A stretch of 64,000 bases of DNA from Ulvibacter algarum (GTDB taxonomy: Bacteria > Bacteroidota > Bacteroidia > Flavobacteriales > Flavobacteriaceae), in contig CANLBJ010000001.1 in assembly GCA_947488905.1 (NCBI GenBank), positions 372,001 through 436,000 on the forward strand, read 5' to 3'. The notes under the pieces were generated by a model that was given only the letters and a program-made list of their open reading frames with translations, did no database searches and was not told the origin of the DNA. A program made the translations under genes and the position numbers. This document shows positions 1 through 64,000 of this stretch, piece after piece. Position 1 is the stretch's first letter. Every line of letters begins with the position of its first letter.

Positions 1-731
1 TCTATAACAGATACTTCACCAAAAAAGCTCGCTTGATAGGTGTTTTCTAGATTTTCATAAATATCTTTTGGAGTATCTAAACGTTCTTGTTTACCATCAT
101 GTAATAACAACATACGGTCTGTAAAACTTAACGCTTCTTCACTGTCATGAGTAGCAATAATACACATGATGTTTTGACTGCGTGTATAGCTAAAAAATGA
201 ACGGCGGAGGGTGTTTTTTAAGAAGGTGTCTATGCTACTAAAGGGTTCATCTAGTAACAACACCTCTGGTTTCTGTGCTAGCGCTTTTGCGATGGCAACT
301 CTTTGTTTTTGACCACCACTAAGGTTTTTAACTTTAACGTGTTTAAAAGCGGCCAAATGCACAACTGCTAGCAACTCATCAACACGAGCATCATCTTTTG
401 CCCTGTCATTTCTATCTAGGTGAGATGCTATGTTTTCTGCCACAGAAATAAAGGGCATAATATCTAGTTCTTGAGCGACTAGCTTCATAAAGGGTTCGCC
501 AGGAATAAGATTGTGAGATGGGCCTAATAGCCTTTCTTTATTATAATGAATAGTCCCATTATCTAATGTAAACAACCCATAAACAAGGTGTAATAAAGTA
601 GATTTTCCTGAGCCACTGCCGCCCAAAACAGAGAGGTGTTCTCCTTTTTTAATAGAGAATGACACATCTTTTAATACGGGAGTGTCTTCGGGATTTGGAT
701 ATTTAAATGATTGTATTTGTACGTCTAGCAT
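1..731 (-). CDS. ABC transporter ATP-binding protein (partial, C-terminus beyond window)
   Basis: Reading the minus strand from ATG at 731 gives an open frame of at least 243 codons that leaves the window without a stop. It begins MLDVQIQSF. It contains a Walker A (GGSGSGKS), the ABC signature LSGGQKQR, a Walker B (VLLLDEPFSS) and the H-loop IIATHDSEE, so all nucleotide-binding motifs are intact. It should energise an ABC transporter. The substrate is not evident and no permease gene lies inside the window. The tail after the H-loop (TDRMLLLHDGK) is typical of import-type ATPases. The gene is separated by 220 bp from the peptidase gene upstream. Confidence 0.9.
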   Translation of the reverse strand, partial: MLDVQIQSFKYPNPEDTPVLKDVSFSIKKGEHLSVLGGSGSGKSTLLHLVYGLFTLDNGTIHYNKERLLGPSHNLIPGEPFMKLVAQELDIMPFISVAENIASHLDRNDRAKDDARVDELLAVVHLAAFKHVKVKNLSGGQKQRVAIAKALAQKPEVLLLDEPFSSIDTFLKNTLRRSFFSYTRSQNIMCIIATHDSEEALSFTDRMLLLHDGKQERLDTPKDIYENLENTYQASFFGEVSVI

Positions 732-788
732 AAAGGAAAAAAAATAGGGAAAATCATTTTTGCCCCATTTTAGGGGATTTAGGGTTTT

Positions 789-903
789 AAAAAGACGGTT
801 TAAATCACGACCATTCGCTTCGCTCATTGCAGGAAACAGGACTTAAAAGTCGTGTATCGTGTAACGCCGATAGGCGTGTTCGTGGTTCAAACCGTCCTTT
901 TAA
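789..903. repeat. Long imperfect inverted repeat with internal hairpin
   Basis: Positions 789-810 and 880-901 form an inverted repeat of about 22 bp with three differences, most of which remain G-U pairs on one strand or the other. The roughly 70-nt interior has its own hairpin, ACGCC-GATA-GGCGT at about 864-876. On the minus strand the outer stem is followed by a T tract, so it could terminate the upstream peptidase gene. It is far larger than a normal terminator and may be a small interspersed element. Confidence 0.6.
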
Positions 904-951
904 TTGACAATTATTTTTGTTTAGCCCTATGTGTCAATGGGCTAAAAAAGG

Positions 952-3120
952 TTATTCTTTAACTTCACTATTCACTTTTTCTGGCAATACTTCAAAGCCC
1001 ATATTGTAAAGTGTAAAACCAAAGATGTCTGCATATTGCTCAATTGTTTTGCTAACAGGAGTACCAGCACCGTGGCCCGCATCTGTCTCAATACGAATTA
1101 AAACTGGGTTATCACCCGCTTGTTTTTCTTGCAGTTCTGCAGCAAATTTAAAACTATGTGCAGGTACTACACGGTCATCGTGATCACCTGTAGTAACCAT
1201 TGTAGCAGGGTACTTTGTTCCAGCTTTTACATTATGCACAGGAGAATACCCTTTTAGGTAATCAAACATTTCTGGGCTATCTTCTGCCGTACCATAATCA
1301 TATGCCCATCCCGCACCTGCTGTAAACGTGTGGTATCTTAACATATCTAAAACCCCTACTGCTGGTAAGGCTACTTTAGCAAGGTCTGGTCGCTGTGTCA
1401 TAGTTGCTCCTACAAGCAAACCTCCGTTAGAGCCTCCTCTTATTGCAAGATAATCGCTTGAAGTGTACTTTTCTTTAATTAGGTATTCTCCTGCAGCAAT
1501 AAAGTCATCAAAAACATTTTGTTTTTTTAATTGTGTCCCTGCATCGTGCCATTTTTTACCATACTCACCACCACCTCTTAGATTAGCAACCGCATAGATA
1601 CCACCTTGCTCCATCCATACTGCATTTGCAATACTAAAGCTTGGGGTTAGACTAACGTTAAAACCACCATAACCATAAAGGATAGTTGGGTTCTTACCAT
1701 CTAGTTTTATTCCTTTTTTGTGGGTGATAATCATAGGCACTTTTGTACCGTCTTTAGAAGTGTAAAAAACTTGCTTGCTCTCGTAGTTTTCAGAATTAAA
1801 ATCAATATCTGGTTTTACATAAAGTTCGCTTTTTCCAGACTCAATATCATATTTATAACTACTACCTGGAGTTACATAATTTGTAAATGAGTAGTATAAC
1901 TCTTTATCTTTTGTTTTAGCACCAAAACCACCTGCAGAACCTACACCTGGAAGCTTGATTTCGCGCACTAGTTTTCCATTAAAGTCATATTGCTTCACAT
2001 TACTCACAGCATCAACCATGTAATTTGCAAAAATATAGCCTCCGCCAGATCCTGCATTTAGTACGTTTTCTGTTTCTGGCACGACATCTTTCCAGTTTTT
2101 TGGAGTAGGGTTAGCAGCATCTACTGTTACTATTCTTTTGTTTGGAGCGTTGAGGTTGGTTACTAAAAATAACTGCGAACCTTTATTGTCCATTACGTAT
2201 GTGTCACTATCAGTATGATCTAATACGGTTACAAACTTAGCATTAGGTTTTGTTAAGTCTTTAATAAAAAGCTTGTTTCCAGAAGTAGAAACACTTGCCG
2301 TCACAATAAGATACTTATTGTCTTCTGTAGTACCACCACCTACATATCTATGTTTCTCTGCTGGTGTTCCTCCAAAGATTATTTTATCATCTTTTTGCTT
2401 TGTACCAAGTTTGTGGTAATATAATTTGTGTTGATCTGTCTTTGCAGAAAGTTCACTTCCTTTAGGCTTATCATAGCTTGAATAGTAGAAACCGTCATTT
2501 CCTTTCCAAGAGATTCCGCTAAACTTTACATCTACTATAGTGTCTTCAACAATTTTTCTGTCTTGAGTCTCCATAATTAAAACCTTACGCCAGTCGCTTC
2601 CACCCTCAGAAATACTATAAGCAGCCATTTTTCCATTATCACTAAAACTCAAACCGCCTAATGAAATGGTTCCTTCTTCGTTAAAAGTGTTTGGGTCTAA
2701 AAATACAGTAGCCGTAGAAGGATCATCGCCTGTTTTATAACGATAGATTACATATTGATTTTGAAGCCCATCATTTTTATAGAAGTATGTGTAGTCTCCT
2801 TCTTTAAAAGGCGAACCTACTTTCTCGTAGTTCCATAAAGAAGTAAGTCTTTCTTTAAGTTCTTCTCTAAAAGGAATATTGTCCAAGTATCCATATGTGG
2901 TCTTATTTTGTTCTTTTACCCAAGCACCAGTTTCTGCACTCATGTCATCTTCTAGCCATCTGTAAGGGTCTTTTACATTTGTGCCAAAGTAGTTAGTAAC
3001 AGTATCTACCTTTGCTGTAGTTGGGTATGTAATATCTATTTTTTCTCTTTTCATTTCTTCTTCACAAGCTGTGAGCCCTATAAAAAGGGAAGCGGCAAGT
3101 ATTATTTTTAGTGTTTTCAT
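952..3120 (-). CDS. Prolyl oligopeptidase family serine peptidase (S9A), lipoprotein
   Basis: 722 residues. The N-terminus is a lipoprotein signal ending in LTAC, so the enzyme is probably anchored in the periplasm or outer membrane. The first two thirds match the S9A beta-propeller (for example DPYRWLED near the start) and the last third is an alpha/beta hydrolase. The nucleophile Ser564 lies in GGSNGG, followed by the acid region [11 protein letters not shown] and the catalytic His in AGHGAG. It should cleave short proline-containing peptides. The length fits the family (about 700 residues). It is transcribed alone; the nearest genes are 130 bp upstream and 220 bp downstream. Confidence 0.95.
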
Positions 3121-3250
3121 AGTTGTTGGTTTAGCGAAGTGATTTACTTTTTTACTTCCAAGTGCAAATTACTTCAGTAGGTAAATATAACAAAAACAGC
3201 GCTTTCTATAGTAGATAGCACTGTTAATGGTTTTTGTTTTTTCTGAAATA

Positions 3251-3625
3251 TTATTGAAACAAAGGACGGTAAGCTTTCCAGTATTTGTAAATAAGAATAA
3301 TGTTAATTGCTACAATTACAATTGCTGCTGCAATACCTGAAACATCTAAAAATAAATGAAAAAGTAAAATGTTTATAGATATTGGTGCTAAAAGAACCAA
3401 CGCAAAAGGCACCCATTTTTTTACCAATAACAATAAGCCAATAATGACTTCTATTACAGCAACAGCGTATAAAATATAACCACTGCTCTCTAGTGATTCT
3501 ATAAAGTTAGCACCAGCTACAGCCATTTCTGGTGCAGGAAAAAATTCAAAAAATCTATTTAGGCCAAATACGATAAGGATAAGACCTAAGATTACTCTAA
3601 GGATAGTAGTAAAAGTAGAATTCAT
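3251..3625 (-). CDS. DoxX family membrane protein
   Basis: 124 residues with four hydrophobic segments. The opening resembles the DoxX family: a first helix running into FGLNRFFEFFP, then a short loop and helix 2. DoxX-like proteins are small inner-membrane proteins, some linked to redox or sulfur metabolism, but the function here is unknown. The gene stands alone between the S9 peptidase and asd. A second, distinct DoxX-like protein is encoded at 8006-8359. Confidence 0.75.
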   Translation of the reverse strand: MNSTFTTILRVILGLILIVFGLNRFFEFFPAPEMAVAGANFIESLESSGYILYAVAVIEVIIGLLLLVKKWVPFALVLLAPISINILLFHLFLDVSGIAAAIVIVAINIILIYKYWKAYRPLFQ

Positions 3626-3744
3626 AAGAAGTTGGTTTATTGGTTAGTATATCACTAAAGATATAAAAAAATAACCATTTAATTATGAAAAACGTAAAGA
3701 GTCGAACTATCGTTGTAGATTAATAAAAAGCACCCATTTTTTAA

Positions 3745-4734
3745 TTAGACCAAATTTTTCTCTACCAGATACTCTGCAATTTGCACAGCATTTGTTGCAG
3801 CACCCTTTCTAAGATTATCACTTACAATCCACATATTTAAAGTGTTTTGTTGTGTCTCATCACGGCGCAGTCTACCTACAAAAACATCATCTTTTCCATT
3901 TGCATAAATAGGCATTGGGTAGGTGTTTGTGTCAGGATTGTCCTGTAAAGTAATACCTGGAGTGTTGTGTAAAATTGTACGAACCTCAGCTAAATCAAAA
4001 TCTTCTAAAAACTCTACGTTTACAGCTTCACTATGCCCACCAGAAGTAGGTATACGAACAGCTGTTGCAGAAATAGAGAATGATCTGTCATCAAGTATTT
4101 TTTGAGGCTCCCTAGCTAGTTTCATCTCTTCTTTAGTATAGCCATTTGCCTCAAAGACATCACAATGTGGTATTGCGTTTTGATGAATAGGGTATGGATA
4201 TGCCATCGCGCCTTTTATACCGTTTTGCTCATTTTCCATTTGCTTCACTGCATTAACACCTGTTCCAGACACAGATTGATAAGTAGATACAACAACACGC
4301 CTCATTTTGTATTTTTTGTGTAATGGAGCTAGTGCCATCACCATCTGTATCGTTGAGCAGTTAGGATTTGCAATTATTTTATCTTCTTTAGTTAAAGAAG
4401 AAGCATTAATCTCAGGGACAATTAGTTTTTTAGTAACATCCATTCGCCATGCAGATGAGTTGTCTATGACAGTGGTTCCAACTTCGGCAAACTTGGGTGC
4501 CCATTTTCTTGAGGTTTCTCCCCCAGCAGAAAAAATGGCAATATCTGGTTTTGCGGCAATGGCATCGCTCATTGCTACTATTTTATACATGGTTCCTTTA
4601 TAGATTAATTCTCTACCCACAGATTTTGAAGAGGCAACAGCATATAGCTTAGTAATAGGGAAGTTACGCTCTTCAAGAACTTTTAATAATACCGTGCCCA
4701 CCATACCTGTGGCGCCAATAATTGCTACTTTCAT
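3745..4734 (-). CDS. asd: Aspartate-semialdehyde dehydrogenase
   Basis: 329 residues. It reduces aspartyl phosphate to aspartate semialdehyde with NADPH, the branch point toward lysine/diaminopimelate, threonine and methionine. An N-terminal Rossmann fold starts with the nucleotide-binding loop GATGMVG. The active-site Cys126 sits in NPNCST and the substrate-binding region follows with RIPTSGGHSE. Length and motifs are complete. It is a single gene; a hairpin at 4808-4831 lies between its start and mscL. Confidence 0.95.
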   Translation of the reverse strand: MKVAIIGATGMVGTVLLKVLEERNFPITKLYAVASSKSVGRELIYKGTMYKIVAMSDAIAAKPDIAIFSAGGETSRKWAPKFAEVGTTVIDNSSAWRMDVTKKLIVPEINASSLTKEDKIIANPNCSTIQMVMALAPLHKKYKMRRVVVSTYQSVSGTGVNAVKQMENEQNGIKGAMAYPYPIHQNAIPHCDVFEANGYTKEEMKLAREPQKILDDRSFSISATAVRIPTSGGHSEAVNVEFLEDFDLAEVRTILHNTPGITLQDNPDTNTYPMPIYANGKDDVFVGRLRRDETQQNTLNMWIVSDNLRKGAATNAVQIAEYLVEKNLV

Positions 4735-4807
4735 TTAGTAAAACTTTAAAAGAATAAAAGTACTTCTTTCTTGCAAAACTTGCATCGCTGATTGTCATAA
4801 AAAAGAA

Positions 4808-4831
4808 CACCCTACCGAAAACGATAGGGTG
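4808..4831. terminator. Hairpin between mscL and asd
   Basis: A 10-bp stem with one G-U type position (CACCCTACCG / CGATAGGGTG) around a short A-rich loop. It lies upstream of the asd start and between asd and mscL, both on the minus strand. Reading leftward the stem is followed by TTCTTTT. Its exact role is unclear because asd reads away from it. Confidence 0.45.
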
Positions 4832-4879
4832 CTACTATAAAAAGGGTTACAAGTCTTTGATCTAAGTCAAAGTCAAGTA

Positions 4880-5281
4880 TTATTTTTTCAATGAATCGCG
4901 AATCTCTTTTAAGATATCAAGTTCGCTAGGTCCTGCATCTACAACCTCAACTGGCTTTTTAGTTTTGTTATATGCTTTTACAATTAAAAACATAACAAAA
5001 CCAATAATGATTAAACTAATAATCGTGTTGATCCAAGCACCATAAGCAATAACGGCAGCTCCTGCTTCTTTTGCTGCAGCCATTGATTCAAACTCTTTAT
5101 CTCCCATTACAATATGAAGGTTTGCAAAGTCCATTCCACCAGCAAAATATCCAATAAATGGCATTGCGATGTTGTCTACAAATCCTTTAATTACTGCACC
5201 AAGTGCACCAGCCATAATTACAGCAACTGCAAAATCAATGACATTACCTGTCATTATAAAATCTTTAAATTCTTTTAACAT
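4880..5281 (-). CDS. mscL: Large-conductance mechanosensitive channel
   Basis: 133 residues. It forms a homopentameric inner-membrane pore that opens under high membrane tension and releases solutes during osmotic downshock. The N-terminal amphipathic helix (MLKEFKDFIMTGNV) and pore helix TM1 (VIDFAVAVIMAGALGAVIKGFV) match the family. A periplasmic loop, TM2 and the charged cytoplasmic C-terminal helix (LDILKEIRDSLKK) follow. A likely promoter lies about 24-50 bp upstream of the start: TTG, 20 bp, TACTTTCG. Confidence 0.95.
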   Translation of the reverse strand: MLKEFKDFIMTGNVIDFAVAVIMAGALGAVIKGFVDNIAMPFIGYFAGGMDFANLHIVMGDKEFESMAAAKEAGAAVIAYGAWINTIISLIIIGFVMFLIVKAYNKTKKPVEVVDAGPSELDILKEIRDSLKK

Positions 5282-5357
5282 TTTAGTTTATTTAAGGTTA
5301 ATAAGGCTCGAAAGTACTTAAAAACAGACTCTTTAACAAAATTTTTAGAAATATAGG

Positions 5358-6467
5358 CTATGTATACGTTATTGTGCGCTTAATTCTCGACGAGAGACCT
5401 GTTAGCAACTCGTAAGAAATAGAATTCATCTTTGTAGCAAGAGTATCTGCTGTGTGGTTTTTATCAAATATAATAACCTCATCACCTTCTTCACAATTGA
5501 TATTAGTAACATTTACCATAATCATGTCCATACAGACGTTACCTATAATTGGGGCTTCTTTACCATTAATATATACGCTTGCTTTTCCTTGGCCTAGAGA
5601 ACGAGGTATTCCGTCTGCATGACCTATAGGAAGTGTTGCAGTTTTTAAAGCTTTACTAGCCTTACCTTTTCTATTATAGCCCACAGTATCACCGTCGCTT
5701 AAATGATGAATTTGAGAAATAACCGTTTTTAATGATAATACAGGAATAAGATGCTTATTAAACCGAACATCATTACCATAGCCATAAAGACCAATACCAC
5801 AACGTACCATATCAAACTGCGCCTCAGGAAAATTAAGAATACCAGAGGTGTTAAGCGTATGCCTTAAAGGCTGATAGCCAAGTATGGTCTTTATTTCTTC
5901 TGAAATGTGCTCAAATTTTTTAATCTGCCCATTTGTAAAATCATTTTCTTCTGGGTCTTCACTAGCGGCCAAGTGAGAAAAGATTGATTTTACTTTTACG
6001 CTAGATGTTTTAGATAGCAATTGTTGTACAGCAGCTATTTCCGAAGTTATAAAACCTAACCTGTTTAATCCCGTATTAAATTTTAAATGAATGGGATAGT
6101 CTTTTTGATTTTTAGAACCTGCAAAAGTTATAAACTCTTTCAGCATTTTTAATGAATAGATACTAGGCTCTAGGCATTTTTCTAAAATGGTATTAAAATT
6201 AGTGGGTAAGGGGTGTAATACTAAAATTGGGGTTGTTATTTCTACATCTCTTAATTGTTCTCCTTCACCGGCATATGCAACTGCAAAATAATCACAGCCT
6301 ATTCTTGATAGTTCTTTAGCGATAATTATCCCGTCGCTACCATAACCATTTGCTTTTACAACGCCCATCATCTTTGTGCTGGCGTGTAGTTTAGATTTTA
6401 TAAATTGATAATTGTGCCTAAGTGCGCTTAGGTCTATTTCTAGAGTAGATTCGGTCGCTTTTGCCAT
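5358..6467 (-). CDS. alr: Alanine racemase
   Basis: 369 residues. A PLP enzyme that interconverts L- and D-alanine for peptidoglycan. Lys38 in VVKANGYG is the PLP-binding lysine. The C-terminal domain carries the usual GYNRKG and IGNVCMDMIMV segments. In many Bacteroidota alr is fused to murF; here it is stand-alone. It starts 2 bp after tdk ends, so the two genes are probably co-transcribed. Confidence 0.95.
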   Translation of the reverse strand: MAKATESTLEIDLSALRHNYQFIKSKLHASTKMMGVVKANGYGSDGIIIAKELSRIGCDYFAVAYAGEGEQLRDVEITTPILVLHPLPTNFNTILEKCLEPSIYSLKMLKEFITFAGSKNQKDYPIHLKFNTGLNRLGFITSEIAAVQQLLSKTSSVKVKSIFSHLAASEDPEENDFTNGQIKKFEHISEEIKTILGYQPLRHTLNTSGILNFPEAQFDMVRCGIGLYGYGNDVRFNKHLIPVLSLKTVISQIHHLSDGDTVGYNRKGKASKALKTATLPIGHADGIPRSLGQGKASVYINGKEAPIIGNVCMDMIMVNVTNINCEEGDEVIIFDKNHTADTLATKMNSISYELLTGLSSRIKRTITYT

Positions 6468-6469
6468 CT

Positions 6470-7108
6470 TTATGCCTGCTTCTTAGACTCGATTTCTTCT
6501 GGTTCTTCAACCTTCATTTCTTTTACCTTTTCGCGAAGCATTGCTTTATAGTATGCAGCTCTACTTAAAGGTTCATACTCATCTGTTTCGCCAAGTAATA
6601 CAAGATCATCACTTGCAGATTTTCTAAAACTATAATTTGCAAGATTACCCGTTCTTGGGCAAACTGCGTGTACTTTTGTTACATACTCTGCGGTGGCCAT
6701 TAATGCAGGCATAGGACCAAATGGGTTTCCTTTAAAATCCATGTCTAACCCTGCTACAATAACGCGTATACCTCTATTAGCGAGGTCATTACACACTTTG
6801 ACAATTTCGTCATCAAAAAACTGTGCTTCATCTATACCTACAACATCACAGCCATCTGCGAGAATAGGTATGTTTGCTGCTGCAGGAACAGGAGTAGATC
6901 TTATCTGGTTTTTATCATGCGAGACTACTTCTTCATCATCATAACGAGTGTCTACTGCGGGTTTAAATATTTCAACCCTTTGTTTTGCAAATGTTGCACG
7001 CTTTAAACGTCTTATAAGCTCTTCTGTTTTACCAGAAAACATAGAACCGCAAATCACTTCGATCCAGCCGAATTGCTCTTCTTGATTAACTGTATTTTCT
7101 AAAAACAT
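6470..7108 (-). CDS. tdk: Thymidine kinase
   Basis: 212 residues. It phosphorylates thymidine to dTMP with ATP in the salvage pathway. A P-loop ([11 protein letters not shown]) lies near residue 22, the Walker B/lasso region is [10 protein letters not shown], and the C-terminal thymidine-binding segment is followed by an acidic tail ([12 protein letters not shown] type). It belongs to the type II (bacterial/cytosolic) TK family. It is first in a two-gene unit with alr and divergent from the 7210 operon. Confidence 0.95.
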
Positions 7109-7209
7109 GCATTGAAAATTAGAGGAAAACAGAATTTATTTCCGTTATTCATATAGGTTGCGTAAATTTATAAAAACTTAATTGAGCATACCCCAAAAAT
7201 TATAATTTT

Positions 7210-7980
7210 ATGAAAAACAAATTGCGAGAAGAGATCAAAGCGTTAGGTAGACAGTTTTCTTCAGTTGAAGGAAACTTTGATACCTTAAAAATAAAGGCTT
7301 CTGTAACTAAGCTGCAAGAGCAATTAACAGTGCTAGCCTATTTAGAATCGCAATTGAACGTTTCAGAAACAATTATACCTGAGCATAAGAGTCATATAGT
7401 AGATACCTCTGTTAAAGAACCTGTGCAAACTCCTCCTTCTAATGAAACTCTTTTAGAGCTTACAACAAACAAGGCAAAAGACGTGGTAGACCAAGTAACA
7501 TCAAAGTCTCAAAAGATTGAAGAGGTCTTAAAAGAAGTTTTACCAACTAAAAAGACAATAAAAAATGATCTTGAAGATTTTGCTTCAAACTATCAACAAA
7601 TGCCTACATTTACTAGGAAAGAGGAGAAAACAACAATTGATAATGTTGCTCCAGTAGATATACAACCAGCAAAAGTAGCAGATGTACCGTTAAAGGTTCA
7701 CAACTTAAATACAGATGCGGGACAACCTAAATCTCTTAACGATAGTATAGGAGGTGGCTTAACAATAGGTCTTAATGATAGGTTAGCTTTTATAAAACAC
7801 CTTTTTGAGGGGAGTGTAGATGATTATCAACGAGTACTCTCTCAAGTGAATACGATGGAGAGTTATGCTGCAGCTTCTGTTTTTTTATTAGAAAACGTAA
7901 AGCCAGATTATAACAACTGGCAAGGTAAAGATGAATTTTCAGATCGCTTTTTAGCCATTATTGAAAAGAATTTCAACTAG
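7210..7980 (+). CDS. Conserved hypothetical protein of flavobacteria
   Basis: 256 residues, soluble, no signal peptide. The N-terminal 55 residues are predicted helical (MKNKLREEIKALGRQF), the middle is a low-complexity Lys/Thr/Pro linker, and the C-terminal 75 residues form a compact domain starting at LNDRLAFIKHLF and containing aromatic and acidic residues (NNWQGKDEFSDRF). I recognise this arrangement as recurring in flavobacteria but know of no function. It is first in a plus-strand unit with the DoxX-like protein, rsmI and the glycosylase gene. Confidence 0.7.
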   Translation: MKNKLREEIKALGRQFSSVEGNFDTLKIKASVTKLQEQLTVLAYLESQLNVSETIIPEHKSHIVDTSVKEPVQTPPSNETLLELTTNKAKDVVDQVTSKSQKIEEVLKEVLPTKKTIKNDLEDFASNYQQMPTFTRKEEKTTIDNVAPVDIQPAKVADVPLKVHNLNTDAGQPKSLNDSIGGGLTIGLNDRLAFIKHLFEGSVDDYQRVLSQVNTMESYAAASVFLLENVKPDYNNWQGKDEFSDRFLAIIEKNFN

Positions 7981-8005
7981 ATTTTTTATTTAAAACAATA
8001 CTATT

Positions 8006-8359
8006 ATGAAAATTCAAAGAGCCATTTATTGGGTGGCTACGGTATTGATGTGTGCAATGTTTTTGTATTCTGCATCAATGTATATTACAAAAACCGAAAT
8101 GGTAACGGGCTTTTTTGAAATGCTTAATTACCCTACATATTTAGTATACCCCTTAGCAATTGCTAAAATACTAGGGGTTGTTATGGTACTCTGGACAAAA
8201 AGTCAATGGCTTACAGAATGGGCCTATGCGGGTTTTTTCTTTGATGTAGTATTAGCTTTTTTTGCACACGAGCACGCGGGGCATGATGTTACTCAAACAT
8301 TAGTAACAATCATTCTAGTGCTAATTTCTTATTTTTTTGGTAAAGTAGTTAGAGAATAA
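8006..8359 (+). CDS. DoxX-like family membrane protein
   Basis: 117 residues with four hydrophobic helices; the first contains MCAMFLYSASMY and the last ends before a short basic tail. The pattern fits the DoxX-like family (small integral membrane proteins of unknown role). A HEHAGHD cluster between helices 3 and 4 could bind a metal, which is inference only. It lies 25 bp after the hypothetical gene and 2 bp before rsmI, so it is probably in the same transcript. Confidence 0.7.
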   Translation: MKIQRAIYWVATVLMCAMFLYSASMYITKTEMVTGFFEMLNYPTYLVYPLAIAKILGVVMVLWTKSQWLTEWAYAGFFFDVVLAFFAHEHAGHDVTQTLVTIILVLISYFFGKVVRE

Positions 8360-8361
8360 TT

Positions 8362-9030
8362 ATGAGCAAACTTTTTTTAGTACCCACCCCAATTGGGAAT
8401 CTTAAAGACATGACCTATAGAGCTGTTGAGGTACTCAACGATGTAGATTTAATTCTTGCAGAAGATACACGCACAAGTGGTAAATTATTAAAGCATTTTG
8501 AGATTACTACTCAAATGCATTCCCACCACATGCACAATGAGCATAAAACCACAGAGGGCATTGTTGCTAGAATAAAAGCTGGCGATACCGTAGCACTTAT
8601 TAGTGATGCTGGTACACCTGCTATTAGCGACCCGGGTTTTTTGCTAACTAGAGCATGTGTAGAAGCTGGGATAGAAGTAGACTGTCTACCAGGAGCGACA
8701 GCATTTGTGCCAGCTCTTGTAAACAGTGGCTTACCTAATGACAAGTTTGTTTTTGAAGGTTTTCTTCCTGTTAAAAAAGGAAGACAAACTAGATTTTTAG
8801 CGCTAGCAGAAGAAACTAGAACCATGATTTTTTATGAATCTCCGCACAAATTAGTAAAAACACTAGGGCATTTTGTGGAGTATTTTGGAGAAGAGCGTCG
8901 TGTTTCTGTATCGAGAGAAATCACAAAGCTTCATGAAGAAACCGTAAGAGGTACCACTGTAGAGGTTTTAGCTCATTATACCGCAAAACCACCTAAAGGC
9001 GAGATTGTAGTAATAGTTGCAGGTAAATAA
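8362..9030 (+). CDS. rsmI: 16S rRNA (cytidine(1402)-2'-O)-methyltransferase
   Basis: 222 residues. It methylates the ribose 2'-OH of C1402 in 16S rRNA using SAM. The tetrapyrrole-methylase fold is clear: VPTPIGNLKDMTYRA at the N-terminus, EDTRTSGKLLKH, the SAM loop SDAGTPAISDPG, GFLPVKKGR and FYESPHKL. E. coli RsmI is longer (about 286 residues); the short form lacks the extra C-terminal domain, which is common in Bacteroidota. Two-bp spacing on both sides indicates co-transcription. Confidence 0.93.
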   Translation: MSKLFLVPTPIGNLKDMTYRAVEVLNDVDLILAEDTRTSGKLLKHFEITTQMHSHHMHNEHKTTEGIVARIKAGDTVALISDAGTPAISDPGFLLTRACVEAGIEVDCLPGATAFVPALVNSGLPNDKFVFEGFLPVKKGRQTRFLALAEETRTMIFYESPHKLVKTLGHFVEYFGEERRVSVSREITKLHEETVRGTTVEVLAHYTAKPPKGEIVVIVAGK

Positions 9031-9032
9031 AC

Positions 9033-9605
9033 ATGAAAAAGCTTCTTGCCGAAATAAGAAATTGTCAAGAATGTGCTGCTCATTTACCCTTGGGTCCTAA
9101 CCCAGTTTTAACTGCTGCAAAAAACTCTAAAATCATTATCATAGGCCAAGCACCCGGAACAAAAGTGCATAAAAGCGGAATCCCTTGGGATGACCAGAGT
9201 GGTAAAAAACTAAGAGAATGGTTAGGGGTAGATAACGACACTTTTTATAATACAGAAAATTTTGCCATTGTACCTATGGGGTTTTGTTATCCAGGCAAAG
9301 GCAAAACTGGAGACCTTCCACCCAAGAAAGAATGTGCACCTTTGTGGCACTCAAAAGTGTTTGACCATCTAAAAGAAACCAAACTCATTTTATTAATTGG
9401 GTCTTATGCAACAAACTACTACCTCCCTAAAGACGGTAGAAACCTAACACAGAGAGTAGAGAATTTTGAAGACTATTTACCAGAATTTTGGCCTTTACCG
9501 CACCCATCTCCCACAAATAGATTTTGGAGAGCAAAGAACCCTTGGTTTGAACAAAGTGTAGTTTCTATTTTACAAGACAAGGTTGCACAGATTTTAGAAT
9601 CTTGA
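9033..9605 (+). CDS. Uracil-DNA glycosylase family protein
   Basis: 190 residues. Motif A-like GQAPGTKVHKSG with WDDQSGKKLREWL and the late HPSPTNRFW segment match the uracil-DNA glycosylase superfamily near families 4/5. CQEC lies at the N-terminus. The full four-cysteine Fe-S pattern of family 4 is not obvious, so substrate specificity is uncertain. It is last in the unit that begins at 7210 and is followed by a strong terminator at 9654. Confidence 0.8.
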   Translation: MKKLLAEIRNCQECAAHLPLGPNPVLTAAKNSKIIIIGQAPGTKVHKSGIPWDDQSGKKLREWLGVDNDTFYNTENFAIVPMGFCYPGKGKTGDLPPKKECAPLWHSKVFDHLKETKLILLIGSYATNYYLPKDGRNLTQRVENFEDYLPEFWPLPHPSPTNRFWRAKNPWFEQSVVSILQDKVAQILES

Positions 9606-9653
9606 CCTGCTAACCACGACGATTAGATTCACGACTAAAGTTATTATATATAA

Positions 9654-9693
9654 AAACCTCTCAGATCTTGAAGACCTGAGAGGTTTGTTTTTT
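9654..9693 (+). terminator. Intrinsic terminator between convergent genes
   Basis: An 11-bp perfect stem (AAACCTCTCAG at 9654-9664 with CTGAGAGGTTT at 9676-9686) followed by a T-rich run. The left arm gives an A/T tract on the other strand, so it can end both the plus unit from 7210 and the minus gene at 9721. Confidence 0.85.
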
Positions 9694-9720
9694 ACTACCT
9701 ACTGAGACTGCTACTGAAAA

Positions 9721-10311
9721 CTAAATATGCTTTCCTTTTTCCCAGCCATGTTTACCAAGATATTGGTCACCACTTTCTACAGCACCTTCTTCTATAGAAG
9801 TTCCCATAGAGTCGTTCCATCTATTTAGGTATCCAAATAATGAGATTACACCTAGCATCTCTACTATTTCGCCTTCGTCCCAATACTTGTATAAACGTTC
9901 TTTAATTTCTGCATCTACAGCATTTGGCACCATAGAAGCTTGTAATGAGAAGTCTAGCGCAGCACGCTCTGCCTCACTAAAAGCAGGATGTGTTCTGTAT
10001 TCCCAGATATTATCTAATTGTTCTTGCTCTGCACCATAGCGCTCTGCGGCTCTTATGGCGTGGGCTTGGCAATAGCGGCATCCTGTGGCGTTACTACTTA
10101 CCCAAGCAATCATTCTTTTAAGGGCTGAGGTCACACGACCTTCATTTGCCATCACTGCTTTATTTAAGTTTATAAAAGCGCGACTTATGGCAGGTCTGCG
10201 TTGCATAGTTAAAACACTATTGGGGCAAAACCCGAGTGTTTCATTAAAAAAATCTGCAAGCTCTTGCGTTGTTTCGTCGTGATCTGGAGATAGTGGGGTT
10301 ACTAACGGCAT
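9721..10311 (-). CDS. Carboxymuconolactone decarboxylase / AhpD-like peroxidase-related protein
   Basis: 196 residues, all-helical. The AhpD-type active site CRYCQAH (Cys-X2-Cys followed by His) is present in the middle of the chain, preceded by the helix with LKRMIAWVSS. Such proteins act as peroxidase or alkylhydroperoxidase-like disulfide enzymes; the exact substrate is unknown. A -7 box TAGCTTTG lies at 10330-10337, giving a leader of only about 12 nt. Single gene, divergent from recJ. Confidence 0.82.
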   Translation of the reverse strand: MPLVTPLSPDHDETTQELADFFNETLGFCPNSVLTMQRRPAISRAFINLNKAVMANEGRVTSALKRMIAWVSSNATGCRYCQAHAIRAAERYGAEQEQLDNIWEYRTHPAFSEAERAALDFSLQASMVPNAVDAEIKERLYKYWDEGEIVEMLGVISLFGYLNRWNDSMGTSIEEGAVESGDQYLGKHGWEKGKHI

Positions 10312-10425
10312 ATTATGTTTGGTTTTCTACAAAGCTAAATATTTCAAACTTATATTAAGTATTGTGTGAGATAATTATGAAATTTAGAATATTAGTCGCA
10401 ATTACTTTTTGTAATTTACATCCCT

Positions 10426-12114
10426 ATGCGCTGGAACATCTTACCAAAATCAGATTTAAATAATATAGAACACCTATGTGAAAACTTAGGGGTTGATGCT
10501 TCAATTGCTAATCTGCTAGTTCAAAGAGGGATTACCTCATTTGATGAGGCTAAAGATTTTTTTAGACCGAAACTTGAAGATCTTCATGATCCTTTTTTAA
10601 TGAAAGACATGATGCTGGCTGTAGAGAGAATAGAAAAGGCGATTGCCGGTGGCGAAAACATTCTAGTGTTTGGAGATTATGATGTTGATGGTACCACGAG
10701 CGTAGCATTAATGAGTAGTTATCTAAAAACCTATTACCCAAATGTTGCGACATATATTCCAGATAGGTATGAAGAAGGGTATGGGGTTTCTTATAAAGGG
10801 ATAGACTTTGCAGAAGACAATAATGTTTCACTAATTATCGCATTAGATTGTGGTGTAAAAGCTGTTGATAAGGTAAGCTATGCTTCAGAAAAACACATTG
10901 ATTTTATTATTTGTGATCACCATAGACCTGGCCCAGAATTACCAAAAGCAGTTGCTGTTCTTGATCCAAAGAGAGAAGATTGCGACTATCCATTTAAAGA
11001 GCTTTGTGGTTGTGGTGTTGGCTTTAAACTCATACAAGCATTAGGTTCTAGACGAGGGCAAACCATAGAAGATTTTCTGTTATACTTAGACCTTGTTGCC
11101 ACAGCAATAGGTGCAGATATTGTACCTATAATTGGCGAAAATAGGATTCTGGCATATTTCGGATTAAAAGTAATTAATAGCAATCCACGCACGGGATACA
11201 AAGCAATATTAAAGCAAATTAAAAAAGAAGTACTCACCATCACAGATGTTGTTTTTATCATTGGACCGCGCATTAATGCAGCCGGAAGAATGAAGCACGG
11301 GAACCATGCTGTCACCTTGCTTGTAGAGACAGATATGAACAAAGCGGCTGTTTGGGCTGGCGAGATAGAGCAATTTAATCTTGATAGAAGAGAAGCAGAT
11401 AAACGCATTACTCAAGAAGCATTATCGCAAATAAAGAAGCATAAAGAAGAAGATAGAATGACTACGGTTGTCTATCAAGAAGACTGGCATAAAGGGGTTA
11501 TTGGTATAGTAGCTTCTAGATTAACAGAAACGTATTATAGACCTACCTTGGTCTTCACTAAAAGTGGAGATAAACTTGCAGCTTCTGCAAGATCAGTTTC
11601 TGGGTTTGATGTCTATAATGCGCTAGAAGAATGTAGTGAGTTTATTGAGCAGTTTGGTGGGCACAAATACGCTGCAGGATTAACCTTAGATGAGAAGAAC
11701 TTCGGAAATTTTAAAGAAAAATTTGAAGAGGTCGTTTCAAGAACCATAGACCCAAAATTATTGCAACCAGAATTAGCCATCACCATGGAGTTAGACTTAG
11801 CAGATATAACACCAAAATTTCATAGAATTTTAAAACAATTTGCTCCTTTTGGTCCTGGCAATCCTACGCCTGTTTTTATGACTCAAAACCTTACTGAAAC
11901 GGGTTATGGAAAATGTGTGGGCGATGATAAATCTCATTTGCGCATCACCGTTAAACAAGGTCTGTCAAAATACGTTTGTATAGGTTTTGGTATGGGTGAT
12001 AAAAAATCTATTGCCTGCAGCGGCAAACCTTTTAAAGCTGCCTATGTCATTGATGAAAACGAATGGCAAGGCAATGTGAGTTTGCAGTTAAGATTGAAGG
12101 ATATTAAAGAGTAA
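10426..12114 (+). CDS. recJ: Single-stranded-DNA-specific exonuclease RecJ
   Basis: 562 residues. A 5'-3' single-strand exonuclease in recombination and mismatch repair. DHH-family motifs are in order: DYDVDGTTS (motif I), ALDCGVK (II), CDHHRPG (III) and LDLVATAIGADIVP (IV). The DHHA1 part follows with GIVASRLTE, GHKYAAG and APFGPGNPTPVF. The length is normal for Bacteroidota. It is convergent with the envC-like gene. Confidence 0.96.
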   Translation: MRWNILPKSDLNNIEHLCENLGVDASIANLLVQRGITSFDEAKDFFRPKLEDLHDPFLMKDMMLAVERIEKAIAGGENILVFGDYDVDGTTSVALMSSYLKTYYPNVATYIPDRYEEGYGVSYKGIDFAEDNNVSLIIALDCGVKAVDKVSYASEKHIDFIICDHHRPGPELPKAVAVLDPKREDCDYPFKELCGCGVGFKLIQALGSRRGQTIEDFLLYLDLVATAIGADIVPIIGENRILAYFGLKVINSNPRTGYKAILKQIKKEVLTITDVVFIIGPRINAAGRMKHGNHAVTLLVETDMNKAAVWAGEIEQFNLDRREADKRITQEALSQIKKHKEEDRMTTVVYQEDWHKGVIGIVASRLTETYYRPTLVFTKSGDKLAASARSVSGFDVYNALEECSEFIEQFGGHKYAAGLTLDEKNFGNFKEKFEEVVSRTIDPKLLQPELAITMELDLADITPKFHRILKQFAPFGPGNPTPVFMTQNLTETGYGKCVGDDKSHLRITVKQGLSKYVCIGFGMGDKKSIACSGKPFKAAYVIDENEWQGNVSLQLRLKDIKE

Positions 12115-12179
12115 TCCTAAAAACCATTAAAATTTCCGAAGAAATAGCACCTCTTTTTTTATTTCAATTATATATTTAA

Positions 12180-13412
12180 TTACATTCTAAAAATCCAATC
12201 TGCAGGATTTAGCTTACCAGAATCTTTATATACGTAAAACTTCATCATATAGCGGCCATAAGAAGCGTTTTTAGAAACGGTACCTAAAGATTGCTTTGTG
12301 TCTATCTTATCTCCTTTTTTCACCTTCAAATTTGAAAGGTTACTGTATACGGTGATGAAATTTCCGTGTCTAATATAAACCACTCTATTTGCACCTTTTA
12401 ATTGCTGAATCTCCATTACCTCGCCACTAAAAACGGCACGCGCAATAGCATCTTCTTGTGTCGCGATGATCACTCCACTATTTCTGTGGGTGATATTAGG
12501 GTTTGTTTTGTCTTTATAGGTACCATAACGCCCCACCACAACACCTTGCTCTACTGGCCAAGGCAATTTACCTTTATTACTTGTAAAGCTTTTAGCGAGT
12601 GCCTTAGCCTCTGGGGTCATAGCAAATAACTCTCTAGACTCTTTAGAGACTGTGTTTCCTTTTGCCTTAGAAGCTTTATTGGCTCTTGCAATAGCAGCTC
12701 TAATTAAATCGTCAATCTGTTTATCAAGTTTATTTGCTTCTTGCTGTTTCTTTTTTATTTGGGTTGCAAACTTACCTTCATCTTTCTTTAAGGTAGCAAC
12801 AAGCGCTTCTTGAGATTTACGCTCTGCTTCAAGTGTTTTCTTTGCTTTTTTGTTTTCTGAAATGAGCAAGTCTTTTTGCTTTCGCTGGGCGATGAGGTCT
12901 GTGTTAATGGTTTTTAATTTATCAGACTTTTCTTTTATAGCAACGCCTTGCTTTTTGCGGTACTCTGTATATTGTTTCATATACTGTACACGCTTGTAGG
13001 CTTGTAAAAAACTCTCTGATGATAGTAAAAACAACACACGGCTTTGTTGTGATTTACTTTTGTATGATTTGTTAATCATAGCAGCATAATCTTCTTTAAG
13101 ATCCGTGAGTTCACCGCGCAATTGGTCCATTTGAGCCAAGTTATTATTTATTGTTTTTGATAAATAATTAGCTTGCTGGTTGGTCACTCGTATAAGATTT
13201 TCTCTTGCCGAAATGCGCTGATCAAGATCATTAACCTCTGTTAATAGCGATTTTTTTTCTCCTCGTGTTTTAAAAAGAATTATCTCAATTTGTTTTATTT
13301 CGTTAAGTATGTTTTGACGTTTGCGCTCTAGTTCTTTTTGCTTGTCTACTTGTGCAAAACTTGTTGCAGTAGCAATTAAAAGAAAAAGTAAGATGTAGAT
13401 ACGCTTGCTCAA
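12180..13412 (-). CDS. EnvC-like murein hydrolase activator (degenerate M23/LytM domain)
   Basis: 410 residues: signal peptide (cleavage near SFAQ), a long coiled coil over about residues 22-250 rich in Lys/Glu/Gln, and a C-terminal LytM domain from about 285. Catalytic residues of active LytM enzymes look lost: HRNSG in place of the H-x3-D metal motif and YSNL in place of YxHL. That is the state of EnvC-type amidase activators. It probably controls a peptidoglycan amidase at division. It follows the DUF4292 gene by 3 bp and belongs to the TPR-DUF4292-envC unit common in flavobacteria. Confidence 0.85.
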   Translation of the reverse strand: MSKRIYILLFLLIATATSFAQVDKQKELERKRQNILNEIKQIEIILFKTRGEKKSLLTEVNDLDQRISARENLIRVTNQQANYLSKTINNNLAQMDQLRGELTDLKEDYAAMINKSYKSKSQQSRVLFLLSSESFLQAYKRVQYMKQYTEYRKKQGVAIKEKSDKLKTINTDLIAQRKQKDLLISENKKAKKTLEAERKSQEALVATLKKDEGKFATQIKKKQQEANKLDKQIDDLIRAAIARANKASKAKGNTVSKESRELFAMTPEAKALAKSFTSNKGKLPWPVEQGVVVGRYGTYKDKTNPNITHRNSGVIIATQEDAIARAVFSGEVMEIQQLKGANRVVYIRHGNFITVYSNLSNLKVKKGDKIDTKQSLGTVSKNASYGRYMMKFYVYKDSGKLNPADWIFRM

Positions 13413-13415
13413 AAT

Positions 13416-14195
13416 TTATAATTCTATAGGTGAATATCCCTCAGGGATGTTAAAAGAAAAATTGATAGAAGGATTCAGATCTAATTTTCTGTATTCAACT
13501 TCAATCTTAGTTTTTTTGCCGTCATCATTTGTGTTTACCTGTATGTTTGTAGGGAAAGTTTGATTATCTACTAATTGATATTGCCCATAATGAACATCTA
13601 GATGTCGCTTTTCTGAAGGTTGTGAAACACTCTCTTGTGAAACCTTAAAGGTATCTGGATTTAATAGCAGTGAGAAAAAATAATCTCCAGGTTGGTTTTT
13701 AGGTTGTAAACGGTATTTATTAGCAACTATTATTGATGAATAATTATTTGCATTTAGGTCAAAAACAGATTGCCCTAATAAAATTGCCTGCGCTTTATTA
13801 AAATCAATATCTGTACCTAGCCACTTGCTTAATAATGCAAAGTCACCATCAAAATAGGTGTTGCCGATGGTTTCATAATATTGCACACTATTTTTAGTAA
13901 TTAATGCCTTTGCAATAGTAACCCCAAGAAGAGATGCCTTTATCCAGATTTTTTCATCTTTCTGCATTCGTAAACTTACGGTAATACCTTGTGATTTTTT
14001 CTCATCTTCATAAGACACATACATTCTTCCAGCTAGTGTATTAAAGTTGGGTTCTGCGTTTTTATGCGATGCAATTATAGATTTTAATGCCAGAGATTTG
14101 TCTGCAGTACTTGACCCAGTTACAGGTTTTATACCGCCGCAAGAAGTAAGAAATAGACTGACAATAATTAAAAATGAATAATAAGTGTACTTCAT
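13416..14195 (-). CDS. DUF4292 lipoprotein
   Basis: 259 residues when started at the ATG at 14195. The longer frame from 14231 would put 12 odd residues before a perfect lipoprotein signal and overlap the preceding gene. The signal ends in LTSC (MKYTYYSFLIIVSLFLTSC), so the protein is a lipoprotein. The rest is beta-rich and fits the DUF4292 family (LolA/LolB-like fold suspected, function unknown). Its position between a TPR protein and the EnvC-like activator suggests a cell-envelope role. Confidence 0.82.
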   Translation of the reverse strand: MKYTYYSFLIIVSLFLTSCGGIKPVTGSSTADKSLALKSIIASHKNAEPNFNTLAGRMYVSYEDEKKSQGITVSLRMQKDEKIWIKASLLGVTIAKALITKNSVQYYETIGNTYFDGDFALLSKWLGTDIDFNKAQAILLGQSVFDLNANNYSSIIVANKYRLQPKNQPGDYFFSLLLNPDTFKVSQESVSQPSEKRHLDVHYGQYQLVDNQTFPTNIQVNTNDDGKKTKIEVEYRKLDLNPSINFSFNIPEGYSPIEL

Positions 14196-14196
14196 A

Positions 14197-15561
14197 TTAA
14201 TTGATAACGATAGAAGCAGCCTTTTTAGCATACTCGGTTGCTTTTTTAGTATTTCCTTTTAAGGTGTATGCTTTTTCTAATTGTGTAAAAAAGTCTTTTT
14301 CTAGTGTATTGTTGTCTACCACATAATCTACACCAGTTTCTAATGCTTCTATAGCCTCATCTGCATTTTGTAAACCCACGTTTGCCACCCCGTTTAATAA
14401 ATAGAGAAGCGGTTGTGCAGGAAAAATATCTAATCCGTTACTACTGTAAGTTGCGGCTTCTTCAAACTGTCCTACATTAATCAAGACAAGCAATGTGTTT
14501 TTAAGCAGGCTATAATTATCTTCATCATTCTCTAGACCTTTTTTATAAGCAGTAACAGCATCTTCTTTTCTGTCTTTTGCGACATAATAGTCGCCAAGCT
14601 TTTCATAAACGGCTCCATTTTCTTCGGCAAAGTTATTGACCGCTTTCTCTAACGTTTTTTCATATTCTGGGTTTTTCTCTACAAAAGAAATAAAATCTCC
14701 TAATACACGATACTTACTCTCTTTGTCAATAATATCTGAATCAAAAACGACCTCCATAGACTTTACAGCTTCTTTTGTTTCTCCAGAACCTAAGTAAAAC
14801 TTATAAAGCGCAAGATGTACCATCTCACTCTTTGGTTGGTTTTTCAATAATTCTTTAGCCGTTTCAAATGCTTTTTCAATGTTGCCTTCATCACTATACA
14901 AGTAGATAAGACCTAGATAATCTTGCTCTTTTTTAGGGTTAGCATCAACACGCGTTTCTAGTTTTTCAATCTGTTGTTCTTTATTGCCCGTGGCTCTATA
15001 AACAGACTTTCTCAAGTTGTTTCTGTAAACACTTTCTCCCTCATCATGATCTAACTCATCTAGTATTACTATTGCTTCATCATACTGTTTATTACGTATT
15101 AATAAATTTGCAAGGTCTTCTTTATAATCAGGATCTTGCTTTATCAATTCTTTTACTAGCGGTAAAGCTTTTTCATAATTGCGTTGTAAAAAATAGACAT
15201 TGTATAATGACTCCATCACATCTAATTGATCTGGCTTATAAGCAAGTACACCCTCAAAATGAACCTCTGCGGCATTATATTTTTTAAGAAGGACTAAGTT
15301 TTTTCCTTTTTCAAAAGAGACAACCGCTAGGTTCTCCTCATTGCCTGTAGCAGCACGAGCTGCTGCATCTAAGGCATTTAAAGCCAACTCGTAGTTCTCT
15401 ATCCCTTTTTGTTTTAAAGCCTCAAAAAAAGCTTCTTGAAACTCGTCTGTAACATTCCCTAAATCATCTGTAGGTTCATCTCCCACATTTTCTTGGGCAT
15501 AGTTAACTGCAGAATAAAGCAATCCACATATGAGTACTATATATTTAAAGTTTATTTTCAA
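14197..15561 (-). CDS. Tetratricopeptide repeat protein, exported
   Basis: 454 residues. A signal peptide (cleaved near NYAQ) is followed by an acidic stretch and then at least nine helix-turn-helix TPR-like repeats (for example YNAAEVHFEGVLAYKPDQ, YEKALPLVKELIKQDPD, FETAKELLKNQPKS). TPR solenoids are protein-binding scaffolds; the partner is unknown. The stop is 2 bp before the DUF4292 start, so the two are translationally close and probably function together in the envelope. Confidence 0.85.
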   Translation of the reverse strand: MKINFKYIVLICGLLYSAVNYAQENVGDEPTDDLGNVTDEFQEAFFEALKQKGIENYELALNALDAAARAATGNEENLAVVSFEKGKNLVLLKKYNAAEVHFEGVLAYKPDQLDVMESLYNVYFLQRNYEKALPLVKELIKQDPDYKEDLANLLIRNKQYDEAIVILDELDHDEGESVYRNNLRKSVYRATGNKEQQIEKLETRVDANPKKEQDYLGLIYLYSDEGNIEKAFETAKELLKNQPKSEMVHLALYKFYLGSGETKEAVKSMEVVFDSDIIDKESKYRVLGDFISFVEKNPEYEKTLEKAVNNFAEENGAVYEKLGDYYVAKDRKEDAVTAYKKGLENDEDNYSLLKNTLLVLINVGQFEEAATYSSNGLDIFPAQPLLYLLNGVANVGLQNADEAIEALETGVDYVVDNNTLEKDFFTQLEKAYTLKGNTKKATEYAKKAASIVIN

Positions 15562-15574
15562 AATAAAAATTTCT

Positions 15575-15639
15575 GGTCGAGCGCAGTCGAGACCTATTTG
15601 TGTATCCCCTAACTTATTAACCTCTCGACTGTGCTCGAG
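15575..15639. repeat. Pair of TCGAC-type palindromic elements
   Basis: Two related inverted elements, at 15575-15594 and 15622-15639, have a core of TCGAGCGCAGTCGAGA and its near-complement. They can fold together into a long hairpin or each alone. A third, decayed copy (AGGTCT...AGACCT) lies around 17203-17225. Such elements recur between genes in flavobacterial genomes. Confidence 0.6.
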
Positions 15640-15656
15640 GGATCATGGTATAAATA

Positions 15657-16673
15657 TTATTTTAACTGTGAATAATCACCAATACTCACATTTGTAAACT
15701 TACCGTCAAAATGTGCGTGATTACCAATCATAGCATTGTCTAAAGTAGCATTTTTAATGGTTGTATTGGTTTGAATAATACTATTTTTAATAGTGCTATC
15801 TTCAATTACAGTATCTTTTCCTATTGAGGCAAAAGGACCAACAACGCTATTTTTAATCACAACGCCTTCGCCTATAAAGCAAGGTTCTATAATTTCTGCA
15901 TTTTCAGTAATAATATTTTCTGAAATAAGCTGCTCGTTTGCTTCTGCTAGAAAACCTAACATTCTTCTGTTGGTTTCTACGGTTACTTCTTTGTTACCAC
16001 AGTCCATCCATTCACTAACGGTTCCTGTTTTAAAAACTTTTCCATCTGCCATCATACGCTTAATACCATCGTTAATCTGATATTCTCCGCCATTAATAAT
16101 GTTATTGTCTAGTACATATTGCAGTTCGTTTTTCAATACCGAAACGTCCTTGAAATAATAGATTCCAATTACAGCTTGATCACTCACAAAGGTTTCTGGC
16201 TTTTCTACAAGCTCTACAATCTCTTCTTTTTCATTTAAGTTAACCACCCCGTATGCCGAAGGATTATCTACTTTTTTAGTCCAGATTACAGCATCTGCCT
16301 CTTTATCTAGATCAAAGTCTGCACGTATTAAAGTATCTGCATATGCAATTACCGCTGGCCCACTTAAAGAAGGTTCTGCACACATAATAGCATGTCCTGT
16401 TCCTTTAGGATCTAGTTGACGATAAATACTAGGCTTTGCACCAAGTTCTTTTGCAAGTTCTTTTAAGCTCTCTACCACATCATCACCAAAAAAAGCTGGA
16501 TCTCCTAAAATAAAGGCAATCTCCTCAATATCTTGATTTAAAACGCCAACAATATCTGCCACTAATCTATGAACGATGGGTTTTCCCGCCACAGGTATTA
16601 ATGGTTTTGGTACTGTTAAACTATGTGGGCGAAGACGACTCCCTCGGCCCGCCATTGGTACAATTATTTTCAT
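15657..16673 (-). CDS. Sugar-1-phosphate nucleotidyltransferase
   Basis: 338 residues. The N-terminal nucleotidyltransferase signature GRGSRLRPHSLTVPKPLIPV is complete, with the catalytic-domain segment VIAYADTLI and a WTKK region. The C-terminal 90 residues are hexapeptide repeats of a left-handed beta helix (ISENIITENAEIIEPCFIG pattern). It probably makes an NDP-sugar for cell-surface polysaccharide. It sits after dut, and the flippase is two genes upstream, consistent with surface glycan assembly. Confidence 0.88.
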   Translation of the reverse strand: MKIIVPMAGRGSRLRPHSLTVPKPLIPVAGKPIVHRLVADIVGVLNQDIEEIAFILGDPAFFGDDVVESLKELAKELGAKPSIYRQLDPKGTGHAIMCAEPSLSGPAVIAYADTLIRADFDLDKEADAVIWTKKVDNPSAYGVVNLNEKEEIVELVEKPETFVSDQAVIGIYYFKDVSVLKNELQYVLDNNIINGGEYQINDGIKRMMADGKVFKTGTVSEWMDCGNKEVTVETNRRMLGFLAEANEQLISENIITENAEIIEPCFIGEGVVIKNSVVGPFASIGKDTVIEDSTIKNSIIQTNTTIKNATLDNAMIGNHAHFDGKFTNVSIGDYSQLK

Positions 16674-16732
16674 TTTAAATGTTTTATGTTCAATTTCTGT
16701 AAAAACAGAAATCTAATTAAAGTTTTGCTAGA

Positions 16733-17170
16733 CTATTTTACTCCAGTAGAACCAAAACCACCTTCACCTCTTACGGTATTAGACAGCTCTGTTACTTCTT
16801 CAAAAACAGCACGCTCATGTTTTGCAATCACAAGCTGAGCAATTCGCTCTCCATTTTCTATAGTAAAATCTTCATTACTCAAGTTAACAAGAATAACGCC
16901 AATCTCTCCACGATAATCTGCATCTATGGTTCCAGGACTATTTAACACGGTAATTCCCTTTTTTGCAGCAAGACCACTTCTGGGTCTTACTTGTGCCTCA
17001 TAACCTATAGGTAATTCTATAAAAAGACCTGTTTTAACAATAGCACGTTGCAAAGGCTTTAGGGTAGATGATTCTGCTACGTTTGCTCGTATATCCATAC
17101 CAGCACTTGCTATGGTCTCATAACTTGGTAGTGGATGGTTAGACTTGTTTATTATTTTTATGTTTTGCAT
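16733..17170 (-). CDS. dut: dUTP diphosphatase
   Basis: 145 residues. Hydrolyses dUTP to dUMP and pyrophosphate, keeping uracil out of DNA. All five trimeric dUTPase motifs are present: [32 protein letters not shown] and the C-terminal P-loop-like [10 protein letters not shown]. Length is typical. It lies between the flippase and the nucleotidyltransferase genes. Confidence 0.97.
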
Positions 17171-17232
17171 TAAGTAAAATCGTTAAAGTATTCTATTAAA
17201 AGGAGGTCTCGACTGTACTAGACCTGATGTCG

Positions 17233-18693
17233 TTAATTCTTGATCATTTTTTTTAGCTCTTTTTTTTCTAAAAAGAACACTGCTAGCAAAAATACCAATA
17301 ATAAGGCAGTTCCTATGATGAGATTTCTATCAAATATATAGAATGATAGGAACCCAAAACCTGTAGCAACTAATAGGTAAGTTACTATTTTCTTAACATC
17401 ATAAGGCACCCTATAATATTTCCGCCCTAAAAAATAGCTTGCAAGCATCATTGCACCATAAGCTGCGAGTGTTGCAATGGCTGCACCTTTATAGCTTATT
17501 AATGGTATAAGTGCAAAGTTCACCACTAATGTAATTACAGCCCCAAAAACAGAAATATAAGCGCCATACTTGGTGCGATCTGTAACTTTATACCAAACAG
17601 AGAGGTTATGATATATACCCAAACATAAATTTGCTAATAATATAAAAGGGACAATAGAAATTGCAACCCAGTAGGCTTCATTTCTAATTAATAATACTTT
17701 TAAAATATCTATATATACCATCACGACTAAGAAAATAATACAACCAAAAATGGTAAAGTATTTTGTGATAACCGCATAGGTGTTTTTTGCATTTTCCTCT
17801 TTAGCATGGTTAAAAAAGAAAGGTTCAATACCCAACCTAAAAGCGGTGGCAAACAAAGTCATAAACACACCTAGTTTATAACAGGCGGCATAGACGCCAA
17901 CTTCACTTTCTGCTATATCTGCGGGTAGTAAGTAGTCTAGTAGAATTTTATCAAAAACTTCGTTGATAGAGAATGCAATCCCTGCAATTAGTACTGGAAA
18001 TGCGTAACGCATCATCTGTTTCCAGAGTGCCATATCAAACTTAAATTTGATTTTAAAATATAGCGGCAACACCATTAATAGGGTTGCTCCACTAGCAATA
18101 ATGTTTGCCCAAAAAATGAAATCTACTGGATTTTTTGCCATTTGACACATACCCAAAAACACATCTGAGTTCCCGTTATCTAGTTCTGGTAAAGCCAGAA
18201 AAAAGAATAAATTAAAGCCTAAGTTAATTACTACACTTAAAATTTTCACCAATGCATATTTAAGTGGTTTTCCATTGGCGCGATACCATACAAAGGGAAT
18301 TACCACCAGAGCGTCGAGCACCAGAATCTGTAAAGACCAAACAACATACCGCACATCAAAACCAATGTAGTTTGCGATATAATCTTTAAATAAATAAACA
18401 AATATAAATACGGCGATTGATGAGATAGTAATTGAGGTAAGTGCAGTAGATTGTACTAAGGGTTTATTCGCATCTTCTTTATTGATAAATCTAAAAAAGG
18501 CAGTTTCCATCCCATAGCTTAGTAGAACATTACCTAATACAATATAAGCCATTAAGGTTGCATAAACCCCAAATGAGGCAGGCTCTAGTACAGAAGTGTA
18601 AAGAGGCACCAGCACAAAAGCAAAAGCACGCGGAAGCACCGTCGCTAGACCGTAAATAAATGTTTGTTTAAAGAGTTTTTTATAAAGGCTCAA
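17233..18693 (-). CDS. Polysaccharide flippase (MOP superfamily)
   Basis: 486 residues with about 14 hydrophobic helices. The opening (KKLFKQTFIYGLATVLPRAFAFVLVPLYTS) is typical of Wzx/RfbX-like lipid-linked oligosaccharide flippases in the MOP superfamily. It should move undecaprenyl-linked glycan units across the inner membrane. Length and topology are normal. It is followed by dut and a sugar nucleotidyltransferase and preceded 15 bp upstream by a small lipoprotein gene. Confidence 0.85.
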   Translation of the reverse strand: MSLYKKLFKQTFIYGLATVLPRAFAFVLVPLYTSVLEPASFGVYATLMAYIVLGNVLLSYGMETAFFRFINKEDANKPLVQSTALTSITISSIAVFIFVYLFKDYIANYIGFDVRYVVWSLQILVLDALVVIPFVWYRANGKPLKYALVKILSVVINLGFNLFFFLALPELDNGNSDVFLGMCQMAKNPVDFIFWANIIASGATLLMVLPLYFKIKFKFDMALWKQMMRYAFPVLIAGIAFSINEVFDKILLDYLLPADIAESEVGVYAACYKLGVFMTLFATAFRLGIEPFFFNHAKEENAKNTYAVITKYFTIFGCIIFLVVMVYIDILKVLLIRNEAYWVAISIVPFILLANLCLGIYHNLSVWYKVTDRTKYGAYISVFGAVITLVVNFALIPLISYKGAAIATLAAYGAMMLASYFLGRKYYRVPYDVKKIVTYLLVATGFGFLSFYIFDRNLIIGTALLLVFLLAVFFLEKKELKKMIKN

Positions 18694-18708
18694 ATGGTAA
18701 AATATGTA

Positions 18709-19227
18709 TTAGTCAATCCCGTTAGGATTTTGAGATGGTAGAGCAAGAGCTTGTAATTCTTTAATATCATCTATTTTATAATAATAAATCTTACCTTGAT
18801 ATTCATAACTAAAAACCGCTTCACCTACTTTTAAATCAAAAGGAAAAACATCGCGAGGCTTGTTTTGAGTTTCTTTAACTGAGTTACTGTCCATAACAAA
18901 GTCTTTTTTAGCATCTTTAAATGTTGCTACATATTTCACCCTAATACGCGGGTTTGTTTTTGCTGCAACTACTTGTTCTCTGTAGTATAAGTTTTTAAAA
19001 ACAACACCCTCTTTTACATTGGAAACAGGGACTTCTAATAGAACACCAGAACCTCCTTCTTTTGTGCCGGCAGTATATTTTTGTGCGGTAACACCTGCTA
19101 TCACAAAAGGTGGGTTTTGCTGAAATGTGATAGATTCGCCATTTGCCTTTGCATTGCCACAACTGTTATAACTTAAAAGAGTTAGGGACATTGTAATAAT
19201 TGCAAAAAGAGATTTAAGAGATTTCAT
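18709..19227 (-). CDS. Exported hypothetical protein, probable lipoprotein
   Basis: 172 residues. A hydrophobic N-terminus ends in YNSCGN, a weak lipobox. The mature part is beta-rich with repeated Lys/Asp and includes VKYVATFKDAKKDFV and FSYEYQGKIYYYKID. I do not recognise a family. It precedes the flippase gene by 15 bp and may share its transcript. An upstream TATCTTTA about 15 bp before the start could be the -7 box. Confidence 0.6.
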   Translation of the reverse strand: MKSLKSLFAIITMSLTLLSYNSCGNAKANGESITFQQNPPFVIAGVTAQKYTAGTKEGGSGVLLEVPVSNVKEGVVFKNLYYREQVVAAKTNPRIRVKYVATFKDAKKDFVMDSNSVKETQNKPRDVFPFDLKVGEAVFSYEYQGKIYYYKIDDIKELQALALPSQNPNGID

Positions 19228-19442
19228 AATACTGTGGTTTTATACTGTAAAGATAGTTATCCATTATTAAAAATGTTACACTGTTTTTATATTGAGCTTG
19301 TTTGATAGATTTTGATTTTTTTTTAAGAACTATTAAAATCTTAGGATTAGTATATCTTCTAATCAAGCTGTCCACCTCGCCCTGAAAAATGTTGAAAAGA
19401 ATTAGGGTTGTGATTTTTTTCATATTTCTGAAATAAATAAAA

Positions 19443-19475
19443 AAACCTCTTAAATCATAAAGATTTAAGAGGTTT
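19443..19475. terminator. Strong hairpin terminator downstream of the atp operon
   Basis: A perfect 14-bp stem (19443-19456 with 19462-19475) around ATAAA, flanked by T and A runs on both sides. It lies about 70 bp beyond the atpG stop on the minus strand and should end the ATP synthase transcript. The 319 bp from 19228 to 19546 hold only this and no convincing gene. Confidence 0.85.
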
Positions 19476-19546
19476 AAATATGTAAACTAAACAAAGGGTA
19501 GTGAGTGATTAAAAAAAGCAGGATGCTTTCTTAAAATTGCACCGAA

Positions 19547-20410
19547 CTAGCCTGCTAATGCTTCTGCACCACCAACGATCTCTAAAATCTCGTTTGTAAT
19601 AGCAGCTTGTCTTGCTTTGTTGTATTGTAATTTAAGCGCGTCACGCATCTCTGTTGCGTTATCTGTAGCTTTATGCATCGCTGTCATACGTGCGCCGTGC
19701 TCACTCGCTACACTGTCTCTAATAGCTTTAAATAATTGTGTTTTTAAACTTTTAGGGATAAGCCCTTCTACTATCTCTAGTTTTGATGGCTCAAATACGT
19801 AATCTACAGTAGCTGTAGCCTCTGTTACAGTAGGAGGAAGAATAGGCAAAAATTGCTCTTTCATCACTATCTGCGTTGCAGCATTCTTAAATTTATTATA
19901 AACTAAAACGATCTTATCGTAGCTTCCGTCTTCAAATTTTTCCATCAACATTTCTGCAATTGCAGAAGAATTATTAAAGGATAAATTATCAAATATTGAA
20001 ACATCGTGGTGTATGATAGTCCCGTCTTTACGTAAAATATCATTTCCTTTTTTACCGATAGTAACAAAATCTATTTGCTTACCAGCATACGTTTCATTTG
20101 CAAGTACTTTAGAAGCTTTAATAATATTACTATTAAATGCTCCTGCAAGACCACGGTTAGAGGTAATAGAAACTACAAGCACTTTATTTACTTCACGCTG
20201 ATCGCTGTATTTGCTACCGCTATCTGCATCAAGAGTTGCACTTAAGTTTTGTAATAACTCGGTTAATTTTTCAGAATATGGGCGCATTGCTGTAATGGCA
20301 TCCTGTGCTTTTTTCAATTTTGCAGCAGATACCATTTTCATAGCACTAGTAATCTGCATCGTCGAACCAACGGATGATATTCTGTTTCTTATTTCCTTAA
20401 GATTTGCCAT
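19547..20410 (-). CDS. atpG: ATP synthase F1 gamma subunit
   Basis: 287 residues. The central rotor shaft of F1. The N-terminal helix (ANLKEIRNRISSVGSTMQITSAMKMV) and the C-terminal helix (YNKARQAAITNEILEIVGGAEAL) that penetrate the alpha3beta3 ring are both intact. It is last in the cluster atpB-E-F-H-A-G; atpD and atpC (beta, epsilon) are not in the window and must lie elsewhere, as is usual in this family. Confidence 0.97.
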   Translation of the reverse strand: MANLKEIRNRISSVGSTMQITSAMKMVSAAKLKKAQDAITAMRPYSEKLTELLQNLSATLDADSGSKYSDQREVNKVLVVSITSNRGLAGAFNSNIIKASKVLANETYAGKQIDFVTIGKKGNDILRKDGTIIHHDVSIFDNLSFNNSSAIAEMLMEKFEDGSYDKIVLVYNKFKNAATQIVMKEQFLPILPPTVTEATATVDYVFEPSKLEIVEGLIPKSLKTQLFKAIRDSVASEHGARMTAMHKATDNATEMRDALKLQYNKARQAAITNEILEIVGGAEALAG

Positions 20411-20492
20411 CTTTTAAATAGGTATAAATTATAACAATTCGGCTTAACAACCACTAGATCTCTACTTAAAGGGAGCTAGTGGCTATTTTAAT

Positions 20493-22073
20493 TTACTTTT
20501 TATATTTTGCCGAAAGGTCTGCAGCAACAGTTATTAAAGTGTCAATCACTCCATCTGTTAACTTTCCAGACTTCAACGTTTCTAGAGCGTCTCTATGCTT
20601 AGCATTTAGCATTTCTAGGTAGTCTGTTTCAAATTCTTTTACTTTATCTACAGGTACATTTTTTAGTAGGTTTTTAGAACCTGCATAAATAATTGCTATC
20701 TGGTCTTCTACAGTATAAGGTGTGTTTTCGTTTTGCTTTAAGATCTCAACGTTACGCTTTCCTTTTTCAATTACATTTAATGTAGCAGAGTCAAGATCAG
20801 AACCAAACTTAGCAAACGCTTCTAGTTCACGGTATGCAGCTTGATCTAGTTTTAATGTACCAGATACTTTTTTCATTGATTTAATCTGTGCGTTACCACC
20901 TACACGAGATACCGAGATACCTACGTTAATTGCTGGACGTACACCAGAGTTAAATAAATCTCCATCTAAGAAGATCTGTCCATCTGTAATAGAAATTACG
21001 TTTGTTGGGATATAAGCAGATACATCACCCGCTTGAGTTTCAATAATTGGCAATGCTGTTAATGATCCACCACCTTTAACGATTGGTCTTAGTGACTCAG
21101 GTAAATCATTCATCTCGCTAGCAATCTTATCATCTGCAATTACTTTTGCAGCACGCTCAAGTAATCTTGAGTGTAAGAAGAATACATCTCCAGGATATGC
21201 CTCACGTCCCGGTGGGCGACGTAATAAAAGTGATACCTCACGGTATGCTACGGCTTGCTTAGATAAATCATCAAACACGATTAATGCAGGACGACCTGTA
21301 TCTCTAAAGTACTCACCAATTGCAGCACCTGCAAAAGGAGCATATACTTGCATAGGAGCAGGGTCAGATGCGTTTGCAGCTACAATAGTTGTATATGCTA
21401 ATGCACCAGCTTCATCAAGTACTTTTGCAATGTTTGCAACAGTAGATGCTTTTTGTCCAATAGCTACATATATACAGAATACTGGCTCACCAGCATCGTA
21501 AAATTCTTTTTGGTTAAGGATCGTGTCAATACAAACGGTAGATTTACCTGTTTGACGGTCACCAATAACAAGTTCACGTTGCCCTCTTCCTACCGGAATC
21601 ATCGCATCAATAGACTTAATACCTGTTTGTAATGGTTCAGTAACTGGCTCACGATAGATAACCCCTGGTGCTTTACGCTCAAGTGGCATCTTGTAAGTAG
21701 TACCCTCAATAGGTCCTTTACCATCTATAGGTAGACCTAATGTGTTAACTACACGTCCTACAACACCTTCACCTACCTCAATAGATGCAATACGTTGTGT
21801 ACGTTTTACGGTAGCTCCCTCAGCAATACCACGTGAAGGTCCTAATAATACAACCCCTACATTATCTTCCTCAAGGTTAAGAACGATACCTTCCATACCG
21901 TTTTCAAACGCTACTAATTCACCGTATTGTGCGTTAGCAAGCCCGTATACACGTGCAATACCATCACCTACAGTTAATACAGTTCCTACTTCGTCAAGTG
22001 AAGCTGTTGCTTCAAATCCAGTAAGTTGTTGTTTTAAGATTGCTGAAACTTCAGCTGGTTTAACTTCTGCCAT
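20493..22073 (-). CDS. atpA: ATP synthase F1 alpha subunit
   Basis: 526 residues. Non-catalytic nucleotide-binding subunit of F1. P-loop GDRQTGKST, then the conserved [30 protein letters not shown] region and the arginine-finger segment [10 protein letters not shown]. Length is slightly above the E. coli protein (513). It follows atpH by 103 bp, a gap that contains one copy of the repeated 10-mer ATTTCCGAAG. Confidence 0.98.
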
Positions 22074-22176
22074 TTTATGAATGTTTATGGTTTCTAGTTT
22101 TCTAGTTACCTATCAGTTATTTGTACTTGTTATTATTGTTGCTTCTGAAATTTTAATATTTCCGAAGTATGCTATT

Positions 22177-22707
22177 TTATTTAAACGCTCTTCTAAGATT
22201 ACTTAGTTGGTTAGCGATACTTGCATTATACTGCAAATCTCCTACTCTAAGAATAAAACCTCCTAAGATAGTTTCGTCTATTTTATTTACTAAGGTAACG
22301 TTATCACTACCTGTCATTTCTTTAACCTTTGCTAATACTTGTGTTTCAAGATCTTCAGAAAGAGATACTGCTGTAGTAACGTGTGCTACTTTTACACCTT
22401 TGCCTTCATTGTATAAACTTACAAAACTTGAAGCTACACCACCTAGTAGGTTAATACGTTTGTTAGCGGTTAAGATCTCAATCAATCCTTTTGTTACATC
22501 ACTATTTCCTTCAAAAATTTTGATTAAGGCTTGCTTTTTATCTTCTCCTTTAATGATAGGACTTTGAAGTACGTTACGTAATTCTTTACTCCCAGCAATG
22601 GTAGCTTCCACAGATTTCATGTCACCAAAAACAACCTCGCTAATGTTAGCTTCGTTTGCTTGGTCTAAAACTGCTTTTGCATATCTTATGGCTGCTCTAT
22701 TACTCAT
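22177..22707 (-). CDS. atpH: ATP synthase F1 delta subunit
   Basis: 176 residues. Connects F1 to the b-subunit stalk. The N-terminal helical bundle (RAAIRYAKAVLDQA) and the C-terminal signature GGFILRVGDLQYNASIANQL are typical. It lies 2 bp after atpF and is surely co-transcribed. Confidence 0.95.
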   Translation of the reverse strand: MSNRAAIRYAKAVLDQANEANISEVVFGDMKSVEATIAGSKELRNVLQSPIIKGEDKKQALIKIFEGNSDVTKGLIEILTANKRINLLGGVASSFVSLYNEGKGVKVAHVTTAVSLSEDLETQVLAKVKEMTGSDNVTLVNKIDETILGGFILRVGDLQYNASIANQLSNLRRAFK

Positions 22708-22709
22708 CT

Positions 22710-23210
22710 TTAGTTTAATTTAGCGTCATTCAACATAGAGTTTACTAACTCAAGTTGTTTGCTTTTATCAGACAATTCTCCTTTGACCATTTTTTCTGCG
22801 ATATCTACAGAAAGTGTAGCTACTGTACTTTTAAGTTCAGAGATTGCTGCTTTCTTTTCGCTTTCTATAGCAGCTTGTGCATGTGCAATAGTCTTGTTAG
22901 CTTCTGCTTGCGCTTCTTCTTTAGCGTCAGAAATCATTTTTGTTTTGATCTCACGTGCTTCTTTCATCATTGTCTCACGCTCTGCTCTTGCTTCATTTAA
23001 CAAACGCTCGTTATCTGCATTTAAGTTTGCCATCTCTAGCTTTGCTTTTTCTGCTGCGTCAAGTGCGTTTTGTATTCCTTCTTCTCTGTCATTAAGAGAG
23101 TTTAAAATAGGTTTCCAAGCAAACTTTACCATAAGAAAAATTAATACTAACAATATAATTGTTTGCATTATAAATAGTCCTGGCGAAAAATCATTTAATA
23201 ATTGATCCAT
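22710..23210 (-). CDS. atpF: ATP synthase F0 b subunit
   Basis: 166 residues. A single N-terminal transmembrane helix (LFIMQTIILLVLIFLMVKFAW) is followed by WKPILNSLNDREEGIQNAL and a long charged helix rich in Glu/Ala/Lys that forms the peripheral stalk. The length is normal. It is separated from atpE by 147 bp containing a strong hairpin, unlike the tight spacing to atpH. Confidence 0.96.
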   Translation of the reverse strand: MDQLLNDFSPGLFIMQTIILLVLIFLMVKFAWKPILNSLNDREEGIQNALDAAEKAKLEMANLNADNERLLNEARAERETMMKEAREIKTKMISDAKEEAQAEANKTIAHAQAAIESEKKAAISELKSTVATLSVDIAEKMVKGELSDKSKQLELVNSMLNDAKLN

Positions 23211-23300
23211 AATAAAAACCCTTTTTGGGATATTTAAAATTTCCGAAGAAATTATGATTTATTTTATTTGAGCAATACTGCTCGATACTTTGTTTAATTT

Positions 23301-23342
23301 AAACTCAAGTCCTGCAACCAACCGTTGCAGGAGTTTGAGTTT
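23301..23342 (-). terminator. Hairpin between atpE and atpF
   Basis: Left arm 23301-23318 and right arm 23324-23342 pair over 17 bp with one small bulge. It sits in the atpE-atpF spacer of the minus-strand operon. It could be a partial terminator or an mRNA-stabilising processing site that gives the c subunit more transcript than the genes after it. Confidence 0.6.
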
Positions 23343-23357
23343 TGATTTTGATGTGGA

Positions 23358-23567
23358 TTATTTTCCTAAGAAAAGTGCACCAAATGCAAGTCCTTCTAAA
23401 AGGGCAGCAACAATAATCATCGCAGTTTGAATCTTTCCAGCTGCTTCTGGTTGACGAGCAATACCTTCCATTGCTGCACCACCAATTTTACCTAGTCCAA
23501 TACCAGCACCGATTACAATTAAACCTGCACCTACTAAATTTGGAACCCAACTTACCATTTCTTCCAT
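23358..23567 (-). CDS. atpE: ATP synthase F0 c subunit
   Basis: 69 residues, two transmembrane helices. Glu58 in AALLEGLAF is the ion-carrying carboxylate. The polar loop ARQPEA joins the helices. The Q/ES ligand set of sodium-type rings is not seen, so it should be proton-type. Typical length. The next gene, atpF, is separated by the hairpin at 23301-23342. Confidence 0.96.
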   Translation of the reverse strand: MEEMVSWVPNLVGAGLIVIGAGIGLGKIGGAAMEGIARQPEAAGKIQTAMIIVAALLEGLAFGALFLGK

Positions 23568-23605
23568 AATAAAAATATATATAAAAAATTAAACAAAAAT
23601 TAAAA

Positions 23606-24796
23606 TTAAATGAAGTCTGCACGCACATCTTCTGCGTCTGCAACTTCGTGACCGTGATCATCATGACCGTGATCGTGATCGTGCTCTGCAACAGCCATCC
23701 CAATGAATAGTGCTGAAAGCATTGTAAAAATATATGCTTGTAAAAACGCTACTAATAATTCAATAAGCGTTAGGAATAATGATAATACAAATGACAACGA
23801 TGTTGAACCAAATGCACCTAATTCATTTTTTAGTGTTATAGTAATGGCGATCAAACTCATTACTACAATGTGTCCTGCTGTAATGTTTGCAAACAAACGA
23901 ACAAGTAATGAAAAAGGCTTAATAATAAATGCTCCGGCTAATTCTATAATAGCTAGAATAGGTCTTAATACGTAAGGTACACCTGGCATCCATAATATAT
24001 GCATCCAGTAATCTTTGTTACCACTAAAAGTGTAAATTACTAATGTGAATATGGCTAGTGCTGCAGTTACGGCAATCTGTCCTGTTACGTTAAATCCAAG
24101 TGGAGTAAGACCAAAAAGGTTTAAGATCCATATAAAGAAAAATACTGTCATTAAGTATCCAGTAAACTTTCGGTATTTTTTCTCTCCAATATTTGGTTTT
24201 GCAATCTCGTCACGAACATAGATTACTAATGGTTCTAAAATACGACCAAAACCTGTAGGGATTTGTTTTTTCTTGTATTGTCTAGCAAGTCCAGAAAACC
24301 AAAAAATCATTAATAGACCAATCATTAAAATTCCAAAAACACTTTTAGTGATTGAAAAATCTAAAGGTAATGCTGCGTTAGTAGGGTGGTGCTCTGCATC
24401 AAAATTTACAGCTGTTGCTCCTGCTTCTAATTCGTAAATCTTGTCGTGTAGGTTTACAAAAGAACTACCGTTTTGTTTCACTATTACTTTTCCATCTGTA
24501 TCGTGATGAAACTCTGAAGACATAAATGTGGCAAGTCCATTTGAAGACCAAATAATTACAGGAAGTGGAAAACCAACGTGTTTTCGCTCACCCGCATCAT
24601 TTGTGTAAGAGTATAAATGAAAATCATGCGCATCTTTAATGTGATGATTTTTATATGCGTCTATTTCTGAGTTTGTGTTAACGCGATCACCGTCGTTAAC
24701 ATTTTGAGCCATAGGTTCCTGAGCCGAAACACTTAAGGTCGAAAATAAGAATAAAATGATTCCAAAAAAATGGAGGGTATTTGGTGCTAGTCTCAT
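23606..24796 (-). CDS. atpB: ATP synthase F0 a subunit with signal peptide and His-rich tail
   Basis: 396 residues. A signal peptide (cleaved near SVSAQ) and a periplasmic extension of about 120 residues precede the conserved membrane part. FIKPFSLLVRLFANITAGH carries the essential arginine near the c-ring. The long N-terminal extension is common in Bacteroidota. The C-terminus ends in an unusual run of His/Asp/Gly (HDHDHGHDDHGH) that could bind divalent metal. The operon promoter lies 40-68 bp upstream. Confidence 0.95.
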   Translation of the reverse strand: MRLAPNTLHFFGIILFLFSTLSVSAQEPMAQNVNDGDRVNTNSEIDAYKNHHIKDAHDFHLYSYTNDAGERKHVGFPLPVIIWSSNGLATFMSSEFHHDTDGKVIVKQNGSSFVNLHDKIYELEAGATAVNFDAEHHPTNAALPLDFSITKSVFGILMIGLLMIFWFSGLARQYKKKQIPTGFGRILEPLVIYVRDEIAKPNIGEKKYRKFTGYLMTVFFFIWILNLFGLTPLGFNVTGQIAVTAALAIFTLVIYTFSGNKDYWMHILWMPGVPYVLRPILAIIELAGAFIIKPFSLLVRLFANITAGHIVVMSLIAITITLKNELGAFGSTSLSFVLSLFLTLIELLVAFLQAYIFTMLSALFIGMAVAEHDHDHGHDDHGHEVADAEDVRADFI

Positions 24797-24835
24797 TGTT
24801 TATTTTTCAAAAAATAATGCTGCTTAAATTTTGCG

Positions 24836-24864
24836 CAAAAATAGACAATTTATTAACAATACAA
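24836..24864 (-). promoter_or_regulatory. Promoter of the ATP synthase operon (atpB)
   Basis: On the minus strand TTG (24864-24862) is followed after exactly 18 bp by TATTTTTG (24843-24836), a perfect match to the Bacteroidota sigma-A consensus TTG-N17-23-TAnnTTTG. The start of transcription should fall about 35 nt before the atpB ATG. It lies downstream of the atpI/atpZ genes. Confidence 0.75.
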
Positions 24865-24880
24865 ATACAGAAAATAAGAA

Positions 24881-25282
24881 TTATTTAAATTCAATATTAT
24901 TTAATATTTTACTGATAATCACTACCTCATAAGTAAGGAAGATAAATATAGGGATGAGTAGGGATAGACTGTCTGTTTTAGTAAGCGCTAAATCTGAAAA
25001 AAGTACCTCTTTAAATGCTAAACTGAAAAACACAACTTTTAAAACTATTGTTAATAAATATAAAAATCCTATCTGTTGTTTAAACTTGTCTGATATGTTT
25101 GCTATAATTAATATATTTAAACAAATGAGCAAACTAAAGCCTGCTTGAAAATTATATACCTCAGTTAGCGAATAAGATAATGTGCTATTTGTCCAGGTGA
25201 TTATATAATGATGTAGGCTTAATGTTATACCGTATATAATTAATAGTATAACAGACGTAGAGATAATTTTTTTTAATAACAT
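24881..25282 (-). CDS. Membrane protein upstream of ATP synthase (AtpI position)
   Basis: 133 residues with four hydrophobic helices and no clear motif. It starts directly after the AtpZ-like gene (no gap) and precedes atpB. Its size, topology and place match the poorly conserved AtpI-type protein found before atpB in many clusters, thought to help c-ring assembly. The assignment rests mainly on context. Confidence 0.65.
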   Translation of the reverse strand: MLLKKIISTSVILLIIYGITLSLHHYIITWTNSTLSYSLTEVYNFQAGFSLLICLNILIIANISDKFKQQIGFLYLLTIVLKVVFFSLAFKEVLFSDLALTKTDSLSLLIPIFIFLTYEVVIISKILNNIEFK

Positions 25283-25492
25283 CTAAGAATTCATGTTTTG
25301 TACGCCTTTTATAACTACATACATAGATATAAAGACAGAAATCAATGTTATTGTAGGTTCTAAATAAGTTTTATCAAACTTTATGTCTAGCCAACCGCCT
25401 AAGAGGTTACCAAGATATATGGTAAGTCCCATTTGTAAGGCTATGGTGCTAAAACGCGCCCAGTTTTTAAGCGGTGCGTTCTTTTTGGCCAT
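25283..25492 (-). CDS. AtpZ/AtpI family protein
   Basis: 69 residues, two transmembrane helices (around residues 14-32 and 44-64) joined by GGWLDIKFD. This is the pattern of the AtpZ/AtpI family (F0F1-ATPase subunit 1-like), often annotated as a putative Mg2+/Ca2+ transporter and located just before the F0 genes. It overlaps the end of the bactofilin gene by 26 bp, which implies coupled translation. Confidence 0.82.
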   Translation of the reverse strand: MAKKNAPLKNWARFSTIALQMGLTIYLGNLLGGWLDIKFDKTYLEPTITLISVFISMYVVIKGVQNMNS

Positions 25493-25865
25493 TTGAATTT
25501 ATTGATTTTACTCCGGCACCCATTGCGCAGGTAGCATTAAATGTTGCTCCAGGTTCAACAGAAAGTTTTCCAACTTTTACTTCTCCATTAATAGTTGCGG
25601 TGCTTCTTAAAGACAAAAGCTCTTTAACGTGAAGTGTGCCAGTAAATGTTCCTTCAATATCTGCATTATCGCAGGTGAGTGTACCGTCTATAAGGCCGTT
25701 TTTGCCAATTACTACTTTATTAGGCGTAGTAACGTTTCCTTTAATTTTACCATCAATTCTAAAGAAACCTTTAGATTCTATATCTCCGGTAATATTGGTT
25801 CCTTCGTTAATTCTATTTTGATTTGCTGAAGGATCAAAGTTTTTGTCTTTTTTATCGTTGCGCAT
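25467..25865 (-). CDS. Bactofilin (polymer-forming cytoskeletal protein)
   Basis: 132 residues. The central right-handed beta-helix signature is clear: GTNITGDIESKGFFRIDGKI, then GNVTTPNKVVIGKNG and GEVKVGKLSVEPGATF. Flexible ends flank it. Bactofilins polymerise without nucleotide and organise envelope or peptidoglycan factors. It starts 5 bp after porW ends and overlaps the AtpZ-like gene. Confidence 0.9.
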   Translation of the reverse strand: MRNDKKDKNFDPSANQNRINEGTNITGDIESKGFFRIDGKIKGNVTTPNKVVIGKNGLIDGTLTCDNADIEGTFTGTLHVKELLSLRSTATINGEVKVGKLSVEPGATFNATCAMGAGVKSINSNGQKERTA

Positions 25866-25870
25866 GGGGA

Positions 25871-28546
25871 TTATCCTTTACCTTTCTTTTCCTCTATTTC
25901 TTTCTTGTTCTCCATCATCTCTTTCTCCATTTCCTCTTTAGTCTTCTCCTTTGCCTTCTCTTCCATCATCTTCTTTACTTCACTTTCACTAGGCGGATTA
26001 AGATAGATGTCTAAGTTTTTATGAATCTGTATCGTCTTGTAATTTTCTGTAGATATATCAAAAAACGGACGCGTTATTCTGTACTTTAAATTTTCTGCTT
26101 TGTTCTGCTCATTACCTGTGTATAAAATTTCACCAAACCCTTTAGACCCTTGTAGCGATTGTAGTCCATGTACTACTACAAAATCTAATTCTGGATTGTA
26201 GTAATCTATAGAGGTTTTCATGTTTCTATAATTTGCCTTTACAATAATCTCGTCAAGAAGTTTTCTTAAACTTTCTGCTTGCTGGCGTTCACCTTTTGAG
26301 AAAGAATATACAAGCTTAAAACTTTTACCTTCATCATACTTTGCAAACGCATTAAAGGCTAGTTTAGGTAGCGTGTTTGAATAAATAAGCTGCGCTTGTT
26401 TACCTTCATCATCATTAGGGTAGTTAAGAGACACATAATTAAGTGCTTTCTTGTAAGCTTCGTATCCTTGTTGTTTTCCTATAGCGGTAGCTTTCAGTAA
26501 TTCAAATTTCGGAATAATCTCATCACCATTATAAGTTGTGATGTATTCATCTGCAGTATCAATTACTTCTTGATAACGGTTTGCTTCAAATTTTTTGTAC
26601 AGTACATTGTACTTAAACTCTGGGCTTGATTCATCTGTAGCTAGCTGAGTAGACGGGTTTCTTAAAATTTCGGCATAACGAGAATCGCTATGATTGTTTA
26701 ATATGTCTGTCTTGTATTGCTGTGCAAGTCCTTGATTTTCTAGAATTCCGTAAATCTTATATAAATTATATTTTGCAGGAAGAATAAGTCTTTCTTCTGG
26801 ATTTAAGGTAAGTAGTTTTTCAAGTCTGTTTGCGGCAAGTGTATATTCTTTAAATTTCTCCTTATATATTAATCCTAATTGATAATATGCAAAGTTTCTA
26901 TCTTTAGACAGGCTGTCTATAACGGTTTTGTCTGTTGGGATAGTAGCTAAATAAGTTTTTGGGTCAAAACGAGCATCATCTGCTATAGAAGAGACCTCCT
27001 CTAGATCTTCTTCTTTTTCATTAAAACCAGAAGAACGCTTACTTGAGATTCTCCAGTTGTCTGCTAACTCACGATCACCCCATGTTTTTCTAAATTCTTG
27101 CTTACCGTAAGCAGCTGTAGAAGAGTTGTAGAAATAGAACGGTCCAGAAACGGCTTCGTCTTCTTTCTTTTTCTTTTTAAAGAAAGTGTTGTCCTGCACT
27201 CCTTTTTTACCGGCCTCTTTTGCAAAAGCAATAGAATCTTTAACGGCTTGCTCTTTTAGTTTTGAAGCATACTCTGTAAAGTAAGCAGTTTTATCTGCAT
27301 CGCTCATTGCTACAATGCGCAAAATACTATCATTGTTTGTGGCAATGTCTTCATATTTAATTACGTCATCTAAGTTCTCACGTTTTTTTGTGATTCTTCT
27401 AAAAAGGCGCGACTTGTCATCAAGGTTTTGTAGTGTGCTATCATAATAAGCACCTGCATTTTTGTATAGCGCTTGATCAAAGTTAATCTCTGCTAGAGTT
27501 CTGTAATTAATAGAGTTTAGCGTCTTGTCTTTAGTCACATTAACTATAGACTTATTGTAAAATATAACTGCAGTATCTATGTTTGTAATATTACGATAGT
27601 ATTCTGCTTTTTGATGATAAATTTTATCAAGATAAGGACGATTCTCTCTGTCTTTCTCTAGTTTATTAAGCAATTCTAAAAAGGCTATTTTGTCTTCTTT
27701 GTCGTAGTTAAAGTTACGCGACTTAGCCATATAAGCATTAATCATATAATCGCGAGAAGTCTTTCTGTTTAGATCTATCACCTCATCAAAGGCAATATTT
27801 GCACTATCCTTATAGCCAAGTTCATTGTAGAGTTGTCCTTTAATATATAAGTAACGCCCTTTTAATTCTTTATCTTTTACTAGCGTAGAAGCATCCTTTA
27901 CATAAGGTAAAGCCTCTGGTATAGAGTCCATACGCAAATAAGCCTCTGCAATGCTAGCAGATGCTTCTGCAATATCTTCTTCGTCAATCTCCTCTGCCTC
28001 AAGCATTTTTTTAAGATTCTTGATGGCAACCTCTTCATTGTTAAGACGAATGTTAGTTTTTGCTTTCCATACCTTAGCCTTGTTAATGTTGTTACTAGTA
28101 GGATAACGGTCTAAAATAAAGTTGAAAGCATCTAGAGCCGGTACAAAACGCTGATCAAAATAACGCGTTTTACCAAGCAATAAATAAGCCTCATCTACTT
28201 GTGGGTTGTTTTCTTTACCATCAATGTACATCCCGTGTTTCTGGATCATCTTAACCGCTTTTTCTTCTGCACGGTTAAAATTTGGGTCTTTAGACTCTCC
28301 CGGAAGCACAATTTCATCCTTAGATTCCATTCGCTCTATGGGTAAAACCTCCCAATAATTATCATTAAAAGTTCCGGCAAGAGAAGCTTTTCCTTTATCA
28401 AAAGCAACCTCCCCATTATAGAGTGTATTATACTCGCCAGTAACAGCGTGATAATTACGATTAATAAAAGTATCTTTTTTGCGTGAGCAGGCTACAAATA
28501 ACGTGAGCGTCAATGCAAAAAGTAAAAATTTATATAAGTGTTTCAA
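25871..28546 (-). CDS. porW: Type IX secretion / gliding TPR lipoprotein PorW (SprE)
   Basis: 891 residues. The signal ends in FVACSRKK (lipoprotein). The following segment RNYHAVTGEYNTLYNGEVAFDKGK and the many TPR-like repeats match PorW/SprE, an outer-membrane-associated lipoprotein needed for type IX secretion and gliding in flavobacteria. The C-terminus is a highly charged Lys/Glu stretch (EEKAKEKTKEEMEKEMM). Length agrees with SprE (about 870). It heads a tight cluster with bactofilin and AtpZ. Confidence 0.9.
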   Translation of the reverse strand: MKHLYKFLLFALTLTLFVACSRKKDTFINRNYHAVTGEYNTLYNGEVAFDKGKASLAGTFNDNYWEVLPIERMESKDEIVLPGESKDPNFNRAEEKAVKMIQKHGMYIDGKENNPQVDEAYLLLGKTRYFDQRFVPALDAFNFILDRYPTSNNINKAKVWKAKTNIRLNNEEVAIKNLKKMLEAEEIDEEDIAEASASIAEAYLRMDSIPEALPYVKDASTLVKDKELKGRYLYIKGQLYNELGYKDSANIAFDEVIDLNRKTSRDYMINAYMAKSRNFNYDKEDKIAFLELLNKLEKDRENRPYLDKIYHQKAEYYRNITNIDTAVIFYNKSIVNVTKDKTLNSINYRTLAEINFDQALYKNAGAYYDSTLQNLDDKSRLFRRITKKRENLDDVIKYEDIATNNDSILRIVAMSDADKTAYFTEYASKLKEQAVKDSIAFAKEAGKKGVQDNTFFKKKKKEDEAVSGPFYFYNSSTAAYGKQEFRKTWGDRELADNWRISSKRSSGFNEKEEDLEEVSSIADDARFDPKTYLATIPTDKTVIDSLSKDRNFAYYQLGLIYKEKFKEYTLAANRLEKLLTLNPEERLILPAKYNLYKIYGILENQGLAQQYKTDILNNHSDSRYAEILRNPSTQLATDESSPEFKYNVLYKKFEANRYQEVIDTADEYITTYNGDEIIPKFELLKATAIGKQQGYEAYKKALNYVSLNYPNDDEGKQAQLIYSNTLPKLAFNAFAKYDEGKSFKLVYSFSKGERQQAESLRKLLDEIIVKANYRNMKTSIDYYNPELDFVVVHGLQSLQGSKGFGEILYTGNEQNKAENLKYRITRPFFDISTENYKTIQIHKNLDIYLNPPSESEVKKMMEEKAKEKTKEEMEKEMMENKKEIEEKKGKG

Positions 28547-28727
28547 AATGTGTCCTATTTATCCGTATTAATAACTTAAAAGCCCAGCTTTTAGTATATA
28601 AATGTTAAGGTAGCGGTAAAAATACTATTATTTTAGGTATCTGCGCTTTTTGATGGTTAAAAATTAATGGGTTTACTAGTAATACTAATGGCTTCGGAAA
28701 TATGCCGGGTTTACAATTATTGAAATA

Positions 28728-28755
28728 AAAACATCAATTGTTTAGAGATGTTTTT
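28728..28755. other. Hairpin in the divergent porW/reductase spacer
   Basis: AAAAACATC (28727-28735) and GATGTTTTT (28747-28755) form a 9-bp stem with A and T tracts, a terminator-like shape on both strands. The 328-bp spacer 28547-28874 holds this hairpin, one reverse copy of ATTTCCGAAG (28692-28701) and the two divergent promoters; no gene is seen. A terminator here would imply a short transcript. Confidence 0.4.
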
Positions 28756-28874
28756 GTTGTGATATTCTATTTCACGTTTTTATTAAATTTATAAACACGA
28801 GTGTTGTTAAGACTCTGTTATCAAACAATAGATTGTGTTTTAATTACTTATTTTTACAAAAATTTAAATAAAAC

Positions 28875-29924
28875 ATGAGCCATTTTCATACGTTAACTGT
28901 TTCCGAAGTAAAAAAAGAAACCCCTAATGCAGTAGTGTTGTCCTTTGTGATTCCAGACCATTTAAAAGATGCCTTTGCTTTTACGGCGGGACAATATATC
29001 ACATTTAAACATACGCTAGACGGGCAAGAAGTGCGTCGTGCTTATTCTTTATGCAGTACGCCTGGAGGTAGTACAATACAGGTGGGGATAAAAAAAGTAG
29101 ATGGTGGTTCTTTTTCTGTATATGCTAATGATGTTTTAAAAGAAGGTGATGAGCTAGAAGTAATGATACCAGAAGGAAAATTTGTTTGTAAAACAGATAA
29201 AGACGCCTCAAACAATTATGCAGCTTTTGTAGCCGGTAGCGGAATCACACCCGTATTATCAATCATAAAAGCAGTGCTTAAAGACGAGCCTAACAGTAGG
29301 TTCTTGTTGGCTTTTGGTAACCAGTCTCAAAAAGAGACTATGTTTTATGACGAGTTAATGCAATTAATGCGTGACAGTAATGAGCGTCTTCAAATAGAAT
29401 GGGTATATAGTAGAGAGCGAGTAGAAGGAGCAAGACAAGGCAGAATTGATGGAGATATCGTTAATTATTTATTGAAGAATAAATTTGAATACACCACTTT
29501 TTCTAACTTCTATCTTTGCGGCCCAGAGCCAATGATTGATGCCGTATCTTCTACTTTAAAAGAGCAAGGAGTTAATGAAAAATTAATTCATTTTGAGCTT
29601 TTTACCTCTGCAGAAGAAGGCCTTTTATTAGAACCGCACGACGGAGATACAGAAATCACTATTTTACTAGATGACGAAGAGAAAACCTTCACAATGCCAC
29701 AAGATAAATCTATTCTTGATGCGGCACTAGGGGCAGATCTAGACGCACCATTTTCTTGTCAAGGAGGAATTTGCAGTACTTGTATTGCACGTGTAAAAGA
29801 AGGAAAAGCAGAAATGCGCAAAAACCAAATCTTAACAGACGGCGAGATTGCAGATGGTTTTATTCTTACCTGTCAAGCGCATCCTACAACGGCTAAGCTA
29901 GTTGTAGATTATGATGATGTCTAG
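28875..29924 (+). CDS. Ferredoxin reductase-type oxidoreductase (PaaE-like)
   Basis: 349 residues: FAD domain (RRAYSLCS), NAD(P)-binding domain (GSGITPVLSIIKAVL, LCGPEPMIDAV) and a C-terminal plant-type 2Fe-2S ferredoxin (CQGGICSTC plus a later Cys in LTCQAH). The architecture and sequence match the reductase component PaaE of phenylacetyl-CoA epoxidase. No other paa gene is nearby, so it may serve another oxygenase or a desaturase. Single gene. Confidence 0.88.
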   Translation: MSHFHTLTVSEVKKETPNAVVLSFVIPDHLKDAFAFTAGQYITFKHTLDGQEVRRAYSLCSTPGGSTIQVGIKKVDGGSFSVYANDVLKEGDELEVMIPEGKFVCKTDKDASNNYAAFVAGSGITPVLSIIKAVLKDEPNSRFLLAFGNQSQKETMFYDELMQLMRDSNERLQIEWVYSRERVEGARQGRIDGDIVNYLLKNKFEYTTFSNFYLCGPEPMIDAVSSTLKEQGVNEKLIHFELFTSAEEGLLLEPHDGDTEITILLDDEEKTFTMPQDKSILDAALGADLDAPFSCQGGICSTCIARVKEGKAEMRKNQILTDGEIADGFILTCQAHPTTAKLVVDYDDV

Positions 29925-29933
29925 ACAAATCGA

Positions 29934-29951
29934 TCCCGATAGCTATCGGGA
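29934..29951. repeat. Perfect 18-bp palindrome TCCCGATAGCTATCGGGA
   Basis: An exact palindrome just after the reductase stop codon. This sequence type recurs in flavobacterial intergenic regions and probably acts in transcription termination or as a small repeat. Confidence 0.7.
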
Positions 29952-30020
29952 CGAACTTGAAATCGAAAAATGAAAGCAGTGGTGTCTTTTTATTAGAATA
30001 AAATTTTAAAACATTCACTT

Positions 30021-30102
30021 GTCATGCTGAGCTTGTCGAAGCACAACAAAAAGACAAATTCTTATGAGGTAACAGTTTGCCCTTCGACAAGCTCAGGGTG
30101 AC
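30021..30102. terminator. Inverted pair of CTGAGCTTGTCGAAG elements (bidirectional terminator/repeat)
   Basis: 30021-30041 and 30082-30102 are complementary over 21 bp with two mismatches, core CTGAGCTTGTCGAAG. The pair lies between the convergent reductase and GT9 genes. This element is a common interspersed repeat of flavobacteria; here it can fold into one large hairpin. Confidence 0.7.
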
Positions 30103-30110
30103 TGTTATTA

Positions 30111-31142
30111 TTAAATAACTTCAAGAATTTTCTCAACGACAACCTCTGCAGGAATACTCTCCATGCAATTTTCATATTCTTCGGGATATTTATTCCCGTA
30201 TACAGAAGTAGGGATTAAAGGATATTTGTCACGGTTTGCGATAAGCTGATGCGCGTTGGGCTGGTTAAAAGGAACAAACCCTGCATAAGGATGCGTAACG
30301 CCCCAAAGTGTAATCACTTTTACATTATACATAGCGGCAAGATGCCCGTTGCCACTGTCCATAGAGAGCATTACATCTAAGTTTGAAATGAGTGTAAGCT
30401 CTTCTTCAAATGAGAGTTTGCCAACCATACTTGTTGCACTTTCATATGGTGCAGCAATATCCTCAAGAGTCTTTTTTTCTTTAGCACCCCCACCAAAAAG
30501 AAAGATTTTGTAATTACCCGTTTCATCCAGTTGGCTGATCACTTCTTTCATAAAAGGCAAAGGATATACTTTTCCTTTATGTGCTGCAAAAGGAGCAATA
30601 CCAATTAGTTTTTTAGAATGTTGCCCAATAATATCGTGTAATGCTGGCGTAAGTTTTTTGCGCTCAGGATAGGTGTGATTTGTTAAGTCTATAGGCAAGC
30701 CTAACTTTGCAAACACATCTGCATAGCGTTGATGTGTTGTTTTGAGTTGGTTTATATTTTTACCATTGGCTTGCACCAGTTGTTTCTTTTCATCTCTGCC
30801 TTTATCAACTTTTTTAGTTTTGATACCGGAAAGACTTAAATAGCAACCTATAATTTTTGAGCGTAAGACATTATGTAAGTCAGCAACCGCATCTATGCCT
30901 TGTTTTTTAGCTTGCTTTGCCAGTGTTATAAGTCCAAAGTTTTTGTGCTCACCATAAACGTCTGCTGCAATACAAGCGGTGCGAGGCAACTCATTAAACA
31001 ACGTGACAAAAAATGGCTTAGTAATTACCGTTAGCTTTATGTCTGGATATGTTTGCAACAGCGTTCTTAATACAGGGACAGCCATAGCAGCGTCTCCCAT
31101 TGCAGAAAGTCTAATTACTAATATGTGATTGGGCTTTTTCAA
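30111..31142 (-). CDS. Glycosyltransferase family 9 (heptosyltransferase-like)
   Basis: 343 residues, two Rossmann-like halves. The N-terminus ILVIRLSAMGDAAMAVPVLR and the C-terminal SMDSGNGHLAAMYNVKVITLWG are hallmark ADP-heptose:LPS transferase motifs. It should add a sugar to the lipopolysaccharide core. It starts 2 bp after the DUF4254 gene, a pair often found together in Bacteroidota. Confidence 0.9.
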   Translation of the reverse strand: MKKPNHILVIRLSAMGDAAMAVPVLRTLLQTYPDIKLTVITKPFFVTLFNELPRTACIAADVYGEHKNFGLITLAKQAKKQGIDAVADLHNVLRSKIIGCYLSLSGIKTKKVDKGRDEKKQLVQANGKNINQLKTTHQRYADVFAKLGLPIDLTNHTYPERKKLTPALHDIIGQHSKKLIGIAPFAAHKGKVYPLPFMKEVISQLDETGNYKIFLFGGGAKEKKTLEDIAAPYESATSMVGKLSFEEELTLISNLDVMLSMDSGNGHLAAMYNVKVITLWGVTHPYAGFVPFNQPNAHQLIANRDKYPLIPTSVYGNKYPEEYENCMESIPAEVVVEKILEVI

Positions 31143-31144
31143 AC

Positions 31145-31759
31145 CTATTTTTTCTCACCTCTAAGTACAGGGTTTAACTCATCATCATTATACATCTTCA
31201 TTTGCTTATATACTTTCATATACTTAACACCTGTAGATATGTCTTCAAGTAGTTGATCAATAGCAGTACTTAAATCTACGCGTTGTTCTAGTAGTGTGTC
31301 TAGCTTTATTTGACAAGCTGCTCTGTGTTCTGTACTTGCAGTTACTCTAGTAGCCTCCTCGTTCATGTGATACACTTTTAAAGCAAGAATAGAAAGTCTA
31401 TCTACACCCCAAGCTGGGCTTTCTGTGTTTATTCTTGCGTCTTTAGCGACAGAAACATCTTTGTATTTTTCTAAAAAATAGCTATCAATATACTCTACCA
31501 TATCAGTACGATCTTGGTTAGAGGCGTCAATCTTACGCTTTAATGTAAGTGCGCTTACTGGGTCTATATTAGGATCTCTAATAATATCTTCATAATGCCA
31601 TTGTACGGTATCAATCCAACATTTTCTGTATAACAGATGCTCTAGCAGGTTTTCTTCTTTATTGTAAGGGTTAGAAAACTCTTGCGCAACATCATCTATG
31701 TGGTGGTACTTTACAATAGTTTCTATAAAAATTTTGTTTGCTAGTGTTGTAAATGTCAT
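31145..31759 (-). CDS. DUF4254 protein
   Basis: 204 residues, helical and soluble. The segments LWHYEDIIRDP-like (VQWHYEDIIRDPNIDP), NQDRTDMVEYID and GVDRLSILALKVYHM identify the DUF4254 family. The function is unknown, but these genes are regularly paired with GT9 heptosyltransferases, so a link to LPS assembly is likely. It starts 6 bp after the methyltransferase gene. Confidence 0.82.
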   Translation of the reverse strand: MTFTTLANKIFIETIVKYHHIDDVAQEFSNPYNKEENLLEHLLYRKCWIDTVQWHYEDIIRDPNIDPVSALTLKRKIDASNQDRTDMVEYIDSYFLEKYKDVSVAKDARINTESPAWGVDRLSILALKVYHMNEEATRVTASTEHRAACQIKLDTLLEQRVDLSTAIDQLLEDISTGVKYMKVYKQMKMYNDDELNPVLRGEKK

Positions 31760-31765
31760 AGTATT

Positions 31766-32785
31766 TTATTTTTTTTCTAAAATGTGCAGATACTCAAACG
31801 TGCTATCTGCTTTATGGTTTCTGTTTTCTGTTTTGTCTGCTTTAAAGCGACGGTACTTTTTGGTTTCTAGTTGATAATGACCGTGTGCAGACATTACTTT
31901 TTCTACATCATCTTGCGACATTAAACCTTCATTATTGTAACTTAAAAAGATGTATTTAAATTGTGCATCTGCTATTAACTGTGAGAAAGAATCTAACACT
32001 TCATTTTTTCTGCAATAAGCACTTTTATAATATGCTCTTAAGCCTGTTTTACCCTTAGGTACAAAGGTATCATATTTTGCAATAGTGGTAAGTAAATGAT
32101 AGTTAGCACCGTATTGCCGTGCATTATATGGAGGGTCAAGGTAAACAATGTCACCAGCAATCTTTTTTATAAGCTGGTTGCTATCTTCTTGAAAGATTTC
32201 GTTTTTCTGAAACTTTAAATACTCACCATCTCCCTCATTTTTAGAAACCATAGGCACAAGATGCAATGGTTTTTGCGCGCTCGTTTTTAATTTTTTTAAG
32301 TATGCACCGTAGACAGAAGCCGTATTAGCCACCTTGTCTGCGCACTCAATAAGAGATGCTAAAAGATGAAAGTATAATGAATCTGATATTTCCGAAGCGA
32401 TCTTCCAAGCCTCAATCTGACTTCTTATAGCGTCTATCTTCTCTCCGTTTTCTTTGCTAAAATATAATCTGTCTGCGCTACCACCTTCTGCGTAATGCTT
32501 AGATATAAAGCCTTTTTTTGGTGGTAAATTATTTAATATTTCAAAATATGATGCAGCATCTTTATTTTGATAAGGTTGTAAATAATTTTTATTGAGTACA
32601 TAGCTGTAATACTCCACGTCGTTTGCAGTCACAGATTTTACAAGAGGCGCAAAGGTTCTGCCTACAATACCTGTACCTGCAAAAATATCTGCTACTGTTT
32701 TTGTAGAGAGATCTTTACCCACTACATCTTGTACGGTGTTTAGAATAAAAGATGAAAGACTGTTTTTGCTACCTATGTAATTCAT
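31766..32785 (-). CDS. D12-class DNA adenine N6-methyltransferase (type II R-M)
   Basis: 339 residues. The order of motifs is that of Dam/D12 enzymes: N-terminal NYIGSKNSLSSFI (motif X), SAM-binding DIFAGTGIVGR (motif I) and the catalytic DPPYNARQYG (motif IV). It should methylate adenine in an unknown DNA sequence. Its start overlaps by 4 bp the end of the 214-residue gene before it, the arrangement of a restriction-modification pair. The GT9/DUF4254 genes follow on the same strand. Confidence 0.88.
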   Translation of the reverse strand: MNYIGSKNSLSSFILNTVQDVVGKDLSTKTVADIFAGTGIVGRTFAPLVKSVTANDVEYYSYVLNKNYLQPYQNKDAASYFEILNNLPPKKGFISKHYAEGGSADRLYFSKENGEKIDAIRSQIEAWKIASEISDSLYFHLLASLIECADKVANTASVYGAYLKKLKTSAQKPLHLVPMVSKNEGDGEYLKFQKNEIFQEDSNQLIKKIAGDIVYLDPPYNARQYGANYHLLTTIAKYDTFVPKGKTGLRAYYKSAYCRKNEVLDSFSQLIADAQFKYIFLSYNNEGLMSQDDVEKVMSAHGHYQLETKKYRRFKADKTENRNHKADSTFEYLHILEKK

Positions 32786-33426
32786 TGTTGTACCCAGATA
32801 ATATCGCTGAGGGCTTGTTTGTTTTCTGCAAAAATAACCTTTTGAAGTTGGTCTTCATGATAGGCACTAACATAATTTTTTATAGCAGTTTTAATTAACG
32901 AAAGCCTAGCCTTCATCTTCCAGTGATTTCCGTTTATATCGTGAACAATAACAAAGAGTCTATTTTTTAAATGAAAACGCTGCTCTCCACTTTGATGCTC
33001 ATAGAGCCAAGTGATTAACTCTTTTTCATTACTTTTTGCGTAGTTAATATCGTGACCAAAACCTTTAGGGAAAATAGACGTTTTGTGGTCAAAAGGAGTT
33101 TGTTTAATAAAAAAATCTTTTTCACGGTCTCTACTATTTACTGCAGGTGTGATGCCTTCTATTTCTGTAAAGAGCTGTTCTACAGCCATAGCGCTCCAGA
33201 AGTTGTACCACCGGTTGCTTGCATAATAAAACAATTCGTGTTTATCTAGTTTATGGTCTATAACTGTTTTTGCCATTTTTGGGATAAGATCTGCCCAGTT
33301 TTGGGTTTTGTAGATATAAGAGGTATAAGAGTCCCAAAGGTTATTTTGTTTACGACGCCACACATACTTATAATCCCAACGGTATTTGAGTTGTTCTTCT
33401 ATGTGTGCGAGGTCTAAGTTTTTCAA
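32782..33426 (-). CDS. Putative type II restriction endonuclease partner
   Basis: 214 residues, soluble, rich in Trp, Tyr and Lys. The segment EKDFFIKQTPFDHKTSIFP resembles a PD-(D/E)XK core (Asp ... Asp-His-Lys), preceded by ITPAVNSRDR. It overlaps the methyltransferase start by 4 bp. I do not recognise a named enzyme. The endonuclease role rests on the motif and the pairing, so it is a hypothesis; the recognition site is unknown. Confidence 0.6.
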   Translation of the reverse strand: MKNLDLAHIEEQLKYRWDYKYVWRRKQNNLWDSYTSYIYKTQNWADLIPKMAKTVIDHKLDKHELFYYASNRWYNFWSAMAVEQLFTEIEGITPAVNSRDREKDFFIKQTPFDHKTSIFPKGFGHDINYAKSNEKELITWLYEHQSGEQRFHLKNRLFVIVHDINGNHWKMKARLSLIKTAIKNYVSAYHEDQLQKVIFAENKQALSDIIWVQQ

Positions 33427-33606
33427 ACTGAAGTTTTTTTAAGCTAGTTGCTTTCTAGCGAAAATTAGTCATTTTTTAATCAAATGACCGCTTTTTTGAG
33501 TTGGATAACTTCTTTACGGAAGAAAAATAGATGAAATCTACTCGCTTGAGGATAAGAGAAATGGAATAATGAAAGTGCTTTTTGCGAACAATTTTTTTTT
33601 AAATCA

Positions 33607-34554
33607 CTACATTATTAAAAGCACTACAGAGATAATCACTATAAGCCACATTAATAGCTCTTTAAACCAAAAATCAAATGGTTCTACGGGTCCAGCACCT
33701 TCGTTTTTTTCAATATAGTTTGCAGATATAATTGCTAAAGGAAATAATGGTAACAGTAATTCTGCCCCAGTTTTTATATCGCCAAGCACTGCTATAAAAA
33801 TTGTAGTCACTAAACTGATACCTATAAGCCAAGCATTAGATCGCTCTTTTTTAGGTAATGCCGGTATTCTAGCCAATCGCATACTTCCCATCCATAAAAT
33901 GAAAAGCCCAATAAGTAATGAACTGATTAAAATGCCTAAATGATTATACCCACCAAAATTAAAAGAGCTAATGCCCCGTTGCATAAAAAACCAATCAAAA
34001 CTGTTGTCAATTAAGTAGTGATAAGTGGTTTTTAGGATAAATACAATTAAAACTCCCACGATAGGGATGATAAAAAAACGAGTTTCTAATGTAGTATTCC
34101 ATAAAATGGCGAAAAAAAGAACAATAAAAAACAGCCAGCACCAAGGAAAAAAGAGACCAGCAATAGCGATGTAAACAGCAGCGTCAAAAATCTTTTTTTC
34201 TATGTTTTTTTCAGATTTTAAGGATAGAAATCTACGGCTGGCGAGCATTAAAAAAAGGGTTGCCCATATAATATTTGGGCTCTCATAAATCATAGGTAAC
34301 TGAATGATAAAGAGTGTAAAAATCAGTATCCCGAAGGTGTTTTGTCCTGTGAGATTATTCTTTCTTATTACAAAATCTAACAGCAATAACCCAAACACCA
34401 ACAAAAGAAAAAGACCAGACGCTATTAAAATTTCCGAAGAGCTTGAAAACGGTATTAACCCTTTAAATAAGGCAGATAAAAACCCTACAAAAAGCACGAT
34501 GCTTAACAGTACATAATTTATTGGGTTAGATTTACCGAAAAAGCTTGTGAGCAT
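33607..34554 (-). CDS. Integral membrane protein (DUF6427-like)
   Basis: 315 residues with about nine hydrophobic helices, no signal peptidase site. It begins MLTSFFGKSNPINYVLL. The pattern matches a flavobacterial family of multi-spanning membrane proteins (DUF6427) with no known function. It is divergent from the 88-residue gene at 34596, with which it is commonly neighbouring. A copy of the ATTTCCGAAG motif lies inside it at 34430-34439. Confidence 0.65.
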   Translation of the reverse strand: MLTSFFGKSNPINYVLLSIVLFVGFLSALFKGLIPFSSSSEILIASGLFLLLVFGLLLLDFVIRKNNLTGQNTFGILIFTLFIIQLPMIYESPNIIWATLFLMLASRRFLSLKSEKNIEKKIFDAAVYIAIAGLFFPWCWLFFIVLFFAILWNTTLETRFFIIPIVGVLIVFILKTTYHYLIDNSFDWFFMQRGISSFNFGGYNHLGILISSLLIGLFILWMGSMRLARIPALPKKERSNAWLIGISLVTTIFIAVLGDIKTGAELLLPLFPLAIISANYIEKNEGAGPVEPFDFWFKELLMWLIVIISVVLLIM

Positions 34555-34577
34555 ACGAGGTTATTTTTTTACTTTTG
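34545..34577 (+). promoter_or_regulatory. Promoter of the 34596 gene
   Basis: TTG (34545-34547), 22 bp, TACTTTTG (34570-34577): a full match to the Bacteroidota consensus. The expected start site lies about 14 nt before the ATG at 34596. Confidence 0.6.
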
Positions 34578-34595
34578 TAAAATAAATTTAAAGAT

Positions 34596-34862
34596 ATGGC
34601 TTTAACAGACGTTTATTCTGCAATTGAAGATTTTACATTAAATGTATTATTTGCACCCCTTGACGCATTGCGTGCGCTAGAATTAGAATCTTGGTTCTCT
34701 GCAAACGCGCTTAACTGGTTTTTTATGGCCATTTGTATTGCAGCATTTGTTTACTGGATGTTACAACTTAAAGGCTTTAATGAAAATAATGAAGAAGACA
34801 GAACTTCTACTTCACACTCCTTTTTAGGAGGTGATAAGTACCACAAAGGTTACAAAGGCTAA
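34596..34862 (+). CDS. Small membrane protein (DUF6341-like)
   Basis: 88 residues with one hydrophobic segment (WFFMAICIAAFVYWMLQL) and a charged tail ending in GGDKYHKGYKG. It belongs to a flavobacterial family often misannotated as uracil phosphoribosyltransferase; no such domain is present. Its TAA (34860-34862) overlaps the purD TAG (34861-34859), so the convergent genes share stop-codon bases. Confidence 0.75.
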   Translation: MALTDVYSAIEDFTLNVLFAPLDALRALELESWFSANALNWFFMAICIAAFVYWMLQLKGFNENNEEDRTSTSHSFLGGDKYHKGYKG

Positions 34863-36127
34863 AGATCAAAACCGATATCGGTTCTATAATACATCCTATC
34901 AAAAGTGATTTTTTCACAACTTTGGTAGGATTTTTTAATGGCTTTTTTATAGTCTTCATCTAGTGATGTCACAGCAATCACACGCCCTCCGTTAGTAACA
35001 ACATCATCTCCGTCTAGTTTTGTGCCCGCGTGAAAAACGATAGAGTCTACTACGTTCTCTACGCCTGTAATTTTCTTTCCTTTATCATACGCTTCTGGAT
35101 AACCACCAGAAACTAGCATTACTGTTGCAGCACTTCTTGGGTCAATCTCTATAGGCATAATATCTAGATTTTGCTCATAGGTAGCTTCCATAAGATCTAC
35201 AAAATCTGTTTTAATTCTTGGTAATACAACCTCTGTTTCTGGGTCACCCATACGCACATTGTATTCTATTACCAGGGGTTCGTCGCCTACTTTAATAATA
35301 CCAATAAACACAAAACCTTTGTAGTCTATTTCTTCTTTTTTAAGACCGTCTACCGTTGGTTTTACAATACGTTCTTCTATTTTTTGCATCAATGTTGCAT
35401 CTGCAAATGGAACAGGAGAGATAGCTCCCATACCGCCCGTATTTAAACCTTTATCGCCTTCACCTATGCGCTTATAGTCTTTTGCTGTTGGTAAAACTTT
35501 ATAGTTTTTACCGTCTGTTAAAACAAAAACACTGAGCTCAATACCGTCAAGAAACTCTTCTATAACGACAGTTGTACTAGCACCACCAAACTTGCCGCCT
35601 AACATTGCTTCAAGTTCTTCTTTTGCTTCGGAAATATCTTCTATAATTAACACTCCTTTTCCAGCTGCTAAGCCGTCTGCCTTTAAAACGTAGGGAGGAG
35701 ATAGCGTTTCTAAAAACGATTTTCCAGCCTCTAAACTTTCCGAAGTGAAACTTGCATAAGCTGCCGTTGGTATGTTGTGCGCCATCATAAACTCTTTTGC
35801 ACGTTCTTTACTGCCCTCAAGTAATGCACCTCTTTTTGAAGGTCCAATAATCTTTACTTTTTTAAGACTATGAGTTTCTGCAAAATAGTTTGTTATGCCT
35901 TGAACTAATGGGTCTTCTGGGCCTACTATTACCATCTCAATATCATTATCTACCACACATTTTTCTATAGCGCTAAAATCTGTAACAGATAATGCAACAT
36001 TAGTGGCAAAGGCAGCTGTACCTGCATTACCAGGTGCTACAAATAGGTTTTTACAACGTTCGCTTTTTGCTAATTGGTGTGCAAAAGTATGTTCGCGACC
36101 TCCAGATCCTAATACAAGAATGTTCAT
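34859..36127 (-). CDS. purD: Phosphoribosylamine-glycine ligase
   Basis: 422 residues from the ATG at 36127. A longer frame opens at 36235, but its extra 36 residues are unlike the family and a -7 box TATTTTTG (36159-36152) lies inside that extension. The second step of purine synthesis. ATP-grasp enzyme: NILVLGSGGREHTFA at the N-terminus, KADGLAAGKGVL, the NTGGMGAISP loop and EYNVRMGDPETEVVL with metal-binding Glu/Asn. Motifs are complete. Confidence 0.95.
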   Translation of the reverse strand: MNILVLGSGGREHTFAHQLAKSERCKNLFVAPGNAGTAAFATNVALSVTDFSAIEKCVVDNDIEMVIVGPEDPLVQGITNYFAETHSLKKVKIIGPSKRGALLEGSKERAKEFMMAHNIPTAAYASFTSESLEAGKSFLETLSPPYVLKADGLAAGKGVLIIEDISEAKEELEAMLGGKFGGASTTVVIEEFLDGIELSVFVLTDGKNYKVLPTAKDYKRIGEGDKGLNTGGMGAISPVPFADATLMQKIEERIVKPTVDGLKKEEIDYKGFVFIGIIKVGDEPLVIEYNVRMGDPETEVVLPRIKTDFVDLMEATYEQNLDIMPIEIDPRSAATVMLVSGGYPEAYDKGKKITGVENVVDSIVFHAGTKLDGDDVVTNGGRVIAVTSLDEDYKKAIKKSYQSCEKITFDRMYYRTDIGFDL

Positions 36128-36384
36128 AGTTATTGAGTTTAATTGAGGGTGCAAAAATAAGAGAAATTTTGGGGAGTTGAGAGTTGAGAGCAGGAAGTTT
36201 TTAATTGATAACAATGTCTTTTTGAGTGCAGTCAAAACGCTTGTTGTCGCTTAAGGTTAAATTATAGTATTGTATTGGAAAAGTGATTGTTAGGCAATTG
36301 TGGTGCATACAAGTCTTAGATCTCGGCTTATTATTGTTGGAACCGAAATATTCAAGCCGTTAGTAATGATAATATCAAAGATTG

Positions 36385-37485
36385 TTAGACCAACTGAAAC
36401 AACTTGCCTGGCAATGGCCTAATAACCCCTTTTAATTCCATATTTAATAATACTGTAGCCGCCTTATAGGTAGGTATTTGACACTCTATAGCTATAATGT
36501 CTAGTAGCTCTTTGTCTTTACCTTTTAAATAATTGAAGACTATTTTTTCTTCTGCTGTGAGTTCTACAAACAAGGATGTCTGTTGTGGCTTCTTATCTTT
36601 TACTTGCCATCCTAAATGAAAGATGATGTCTTCTGCTCCTGTAATAAGATGTGCTTGGTTAGATTTTATGAGTGCGTTGCATCCTTGGCTTTGAGAGTCA
36701 AAAGCGCGGCCAGGTGCTGCAAAAACTTCACGACTATAGCTATTAGCAATGTCTGCTGTTACTAAGCTCCCTCCCTTGTCTGCAGATTCTATAACAATTG
36801 TGGCTTCGCTCATACCTGCGATAATGCGGTTTCTTTTTAAAAAGTTTGATCTGTCAAAGGCATCAGTACTCCAGAACTCTGAGATAAAACCTCCGTTTGC
36901 TTCTACTTGAGAGACATATTTTTTATGCACTTTAGGGTAAACTTGGTTAAGACCGTGAGCAAAACAACCTATGGTTTGTAAATTATTTGCAATAGCAGCT
37001 TTATGCGCTGTGATATCCACGCCATAGGCAAACCCAGAAACGATAACGGGATTTAATGGCGCTAACTCTTCTATAAGTTTCTCACAAAAATGAACGCCGT
37101 AGCTTGTTACTTTTCTAGTACCAACGATAGATATTATTTTTTTTCCAGCAAGGTCAATGTTTCCTGCTTGAAAAAACAAAATAGGTCCGTCAAGACAATG
37201 CTTTAATCTATCTGGGTAGTTTTTATCTTTAAAATAAGTGACATCAATCTTATTGTCTTTAATAAATCTTATCTCTGCGTCTGCATCATCTAACCATTGT
37301 TTATTGTCTAATGCTTTTAATTTAAAGCCACCTATACCATCTATTTTGAGAAGATTTTCTTTTTTTTCATTAAAAATACCTTCTGCAGAACCAACGTGAT
37401 GTAATAATTTTTTTGCTGAAGTATCACCTAAATTTGGGACGCGTTGTAGCGCTAACATGTATTGTAATTCTTTGTCTGTAAGCAT
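36385..37485 (-). CDS. dprA: DNA-processing protein DprA
   Basis: 366 residues from the ATG at 37485 (MLTDKELQYMLALQ). The open frame extends to 37563, but that extension overlaps the divergent gene's upstream region and lacks similarity. DprA protects incoming single-stranded DNA and loads RecA during transformation. An N-terminal HhH/SAM-like part (VPNLGDTSAKKLL) is followed by the Rossmann domain with GTRKVTSYG and SGFAYGVDITAH, then a small winged-helix C-terminus. Divergent from the HU/SPOR gene. Confidence 0.93.
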   Translation of the reverse strand: MLTDKELQYMLALQRVPNLGDTSAKKLLHHVGSAEGIFNEKKENLLKIDGIGGFKLKALDNKQWLDDADAEIRFIKDNKIDVTYFKDKNYPDRLKHCLDGPILFFQAGNIDLAGKKIISIVGTRKVTSYGVHFCEKLIEELAPLNPVIVSGFAYGVDITAHKAAIANNLQTIGCFAHGLNQVYPKVHKKYVSQVEANGGFISEFWSTDAFDRSNFLKRNRIIAGMSEATIVIESADKGGSLVTADIANSYSREVFAAPGRAFDSQSQGCNALIKSNQAHLITGAEDIIFHLGWQVKDKKPQQTSLFVELTAEEKIVFNYLKGKDKELLDIIAIECQIPTYKAATVLLNMELKGVIRPLPGKLFQLV

Positions 37486-37590
37486 AGAAGCTAAAAGTAG
37501 GGCTTTTATCTGAGATTTTTTTTCTTGTTTGTTGATAAAACGAGAGCCAACAACCTTGGTCAAGATAAAATAAAATATATATTTGTCTCA

Positions 37591-38526
37591 ATGCAACTAG
37601 CTACCTACATAAAAGACCTTCTGTATAGATATGAGTGTGTAATCATCCCAGGATTTGGGGCGTTTTTAACTCAGTATCAATCTGCTACCATAGATGGAGA
37701 GAATCACACGATGTTTCCTCCCGGAAAACAAGTATCTTTTAATCGTATGTTACAAACTAACGATGGTTTGCTTGCTAACTATGTGGCAACTGTAGATGGT
37801 TTGACTTATGAGAAGGCATTGCAGCAGATAAGAAATTATACTGCACAACTTTCGTTAAGCTTAGTTGAGGACAAAGAAGTGGTAATACCACAGATAGGTA
37901 CGTTTATACTTAATAGTGAACAGCGTGTTCAGTTTTTACCATCTAAACAAGAAACATTTAGTACAGCTTCTTTTGGTTTGTCTTCTGTAACTTCTATTCC
38001 TGTACAACGTGATTTGTACAAGAAGCAAGTAGAAGCGCTTGAAGAAAAAACCCCATTATTATTCACGCCAGAGCGTCGTAAAAAGATGCCTTATTTACGT
38101 TATGCAGCCATTGGTCTTCTTGCAATCTCTTTAGCAAGTTTAGGCGGTATTAAATGGTATGAGAGTGATGTTGCAGATCACAACTTTGTGCAAAAGCAAA
38201 AAGCAGATAGCCTTGTAGATGTGCAAATACAAACAGCAACCTTTGCATTTACTAATCCTTTACCGGCAATTAATATCACTGTCCCTAAAGAAACAGGTAG
38301 ATATCACATAGTTGCAGGCGCTTTTAGAGTTGAAGAAAATGCTCATAAAAAAATCACTCAGCTTAGCGATAAAGGTTTTAATGCTAAATACTTAGGGCAA
38401 AATCGTTATGGATTACACCAAGTAGTTTATAGTAGCTTTGCTACGAGGTTAGAAGCGCAAAATGCTTTACGCCAAATAAAGAGTACCGAAAACCGTGATG
38501 CTTGGTTATTGGTTCAAGGACTTTAA
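37591..38526 (+). CDS. HU-CCDC81 and SPOR domain protein
   Basis: 311 residues from the ATG at 37591 (MQLATYIKDLLYRYECVIIP), preferred over the upstream frame from 37525. Two CCDC81-type HU-like domains occupy roughly residues 1-145 (FGAFLTQYQSA, IGTFILNSEQRV). A single transmembrane helix lies near residue 175-190 and a SPOR peptidoglycan-binding domain ends the protein (YHIVAGAFRVEENAHKKI). The fusion is typical of Bacteroidota and suggests a link between chromosome and division-site peptidoglycan. Confidence 0.88.
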   Translation: MQLATYIKDLLYRYECVIIPGFGAFLTQYQSATIDGENHTMFPPGKQVSFNRMLQTNDGLLANYVATVDGLTYEKALQQIRNYTAQLSLSLVEDKEVVIPQIGTFILNSEQRVQFLPSKQETFSTASFGLSSVTSIPVQRDLYKKQVEALEEKTPLLFTPERRKKMPYLRYAAIGLLAISLASLGGIKWYESDVADHNFVQKQKADSLVDVQIQTATFAFTNPLPAINITVPKETGRYHIVAGAFRVEENAHKKITQLSDKGFNAKYLGQNRYGLHQVVYSSFATRLEAQNALRQIKSTENRDAWLLVQGL

Positions 38527-38641
38527 GACTAAGGTCTCTTAAATTTAAGACTTCTTATAATTTATCATTTCTTTCAGAACTCAGAACTGAAATCAGATTA
38601 TCTTTGCAAAAAATTAATTTAAAAGATACCCGACTCTTCGG

Positions 38642-39160
38642 ATGATAAATATGGAAGCAAAAACACCTGCAGCATCTTGCACTGTTATTACAGATCTTGT
38701 TTTACCTAGTGAAACCAATCCTATTGGTAATATGTTTGGTGGCGAACTATTAGCGCGTATGGATCGTGCTGCTAGTATTGCGGCAAGAAGACACAGTCGC
38801 CGTATTGTAGTAACAGCTTCTGTAAATCATGTTGCTTTTAATAGAATGATCCCACTAGGTAGTGTTGTGACGGTAGAAGCAAATGTTTCTAGAGCATTTA
38901 AAAGCTCTATGGAAGTCTACATGGATGTTTGGATAGAAGATAGAGAAAGCGGTATAAAAAGTAAGGCAAATGAAGGTATTTATACTTTTGTAGCTGTAGA
39001 TGAAATGGGAAGTCCTGTACCGGTACCACCTCTTAAGCCAGAAACGCCATTAGAAAAAGAACGTTTTGATGCTGCTTTAAGAAGAAAACAGTTGAGTTTG
39101 CTTTTGGCTAAAAAAATTAAGCCAGAAGATGCGACAGAGTTGAAGGCACTTTTTGAGTAA
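38642..39160 (+). CDS. Acyl-CoA thioesterase (hotdog fold)
   Basis: 172 residues (or 169 from a second ATG at 38651). Hotdog-fold signature NPIGNMFGGELLARMD near residue 24 followed by RIVVTASVNHVAFNRM matches YciA/BACH acyl-CoA hydrolases. A -7 box TATCTTTG lies at 38599-38606, giving a leader of about 30 nt. Single gene, convergent with lpxH 5 bp away. Confidence 0.88.
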   Translation: MINMEAKTPAASCTVITDLVLPSETNPIGNMFGGELLARMDRAASIAARRHSRRIVVTASVNHVAFNRMIPLGSVVTVEANVSRAFKSSMEVYMDVWIEDRESGIKSKANEGIYTFVAVDEMGSPVPVPPLKPETPLEKERFDAALRRKQLSLLLAKKIKPEDATELKALFE

Positions 39161-39165
39161 TTAAC

Positions 39166-39924
39166 TTACTCTTCAAAGGTTTTTAGTTTAAAATTTTCTC
39201 CATCAAAAACACCATAGGTGTATTGAGTAATCCAATCTCCTAGATTAAAATAGGTAGATTTTTCACCAACCGGTATTTCCATATTAAGGTGTCTGTGGCC
39301 AAAAACGAAGTAATCATAATGTTTGGTCTCTAGCTTACGCTTAGCGTATAGTGCCAACCACTCATTATCTTCTCCTAAAAACTTTTTGTCTTCTTCTCCA
39401 GAAATCAATTTGTTTTTTACTGAAAGATATTGTGCTAGGCGCATTCCCATTTCTGGATGAAACCACCTAAAAAGCCACTTAAATATAGGATTTGTAAAGA
39501 CTTTTTTCATTCTTTTATAACCTTTGTCTCCTGGCCCTTTACCATCACCGTGACCTACAAGAAAAACCTTGTCATTAAAAACAAATTCTTTTACATCACG
39601 ATAGGTGGCGATGTTTAATTCTTTTTCAAAATAGTCTTTCATCCATAGGTCATGGTTGCCCACAAAAAAGTAGATAGGGATACCGCTATCACTTATTTCT
39701 GCAAGTTTACCTAATGCTCGCACAAAGCCCTTAGGCACTACTGTTCTATACTCAAACCAGAAGTCAAATAGGTCTCCTAGTAAAAAAATAGCTGCAGCAT
39801 CCTCTTTAATTTCATCAAGCCATCGTACAAACTTCTTTTCGCGAGGCAAACTTTGGGCTGCCGTAGGGGCGCCTAAATGATTGTCACTAGAGAAATATAT
39901 TTTTTTTCCTGGAGGGATTTGCAT
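39166..39924 (-). CDS. lpxH: UDP-2,3-diacylglucosamine diphosphatase
   Basis: 252 residues. Hydrolyses UDP-2,3-diacylglucosamine to lipid X in lipid A synthesis. Metallophosphoesterase motifs are all present: FSSDNHLGAP, LGDLFDFWFEY, VGNHDLW, VGHGDGKG and VFGHRHLN. A -7 box TATCTTTG ends only 4 nt before the ATG (39936-39929), so the transcript is probably leaderless. Confidence 0.9.
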   Translation of the reverse strand: MQIPPGKKIYFSSDNHLGAPTAAQSLPREKKFVRWLDEIKEDAAAIFLLGDLFDFWFEYRTVVPKGFVRALGKLAEISDSGIPIYFFVGNHDLWMKDYFEKELNIATYRDVKEFVFNDKVFLVGHGDGKGPGDKGYKRMKKVFTNPIFKWLFRWFHPEMGMRLAQYLSVKNKLISGEEDKKFLGEDNEWLALYAKRKLETKHYDYFVFGHRHLNMEIPVGEKSTYFNLGDWITQYTYGVFDGENFKLKTFEE

Positions 39925-39928
39925 TTTT

Positions 39929-39936
39929 CAAAGATA
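39929..39936 (-). promoter_or_regulatory. -7 box of lpxH, apparently leaderless
   Basis: TATCTTTG on the minus strand followed by four bases and the ATG. With the usual 4-6 nt between box and start site, transcription would begin at or next to the A of the start codon. No clear -33 TTG is visible. Confidence 0.5.
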
Positions 39937-40077
39937 ACTATTTCAGTAATTGGGTTGCTAGTAATTAATGAAAGGAAAATTTAATGATTTTCAATTATTA
40001 ACATTTCCGAAGTAAAAATAAGAAGAGGTTTTAATTTTTTCTTAAAATTACTGTATACCGCTATTGTAAATGTCTAG

Positions 40078-40530
40078 TTAAGAGTTATCACTAGCAAACC
40101 ACTCTGCAAAGCTAGTAGCTGTTTCTTGAAGTCTTAGTGAATGTAATTTAATTTTTTCTGGGAGTCTAAGTTGTATTTTTTTTGCAAAATCTATAACCAT
40201 CATCTCACTAGTGGGTTGATAGTCTACTAATAGAACCGAGTGACCGCGATCACTCAACTCTTTTGCAAGCTCTACGTGTGGTGTATTTTTATTAAATACG
40301 GTTGCGTGATCAAAAACCTCTACAATCTCTTCTTTTACTATCTTTTTAAGATCACTAAAATCTATTACCATCCCAAACTTCACATTGTCTGCTTTAGAAA
40401 TAGGGGTTCCAATTACCGTCACAGATAATTTATAACTATGACCGTGTACATTGCGACATTTACCATCGTAGCCATAAAGGGCGTGACCGGTCTCAAAAGA
40501 AAATTGTTTTGTAATACGTATTTTAGACAT
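40078..40530 (-). CDS. queD: 6-pyruvoyltetrahydropterin/6-carboxytetrahydropterin synthase
   Basis: 150 residues. The zinc-binding histidines occur in FETGHALYG and VHGHSY, with Cys in KCRNVHG as the catalytic residue, and the late segment FDHATVFN. This is the QueD/PTPS family, the second step in queuosine precursor synthesis. A -7 box TATCTTTG ends 4 nt before the ATG (40542-40535), as in lpxH. The tiny membrane-protein genes lie directly upstream. Confidence 0.9.
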   Translation of the reverse strand: MSKIRITKQFSFETGHALYGYDGKCRNVHGHSYKLSVTVIGTPISKADNVKFGMVIDFSDLKKIVKEEIVEVFDHATVFNKNTPHVELAKELSDRGHSVLLVDYQPTSEMMVIDFAKKIQLRLPEKIKLHSLRLQETATSFAEWFASDNS

Positions 40531-40534
40531 ATGG

Positions 40535-40542
40535 CAAAGATA
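40535..40542 (-). promoter_or_regulatory. -7 box of queD, apparently leaderless
   Basis: TATCTTTG with four bases before the ATG at 40530, identical box and spacing to lpxH. It lies between queD and the small gene at 40545, so queD has its own promoter. Confidence 0.5.
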
Positions 40543-40544
40543 AG

Positions 40545-40688
40545 CTACTTATCTCTATTTTTTCTGCGCTTCTCCATATCCTTCATGTAGCGCCAGTTTT
40601 TAATTTTTTTTATGAGTACGGCAATTATAACGATGAGGCCTAATATCATTAAGCCGCCTTTGCCGGTTAGGTATTCAAAAGTTTCCAC
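40545..40688 (-). CDS. Small single-span membrane protein (47 residues, GTG start)
   Basis: A frame too short for most gene finders. It starts at GTG 40688 (an in-frame TAA lies a few codons upstream and there is no earlier ATG) and reads METFEYLTGKGGLMILGLIV then a helix and a strongly basic tail (MKDMEKRRKNRDK). It is similar in order and spacing to the 33-residue protein encoded just upstream at 40743-40844 (ME-x-x-E-[FY]-[IL] start, Gly-rich turn, helix, KxKN basic tail). The similarity supports both being real. Function unknown. Confidence 0.6.
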   Translation of the reverse strand: METFEYLTGKGGLMILGLIVIIAVLIKKIKNWRYMKDMEKRRKNRDK

Positions 40689-40742
40689 GATGTCTTTTTT
40701 TCTTTTTTAGACGAAATATTTGAGAAATACTTTCTGGTAAGA

Positions 40743-40844
40743 TTATCTGCGGTTTTTAAATTTATTATATACCACAACGACTACAACTAGTATAGCCAAA
40801 ATTAAGAACAATCCTGGTCCGCCAATAAATTCTAGTATTTCCAT
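40743..40844 (-). CDS. Small single-span membrane protein (33 residues)
   Basis: ATG at 40844 opens MEILEFIGGPGLFLILAILV, a Val-rich helix and a short basic end (NKFKNRR). One transmembrane segment with the positive end inside. It lies 40 bp after the LytS-type kinase gene and 54 bp before its longer paralogue. It could be an accessory of the kinase or an independent small membrane protein; no family is recognised. Confidence 0.6.
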   Translation of the reverse strand: MEILEFIGGPGLFLILAILVVVVVVYNKFKNRR

Positions 40845-40884
40845 AAAGAGTTATTTTTTTTGTAAAAATACTAATAATAATGGG

Positions 40885-42759
40885 CTATCCTTTTTTAATT
40901 ATAGGAATTGTAAGTTCTACTTGGGTACCTATTGCTTTGCCTTCTTTATTTTTAAGATCTATGTAAATTACACCTATTTTTTGCTCTTTGCCGTAGTTTA
41001 ATAAATCTAGTCTGCTTGCTGTCGCTTTTGTAGCAAATGACTTGTGTTCTGTAGCTTTTTTGCTCTTTTGTTGAGCAGATGCTTCTCGCCCTATGCCATT
41101 ATCTTCAATAATGCAGTAGATGGTGTTTTTATCTTTTTTTGTAAAGCTTATAGAGAGTTTTCTATTTGTTTTTCTATGCAAGAGCCCATGTTTTAAAGCA
41201 TTTTCTGCATAAGGCTGTATAAGCATTGTGGGTATTATTGATGTCTCTGGTTTTATTGCTGGAGCGACATTAATGGTATAGCTTAATTTGTCTTCAAACC
41301 TTAGCGCTTCTAGTTCTAGATACATGTGTAAACTACTTACTTCATCTTCTATAGAAATCCCGCCAGCGTCACTGTAGTGTAGGTACTTGCGCATTAGATC
41401 TGCAAATTTACCTAGGTATTCACTCGCAAGGTTTTTTTGATTTAAGACAATATATTCTTGTATAGAATTAAGCGCATTAAATATAAAATGCGGATTCATT
41501 TGGGCTTTTAATGCCTTGAGTTCACTATCGCGGTATTGTTTTTCTAATGCTAGTCTTTTTTGGGTCTCTTGCAGCTCAAAGGTTATTTTTTCTGCTTTTT
41601 TTCGTTGCTTTAAATTTCCGAAGAGAAATAGTGCTGCCAGCAAAATAAGCAAACCAATTATTACTGCACCTATAAAATAATAGAGGTTACGCTCTTCTCT
41701 TATTTCTGCTTTCTCTTTATCTGCTTTTATTTTTGCGGTATCAAATTTTGTTTGCGCATCTGTTATAAGCTGCCTTTTTTCTATGCTAAATATGGAGTCT
41801 TTAATTTTTACAAATTGCTTATTTGCTTCCAAAGCTTTTTGCTGTTCTTTTATAATAGAATACGCAACAAAAAGATGTTGATTAACTCGCATAGAAAAGA
41901 AGAGGTTTCCTGCTTCTTCATATTTTTTGAGAGCATCATTATAATAAGGGATAGAAGCTTGATGGTCACCCATAATAGATTTTGAGGTTGCCATAGTGTA
42001 GTACCCGTACGCCTCATTTGCGGTTTGACCTTGCGCATTAAACAGTGCCGTTGCTTCACGGGCAAATAGCATTGCTTTATTGTGATTTTTTTGTTTATCG
42101 TATTTTAGGCTTTCTATTTTATAAAAACGAGCAAGTCTTGTATTTGTTAGCCCCACACCTGTTTTGTTGTTAATCTCCTCAAATATTTTTTTTGCAGTTT
42201 GTAAATGTGGTATGGCCTCTTTATATGTGTCATCTTTATTGAGGTTCATGTAAACAATACCCAGGTTGAGGTATAGCTCTGCTAATTGAAACTTTTCTTT
42301 AAGTTCGTTTATTTCTGAAATAGCTTTTTTAAGGTCGCTTATGGCTTTTAAAAAATCATCATTTTCTCTATCAATCTCTGCTTGTATTATTGCAGCATTT
42401 CTTAAATAATAAGCATCATTGCTTTTTTCTAATAATGGTATGGCAAGTAATAATTTATCTGTGGCAATGGTATAAATGCCCTCTATTAATTTATTGCGGG
42501 ATTGTGCTAGTAAAAGCCTACCGTTATATTTTGGTATGTCTAGTTGAGTGGCAAGCAGCTCTGCTTCTTTAAAAATGGGGTAACTATCTTTTAGGTTACG
42601 TACTTCATAAAACCGTGTAGCATCTAATAGCATTTGAAGTCTCACTGTATCTTGTTTTTTATAAGTGGCGAGATCTAGTGAGAGTGTATCCCAGTTAGAA
42701 TCTTGCCCAAAACAAAATACAGTAATAAAAAATATAAAAAATACGAACTGTTTTTTCAT
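40885..42759 (-). CDS. TPR sensor histidine kinase, LytS type (copy 1)
   Basis: 624 residues: signal peptide (cleaved near CFGQD), about eight TPR-like repeats in the periplasm, one transmembrane helix near residues 353-373 (YFIGAVIIGLLILLAALFLF), a coiled coil and a LytS-type kinase. The phosphoacceptor is His424 in MNPHFIFNALNS; ATP-binding N box ENALKHGLLHRKT and G box IIEDNGIGR follow. It is a paralogue of the kinases at 43183 and 45224 and faces away from them. No regulator gene is adjacent, so it probably feeds the LytTR regulator at 47251. Confidence 0.93.
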   Translation of the reverse strand: MKKQFVFFIFFITVFCFGQDSNWDTLSLDLATYKKQDTVRLQMLLDATRFYEVRNLKDSYPIFKEAELLATQLDIPKYNGRLLLAQSRNKLIEGIYTIATDKLLLAIPLLEKSNDAYYLRNAAIIQAEIDRENDDFLKAISDLKKAISEINELKEKFQLAELYLNLGIVYMNLNKDDTYKEAIPHLQTAKKIFEEINNKTGVGLTNTRLARFYKIESLKYDKQKNHNKAMLFAREATALFNAQGQTANEAYGYYTMATSKSIMGDHQASIPYYNDALKKYEEAGNLFFSMRVNQHLFVAYSIIKEQQKALEANKQFVKIKDSIFSIEKRQLITDAQTKFDTAKIKADKEKAEIREERNLYYFIGAVIIGLLILLAALFLFGNLKQRKKAEKITFELQETQKRLALEKQYRDSELKALKAQMNPHFIFNALNSIQEYIVLNQKNLASEYLGKFADLMRKYLHYSDAGGISIEDEVSSLHMYLELEALRFEDKLSYTINVAPAIKPETSIIPTMLIQPYAENALKHGLLHRKTNRKLSISFTKKDKNTIYCIIEDNGIGREASAQQKSKKATEHKSFATKATASRLDLLNYGKEQKIGVIYIDLKNKEGKAIGTQVELTIPIIKKG

Positions 42760-42841
42760 AAATAAACTGCAAGAATTTATGTTACTAAAGTAAGACTAAT
42801 TTTGTAATGAATTGTTGTTTAGTTTTTTAGGACTAATAAAG

Positions 42842-42874
42842 AGTAAACCTCACCTAAAAAAGGTAAGGTTTACT
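42842..42874. other. Stable hairpin in the leader of kinase 1
   Basis: AGTAAACCTCACCT and AGGTAAGGTTTACT pair over 14 bp with one mismatch around AAAAA. It lies between the predicted leftward promoter (42939-42946) and the kinase ATG at 42759, in the transcript leader. It could attenuate the kinase or end a short RNA of about 95 nt. The T tract after it (CTTTATT) is weak. Confidence 0.55.
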
Positions 42875-42938
42875 TGATTAATTTATTTGGTTAGAATAAT
42901 TAATAATAGTCTTTATGTGTTTAGCTACTTTATAAGGA

Positions 42939-43007
42939 CAAACATAGATAAGGATTACTGTCAAAATTTATTAAAACTTCTAAAACGGTGTTTTCAATTG
43001 CTGAAAT
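42939..43007 (-). promoter_or_regulatory. Predicted LytTR-controlled promoter, leftward (toward kinase 1)
   Basis: On the minus strand two direct repeats, ATTTCAGCAATT (43007-42996) and GTTTTAGAAGTT (42986-42975), start 21 bp apart. After 28 bp comes TATGTTTG (42946-42939), a perfect -7 box. No -33 TTG is present, as expected for an activator-dependent promoter. Geometry is identical to the promoters at 43114, 48036 and 48581. Confidence 0.65.
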
Positions 43008-43035
43008 GTTATTGCTGATTTTTAATGGTTTAACG

Positions 43036-43161
43036 GGTTTAGCAATTTGGATAACGTTTTAGAAGTTAATAATAGATTATTGTAAATGGGTATATTTAGA
43101 AGTTTATATTGCAGTTTCAGAAGTTAGTGTGAAAGAATAACAGAATTAAATGGCATTTTTG
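43036..43161 (+). promoter_or_regulatory. Predicted LytTR-controlled promoter of kinase 2
   Basis: Repeat pair TATTTAGAAGTT (43093-43104) and GTTTCAGAAGTT (43114-43125), 21 bp apart, then 28 bp and CATTTTTG (43154-43161, one mismatch to TAnnTTTG). A second pair, GGTTTAGCAATT (43036-43047) and GTTTTAGAAGTT (43056-43067), 20 bp apart, lies further upstream without its own -7 box and may be auxiliary. The -7 position rules out 43150 as the start codon and supports ATG 43183. Confidence 0.65.
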
Positions 43162-43182
43162 AAATACCTAACCAAATTGAGC

Positions 43183-45045
43183 ATGATTAAAAAGCTACCC
43201 TTCTTCTTATTATTATTTGCTTTTGCATTAGTTAATACAATACTCTATGCACAGCAACCAGAAAAAAGTATTGATTCTATTACTGTCAATAAAGTAAATA
43301 CTATTTCAAATGATTTTGGTAATCTATTAACTAAAGATTTAGACTCTGCAGAGGTTATGGCTCGTTACATGTTAAGTTATTCTAACGAGAAAGGATATTT
43401 AACGGGTCAAGGTAAAGCTTATGGTTCACTAGGTGGGGTTTACCTATATCGAGGTCAGAATGGTAAGGCAATTGCTTACTTTATTAAAGCTGCAGAAATT
43501 TTTGAATCTTTAGGCTCTAAAGCCCATGCTGCTGTTACCTACAGTAATATAGGGAGTCTTTTTATGGATCAAGAACAGTTTAAAGAAGCAAAAATATATA
43601 TTGATAAAGCACTAGCGATACGTTTAGAAAACAATGAAGATAATTTGCAAAGTAACTACTTGGCATTAGGTATTATAGCGCTCAATACCGGTAAAAGTTT
43701 TGAAGAAGTAATGGAGCTTTTAGATAAAGCAGAATCAATAGCTTTAAAGGATAAGGAGAAGGGTTTTTTAGGTAACATTATGCGTATTCAGGGTAAGGCG
43801 CATATAGAGCGTAATCAAGATTTGCCATATGCAATATCAAGATTTAATGAAGCATTAGATTATTCTACATCTAAGAAACAAAACAATCATTTTGAAAAAG
43901 GTAATATCTATTTATACCTAGGAAAAGCTCACTGGAAAATGGGTGAGTTCAAAGAGGCTTTACGTTATAATGATTCTTCTTTAGTTCATTATAATGCACT
44001 AGATTACTTTAAAGGCCTTAGACTTACTTATAAAAACAGAAAGGACATTCTAGAAAGTTTAGGCGACTATAGGTCTGGTTTTGAAGCTTTTAAAGAATAT
44101 AGTAAACACAATGATTCTACCTTCGTAAAACAGCGGGAAAACCAAGTTGCTAGAATGAAGATAGAATTTGAAACAGATCAAGCAATAGCAGAGAAAAAAA
44201 CTGCTGAGATTAAGGCGGCTTTAGCAGAAGAAAAAAGCATACGGAATAGCAACCTGTTAATTGGTGCTATAGCTATCTCAGGGCTAATTTTACTGAGTTC
44301 AATATTATATTTTAGTAGATTAAAAGCAAAAAAGAAAGCCGAAATTATTAGACTAGAATTACATGAAACTCAAAAAAGATTAGCATTAGAAAAACAATAC
44401 CGTGATAGTGAGTTAAAGGCATTAAAAGCACAAATGAATCCACATTTTATATTTAATGCCTTAAACAGTATTCAAGAATATATTATCCTTAACAAAAAGG
44501 ATCTTGCTGGAGATTATTTGGGGAAGTTTGCAGATTTAATGCGTAAATATTTAAAGCACAGTGATACAGGTACGCTGAGTGTTCAGGATGAAATTGAAAG
44601 TTTACAAATGTACCTAGAGCTTGAGGCACTGCGTTTTGAAGATACACTTAATTATAGTTTTTCTGTTTCTGAAATGTTAAACAAAGAACAATTATACATC
44701 CCCACAATGCTTATACAGCCTTATGTAGAAAACGCCATAAAACATGGGCTCTTGCATAGAAAAACGAATAGAAAATTAGCTGTCAGTTTTATCAAAAAAA
44801 CAGATAATGCTATTATATGTATTATAGAAGATAACGGAGTAGGGCGAAAAAGATCTGAAGAAATAAGAGTTCAAAATATGAATATGCACACCTCATTTGC
44901 CACAAAAGCTACAGAAAACAGGCTTCATCTTTTAAATTATGAGAAAGATCAAAAAATAGGGGTGGAGATTATAGATCTTTATGACGAGGAGGGTAAAGCA
45001 AATGGTACTCGGGTTGTTTTAAATATTCCTATTACTAAAAACTAA
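43183..45045 (+). CDS. TPR sensor histidine kinase, LytS type (copy 2)
   Basis: 620 residues from ATG 43183 (MIKKLPFFLLLFAFALVN), chosen because the signal peptide starts there and the predicted -7 box overlaps the earlier ATG at 43150. TPR-like repeats follow (KAYGSLGGVYLYRGQNGKAI, AVTYSNIGSLFMDQEQFKEA), then a transmembrane helix near 359-378, coiled coil, and the kinase with His421 in MNPHFIFNALNS, N box ENAIKHGLLH and IIEDNGVGR. It is closely related to copies 1 and 3, with most divergence in the sensor part. Confidence 0.93.
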   Translation: MIKKLPFFLLLFAFALVNTILYAQQPEKSIDSITVNKVNTISNDFGNLLTKDLDSAEVMARYMLSYSNEKGYLTGQGKAYGSLGGVYLYRGQNGKAIAYFIKAAEIFESLGSKAHAAVTYSNIGSLFMDQEQFKEAKIYIDKALAIRLENNEDNLQSNYLALGIIALNTGKSFEEVMELLDKAESIALKDKEKGFLGNIMRIQGKAHIERNQDLPYAISRFNEALDYSTSKKQNNHFEKGNIYLYLGKAHWKMGEFKEALRYNDSSLVHYNALDYFKGLRLTYKNRKDILESLGDYRSGFEAFKEYSKHNDSTFVKQRENQVARMKIEFETDQAIAEKKTAEIKAALAEEKSIRNSNLLIGAIAISGLILLSSILYFSRLKAKKKAEIIRLELHETQKRLALEKQYRDSELKALKAQMNPHFIFNALNSIQEYIILNKKDLAGDYLGKFADLMRKYLKHSDTGTLSVQDEIESLQMYLELEALRFEDTLNYSFSVSEMLNKEQLYIPTMLIQPYVENAIKHGLLHRKTNRKLAVSFIKKTDNAIICIIEDNGVGRKRSEEIRVQNMNMHTSFATKATENRLHLLNYEKDQKIGVEIIDLYDEEGKANGTRVVLNIPITKN

Positions 45046-45127
45046 AAGGGAGTCTTTTATTAAAAGGGCATTTATAATTTGATGTGTATATTAATACTAA
45101 AATGAGGTGTTATTAATGAACAGCCAC

Positions 45128-45195
45128 ACTTTAGAAACTCAAAAGGGGATTTCAGCAGTTTTTGTTAGAAACTCCCATACTTAATTGCAACTTTG
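45128..45195 (+). promoter_or_regulatory. Predicted LytTR-controlled promoter of kinase 3
   Basis: Direct repeats ACTTTAGAAACT (45128-45139, two mismatches) and ATTTCAGCAGTT (45149-45160, exact) start 21 bp apart; after 27 bp comes CAACTTTG (45188-45195, one mismatch to TAnnTTTG). The start site would be near 45200, which supports ATG 45224 as the kinase start instead of the TTG at 45185. Confidence 0.6.
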
Positions 45196-45223
45196 TTTAG
45201 ATAGCAAAACAATTAACCTGAAT

Positions 45224-47218
45224 ATGACCAAATATTTACAACTCTTATTATGTTTTTGTTGTTTCTTGTTTATGACAGGAACACATGCTCAGCAAAAAGA
45301 GATAGATAGTATAAATAGAGTGCTATCTCTAGTGAGTGATGTAAAGCTACGAGAAGTAAAACTAGATTCGCTCATTAATAATGACCTTGAATATGGTGAT
45401 AGTGAAGTTCGTATTTATTTTATTAAAAAGGCCATAGCTCAAAGTAAAAGGGATAGCAATAACAGTCGTCTTGCAGACATGTACCTTGTAAAGTCAGAGT
45501 GGTTTGATAGTAAAATGATGCGAGATTCAAGTATGTTTTATGGCATGGAGTGTTTACGAGTTGCAAAACTAGCAAATGAGCCTAAAATCTTACTTAACTC
45601 ATGGAGAAATCTAGCAAACATATATAGAACGAGTGGCGATTATACAACTGCCTTAGCGTATTATAATAAGACTTTAGATTATTGTGATAAAAATGGACTT
45701 TCTAATAGTCGTGATGCACTTTTAACCCAGTTTAACGTGGCTGGTCTCTATTATGATATTGATGATATGGAAAAAAGCAAAGCGCTTTACAAACACCTCT
45801 ATAATCATCCATTAGTAGTTGCAGATACAGATTGGCACAATGAGACAGGAGTAAATTATACAATGGTACTATTTGTTGCAAATGAGTATGAGCAAATGCT
45901 TAGTCTGGCAAAAGAACTTGAAAAAGCAGAAACACGTCCAGGTTTTCTTACCTATATCTACAGTATGATTTCTGGAGCTAATCTAGGATTAGAAAACTAT
46001 AAAGAGGCACTCTATTATAATGATAAAGCAGTAAAGCAATTTGAAAAATCTGGAGATAGCTTAAACGCCTGGAGCAATATGTTGATGGCGGGAGATATAA
46101 GGACAGATATGGGAGATTATGATGAGGCAGAACGCATCTTTAAAAATATAGGTGATAAACTTGATGCTACCCCAGAAGCTCCGGCAGTAATGGTAGAGAA
46201 TGTATTAGGGGCTTTATCAAGGGTGTATCGTGGCAGAGGTGATTATAAAAGAGCATTAGAATATAATGATAAGAGACACGCTTTTAAGGATAGTCTTAAA
46301 GGAGTAGAAAAACAAAAAGCAATAAGTGAACTAGAAATAAAATATGAAACAGAAAAAGTAAAAAGAGAAAAAGAAGTTGCAGAAAACCAAGTAGTAATAA
46401 GCCAGTTAGAGAATAAAAAAAATAAGAGTTTATTTTTGGGTTCTCTACTTGTTATTGGCCTTGTGTGCCTTGCAGCATTGCTTTTTTATCAAAGAATAAA
46501 AGCCAAGAAAAAAGCAGAAATAATTACATTAGAGTTACACGAAACTCAAAAACGTCTTGCCTTAGAAAAACAATATAGAGATAGCGAGCTTAAAGCACTC
46601 AAAGCTCAGATGAATCCGCATTTTATATTTAATGCTCTTAATAGTATTCAAGAGTATATTATCTTAAATAAGAAAAATCTAGCAGGAGATTACTTAGGTA
46701 AATTTGCAGATTTGATGCGTAAATATTTACATCATAGTGATGCGGGAACACTTACTATTCATGACGAGATAGAGAGTTTAGAGATGTATCTAGACTTAGA
46801 GGCATTGCGTTTTGAAGACACCTTGTCTTATAGTTTTAACGTTTCAGAAAAAATAAATTTAGAATCTTCACGAATCCCCACAATGCTTATACAGCCTTAT
46901 GTAGAAAACGCACTAAAACATGGGCTTTTACATAGAAGAACAAACAGAAAACTCTCTGTTACATTTAAAGAAGGAAGTGAAAAAACTATAACTTGCATAA
47001 TAGAAGATAACGGTGTGGGTAGAAAACGTGCCACAGAGATTAAAGCCCAAACTAAAAACATGCACGCTTCTTTTGCCACAAAAGCCACAGAAAATAGGCT
47101 TAATCTTTTAAATTATGAGAAAGAACGAAAAATAGGAGTGGAAATTTTAGATCTTTTTGATAAAGATGGAGAGGCAAAGGGCACTCGTGTTATTTTAAAC
47201 ATACCAACAACTAACTAA
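45224..47218 (+). CDS. TPR sensor histidine kinase, LytS type (copy 3)
   Basis: 664 residues from ATG 45224 (MTKYLQLLLCFCCFLFM), a clean signal peptide ending near THAQQ. Five or more TPR-like repeats, a transmembrane helix near residues 404-423, then the LytS-type kinase with His466 in MNPHFIFNALNS, ENALKHGLLHRRT and IIEDNGVGR. The gene ends 32 bp before the response-regulator ATG, so this is the operon partner of the regulator. Confidence 0.93.
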   Translation: MTKYLQLLLCFCCFLFMTGTHAQQKEIDSINRVLSLVSDVKLREVKLDSLINNDLEYGDSEVRIYFIKKAIAQSKRDSNNSRLADMYLVKSEWFDSKMMRDSSMFYGMECLRVAKLANEPKILLNSWRNLANIYRTSGDYTTALAYYNKTLDYCDKNGLSNSRDALLTQFNVAGLYYDIDDMEKSKALYKHLYNHPLVVADTDWHNETGVNYTMVLFVANEYEQMLSLAKELEKAETRPGFLTYIYSMISGANLGLENYKEALYYNDKAVKQFEKSGDSLNAWSNMLMAGDIRTDMGDYDEAERIFKNIGDKLDATPEAPAVMVENVLGALSRVYRGRGDYKRALEYNDKRHAFKDSLKGVEKQKAISELEIKYETEKVKREKEVAENQVVISQLENKKNKSLFLGSLLVIGLVCLAALLFYQRIKAKKKAEIITLELHETQKRLALEKQYRDSELKALKAQMNPHFIFNALNSIQEYIILNKKNLAGDYLGKFADLMRKYLHHSDAGTLTIHDEIESLEMYLDLEALRFEDTLSYSFNVSEKINLESSRIPTMLIQPYVENALKHGLLHRRTNRKLSVTFKEGSEKTITCIIEDNGVGRKRATEIKAQTKNMHASFATKATENRLNLLNYEKERKIGVEILDLFDKDGEAKGTRVILNIPTTN

Positions 47219-47250
47219 CCAAATAGTTCCCGACTTTTCGGGCAGAACCT

Positions 47251-48000
47251 ATGAAGGCAATAATAATTGACGACGAACCTAAAGCACGTAACTTGTTACG
47301 AATATTAGTAGAAGAAAACTGTCCTAAAATCACAGAAATATTTGAAGCAGGTGATCTTTTAAGTGGTGTAAAGATTATAAAAGAAGAAACACCAAGTATT
47401 GTTTTTCTTGATATAGAAATGCCAGAACATTCTGGTTTAGAGATTCTAAATTTTATAGAAAAAGACGTTATTAATTTTGAAATCATCTTTACCACAGCAT
47501 ACAGCGAGTATGCTATACAGGCTTTTCAATTATCTGCTATAGATTATTTATTAAAACCAGTGAGGCCCAATCAAGTAAAAGTAGCCGTAGATAAAGCCAT
47601 AGATTTTTTAGGAAAAAGTAGATTAAACACAAAACTAGAAGAGCTTAAGAAGAGCCTGTCTAATAACAATTTTGATAAAATAGGACTCCCTGTTAATGAC
47701 GGGATAAAATTTGTAAATTTTAAAGATATTATTATGCTTACAGCAGATGGTATGTACACAAGTGTTACTACATGTGAAGACGCAAATCTACTTATTAGTA
47801 AGCCTTTAAAACATTTTGTAGATCTTTTAAGTAACATTTCTATTTTTTATAGGCCGCATCGCTCTCACCTTATCAACTTAAAACACATTAAAAAATATGT
47901 AAAAAGTGATGGCGGTTATATTGTGATGGAAAACAATAAATCTGTATCTATCTCAAAAGAAAAGAGAGAAGAGTTTTTACAAATTGTGAGTAGTATTTAA
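47251..48000 (+). CDS. LytTR-type DNA-binding response regulator
   Basis: 249 residues. Receiver domain 1-120 with acidic pair DDE at 7-9, phospho-acceptor Asp54 in FLDIEMP, Thr in FTTAYSEYA and Lys in YLLKPV. The C-terminal LytTR domain (about 145-245) contains FYRPHRSHLINLKHIKKYVK. It is the only response regulator near three LytS-type kinases. A small hairpin (CCCGA-CTTT-TCGGG, about 47229-47242) precedes its start by 9 bp. LytTR proteins bind paired direct repeats about 21 bp apart, which is what the flanking spacers show. Confidence 0.95.
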   Translation: MKAIIIDDEPKARNLLRILVEENCPKITEIFEAGDLLSGVKIIKEETPSIVFLDIEMPEHSGLEILNFIEKDVINFEIIFTTAYSEYAIQAFQLSAIDYLLKPVRPNQVKVAVDKAIDFLGKSRLNTKLEELKKSLSNNNFDKIGLPVNDGIKFVNFKDIIMLTADGMYTSVTTCEDANLLISKPLKHFVDLLSNISIFYRPHRSHLINLKHIKKYVKSDGGYIVMENNKSVSISKEKREEFLQIVSSI

Positions 48001-48014
48001 AAGTAAATTACTAA

Positions 48015-48083
48015 GCTTTAGCAATTAAGAATGCGGTTTCAGCAATTTGCACATTATTAAAGCACCACAATAAGGTAGTTTTG
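48015..48083 (+). promoter_or_regulatory. Predicted LytTR-controlled promoter of the secreted protein gene
   Basis: GCTTTAGCAATT (48015-48026, one mismatch) and GTTTCAGCAATT (48036-48047, exact) start 21 bp apart; 28 bp later TAGTTTTG (48076-48083) is a perfect -7 box. ATG follows at 48110. No -33 TTG lies at the required distance. Confidence 0.7.
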
Positions 48084-48109
48084 TGCCATAATTAAAAACC
48101 AAATATATT

Positions 48110-48430
48110 ATGAAAACAGTAGCAGCAATTTTATTAGTAGTATTATTTTCTTCATTTAACGCACCTACAGATGTCAAAGATGTAGCGATCAATAACACAG
48201 AAGCAACAATTACATTAGCAAGCTTTAAACTTATTAATGACACAGGAGAGAAAGTAAGCATTTATACAGGAACCGGTTTTGTAAGCCTTAATAATGGTAG
48301 TAGCACAAGTATTACATGCAACACAGGTAAAGAAGTACGCTGGGCAGAGAGCGGTAGAAAAGGAGATGTTATTTTTAAAATAAGTAGCGACCATTGTGGT
48401 AAAACCTTAAAGCTATCTAAGCTACTTTAA
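48110..48430 (+). CDS. Small secreted protein, predicted LytTR target
   Basis: 106 residues. The N-terminus is a signal peptide (MKTVAAILLVVLFSSFNAP). The mature protein of about 85 residues is beta-rich and has two cysteines (ITCNTG and DHCGKT) that may form a disulfide. No family is recognised. Its promoter carries the best pair of LytTR-like repeats in the locus, and a strong terminator follows at 48458, so it is a single-gene transcript under the two-component system. Confidence 0.75.
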   Translation: MKTVAAILLVVLFSSFNAPTDVKDVAINNTEATITLASFKLINDTGEKVSIYTGTGFVSLNNGSSTSITCNTGKEVRWAESGRKGDVIFKISSDHCGKTLKLSKLL

Positions 48431-48457
48431 GTTTAGATTTTATTAAGTTTAATATGC

Positions 48458-48486
48458 CCGCTCCTTTTAAAGGGGCGGTTTTTTTT
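48458..48486 (+). terminator. Intrinsic terminator after the secreted protein gene
   Basis: CCGCTCCTT and AAGGGGCGG pair over 9 bp with one G-U pair, followed by eight T residues. It isolates the 106-residue gene from the downstream predicted small RNA. Confidence 0.85.
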
Positions 48487-48559
48487 GCTTCTGAAATTTT
48501 AAAACCAGAAAAGTGTTCTATTGATTATTAATAAAAACACTTTATCAAATGAGAAGCAC

Positions 48560-48628
48560 ATTTCGGCAATTGAAAGTTAAGTTTCAGCAATTGCTATAAA
48601 TAGTATGTATGGTTTATAGGTATCTTTA
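48560..48628 (+). promoter_or_regulatory. Predicted LytTR-controlled promoter of a non-coding transcript
   Basis: ATTTCGGCAATT (48560-48571, one mismatch) and GTTTCAGCAATT (48581-48592, exact) start 21 bp apart; 28 bp later TATCTTTA (48621-48628) matches TAnnTTTG in seven of eight positions. No protein-coding gene follows on this strand before a terminator. Confidence 0.6.
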
Positions 48629-48632
48629 TAGT

Positions 48633-48845
48633 GTCTTTAATAAAAGATAGCTTATTAATACATAAAAGAATACTATTATTTATAAATTAAAAGTTTTACA
48701 TAAGTATTGAGGAGTATTTATTAAAAACTAGAATAATAGCATTTGAGGGAGTTTGTCAACATTTATAAATTAATATTGAGGAGTATTAATTTATAAAGAC
48801 AAGCTAATAAAGAAATCGGACTGAGATAATCGGCTCGATTTTTTT
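48633..48845 (+). ncRNA. Candidate small RNA with three TTGAGG(G)AG elements
   Basis: The stretch from the predicted start site to the terminator contains no ATG on the plus strand and only stops-rich AT sequence. TTGAGGAG occurs at 48707-48714 and 48776-48783, and TTGAGGGAG at 48743-48751, spaced about 34 nt. The last copy is the 8-nt loop of a perfect 14-bp hairpin (48762-48775 / 48784-48797); the first also sits between short complementary arms (ATAAGTA/TATTTAT). A repeated loop on a stem is typical of RNAs that bind a protein or several targets. The call is inference. Confidence 0.5.
48813..48845 (+). terminator. Intrinsic terminator of the candidate small RNA
   Basis: AAATCG with CGATTT plus an inner CTGA/TCGG pairing, followed by seven T residues (48839-48845). 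It overlaps the last codon region of the convergent gene at 48844. Confidence 0.6.
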
Positions 48846-49233
48846 ATTTATCAAAACCTAAAGTAGTCAAGCTAACCGCTTTAATCTCTTTTTCTTTTAC
48901 TTGAAAAGCTTCATAAATAGCTCGCTTATCATCAAAAGTAAACTGCTTTTGCTCAAACCAGTCGTGTATGGCGATCTTCTTATTTTCTATCTGTGCTTTT
49001 CTAATAACCTCTACTGTCATTAAATGCCAGTGCGTATTTCTGTCTCTATTTACAGAATAACCTATCTCTTCAATAAAAGAAGTTTTAGGTTGGTTAATAA
49101 CCTTTACTCCATTTTTTAATACAGCAAGCGTTTTTGTAAGTTCTACAACTTCAGAAAAACTGTAACGCATAAAGTCGTCAAAGCCTTGTTGCTTGACATT
49201 GTACATTTTATCGCCTATCTCGAGTTGTTTCAT
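48844..49233 (-). CDS. Hypothetical protein
   Basis: 129 residues from ATG 49233; a TTG four codons earlier is less likely. It is soluble, with a beta-rich start (KQLEIGDKMYNVKQQG) and the segment WHLMTVEVIRKAQIENKKI near residue 80. I recognise no domain. It is convergent with the candidate small RNA and has little space downstream. Confidence 0.6.
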   Translation of the reverse strand: MKQLEIGDKMYNVKQQGFDDFMRYSFSEVVELTKTLAVLKNGVKVINQPKTSFIEEIGYSVNRDRNTHWHLMTVEVIRKAQIENKKIAIHDWFEQKQFTFDDKRAIYEAFQVKEKEIKAVSLTTLGFDK

Positions 49234-49370
49234 TGTGGGGTTCAATTTTCAATTTTTTTTTAGGTTTTGCAAATGGTTTTCTACAATGTTATTAACGGTC
49301 CTTCTGTTTTTCTCTTTCATTAAAATTTCCGGAGTTATTTTTATAATTTGCATCATCTTTAAAAGGTATT

Positions 49371-50033
49371 ATGAAAAACAAAACCATAAAAAAACCTTGG
49401 CCTACAAAAGATGCCATGGTACAGGTGTATGAGAAAAACCTTTGGGGAACTAATAACACAGCATTTTACTCAGGAGAAGGCTCACACAACACTAACATTG
49501 TAGCGCCTTATGTAGATGCGGTCATTTCTTTTTTAAATTCTTTTAAAGACCCTTTAACCGTTTGTGACCTTGGGTGCGGTGATTTTAACGTAGGTAAAGA
49601 GTTGGTTAGTTATACAAATAAGTACACTGCTATAGACATTGTGCCAGGCCTCATTGAACACAATAAAGCAAAATTTAAAATTGAAAAACTAGAGTTTCAA
49701 TGTTTAGATATTTCCGAAGAAAAATTGCCGCAAGCAGATTGTGCCATCATACGGCAAGTATTGCAACATCTCTCTAATGCCGAAATATTAAAAGTTGTAA
49801 ATAAGCTCTCTCAATATAAATATGTGATTCTCACAGAGCATATACCAAATGGAGATTTTGAGCCAAATAAAGACATAATTTCTGGTCAAGGAACTAGACT
49901 TAAAAAGAAAAGTGGGATTGACTTAATGGCCCCACCTTTTTACTACGACCCAAAAGAAGAAAAGCAATTACTGTCTGTTTTTTTAAGTGAAAATAATGGA
50001 GTTATTGTAACTAGTTTATTTACTATTTTTTAA
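49371..50033 (+). CDS. Class I SAM-dependent methyltransferase
   Basis: 220 residues. Motif I VCDLGCGDFNVGKEL near residue 65 binds SAM, followed by AIDIVPGLIEHN and the post-motif region CAIIRQVLQHLSNAEI. The fold resembles small-molecule methyltransferases; the substrate is unknown. It overlaps the convergent gene at 50016 by 18 bp at the 3' end. Confidence 0.8.
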   Translation: MKNKTIKKPWPTKDAMVQVYEKNLWGTNNTAFYSGEGSHNTNIVAPYVDAVISFLNSFKDPLTVCDLGCGDFNVGKELVSYTNKYTAIDIVPGLIEHNKAKFKIEKLEFQCLDISEEKLPQADCAIIRQVLQHLSNAEILKVVNKLSQYKYVILTEHIPNGDFEPNKDIISGQGTRLKKKSGIDLMAPPFYYDPKEEKQLLSVFLSENNGVIVTSLFTIF

Positions 50034-50339
50034 ATAAATACGGTAGTCCTGCAGGTATTCATTGATATACCGACGCAAGTTTTCTACTGAAATTTTAAAA
50101 TCTACACGCTCGGTCTCTTTAAATCTAATAGCATTTTCATCTTTTTTTAACTCGACATTAATGCTATTTTGTATTTCTGTAACTAAATTTTTTAAAGGTT
50201 TTTCTTTATTTTTTTTTGAAACTTGCTGGAGGTCTATTAGCGCATCACAAACCACATCATATTCTGAGATTAATTCTTGAACAGCTGGGTGACTTGAAAT
50301 TTCTGGATGGTCTTTAAATATCTCAAAAGATGTTTTCAT
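50016..50339 (-). CDS. Hypothetical helical protein
   Basis: 107 residues, charged and predicted all-helical, no signal or membrane segment (MKTSFEIFKDHPEIS start; VENLRRYINEYLQDYR end). No family recognised. Its 3' end overlaps the methyltransferase gene by 18 bp. It starts 36 bp after the MATE gene ends on the same strand and may be co-transcribed with it. Confidence 0.6.
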   Translation of the reverse strand: MKTSFEIFKDHPEISSHPAVQELISEYDVVCDALIDLQQVSKKNKEKPLKNLVTEIQNSINVELKKDENAIRFKETERVDFKISVENLRRYINEYLQDYRIYLKNSK

Positions 50340-50374
50340 ATAGCTTGAATTTAAATGGTAAGATAGATGGGCAT

Positions 50375-51709
50375 TTACTCTCTAGCTAATGGTAAATACT
50401 TTCTGTAATACTTTATCACTAGAGCGGCAGCGCGCCAAGCAATCCACACAATAATGGATAGCCATATTCCCCAAAGACCCCAACCCATATAATGAGATAC
50501 TATTAATACAGGTACAAAGCCTAAAAATGTAGAAGCTAATAGTACGTTGCGTAGATAACCCATTTCGCCTAGCCCTTTAAATATAGAATCTAGTGTAAAA
50601 GCAATAGCACTAAAAGGGAGGCAGATTAAAACCATAAAAAAGACACTAGAATATATGCTTAGCACTTCTGGGTTTTTATTGTAAATCCAGCCTATTTTTT
50701 CGTAAAAAATGAACCCAATGATAACCAATAGGGTTGCCACAATACTATTGTATTTAACCACTCTTTTTGTTAATAGCCACAATGCAGTGAAATTGCGTTC
50801 TCCTAACAGTTTTCCACCTAGAATATTTCCGGCGGCACCATAACCGTCTAAAAAGAATGCCGTAAAAAGCCAAATATTTAAAGCAATAGTATGTGCAGCA
50901 ACCACCTCTGTACTTATACCTGCAGCTCCTCTTGTAGATAGTATTAAAGCCACATTTAATGCGACAGAGCGTAAAAATAAATTAGCGCTCATTGTCACAA
51001 GACGGTTTATTTCTGGATGTAATGGAAAGGTTAATCGTAATGAAATTGATGTCTTCTTTAATACAAGAATAAGAGACAAAATAGCCATTATTGCTTGCGC
51101 AATTAGACTAGCCCAAGCAGCTCCCACAACTCCCATTGCATCTATATAGCCTTCTAAGCCGTAGACAAACATAAAATCAAGCCCTATGTTTACCCCAGCG
51201 CCTATAGCAGCAATAATCATAGGCCAAAATGTGTTTTGGAGTCCTCTAAAAATACCGAATACCGCAAAGGTGAAAAGCGTGAGCGGAAAGCCCCAAACTC
51301 TAATGTCATAATAATCAATGCTGAGGTCAAGTATGATACCTTTTGCATTAAGTAGGGTAAAGATTTCTTCTACAAAAAAGTAGGTAGTGATTAACACTAT
51401 AATACTCAAGCCAACATTAAAGTAAACTGCCTGAGCAGGAAAACTTTTTAAACTGTCTATTTTGCCTGCGCCTAGGTTTTGAGATATTATTGCCGCGATG
51501 GCACTTCTAGTTTGTCCTAATATCCAGATTAGTGCAGATAAAAAAGAGCCTACAATACCTACTGCAGCTAGTGCTTCTGTACCATAACCTTCTATATTAC
51601 CTACAATAGCAGCATCTGTACTAGATAGTACAGGCTCTGCAATACCAGCAATTATTGCTGGTATTGCTAGTTGTTGAATGCGCTTAAAAGAGATGTCTGT
51701 GACTGCCAT
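50375..51709 (-). CDS. MATE family efflux transporter
   Basis: 444 residues from ATG 51709; the TTG at 51721 overlaps the -7 box TAACTTTG (51726-51719) and is unlikely. Twelve transmembrane helices; IPAIIAGIAEPVLSSTDAAIVG in helix 1 and the internally repeated halves are typical of MATE Na+/H+-coupled drug exporters. It most resembles the DinF/NorM group. Confidence 0.9.
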   Translation of the reverse strand: MAVTDISFKRIQQLAIPAIIAGIAEPVLSSTDAAIVGNIEGYGTEALAAVGIVGSFLSALIWILGQTRSAIAAIISQNLGAGKIDSLKSFPAQAVYFNVGLSIIVLITTYFFVEEIFTLLNAKGIILDLSIDYYDIRVWGFPLTLFTFAVFGIFRGLQNTFWPMIIAAIGAGVNIGLDFMFVYGLEGYIDAMGVVGAAWASLIAQAIMAILSLILVLKKTSISLRLTFPLHPEINRLVTMSANLFLRSVALNVALILSTRGAAGISTEVVAAHTIALNIWLFTAFFLDGYGAAGNILGGKLLGERNFTALWLLTKRVVKYNSIVATLLVIIGFIFYEKIGWIYNKNPEVLSIYSSVFFMVLICLPFSAIAFTLDSIFKGLGEMGYLRNVLLASTFLGFVPVLIVSHYMGWGLWGIWLSIIVWIAWRAAALVIKYYRKYLPLARE

Positions 51710-51913
51710 TTGCGATTGCAAAGTTAGGCTTTGATTATGAATTTACCTTATTTAGTAATGTACAGTCTTGACTTGATATAAAATTAAAGGCATTAATAAT
51801 TATGGGGCTTAGACAGTAGTATTTTTTATAATAACATCAATTTTTGTTGTATTATCATTATGTATCATTAATATCAATTATTTTAGCGGTAGTTTAAAAA
51901 TAGTAATTTCTGT

Positions 51914-52711
51914 ATGAAAAATATTTTAGTTCCTGTAGGGTCGTCAAAAAATGCAATAAGTAATCTGCAATATGCAATTGATCTCGCGCATGAGGTTGAT
52001 GCAAATGTTTACATAATATCTGTGTTTAAAGAGGTCTCAAAAGTGGGGGGTCTCACTAAGTTAAATGAGATTATGAAAGAGGACTCTAAAAACCGTATTG
52101 ATGAAGTGATGGCAGCTGTAGACACTAAAGATGTAACGGTAGTCTCTCACCCTCTTAAAGGCGGTGTTCTAGAGGGAGTTAAAAGATTTAATAAGCACGT
52201 GCACGTAGACTTGATGGTGATTTCGCCAAGAAGTAACAGCATTCGTGAAGAAGTTTATTTAGGTAAAACTTCTGGGAAACTTGTAAAAAACACAAATGTT
52301 CCTGTTTTAATAGTGCCAGAAGGTGCGGTATATAAAAGGCCAAAGAATGTGATGATGGCATTTAAAAACGGTCAATTTAAAAAGAATAAAAACTTAGAGC
52401 CACTAACTACGCTAGTTGAAAAATTTAATTTGGAGTTGAATTTACTTCACGTAGAGACACCAGAGAGTACTCCAGAAATGTCAATGGTGAGTAATAAATT
52501 AATGAAAATTAATAGCAGTTATAAGAAAACAAAAAATGCGACTACTTTTCAGGGAGTTGTGGAGCATTTTCAACAAATGAATCCAGACATGATTTGTGTT
52601 GTAAGACGTAATAGAGGTTTCTTTACTAAGCTTTGGGAAAAGAATAATATTCTTAAAGAAGAGTTCTATACTTCAAAACCATTGCTTGTACTGGGAGTGC
52701 AAAATCATTAA
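51914..52711 (+). CDS. Universal stress protein (two tandem domains)
   Basis: 265 residues. The first UspA domain starts MKNILVPVGSSKNAISNLQYAI and includes DLMVISPRSNS and LVKNTNVPVLIVPEG. A second, degenerate domain covers about 140-265 (NVMMAFKNGQFKKNKNLEPL, MICVVRRNRGFFTKLWEKNN). UspA proteins bind nucleotide or other ligands in stress; the precise role here is unknown. Single gene. Confidence 0.85.
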   Translation: MKNILVPVGSSKNAISNLQYAIDLAHEVDANVYIISVFKEVSKVGGLTKLNEIMKEDSKNRIDEVMAAVDTKDVTVVSHPLKGGVLEGVKRFNKHVHVDLMVISPRSNSIREEVYLGKTSGKLVKNTNVPVLIVPEGAVYKRPKNVMMAFKNGQFKKNKNLEPLTTLVEKFNLELNLLHVETPESTPEMSMVSNKLMKINSSYKKTKNATTFQGVVEHFQQMNPDMICVVRRNRGFFTKLWEKNNILKEEFYTSKPLLVLGVQNH

Positions 52712-52746
52712 TAGATTTATTATAGAAGCAATTTATATTTTGATTT

Positions 52747-53589
52747 TTATTCATTTAAAAATTTAATAGTTTTTTCTGTTACTTGCTTAAGGTGATCAGG
52801 TAAGTTGTTTTCTGTAAAAGGGTGGCTTGCCCCAAAAACATGATTTGCATTTTTAATGATTTCAAATTTGCTTTTTGGATTCCAGCTATGTAATGCATTA
52901 CCCTCATCTATCTTGACGGAGGTGTCATTATCTCCGTGAATAATCATCCAAGGCTTTGTGATGGCTTTTGCAGCTCTTTTAATAGTAAGTCGCTCTTCAT
53001 TAGCTATAAAATTTGTGTAAAACTGCCAGTCGTGAGGCATTTGTTGTTTTGTGCGTCCATTTTCAACATAAAACCTTCCTGTATCTTTCCAGTGATTGAA
53101 TACAGGAGTACCTTCTAGAAATCTTGATTTGTAATCACTAACCCCCGCTAGCGTTACTATTTTTGAAACACGATCATCTTCTTCGGCTTTAATAAGCACA
53201 ATACCACCACCACGACTATGACCTATTAATGACACATTATTTTTATCTATTTCTTTTTGATACTCATTAGTGTTACTGAAATATTCTAAAACACGATCTA
53301 GGTCTTCTAATTCTAACGAATAATTATTTTGTGCAAATGCCTCTAGATCTGGAAATTCTAATGGTTTTTCTACAGAACCGCCGTTATGTGAAAAATTAAA
53401 TTTCACAAAGAAAAATCCTGCCTCAGCAAACTTTTTTGCAACGAGATCCCAGGCACCCCAGTCTTTGAACCCTTTATAACCGTGACAAAATATAACAAGT
53501 GGTTTTGGTTGTGATGTTTCAGAATAAAAGCAATCAAATAAAATTGGTTTTTTATCTCCAGTTATAGTATTGTTTTTAGATTGTATCAT
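52747..53589 (-). CDS. Alpha/beta hydrolase (prolyl-oligopeptidase-like, cytosolic)
   Basis: 280 residues from ATG 53589, which directly follows the addB stop at 53591; a longer frame overlaps addB. The nucleophile Ser is in GHSRGGG, oxyanion region FCHGYKGFKDWG, a late Asp in HGDNDTSVKI and catalytic His in NANHVFGASHP. It is probably an esterase or peptidase of the DUF1749/BAAT-like hydrolase set. The tight spacing indicates co-transcription with addB. Confidence 0.85.
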   Translation of the reverse strand: MIQSKNNTITGDKKPILFDCFYSETSQPKPLVIFCHGYKGFKDWGAWDLVAKKFAEAGFFFVKFNFSHNGGSVEKPLEFPDLEAFAQNNYSLELEDLDRVLEYFSNTNEYQKEIDKNNVSLIGHSRGGGIVLIKAEEDDRVSKIVTLAGVSDYKSRFLEGTPVFNHWKDTGRFYVENGRTKQQMPHDWQFYTNFIANEERLTIKRAAKAITKPWMIIHGDNDTSVKIDEGNALHSWNPKSKFEIIKNANHVFGASHPFTENNLPDHLKQVTEKTIKFLNE

Positions 53590-53590
53590 T

Positions 53591-56314
53591 TTAAATTTCT
53601 TTTTCTGTAAATGGTGTTTTTTGATCACAAATTTCTGAAATAATCTTTATTAGTTGATCTTTATAAAGTTCTAAAACATCTGCATCAATTATTGGGTTTT
53701 TACTTCGACTATTAGTTGATGGTTTGGTATTAAATTTTAAAAAACCTGCTCCTAGATTCTTAAAAGAAATAATGCCGGCTTCTGCGATTTGAAAACCATA
53801 TTTTTTTTGACAAATAAAAGCGTATGTTAATACTTGAAAAGCCTTACTGTGTTTATAGTCTTCAATAATATCATCCCATTCTACTACATCAAGATCAGAC
53901 GGAGTTACCTTACCTGTCTTGTAGTCAATTATACGTAAAGTGCCGTTATAAGTGTCAATACGATCTACTTTTCCGCCAATTGTAATGGGAAAATTAATAC
54001 CAGGGACATCAAGTGATTCTTTAAACTCTTCTTCTAAAGATTTTACTACAATTTCGTTTCCGGCGGCAACATCTTTAATTTCTAGATGAATAAAATTAGA
54101 CACAAATTTTTTGACTACTTCATAAATAATGAGGTTTTTTCCTTTGGTGTAGTTACCCTCTTTAAACTCTTGAGTAAATTGTAGCTGTACCTCTTTTTCT
54201 ATTTGTGGTAGTAATGTTTTTAAAATTTCAGAAGTAAGAATAGTGCCTACTAGTGGTTTGTATAAGTTTTCTAAAGTATTATGCACTATGGTCCCCATAG
54301 TGTTTGAGGCAACAGTCTCTTCTACATCTGCGAGTTCTTTTAATTTGAGTACACGCTGATAATAAAAATCTATAGGATTTCTTATGTATGATGTGATTGC
54401 TGAGGGTGAGAAATACCGGCCGCCCATTTTCTTTAGCTCTTGCATTACATCGTCAGTTTTTTCAACAGTTTTTATAATGTTTGGCGTTACAGATATGTGG
54501 TGAGCTATTACTTTTTTATCTAGTATATGCTCCGGCAGTTTAAATACTTCTAGTTGTTGTATAAATCTACTTTTTTCTCCTGTATTAATACCGTCTGAGT
54601 GTGTGTTATAAAGCAAAGTACATTTTTCTGCCCGTTGTATAGCGTGGTAAAAATGATAGGCATATATCGCATCTTTTTCTGTGTATTTAGGTAAGTTATA
54701 TTGCTGCTTTAAATCATAAGTGATAAAAGAGGCATTTGTTTTACCAGAGGGCAATGTACCTTCATTTACAGAAGTCATAATTACATTTTTAAAATCAAGT
54801 ACACGAGATTCTAATAATCCCATAATTTGTAACCCATCATAAGCATCGCCCCTATAGTCTAATGTCTCAGACCCTATTAGCTGTTTATACAGACTGTGTA
54901 TTGATTTTGTAGTGTTAAGATATGAATATTGTTCTTGCAGGCTTTCTAGTTGCTTAAAAAGGCTGTGTAGTCTAAATAGCACTGCGCGGTCTGCAAGTGA
55001 TATGTCTTCTTTTATTTTTGCGAGGTTTATACATTCTAAGCAGCGTTGTATTGCTGGAGAATTTTCAAGACTCCATTGTTTAAAAATATCCTCAATAATT
55101 TTTTTATCCTCTTGTGCGACAGCCATTAATTGATCTGCATCACAGTAAGCAATGTTTTTTTCTTGTAGGTGTTCAATAATTGCCACACCTTGTGAAAATA
55201 AAATTTTACCAAACGGATGAGAAAGGATATTAATAATGTCTCTAAAGTAAATTTGAGTGTTTTCTTTAGTTTTAAAAAGCAATAGAATATCAAAAAATGA
55301 CACTAAAGGAAAAGTAGATAAAGGTACCCCCATTGTTACATTTACTTTTTCTATATTGCTAGGTAATGAATGGAGCATAGGGACAAGTAAAGCTTCATCT
55401 GCAAGTATAATTGCAGTTTGTTCTATTTCTTCTTTGCTTAAACTTGCAAGTAAATTACCTACATATTTTACTTGAGATATGTTTTTTGAAGCTTCAACTA
55501 GTTGTATTGTTTTTGTTTTAATAAAATTTTCGGGTTGCTTCGGAAATGTTCCATTTTGATATATATTCCATTCTTTTTTATAAGATTGCATAAAAAGAGA
55601 AACACTATGTTTAGTGTCTTTTAAAAAATGGTCATCTGCATCCCAAATTATCTCTGCAAGATCTGCAGAAACTAATTCTTGCATAATTACTTGTTCAGCT
55701 TTGTTTAGTGCATTAAAACCAATAAATATGTGTTTAGTTTCAGAGTTTGCAGAAATATAATGTTCTATTTCTTCTGCGGCTATTCTATTTACTAGACCTT
55801 GATAACCTGCATTATTTTTAATAAGCGAGTCTTTTAACGCATCATAAAATACTGGAAGACTATTCCAGAAATTTAGATAATTTTCAATGAGTGCTGTTTT
55901 ATCATCTTTAAGGTACCAGTGGTTTACATCTTGAATACTAGCGAGATAATTAAAGAATGAATTATGATCTAGAAGATAACGATCAATCTCATTAAAATCT
56001 CCAAGTAATGTAGTGGCCCAAGAGCTATAACTCTCAAAAGATTCTTTTTCTTTAATAGAATCTAGACTTAAGTAAACAGCATAACTTTTAAATAGAAGTT
56101 GAGTATTGTCTACTATTTTAAGGTTAGCAACGTCTTCTATAAAGCTTTCTATGTTTATTATTTTTGGAGCAAAAGAAGTGTGCTTCGCTCTTTTTTTTAG
56201 ATAGTGCATAAGAAAACCACCCGCACGTTTACTGGGTAAAACTATCGTTAGATCTGCTAGAGATGGATAGTTGTTTTCAAGATAATCAAGGGCGTCTTCT
56301 AAGAATGTTTGCAT
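53591..56314 (-). CDS. addB: AddB-like PD-(D/E)XK nuclease / inactivated helicase
   Basis: 907 residues. AddB-type subunit of the AddAB helicase-nuclease that resects double-strand breaks. It starts with a degenerate helicase part (ADLTIVLPSKRAGGFLMHYL) and ends with a RecB-family nuclease with GGKVDRIDTYNGTLRIIDYKTGK. The AddA partner is at 59129-62299, separated by ompA and kbl. The four-cysteine Fe-S motif of Gram-positive AddB is not obvious. Confidence 0.85.
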   Translation of the reverse strand: MQTFLEDALDYLENNYPSLADLTIVLPSKRAGGFLMHYLKKRAKHTSFAPKIINIESFIEDVANLKIVDNTQLLFKSYAVYLSLDSIKEKESFESYSSWATTLLGDFNEIDRYLLDHNSFFNYLASIQDVNHWYLKDDKTALIENYLNFWNSLPVFYDALKDSLIKNNAGYQGLVNRIAAEEIEHYISANSETKHIFIGFNALNKAEQVIMQELVSADLAEIIWDADDHFLKDTKHSVSLFMQSYKKEWNIYQNGTFPKQPENFIKTKTIQLVEASKNISQVKYVGNLLASLSKEEIEQTAIILADEALLVPMLHSLPSNIEKVNVTMGVPLSTFPLVSFFDILLLFKTKENTQIYFRDIINILSHPFGKILFSQGVAIIEHLQEKNIAYCDADQLMAVAQEDKKIIEDIFKQWSLENSPAIQRCLECINLAKIKEDISLADRAVLFRLHSLFKQLESLQEQYSYLNTTKSIHSLYKQLIGSETLDYRGDAYDGLQIMGLLESRVLDFKNVIMTSVNEGTLPSGKTNASFITYDLKQQYNLPKYTEKDAIYAYHFYHAIQRAEKCTLLYNTHSDGINTGEKSRFIQQLEVFKLPEHILDKKVIAHHISVTPNIIKTVEKTDDVMQELKKMGGRYFSPSAITSYIRNPIDFYYQRVLKLKELADVEETVASNTMGTIVHNTLENLYKPLVGTILTSEILKTLLPQIEKEVQLQFTQEFKEGNYTKGKNLIIYEVVKKFVSNFIHLEIKDVAAGNEIVVKSLEEEFKESLDVPGINFPITIGGKVDRIDTYNGTLRIIDYKTGKVTPSDLDVVEWDDIIEDYKHSKAFQVLTYAFICQKKYGFQIAEAGIISFKNLGAGFLKFNTKPSTNSRSKNPIIDADVLELYKDQLIKIISEICDQKTPFTEKEI

Positions 56315-56326
56315 ACCCTAAAAATA

Positions 56327-56357
56327 AGAAACGCCCCCTTAAAAAGGAGGCGTTTCT
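56327..56357. terminator. Terminator between addB and ompA
   Basis: AGAAACGCCCCCTT and AAGGAGGCGTTTCT form a 14-bp stem with one mismatch (56327-56340 / 56344-56357). It lies 31 bp downstream of the OmpA stop on the minus strand with a T/A-rich end. Confidence 0.8.
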
Positions 56358-56388
56358 AATAAAATTTATTGTGTATTTCTCAGAAAAA

Positions 56389-57789
56389 TTATTTTCTTAA
56401 AGAAATCTCTACACGTCTGTTTTCTTGTCTTCCAGCAGCAGTTTTGTTTGTTGCTTTAGGACGAGTTTCACCGTATCCTTGAGACATTAATCTAGAACCA
56501 TCAACTCCTTTACTAGCTAAGTAGTTCTTTACAGAAGCAGCTCTTTTCTTAGAAAGCTCTAAGTTGTAAGCATCACGACCACTACTATCAGTGTGTCCTT
56601 CTACTAAGAATTTAGCTGTTTTGTATTCGTTCATAATATCTACCATAGATTGGATAGCTGAGTAAGACTCTTGACGAATTGTCGCTTTATTAGTATCAAA
56701 TAAGATAGTGTTAGAGTAAGTATTTAACTCATCCATAATCTCAGTAGTGATTTGTGGCTCAGGACATCCTTTTCTAGCTACAGTTCCAGGAACTTCTGGA
56801 CAAGCATCATCTTTGTCAAGTATACCATCACCATCTTTATCTCTGTCTGGGCATCCACCGTTTGCAGCAGGACCAGCTTCTTTAGGACATTTGTCATCTT
56901 TGTCTAAGATTCCGTCACCGTCAGTATCAGGCCATGGGCATCCTTTGTTAGCAGCAGGACCAGAAACTGTAGCACAGTTGTCTTTGTCATCAGAGATACC
57001 ATCACCATCAGTGTCAGGGCATCCATTCATATCTGCAGATCCAGCAACATCAGGACAAGTATCTTGTCTGTCTTCAATACCATCACCATCAGTATCAGGG
57101 CATCCGTTAAATTCTGCTAAACCAGCAATTTCTGGACACTCATCATCTTTGTCATATATTCCGTCACCATCCATATCAGATCCACCAAATTGGAATACTA
57201 CACCAACACTATGTTGCCAGTGCTTAGTTCCAGTTTCGTCATCAAATGCATACTTGTATGCAGTTTGTGCGTTAAGTGCAAATTGCTCAGTTAACCAGAA
57301 ACGAACACTAGCGATACCATTTGCAGTACCAAAACCATTGTCATCAATCCAAGTGTAACCACCACCAATTCCTAAAGAAGGGTCAAGCCATCCTCCAGCA
57401 CCGTTGATAAGGTCTCTAAAGCTATATTTAATCTCTCCATCAGCACCGTAGTAAGTTAAGTCATTAACTCTTGTATCACCTAATTTGTCGATTCTGTTAA
57501 TTGTACCAGCTACTCCTAAAGAGAAATTGCTACCAATATAACGAGAAACTGCAACTCTAGATACAGAAGGTAAAATGTTCCAGTGGTCTTCAACGTTGAA
57601 TTGCTCTGTAAGAACGTGAGCGTTTAATTGGTCTTCATGACTTTGACCGTCTCTAAGACCAACAGGAAAAGTGTCTACTGCGTTCACACCGATTTCTACA
57701 GCCCATGGGTTGTTTTCGTCTTGCGCATTCGCTGAACTAAAACCCAATACTAGGCAAGCTGCAACGAATAAAATGTTAAGATGTTTCAT
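56389..57789 (-). CDS. OmpA family outer-membrane protein with thrombospondin type 3 repeats
   Basis: 466 residues. Signal peptide (cut near ANAQDE), an eight-strand-type beta-barrel N-half, then five calcium-binding DxDGDG type 3 repeats (about 205-345; e.g. DTDGDGIEDRQD) and a C-terminal OmpA peptidoglycan-binding domain (NTILFDTNKATIRQ, EGHTDSSG, LSKKRAASVKNYL). It links the outer membrane to peptidoglycan. A full consensus promoter lies at 57825-57854, suggesting high expression. Confidence 0.94.
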   Translation of the reverse strand: MKHLNILFVAACLVLGFSSANAQDENNPWAVEIGVNAVDTFPVGLRDGQSHEDQLNAHVLTEQFNVEDHWNILPSVSRVAVSRYIGSNFSLGVAGTINRIDKLGDTRVNDLTYYGADGEIKYSFRDLINGAGGWLDPSLGIGGGYTWIDDNGFGTANGIASVRFWLTEQFALNAQTAYKYAFDDETGTKHWQHSVGVVFQFGGSDMDGDGIYDKDDECPEIAGLAEFNGCPDTDGDGIEDRQDTCPDVAGSADMNGCPDTDGDGISDDKDNCATVSGPAANKGCPWPDTDGDGILDKDDKCPKEAGPAANGGCPDRDKDGDGILDKDDACPEVPGTVARKGCPEPQITTEIMDELNTYSNTILFDTNKATIRQESYSAIQSMVDIMNEYKTAKFLVEGHTDSSGRDAYNLELSKKRAASVKNYLASKGVDGSRLMSQGYGETRPKATNKTAAGRQENRRVEISLRK

Positions 57790-57824
57790 ATTCGATTGTT
57801 TAATTTTAAGTGTTAATTAAGTCG

Positions 57825-57854
57825 CAAAAGTAACTTGTTAATGTTTATTAACAA
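57825..57854 (-). promoter_or_regulatory. Promoter of the OmpA gene
   Basis: On the minus strand TTG (57854-57852), 19 bp, TACTTTTG (57832-57825): an exact Bacteroidota promoter. The start site is about 30 nt before the ATG. Confidence 0.75.
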
Positions 57855-57916
57855 AAACAAATCTATTAAATTTTTAATAAATTAAGATAATTTGTACTTG
57901 AGATTCTTAAAGTTAG

Positions 57917-59113
57917 TTAAATTATATTCAGTTTTTTACCTACAGATATGAATGCATTTATCGCTTTATCTAAATGTTCTTTAGTGTGAGCTGCAGATAA
58001 TTGTACACGTATTCTAGCCTTATCCTTTGGTACTACTGGGTAAAAGAAGCCTATTACATATATACCTTCATCTAAAAGCATATTAGCCATATTTTGCGAA
58101 AGCTTTGCGTCATAAAGCATTACTGGTACTATGGCAGAGTCGCCATCAACAATGTCAAAACCTGCAGTTTTCATCCCTTTTTTAAAGTAATTAGTGTTTT
58201 CTTCAAGTGTATCACGCAAAGAAGTGTCGTTAGAAAGCATTTCAAACACCTTTATAGAAGCACCTACAATAGCAGGAGCTAGAGAGTTAGAAAACAAGTA
58301 AGGACGAGAACGTTGTCTTAGTATTTCAATAATTTCTTTTTTACCTGTTGTGTATCCACCCATTGCTCCACCTAGAGCTTTACCTAGTGTTCCAGTAATG
58401 ATATCTATCCTTCCCATCACTCTTTTTTCTTCTAGGGTACCTCTACCTGTTTTTCCTATAAAACCTGTAGCATGGCACTCATCAATCATTACCATAGCAT
58501 CATATTTGTCTGCAAGATCACAAATTTCATCTAATGATGCAACAATACCATCCATAGAGAATACACCGTCAGTAACAATAATCTTGTGGCGAGCACCAGC
58601 AGCATTTGCTTCTTTTAAGCGTTCTTCTAGTTCTGCCATATTATTATTGGCATACCTGTATCTAGAGGCTTTACATAAACGAACGCCATCAATAATAGAG
58701 GCGTGATTTAATGAGTCACTAATAATAGCATCTCCTGCTCCTAATAATGGTTCAAAAACACCACCGTTAGCATCAAAGGCTGCAGCATACAATATAGTGT
58801 CTTCCGTTTCATAAAAATCTGCAATTTTTTGCTCTAGTGTTTTATGAATATCCTGAGTCCCACAAATGAAACGAACAGAAGACATCCCAAAACCATGTGT
58901 ATCCATAGCGTCTTTTGCTGCTTGTATTACATCTGGGTGTGAAGAAAGCCCCAAATAATTGTTAGCGCAAAAGTTTAAAACTGTCTCGCCAGTAGAAACC
59001 GTAATCTCTGCGCCTTGTGGCGAAGTGATAATACGTTCACTTTTATAAAGACCGTTATCTTTAATTTCTTGCAGTTCGTTCTGTAAATGTTCTTTTATAC
59101 TTTTTCCGTACAT
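57917..59113 (-). CDS. kbl: Glycine C-acetyltransferase (2-amino-3-ketobutyrate CoA ligase)
   Basis: 398 residues. PLP enzyme that splits 2-amino-3-ketobutyrate with CoA into glycine and acetyl-CoA in threonine breakdown. Complete alpha-oxoamine synthase motifs: [29 protein letters not shown] and the PLP-lysine segment [13 protein letters not shown]. It starts 15 bp after addA and may share its transcript. No tdh gene is nearby. Confidence 0.94.
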
Positions 59114-59128
59114 AATATGATTGCTTAT

Positions 59129-62100
59129 TTATGAGGCCAAATTTACTTTATTTACAAAGATCTCCTCATTGGTATACACTAATATTTTTTCTTTAAGTTC
59201 AAACCCCATTTCTTGCAAGGCTTGTCCATAGCTATTTATTTGCTCTTCATGCTCATAATTAGGAGTCCCTGTTTTATAATCAATAATAGTCACGCTCTTA
59301 TCTTCATGAAAAACAAGTCTATCTGGGCGTATTACGTATCCATCTTTAGCTATTATATCTCGCTCGTTCTCACTACTTCTGAAATTTTCATACAATGAAG
59401 CTAGTTCTGGGTGATTTACAATCTGAGTGATCACAGTTTCTAAAGTGGCTAATTCTTTTGTGGTTAATGTGCCTCTTTCTTTTAAAGTGACAAAAACTAT
59501 TGGGATGTCATTTTTATGATGAATAAGCTCCATGGTATCGTGAACGAGATTTCCTATATCAAGTGCATCTTGAGTTGTAGTTCCCCACAATTGAGCATCA
59601 CTTGTTATTATTTTTATATCGTGCTGTTCTGGAGCTACAGATATATAAGTAGGATGGCTTACAGTGATTTCTTCTTCTTTTTTAATCGCTATTTTTTTCT
59701 GAAATGTTCCAAAAGTATACGCTTTGTCTTCTCCTTCCCATTTGTTCTCACTTTCTAGAAAGCCTTTTAATACCTGCGGAAACGTTTTAATTTCTTCTCC
59801 AGATTTTATATTACTTGGCTTTTCAGAAAAAATATAAAGCTGCTCTACCGCACGAGTGAGTGTGACATACAGTAAGTTAAAATTGTCTAGTTGTAAGGTT
59901 TCTCTTCGATCTCTATGTATTGTCTTACCCGCCTCACTGTATCCTTCTATTTTGCTAGAATAATTAATTAGTGATTCTGTAAAACCATCTTGCCACTCCT
60001 CTGGCAAAGGTATCCAGGTTGTTGCTTGGTTTTCTTTATATATAGAGATGTCTGCAAAAGGAAAAATCACTACAGGAAATTCTAGTCCTTTAGATTTATG
60101 TATGGTCATAAACTGCACTCCATCTGTACCATCACCAGAGCTAATAGATGCTTTTTCTCTTTTTTTATCCCAATGGGCTAAAAAACCTAAGGCGTCTGCG
60201 CCGGCTTGTTGCTCATACTCAAAAATAAAGTCCATAAACCCAAAAAGGTAGGCGTCTGCTTTTTCAGAAAAACCAAATTGTTCAATAATGTATTCTGCGC
60301 TTTCATAAACAGAGCCTTCTTTTAATTTATTCCAAGAGAAATCTATCTGATACTCTTTAATTGTTTCAGGAAAAAGGGCGGTTTCATTTTTAGTAAATGA
60401 ACTAAAGAAGGTGTGTTTGTCTTTTTTGATTGCTAAGTGATCATATAAAAAATCTAACACGATCACTAATGTTTCTTTGTCTGCAGGATTTACGCTTACC
60501 TTTAACAGACCAACAATAGCTTGTACAAAACCAGATTGCTCAAGTAATAGTGTTTCAGAAGAAATTACAGGAATTTTATTTTCCATTAAATGCTCACTTA
60601 AAAAAATCCCATCTGCTCTTCTGCGGGTTAGTATGCAAATATCGCCGTAGCTAAATCCATTTTCTATAAGATGTTGAACTGTGTCAAGAGTTTTTTCTGC
60701 ATATTCTTCTTGCTTTTCTTCTTTATTAGTGCCTGTCACAAAAGAGAGATCTATGTAGCCATCTTCTTTTTTAATTGATTTTTGATGATTACCATCTATG
60801 TATAGTTGTTGGTGCATTTTGTTGTCAAAAAGTCCAGATACGTATGTGAAAAAGTTATTATTAAAACTGACTACCTCTTTAAAACTTCTATAATTTATAG
60901 GTAGATTTTCTACTTGTGCTTTTATACTAGGAAAAGGAGAGTAGCCATTTATCATATCTAAAAACTGCTCCGGTTTTCCGCCACGCCATCTATAAATAGC
61001 TTGCTTTACATCACCCACAAGCAATAAAGAGCCGTCTTTGCTATCTTCTGTTTGTGTTAGGGTGTTATCTATTAATGGATGTAAATTTTCCCATTGCATC
61101 ACAGAAGTATCTTGAAACTCATCCACAAAAAAATGACGGTATTTCTCGCCCATTCTTTCATAAATAAATGGTGCAGGTTGGTTTTTTATCTCTTTATTAA
61201 TAATGGCATTAAATTGAAACAAGGGCAACACATTTTGATCTTCCTTTATTTGTTCTAGTTCTTTCTGTAATAAGTTAATAACAGATAAGGGTGTTATTTT
61301 TCTAAGCACAGCATCTATAAAATGAAGCGTTGGTATTTGTGCAGAGGTGCTTTCTACTGCCTCAATAAAAAGGGGCATTAACCCTTCTATTGCTGTTACA
61401 GCTTCTGGTCGCTCTTTTATAAGTTTTCCTGTATATAGGTTTTTTTCTCTAATCTGGAGTATCCATTGCGTGTCTAAAGAGACTTTAAAATTGCCAGCTG
61501 CTAAGCTTGAAAAATGCTTAAAAAAACTACCTCTATTAAAGTCTTCTGCTGTTAAACCATGAGCTTCCATTTCTGTCATTACAGCTTTGGCTTTCTCAAT
61601 TATATTTTCTCCATTAGTATTATAAGTAGTTTGCAATGATTTTTTAAATTTCATAAAATCTGCTAGAGATTTGTCTTTTAATGAGGCCAAATGCAAAGCT
61701 TCATCTTCATTAGCAAGCATTTTTGAAGCTTCAAATAAGTCAAAACTAATATCCCAAGAGCGGTCATCATCTGTTTTTTCCACGGCAAAATCAATAAGCA
61801 CTTTTGTGACAGCCTCATCTGTTCCTGCTTTGTCAATAAGTGCATCTACTGCTTCTGTCAACAGATTTTCAATGTCAAGCAGTACTTCAAAGTTTGAGGG
61901 TAGCTTTAAATCTTTAGAAAAAGTGCGAATTAATCTATGGTTAAAACTGTCTATTGTCTCTACACTAAAGGCAGCATAGTTATGTAGTAAATGGGTAAGT
62001 ATTTCTTGAGCTCTTTTATGAATGACAAGGTGTTCAAGTTGTAAAGTTTCAGAAATATCAATAAACATTGCTGGCGGCTTTATTAATACTTGCTCGTCTG

Positions 62101-62299
62101 CAAAGTCTATTAAGTTATCTACAATTCTTTTTTTCATCTCTGCTACGGCTTTATTTGTAAAAGTAAGCGCGAGTAATTGTCTATAATAACTGTTTTTGGG
62201 CTGTTGCAGTAAGGTGCTTAAATATCGCTTTACTAAACTATATGTTTTACCACTACCAGCGGCGGCGTCATAAATGAAAAATGGAGAGGTGGTTTTCAA
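59129..62299 (-). CDS. addA: AddA-like UvrD/RecB helicase-nuclease
   Basis: 1056 residues, TTG start at 62299. SF1A helicase: P-loop AAAGSGKTYSLV near residue 12, FVDEFQDTS (Walker B), LVGDVKQAIYRWRGG, MTIHKSKGLEFP and LLYVTLTRAVEQLYIF (motifs Q-VI). The C-terminal RecB nuclease IRPDRLVFHEDKSVTIIDYKTG is intact. AddA unwinds and degrades DNA ends with AddB and answers to Chi-like sites. Its start is unusual: TTG, preceded by a 7-codon frame from ATG 62319 whose TGA overlaps it. Confidence 0.93.
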   Translation of the reverse strand: MKTTSPFFIYDAAAGSGKTYSLVKRYLSTLLQQPKNSYYRQLLALTFTNKAVAEMKKRIVDNLIDFADEQVLIKPPAMFIDISETLQLEHLVIHKRAQEILTHLLHNYAAFSVETIDSFNHRLIRTFSKDLKLPSNFEVLLDIENLLTEAVDALIDKAGTDEAVTKVLIDFAVEKTDDDRSWDISFDLFEASKMLANEDEALHLASLKDKSLADFMKFKKSLQTTYNTNGENIIEKAKAVMTEMEAHGLTAEDFNRGSFFKHFSSLAAGNFKVSLDTQWILQIREKNLYTGKLIKERPEAVTAIEGLMPLFIEAVESTSAQIPTLHFIDAVLRKITPLSVINLLQKELEQIKEDQNVLPLFQFNAIINKEIKNQPAPFIYERMGEKYRHFFVDEFQDTSVMQWENLHPLIDNTLTQTEDSKDGSLLLVGDVKQAIYRWRGGKPEQFLDMINGYSPFPSIKAQVENLPINYRSFKEVVSFNNNFFTYVSGLFDNKMHQQLYIDGNHQKSIKKEDGYIDLSFVTGTNKEEKQEEYAEKTLDTVQHLIENGFSYGDICILTRRRADGIFLSEHLMENKIPVISSETLLLEQSGFVQAIVGLLKVSVNPADKETLVIVLDFLYDHLAIKKDKHTFFSSFTKNETALFPETIKEYQIDFSWNKLKEGSVYESAEYIIEQFGFSEKADAYLFGFMDFIFEYEQQAGADALGFLAHWDKKREKASISSGDGTDGVQFMTIHKSKGLEFPVVIFPFADISIYKENQATTWIPLPEEWQDGFTESLINYSSKIEGYSEAGKTIHRDRRETLQLDNFNLLYVTLTRAVEQLYIFSEKPSNIKSGEEIKTFPQVLKGFLESENKWEGEDKAYTFGTFQKKIAIKKEEEITVSHPTYISVAPEQHDIKIITSDAQLWGTTTQDALDIGNLVHDTMELIHHKNDIPIVFVTLKERGTLTTKELATLETVITQIVNHPELASLYENFRSSENERDIIAKDGYVIRPDRLVFHEDKSVTIIDYKTGTPNYEHEEQINSYGQALQEMGFELKEKILVYTNEEIFVNKVNLAS

Positions 62300-62319
62300 G
62301 AGTATAATTTTGTTTTCAT
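62296..62319 (-). other. Seven-codon upstream frame overlapping the addA start
   Basis: ATG at 62319 reads MKTKLYS and stops at TGA 62298-62296, which overlaps the TTG start (62299-62297) as TTGA. Such overlap can couple translation. A possible -7 box TATTTTTA (62326-62319) would instead place transcription after the ATG and make this frame untranslated. Confidence 0.3.
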
Positions 62320-62464
62320 AAAAATACAGATTTATATGGAGCTGACTAGTATCAAAGCATTCTATTGTACTATAAAAATCTTATAAATTCTCTAACAGTT
62401 TTATACAGTCTGATTGTGTATTTTTGAGGTATTAAAGAAATACTAACTTAAAATTAATAATATT

Positions 62465-63073
62465 ATGGCTTTCGAATTACCAAAGTTACCTTACGCGCAC
62501 GACGCATTAGCGCCACATATAGATGAGCAAACCATGCATATACACCATGAGAAGCATCATCAAGGATACACAAATAAATTAAACGCTGCCATTGAAGGGA
62601 CAGATCTTGAAGGTAAAACTATCGAGAATATCTTAATGAACCTTGATATGGATAATAAAGCAGTACGTAACAACGGTGGTGGTTTTTACAACCATAGCCT
62701 TTTCTGGGAAGTAATGTCTCCTAACGGAGGTGGAGAACCTACTGGAGAATTAATGAGCGCTATTAAAAGTTCATTTGGTTCTTTTTCAGATTTTAAAGAA
62801 AAATTCTCGACTGCTGCAAAAACACAGTTTGGATCTGGATGGGCATTTTTATGCGTAAAGAAAGATGGGTCTTTAGATATCTGTGGATGTCCTAATCAAG
62901 ATAATCCATTAATGCCAGGTGTAGGCTGTGGAGGAACTCCTATTTTAGGATTAGATGTTTGGGAACACGCATACTACTTAAATTACCAAAATAAGCGTCC
63001 TGACTACGTAGAAGCATTTTTTAATGTAATCAACTGGGAAGAAGTTGGTGCACGTTTTATGAAAAACAAATAA
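62465..63073 (+). CDS. sodA: Superoxide dismutase (Fe/Mn family)
   Basis: 202 residues. Metal ligands lie in [20 protein letters not shown] and LDVWEHAYY (His, His, Asp, His). Segments [24 protein letters not shown] and NQDNPLMPG match the Mn/cambialistic type; metal choice cannot be fixed by eye. A -7 box TATTTTTG lies at 62419-62426, 38 bp upstream. A strong terminator follows. Confidence 0.95.
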
Positions 63074-63106
63074 GATTTGATTGACTAGGTAACTAGTAAA
63101 TTAATT

Positions 63107-63145
63107 AAAATCCCTCCTACTATTTTATAGTGTGAGGGATTTTTT
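63107..63145 (+). terminator. Terminator of sodA
   Basis: AAAATCCCTC pairs with GAGGGATTTT (63107-63116 / 63134-63143) with an extra inner ACTAT/ATAGT helix, then a T run. Typical intrinsic terminator. Confidence 0.85.
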
Positions 63146-63200
63146 ATTGCTTGAAGTTAATATCTTTTCTGCGGAAATTGCAAGAGTTTGAAGCTTGTTT

Positions 63201-63371
63201 TCATTGGTGTTTTTCAAAAACACTAGAATCTAAAGCAGTCCAAAAAGCTGCTTTCTGTCCAGTATTTGCCCAGCTATTGCAGGTTTTAAAAAGACTATAG
63301 CTCCCTTTTGCTTCATAAAAAGCATCTGTTGTTGTATAGTTTCTATCTGTTTCTATCTTTTAAAGAAATTT
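63201..63371 (-). pseudogene. C-terminal remnant of a DUF2459-like (TIGR02117-type) gene
   Basis: A minus-strand frame of about 54 codons closes at TGA 63203-63201 and runs from after a TAA at about 63371. It includes TDAFYEAKGSYSLF, KTCNSWANTG and AAFWTALDSSVF. This matches the end of TIGR02117/DUF2459 proteins (Tyr-x-x-x-x-TCN-x-W and the Trp-Thr end). It has no start codon at the front and nothing similar upstream, so it is a decayed piece of a lost gene. The 590-bp space 63074-63663 holds this and two terminators. Confidence 0.6.
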
Positions 63372-63457
63372 ACTGCCGACGCAGTCAAAACTCTATAGAC
63401 TTTATAAAGGATTAATCACAAAATTTAGCCAGAGTGTCTCCTCAGAATTTATTGCAT

Positions 63458-63486
63458 AAAAAAAGATGGAAGATCCATCTTTTTTT
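63458..63486. terminator. Perfect bidirectional terminator
   Basis: AAAAAAAGATGGA and TCCATCTTTTTTT pair over 13 bp around AGA (63458-63470 / 63474-63486). It lies after the stop of the purF-like gene on the minus strand and before the DUF2459-like remnant. Confidence 0.85.
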
Positions 63487-63663
63487 GCCCCAAATCTACC
63501 ATGAACTTAACCTACTTATGCTATGGTATTATTCAAATATAGTATAAAGTAATCTGCTCTTATTTGTTTTTTAGACCAATTGCCTTAAAACTCGTTAAAA
63601 AGCTAAATATTTGTTTTTGTGGTAGTAAAACTTACTGTTTTTAAGGGTGTTAAATTGTTTTTA

Positions 63664-64000
63664 TTAGTAAGCTCTTGCAGGATTACCTTCAAAGAAGTGA
63701 ATATATGCACGGTTTACAACACGATTACCTCCATCTGTAGGATAGTTACCTGTAAAGTACCAATCACCTAAGTTTTTAGGACAAGCTTTATGTAAATCTT
63801 CTACTTTCTGGAAGATAACTTTCACTTTTGATTTCACACTTTTATCTGTGATTATTTCTGCAATCTTGTCGCTTATCTCTTCATCTGTAAAAGGAGCGTA
63901 GAGCTCTTTTACGTGATTAATAACTTCACTGTCTTTTAACTCTAATTGTTTTTTACACTTATGGTAAATTTCTTCAATTATCGTTTCTGTACCTCTGTCT
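63664..64000 (-). CDS. purF: Amidophosphoribosyltransferase, C-terminal part (partial)
   Basis: The last 111 residues of a minus-strand gene that begins beyond the window; the stop is TAA at 63666-63664. It contains ELYAPFTDEEISDKI, CPKNLGDWYFTGNYPTDGG and ends NRAYIHFFEGNPARAY. I recognise this as the C-terminal tail of the long flavobacterial PurF-type enzyme, but no catalytic motif is inside the window, so the assignment rests on recall of this tail. Confidence 0.6.
   Translation of the reverse strand, partial: DRGTETIIEEIYHKCKKQLELKDSEVINHVKELYAPFTDEEISDKIAEIITDKSVKSKVKVIFQKVEDLHKACPKNLGDWYFTGNYPTDGGNRVVNRAYIHFFEGNPARAY

Follow-up and report, generated by a model that had tools for sequence, protein, structure and literature searches.

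Introduction

Regulatory RNAs can be the output of two-component systems. VirR, the regulator of the VirS/VirR system, is a LytTR protein; RNAIII, the RNA driven by AgrCA, carries an ORF; and we know of no repeated GAGG loops in RNAIII or in VR-RNA, which is driven by VirS/VirR. Repeated, exposed motifs containing GGA are a feature of protein sponges of the CsrB/RsmZ type. To our knowledge, little is known about the regulatory RNAs of Bacteroidota.

VR-RNA and RNAIII are described as base-pairing with mRNAs (PMC7602753), and AgrA as LytTR-like (PMC3673130). According to the accounts in these two sources, the fasBCAX locus of group A Streptococcus comprises two histidine kinases, one AgrA-like regulator and FasX, an RNA of 205 nt whose production is driven by the regulator. 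In Bacteroides thetaiotaomicron, FopS and GibS are reported as sRNAs that bind near start codons, FopS belonging to a 14-member family of RNAs of about 65-70 nt that is bound by RbpB (PMC11697453). Flavobacterium psychrophilum has Rfp18, described as a structured independent sRNA with predicted stem-loop pairing (PMC9723704). We searched the literature on Bacteroidetes and Flavobacteriia for a LytTR-controlled small or noncoding RNA and found none, PMC5395568 treating LytTR and sRNAs separately in its relevant parts; searches on Bacteroidetes that combined GGA-motif sRNAs with CsrA, or that asked for LytTR binding sites, likewise found no literature.

Here we analyse a locus of Ulvibacter algarum at which a first-pass annotation had proposed a regulated small RNA. 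The window is the whole 64,000-nt stretch of DNA that was analysed, and coordinates given without a locus label refer to it. The locus probably yields a real LytTR-controlled transcript, which is plausibly a young regulatory RNA.

Results

A LytTR regulator cluster with LytTR-type sites of its own

Next to the double site of the putative small RNA are the genes for a LytTR response regulator and for two histidine kinases of the same orientation, arranged as follows.

43150..45045, plus strand: TPR sensor histidine kinase (PF06580), with a LytTR double site upstream at 43094
45185..47218, plus strand: second TPR sensor histidine kinase (PF06580), with a LytTR double site upstream at 45129; the ATG at 45224 may be its true start
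47251..48000, plus strand: LytTR response regulator (PF00072 + PF04397), the presumed activator
48016..48047, plus strand: LytTR double site of the 106-aa gene, with a -7 box TAGTTTTG at 48076-48083 (offset 28 nt)
48110..48430, plus strand: secreted-looking 106-aa protein, with homologues by eye in L049, L051 and L054 and no Pfam or NCBIfam matches
48458..48486, plus strand: intrinsic terminator of the 106-aa gene, between that gene and the small-RNA promoter
48561..48592, plus strand: LytTR double site of the putative small RNA, TTTCGGCAATT-N10-TTTCAGCAATT
48621..48628, plus strand: -7 box TATCTTTA, near the consensus TAnnTTTG with its last base deviating, at offset 28, the modal offset of the regulon
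48633..48848, plus strand: inferred non-coding transcript of about 215 nt, delimited from fold, ORF absence and terminator
48844..49245, minus strand: convergent 133-aa gene, family unassigned, used as a synteny anchor

A third histidine kinase (40885-42759, minus strand) lies behind a divergent LytTR site. In four relatives' loci (L036, L037, L039, L041) the first LytTR-driven slot downstream of the regulator holds differing surface or secreted proteins, unrelated by eye, a pattern that reads by eye as a conserved regulator with exchangeable cargo behind it.

A LytTR-type promoter had been claimed for the small RNA, and the double site at 48561-48592 substantiates it: this is one of three matches in the window at three mismatches or fewer, where 0.01 would be expected. 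Judged by sequence motif, the small-RNA promoter carries a binding site of the adjacent regulator's family. A relaxed site pattern, written to fit the cluster's own five LytTR sites, matched exactly those five and no others in the 3.5-Mb host genome; with one mismatch allowed it gave seven matches against two for the reversed control, the two extra ones lying on contig 4 and within a long ORF. With a simpler consensus at three mismatches or fewer, the host genome gave four matches, three of them in the cluster, and the control none. On contig 4 the one-mismatch double site (L140, 1501-2869) is followed by a gene for a secreted-looking 421-aa protein, and site and gene together are likely a distant member of the regulon.

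The spacing of the -7 box was compared across relatives by a matrix scan, in which a matrix from nine sites (the window's included) was run against the window and 80 loci of relatives of the response regulator at a score of at least 20. Sites inside long ORFs, repeated contexts and two sites near contig ends were dropped, leaving 104. Among these, TAnnTTTG occurs at offset 28 in 15 cases, at offset 27 in eight and at all other offsets in three. The shorter TAnnTTT, which the 48561 site matches, occurs 21 times at offset 28, nine times at offset 27 and at most five times at any other. In Flavobacterium psychrophilum the -7 box is reported to occupy -12 to -5 (PMC9723704), and setting the box of the 48561 site to the same positions places +1 near 48633. 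Because the upstream 106-aa gene has its own terminator, the small-RNA promoter is taken to be separate.

A probable transcript without an open reading frame

From these elements, transcription of 48633-48848 appears highly probable. A coding transcript was rejected: no ORF of at least 20 aa lies on either strand of 48633-48843, and the longest ATG, GTG or TTG frame in the transcript, 17 codons, compares with a shuffle mean of 16. The final bases of the stretch are shared with the stop codon of the convergent gene. The first-pass annotation had noted some 210 nt free of ATG; there is indeed none in 48634-48848, a weak point because 7.3% of 2000 shuffles have none either.

An intrinsic terminator had also been proposed, and we find one at the 3' end.

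48806..48848, plus strand: small-RNA intrinsic terminator, hairpin followed by a seven-T run (z -5.2)

A simple terminator scan did not have this element in its list. At the gathering score, Rfam gave no match within the window.

Three GAGG motifs in a predicted fold

Between promoter and terminator the predicted fold has three parts.

48692..48729, plus strand: hairpin H1, with loop GAGG at 48709-48712 inside TTGAGGAG (48707-48714)
48743..48751, plus strand: middle motif TTGAGGGAG, its GAGGG with an unpaired probability of 0.76-0.83
48750..48805, plus strand: hairpin H3, with a 16-bp upper stem, a GAGG loop at 48778-48781 and an 8-bp basal stem

The three TTGAGG(G)AG copies that had been reported at intervals of about 34 nt are present: TTGAGGAG occurs on the plus strand at 48707 and 48776 (two more copies lie elsewhere, on the minus strand) and TTGAGGGAG at 48743, which puts 36 and 33 nt between successive starts. 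Three TTGAGG were seen in none of 2000 shuffles. As described, the third copy exactly fills the 8-nt loop between the arms of a perfect 14-bp inverted repeat (48762-48797). When the 173-nt core was dinucleotide-shuffled 300 times, the longest such repeat to arise measured 11 bp; the window has another perfect 14-bp inverted repeat near 19443. The first, said to sit between shorter complementary arms, caps a 9-bp stem with one G-U pair. All three copies had been called loops; this holds for the first and third, and the second sits in a linker, outside any loop.

The predicted folding energy of 48630-48848 is -55.6 kcal/mol, where shuffles give -29.4 (z -7.0), and none of 200 dinucleotide shuffles is as good; with the terminator removed, z is -5.3 and none of 1000 shuffles does as well. 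Within 48690-48806 the energy is -30.3 kcal/mol for the plus strand (z -7.5) and -16.7 for the minus strand (z -4.6). Since the plus strand folds better, and G-U pairs favour it, the sequence behaves as a plus-strand RNA.

The GAGG of H1 and of H3 has a predicted unpaired probability of 0.98-1.0, so several exposed GGA motifs are present as in CsrB-type RNAs: three are predicted to be mostly unpaired, two of them in loops. The RNA is low in C (16 of 215), and C poverty alone leaves G unpaired, which makes motif exposure by itself weak evidence. Stronger evidence is the repetition of the motif-bearing hairpin, with 14 nt identical and 29 nt at 83%; the longest direct repeat, 14 nt (TATTGAGGAGTATT), was reached in one of 1000 shuffles. 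Separately, ATTTATAAATTAA occurs twice in the transcript (48678-48690 and 48761-48773), with the complement of most of it at 48786-48797; its 5' copy could compete with the 5' arm of H3, making an alternative fold possible.

Conservation, and promoters that change their cargo

Conservation and covariation of the hairpins, which the first-pass annotation had offered as a check, found no support in any of three comparisons. A DNA search (BLAST) covered 58 other genomes, including ten from the same genus, without turning up a convincing homologue; the matches listed were short, the best of them outside the host's own reaching E 2.3e-4 over 44 nt. A covariance model recovered the host copy and gave nothing convincing in 298 other genomes: E was at most 0.05 in ten of 299 genomes (own included), the best other value being 8.8e-4 on a rough scale, and among 81 sources the best other was 0.021. 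Because this model rests on a single sequence, supplied in duplicate with one base trimmed, it has little power. As homologues with compensatory changes were not found, no covariation could be counted. A triple-TTGAGG pattern matched in 46 of 397 genomes (own included) against about 50 for the reversed control by hand count, and the other matches, judged by eye on their first 80 letters, resembled tandem repeats or coding sequence. A repeat or mobile element was rejected as well: the RNA is single-copy, with no second copy in the host genome at E 0.001, no match to phages or plasmids by BLAST, and no exact match to an H3 pattern in viral contigs.

The third comparison is with a syntenic genome of the same genus (L130): its regulator is 93% identical and its convergent gene 88%, the 106-aa gene is also there, but the intergenic stretch has neither the LytTR site nor the RNA. 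L049 gives the same reading over the stretch compared by eye. In the more distant L051 and L054, the 106-aa gene is followed by a second LytTR site and then by a large gene for a secreted-looking protein; L055 has a second site too, 64 nt ahead of an ORF. At about 3494-3913 of L049 the divergent LytTR promoter is retained while the histidine kinase gene behind it has decayed to a C-terminal remnant. The cargo of L051 and L054 and the kinase remnant of L049 indicate that protein cargo behind LytTR promoters changes and decays.

These loci make a promoter relic a serious alternative, and the main one, because the syntenic relative lacks the RNA and the second site of distant relatives precedes a secreted-protein gene. 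On this account a second LytTR promoter has lost its secreted-protein gene, and what is left is a meaningless structured transcript or none. Such a history fits the promoter that has outlived its kinase gene, the want of conservation in the genomes searched, and the general habit of these sites, since at 92 of the 104 an ATG ORF of at least 40 aa begins 35-110 nt downstream. A relic, however, should neither keep nor gain a fold that beats shuffles, three motif copies and a tight terminator. The 48561 site and its -7 box are nearly intact, and the transcript gave no sign of a lost gene, its matches to the relatives' loci being confined to short AT-rich stretches (best E 0.005 over 29 nt). We regard the relic as possible and rather unlikely. 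Read as a regulatory RNA, the sequence may be young, or may survive in a single lineage, on a promoter that drives a protein gene in some relatives.

The convergent 133-aa gene extends at its 3' end into the terminator, as would be expected if transcription or the shared terminator acted in cis on that gene and the RNA were incidental. This would leave the hairpins and the three motifs unexplained, and L049 retains the convergent gene without the small RNA; a cis effect is accordingly very improbable.

LytTR sites without a gene elsewhere

Twelve of the 104 LytTR sites, that at 48561 among them, have no nearby ATG ORF. In L080 (6757-6940) and L095 (6750-6898) a LytTR site after the regulator leads into a structured stretch and then a terminator (z -5.4 and -2.9, respectively); the L080 terminator loop contains TTGAGAGGAG and L080 has no TAnnTTTG at offset 28, where L095 has TAGTTTTA. 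Three of the twelve are divergent sites, in the window, L049 and L050, and of the remaining six some may lie upstream of kinases that start with a codon other than ATG, or may be truncated by contig ends. Comparison of five gene-less stretches with the small RNA gave no convincing likeness, and kinship of the RNA with the L080, L095 and divergent-promoter stretches was rejected on finding only short, chance-like matches.

The divergent double site of the window lies on the minus strand (42975-43006, the stretch running to about 42838), with TATGTTTG at offset 28. Some 100 nt on, ahead of the third histidine kinase, comes a strong hairpin, the stretch as a whole folding with z -4.4; the position of this site recurs in L049 and L050. 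The stretch is a candidate for a second short RNA or an attenuated leader.

Partners and targets

The repeated and exposed GGA-containing motifs could suggest a protein sponge, which would titrate an RNA-binding protein through three GAGG(G) motifs in the way that CsrB titrates CsrA. The first-pass annotation had noted that CsrA is usually absent from Bacteroidota, and we found it in none of 20 genomes (own included; 12 of the 20 at least 90% complete), with controls matching in three of 14. Nor does the host genome show an RRM protein, for which controls matched in two of 14, one being Bacteroides ihuae. CsrA and an RRM protein of the kind implied for FopS and GibS were both discarded as partners on these grounds, leaving no known partner within the two families that the search covered. 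CsrB has many more motif sites than the RNA here. A sponge is therefore improbable, and of the earlier interpretation the regulated small non-coding RNA is the part that best fits the anatomy, the CsrB-type part being weakened.

The motifs also contain Shine-Dalgarno-like cores. AGGAG and AGGGAG are predicted to pair at -8.1 to -8.7 kcal/mol with the 16S tail, for which we assumed a sequence from which the host's own may differ. Flavobacterial ribosomes are reported to hide the anti-SD and those lacking bS21 to expose it (PMC9976891). The RNA might thus be a decoy for 30S subunits with an uncovered anti-SD, its three cores bound only by bS21-deficient or immature 30S, and the LytTR signal would then titrate or mark those ribosomes. 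Against such a decoy, the rpsU SD is given as much longer, near -20 kcal/mol, and control by bS21-less ribosomes as apparently limited to rpsU (PMC9976891); hairpin loops, moreover, may not fit the pocket. We consider both the decoy and this use of it far-fetched.

Base-pairing with mRNAs was approached through complements of the loop, whose presence near start codons had been suggested as a further check. The host genome has 26 copies of ACTCCTCAA, two of them within the locus; the other 24, against 20 for the reversed control, are not clearly enriched. Two of the 24 follow an ATG closely, at 10 and 14 nt, where by rough estimate about 0.5 would be expected. The complement 14 nt after the ATG belongs to a 298-aa ORF (L194), by eye a transporter, for which pairing with H1 is predicted at -19.2 kcal/mol; a small ORF (L171) is predicted to pair with H1 at -14.6 and with H3 at -14.2 kcal/mol, both ORFs having been chosen post hoc for holding the complement. 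Pairing to six regulon start regions (18 tests) gave no clear signal; the second kinase accounted for the two best shuffle fractions, 0.02 and 0.045.

Discussion

We put at about one in two the probability that the locus encodes a lineage-specific, LytTR-controlled, base-pairing sRNA of some 215 nt, similar to FasX or VR-RNA in action and with no kinship implied. When the LytTR response regulator is active, an RNA corresponding to 48633-48848 of the plus strand would be made and would end at its own terminator, forming the RNA output of a module in which one LytTR regulator is joined by two kinases of the same orientation. A single-stranded GAGG(G) would be offered by each of the two hairpin loops and by the linker, and the most likely mode of action would be multi-site base-pairing with mRNAs bearing CCUC or CUCCUC near their start codons. 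On the separate parts of this reading, the chances that the stretch is a functional regulatory RNA appear evenly balanced, and base-pairing through the GAGG motifs is a tentative proposal.

If the RNA is real, a layout of the fasBCAX type, with two kinases, a regulator and an RNA, is present in another phylum, and promoters that swap protein cargo also acquire RNA cargo. The list of LytTR sites assembled here makes further gene-less sites easy to test.

Compared with described systems, the RNA here has fewer motifs than CsrB and RsmZ, and CsrA is absent. It differs from FopS, which is bound by RbpB, in that no RRM protein was found in the host genome. Like Rfp18 it is a structured, independent flavobacterial sRNA candidate, a likeness drawn from description and not from sequence; Rfp18, unlike the RNA here, is conserved in its genus, and its published description, as far as it concerns us, mentions no LytTR link. 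VR-RNA (386 nt) and RNAIII (514 nt) come from Gram-positive bacteria, and the RNA here is shorter than either. Compared with FasX, the RNA lies in another phylum and a 106-aa gene stands between regulator and RNA, the two having been likened without sequence comparison. What it shares with fasBCAX is layout alone: two kinases, a LytTR regulator and an RNA in one locus.
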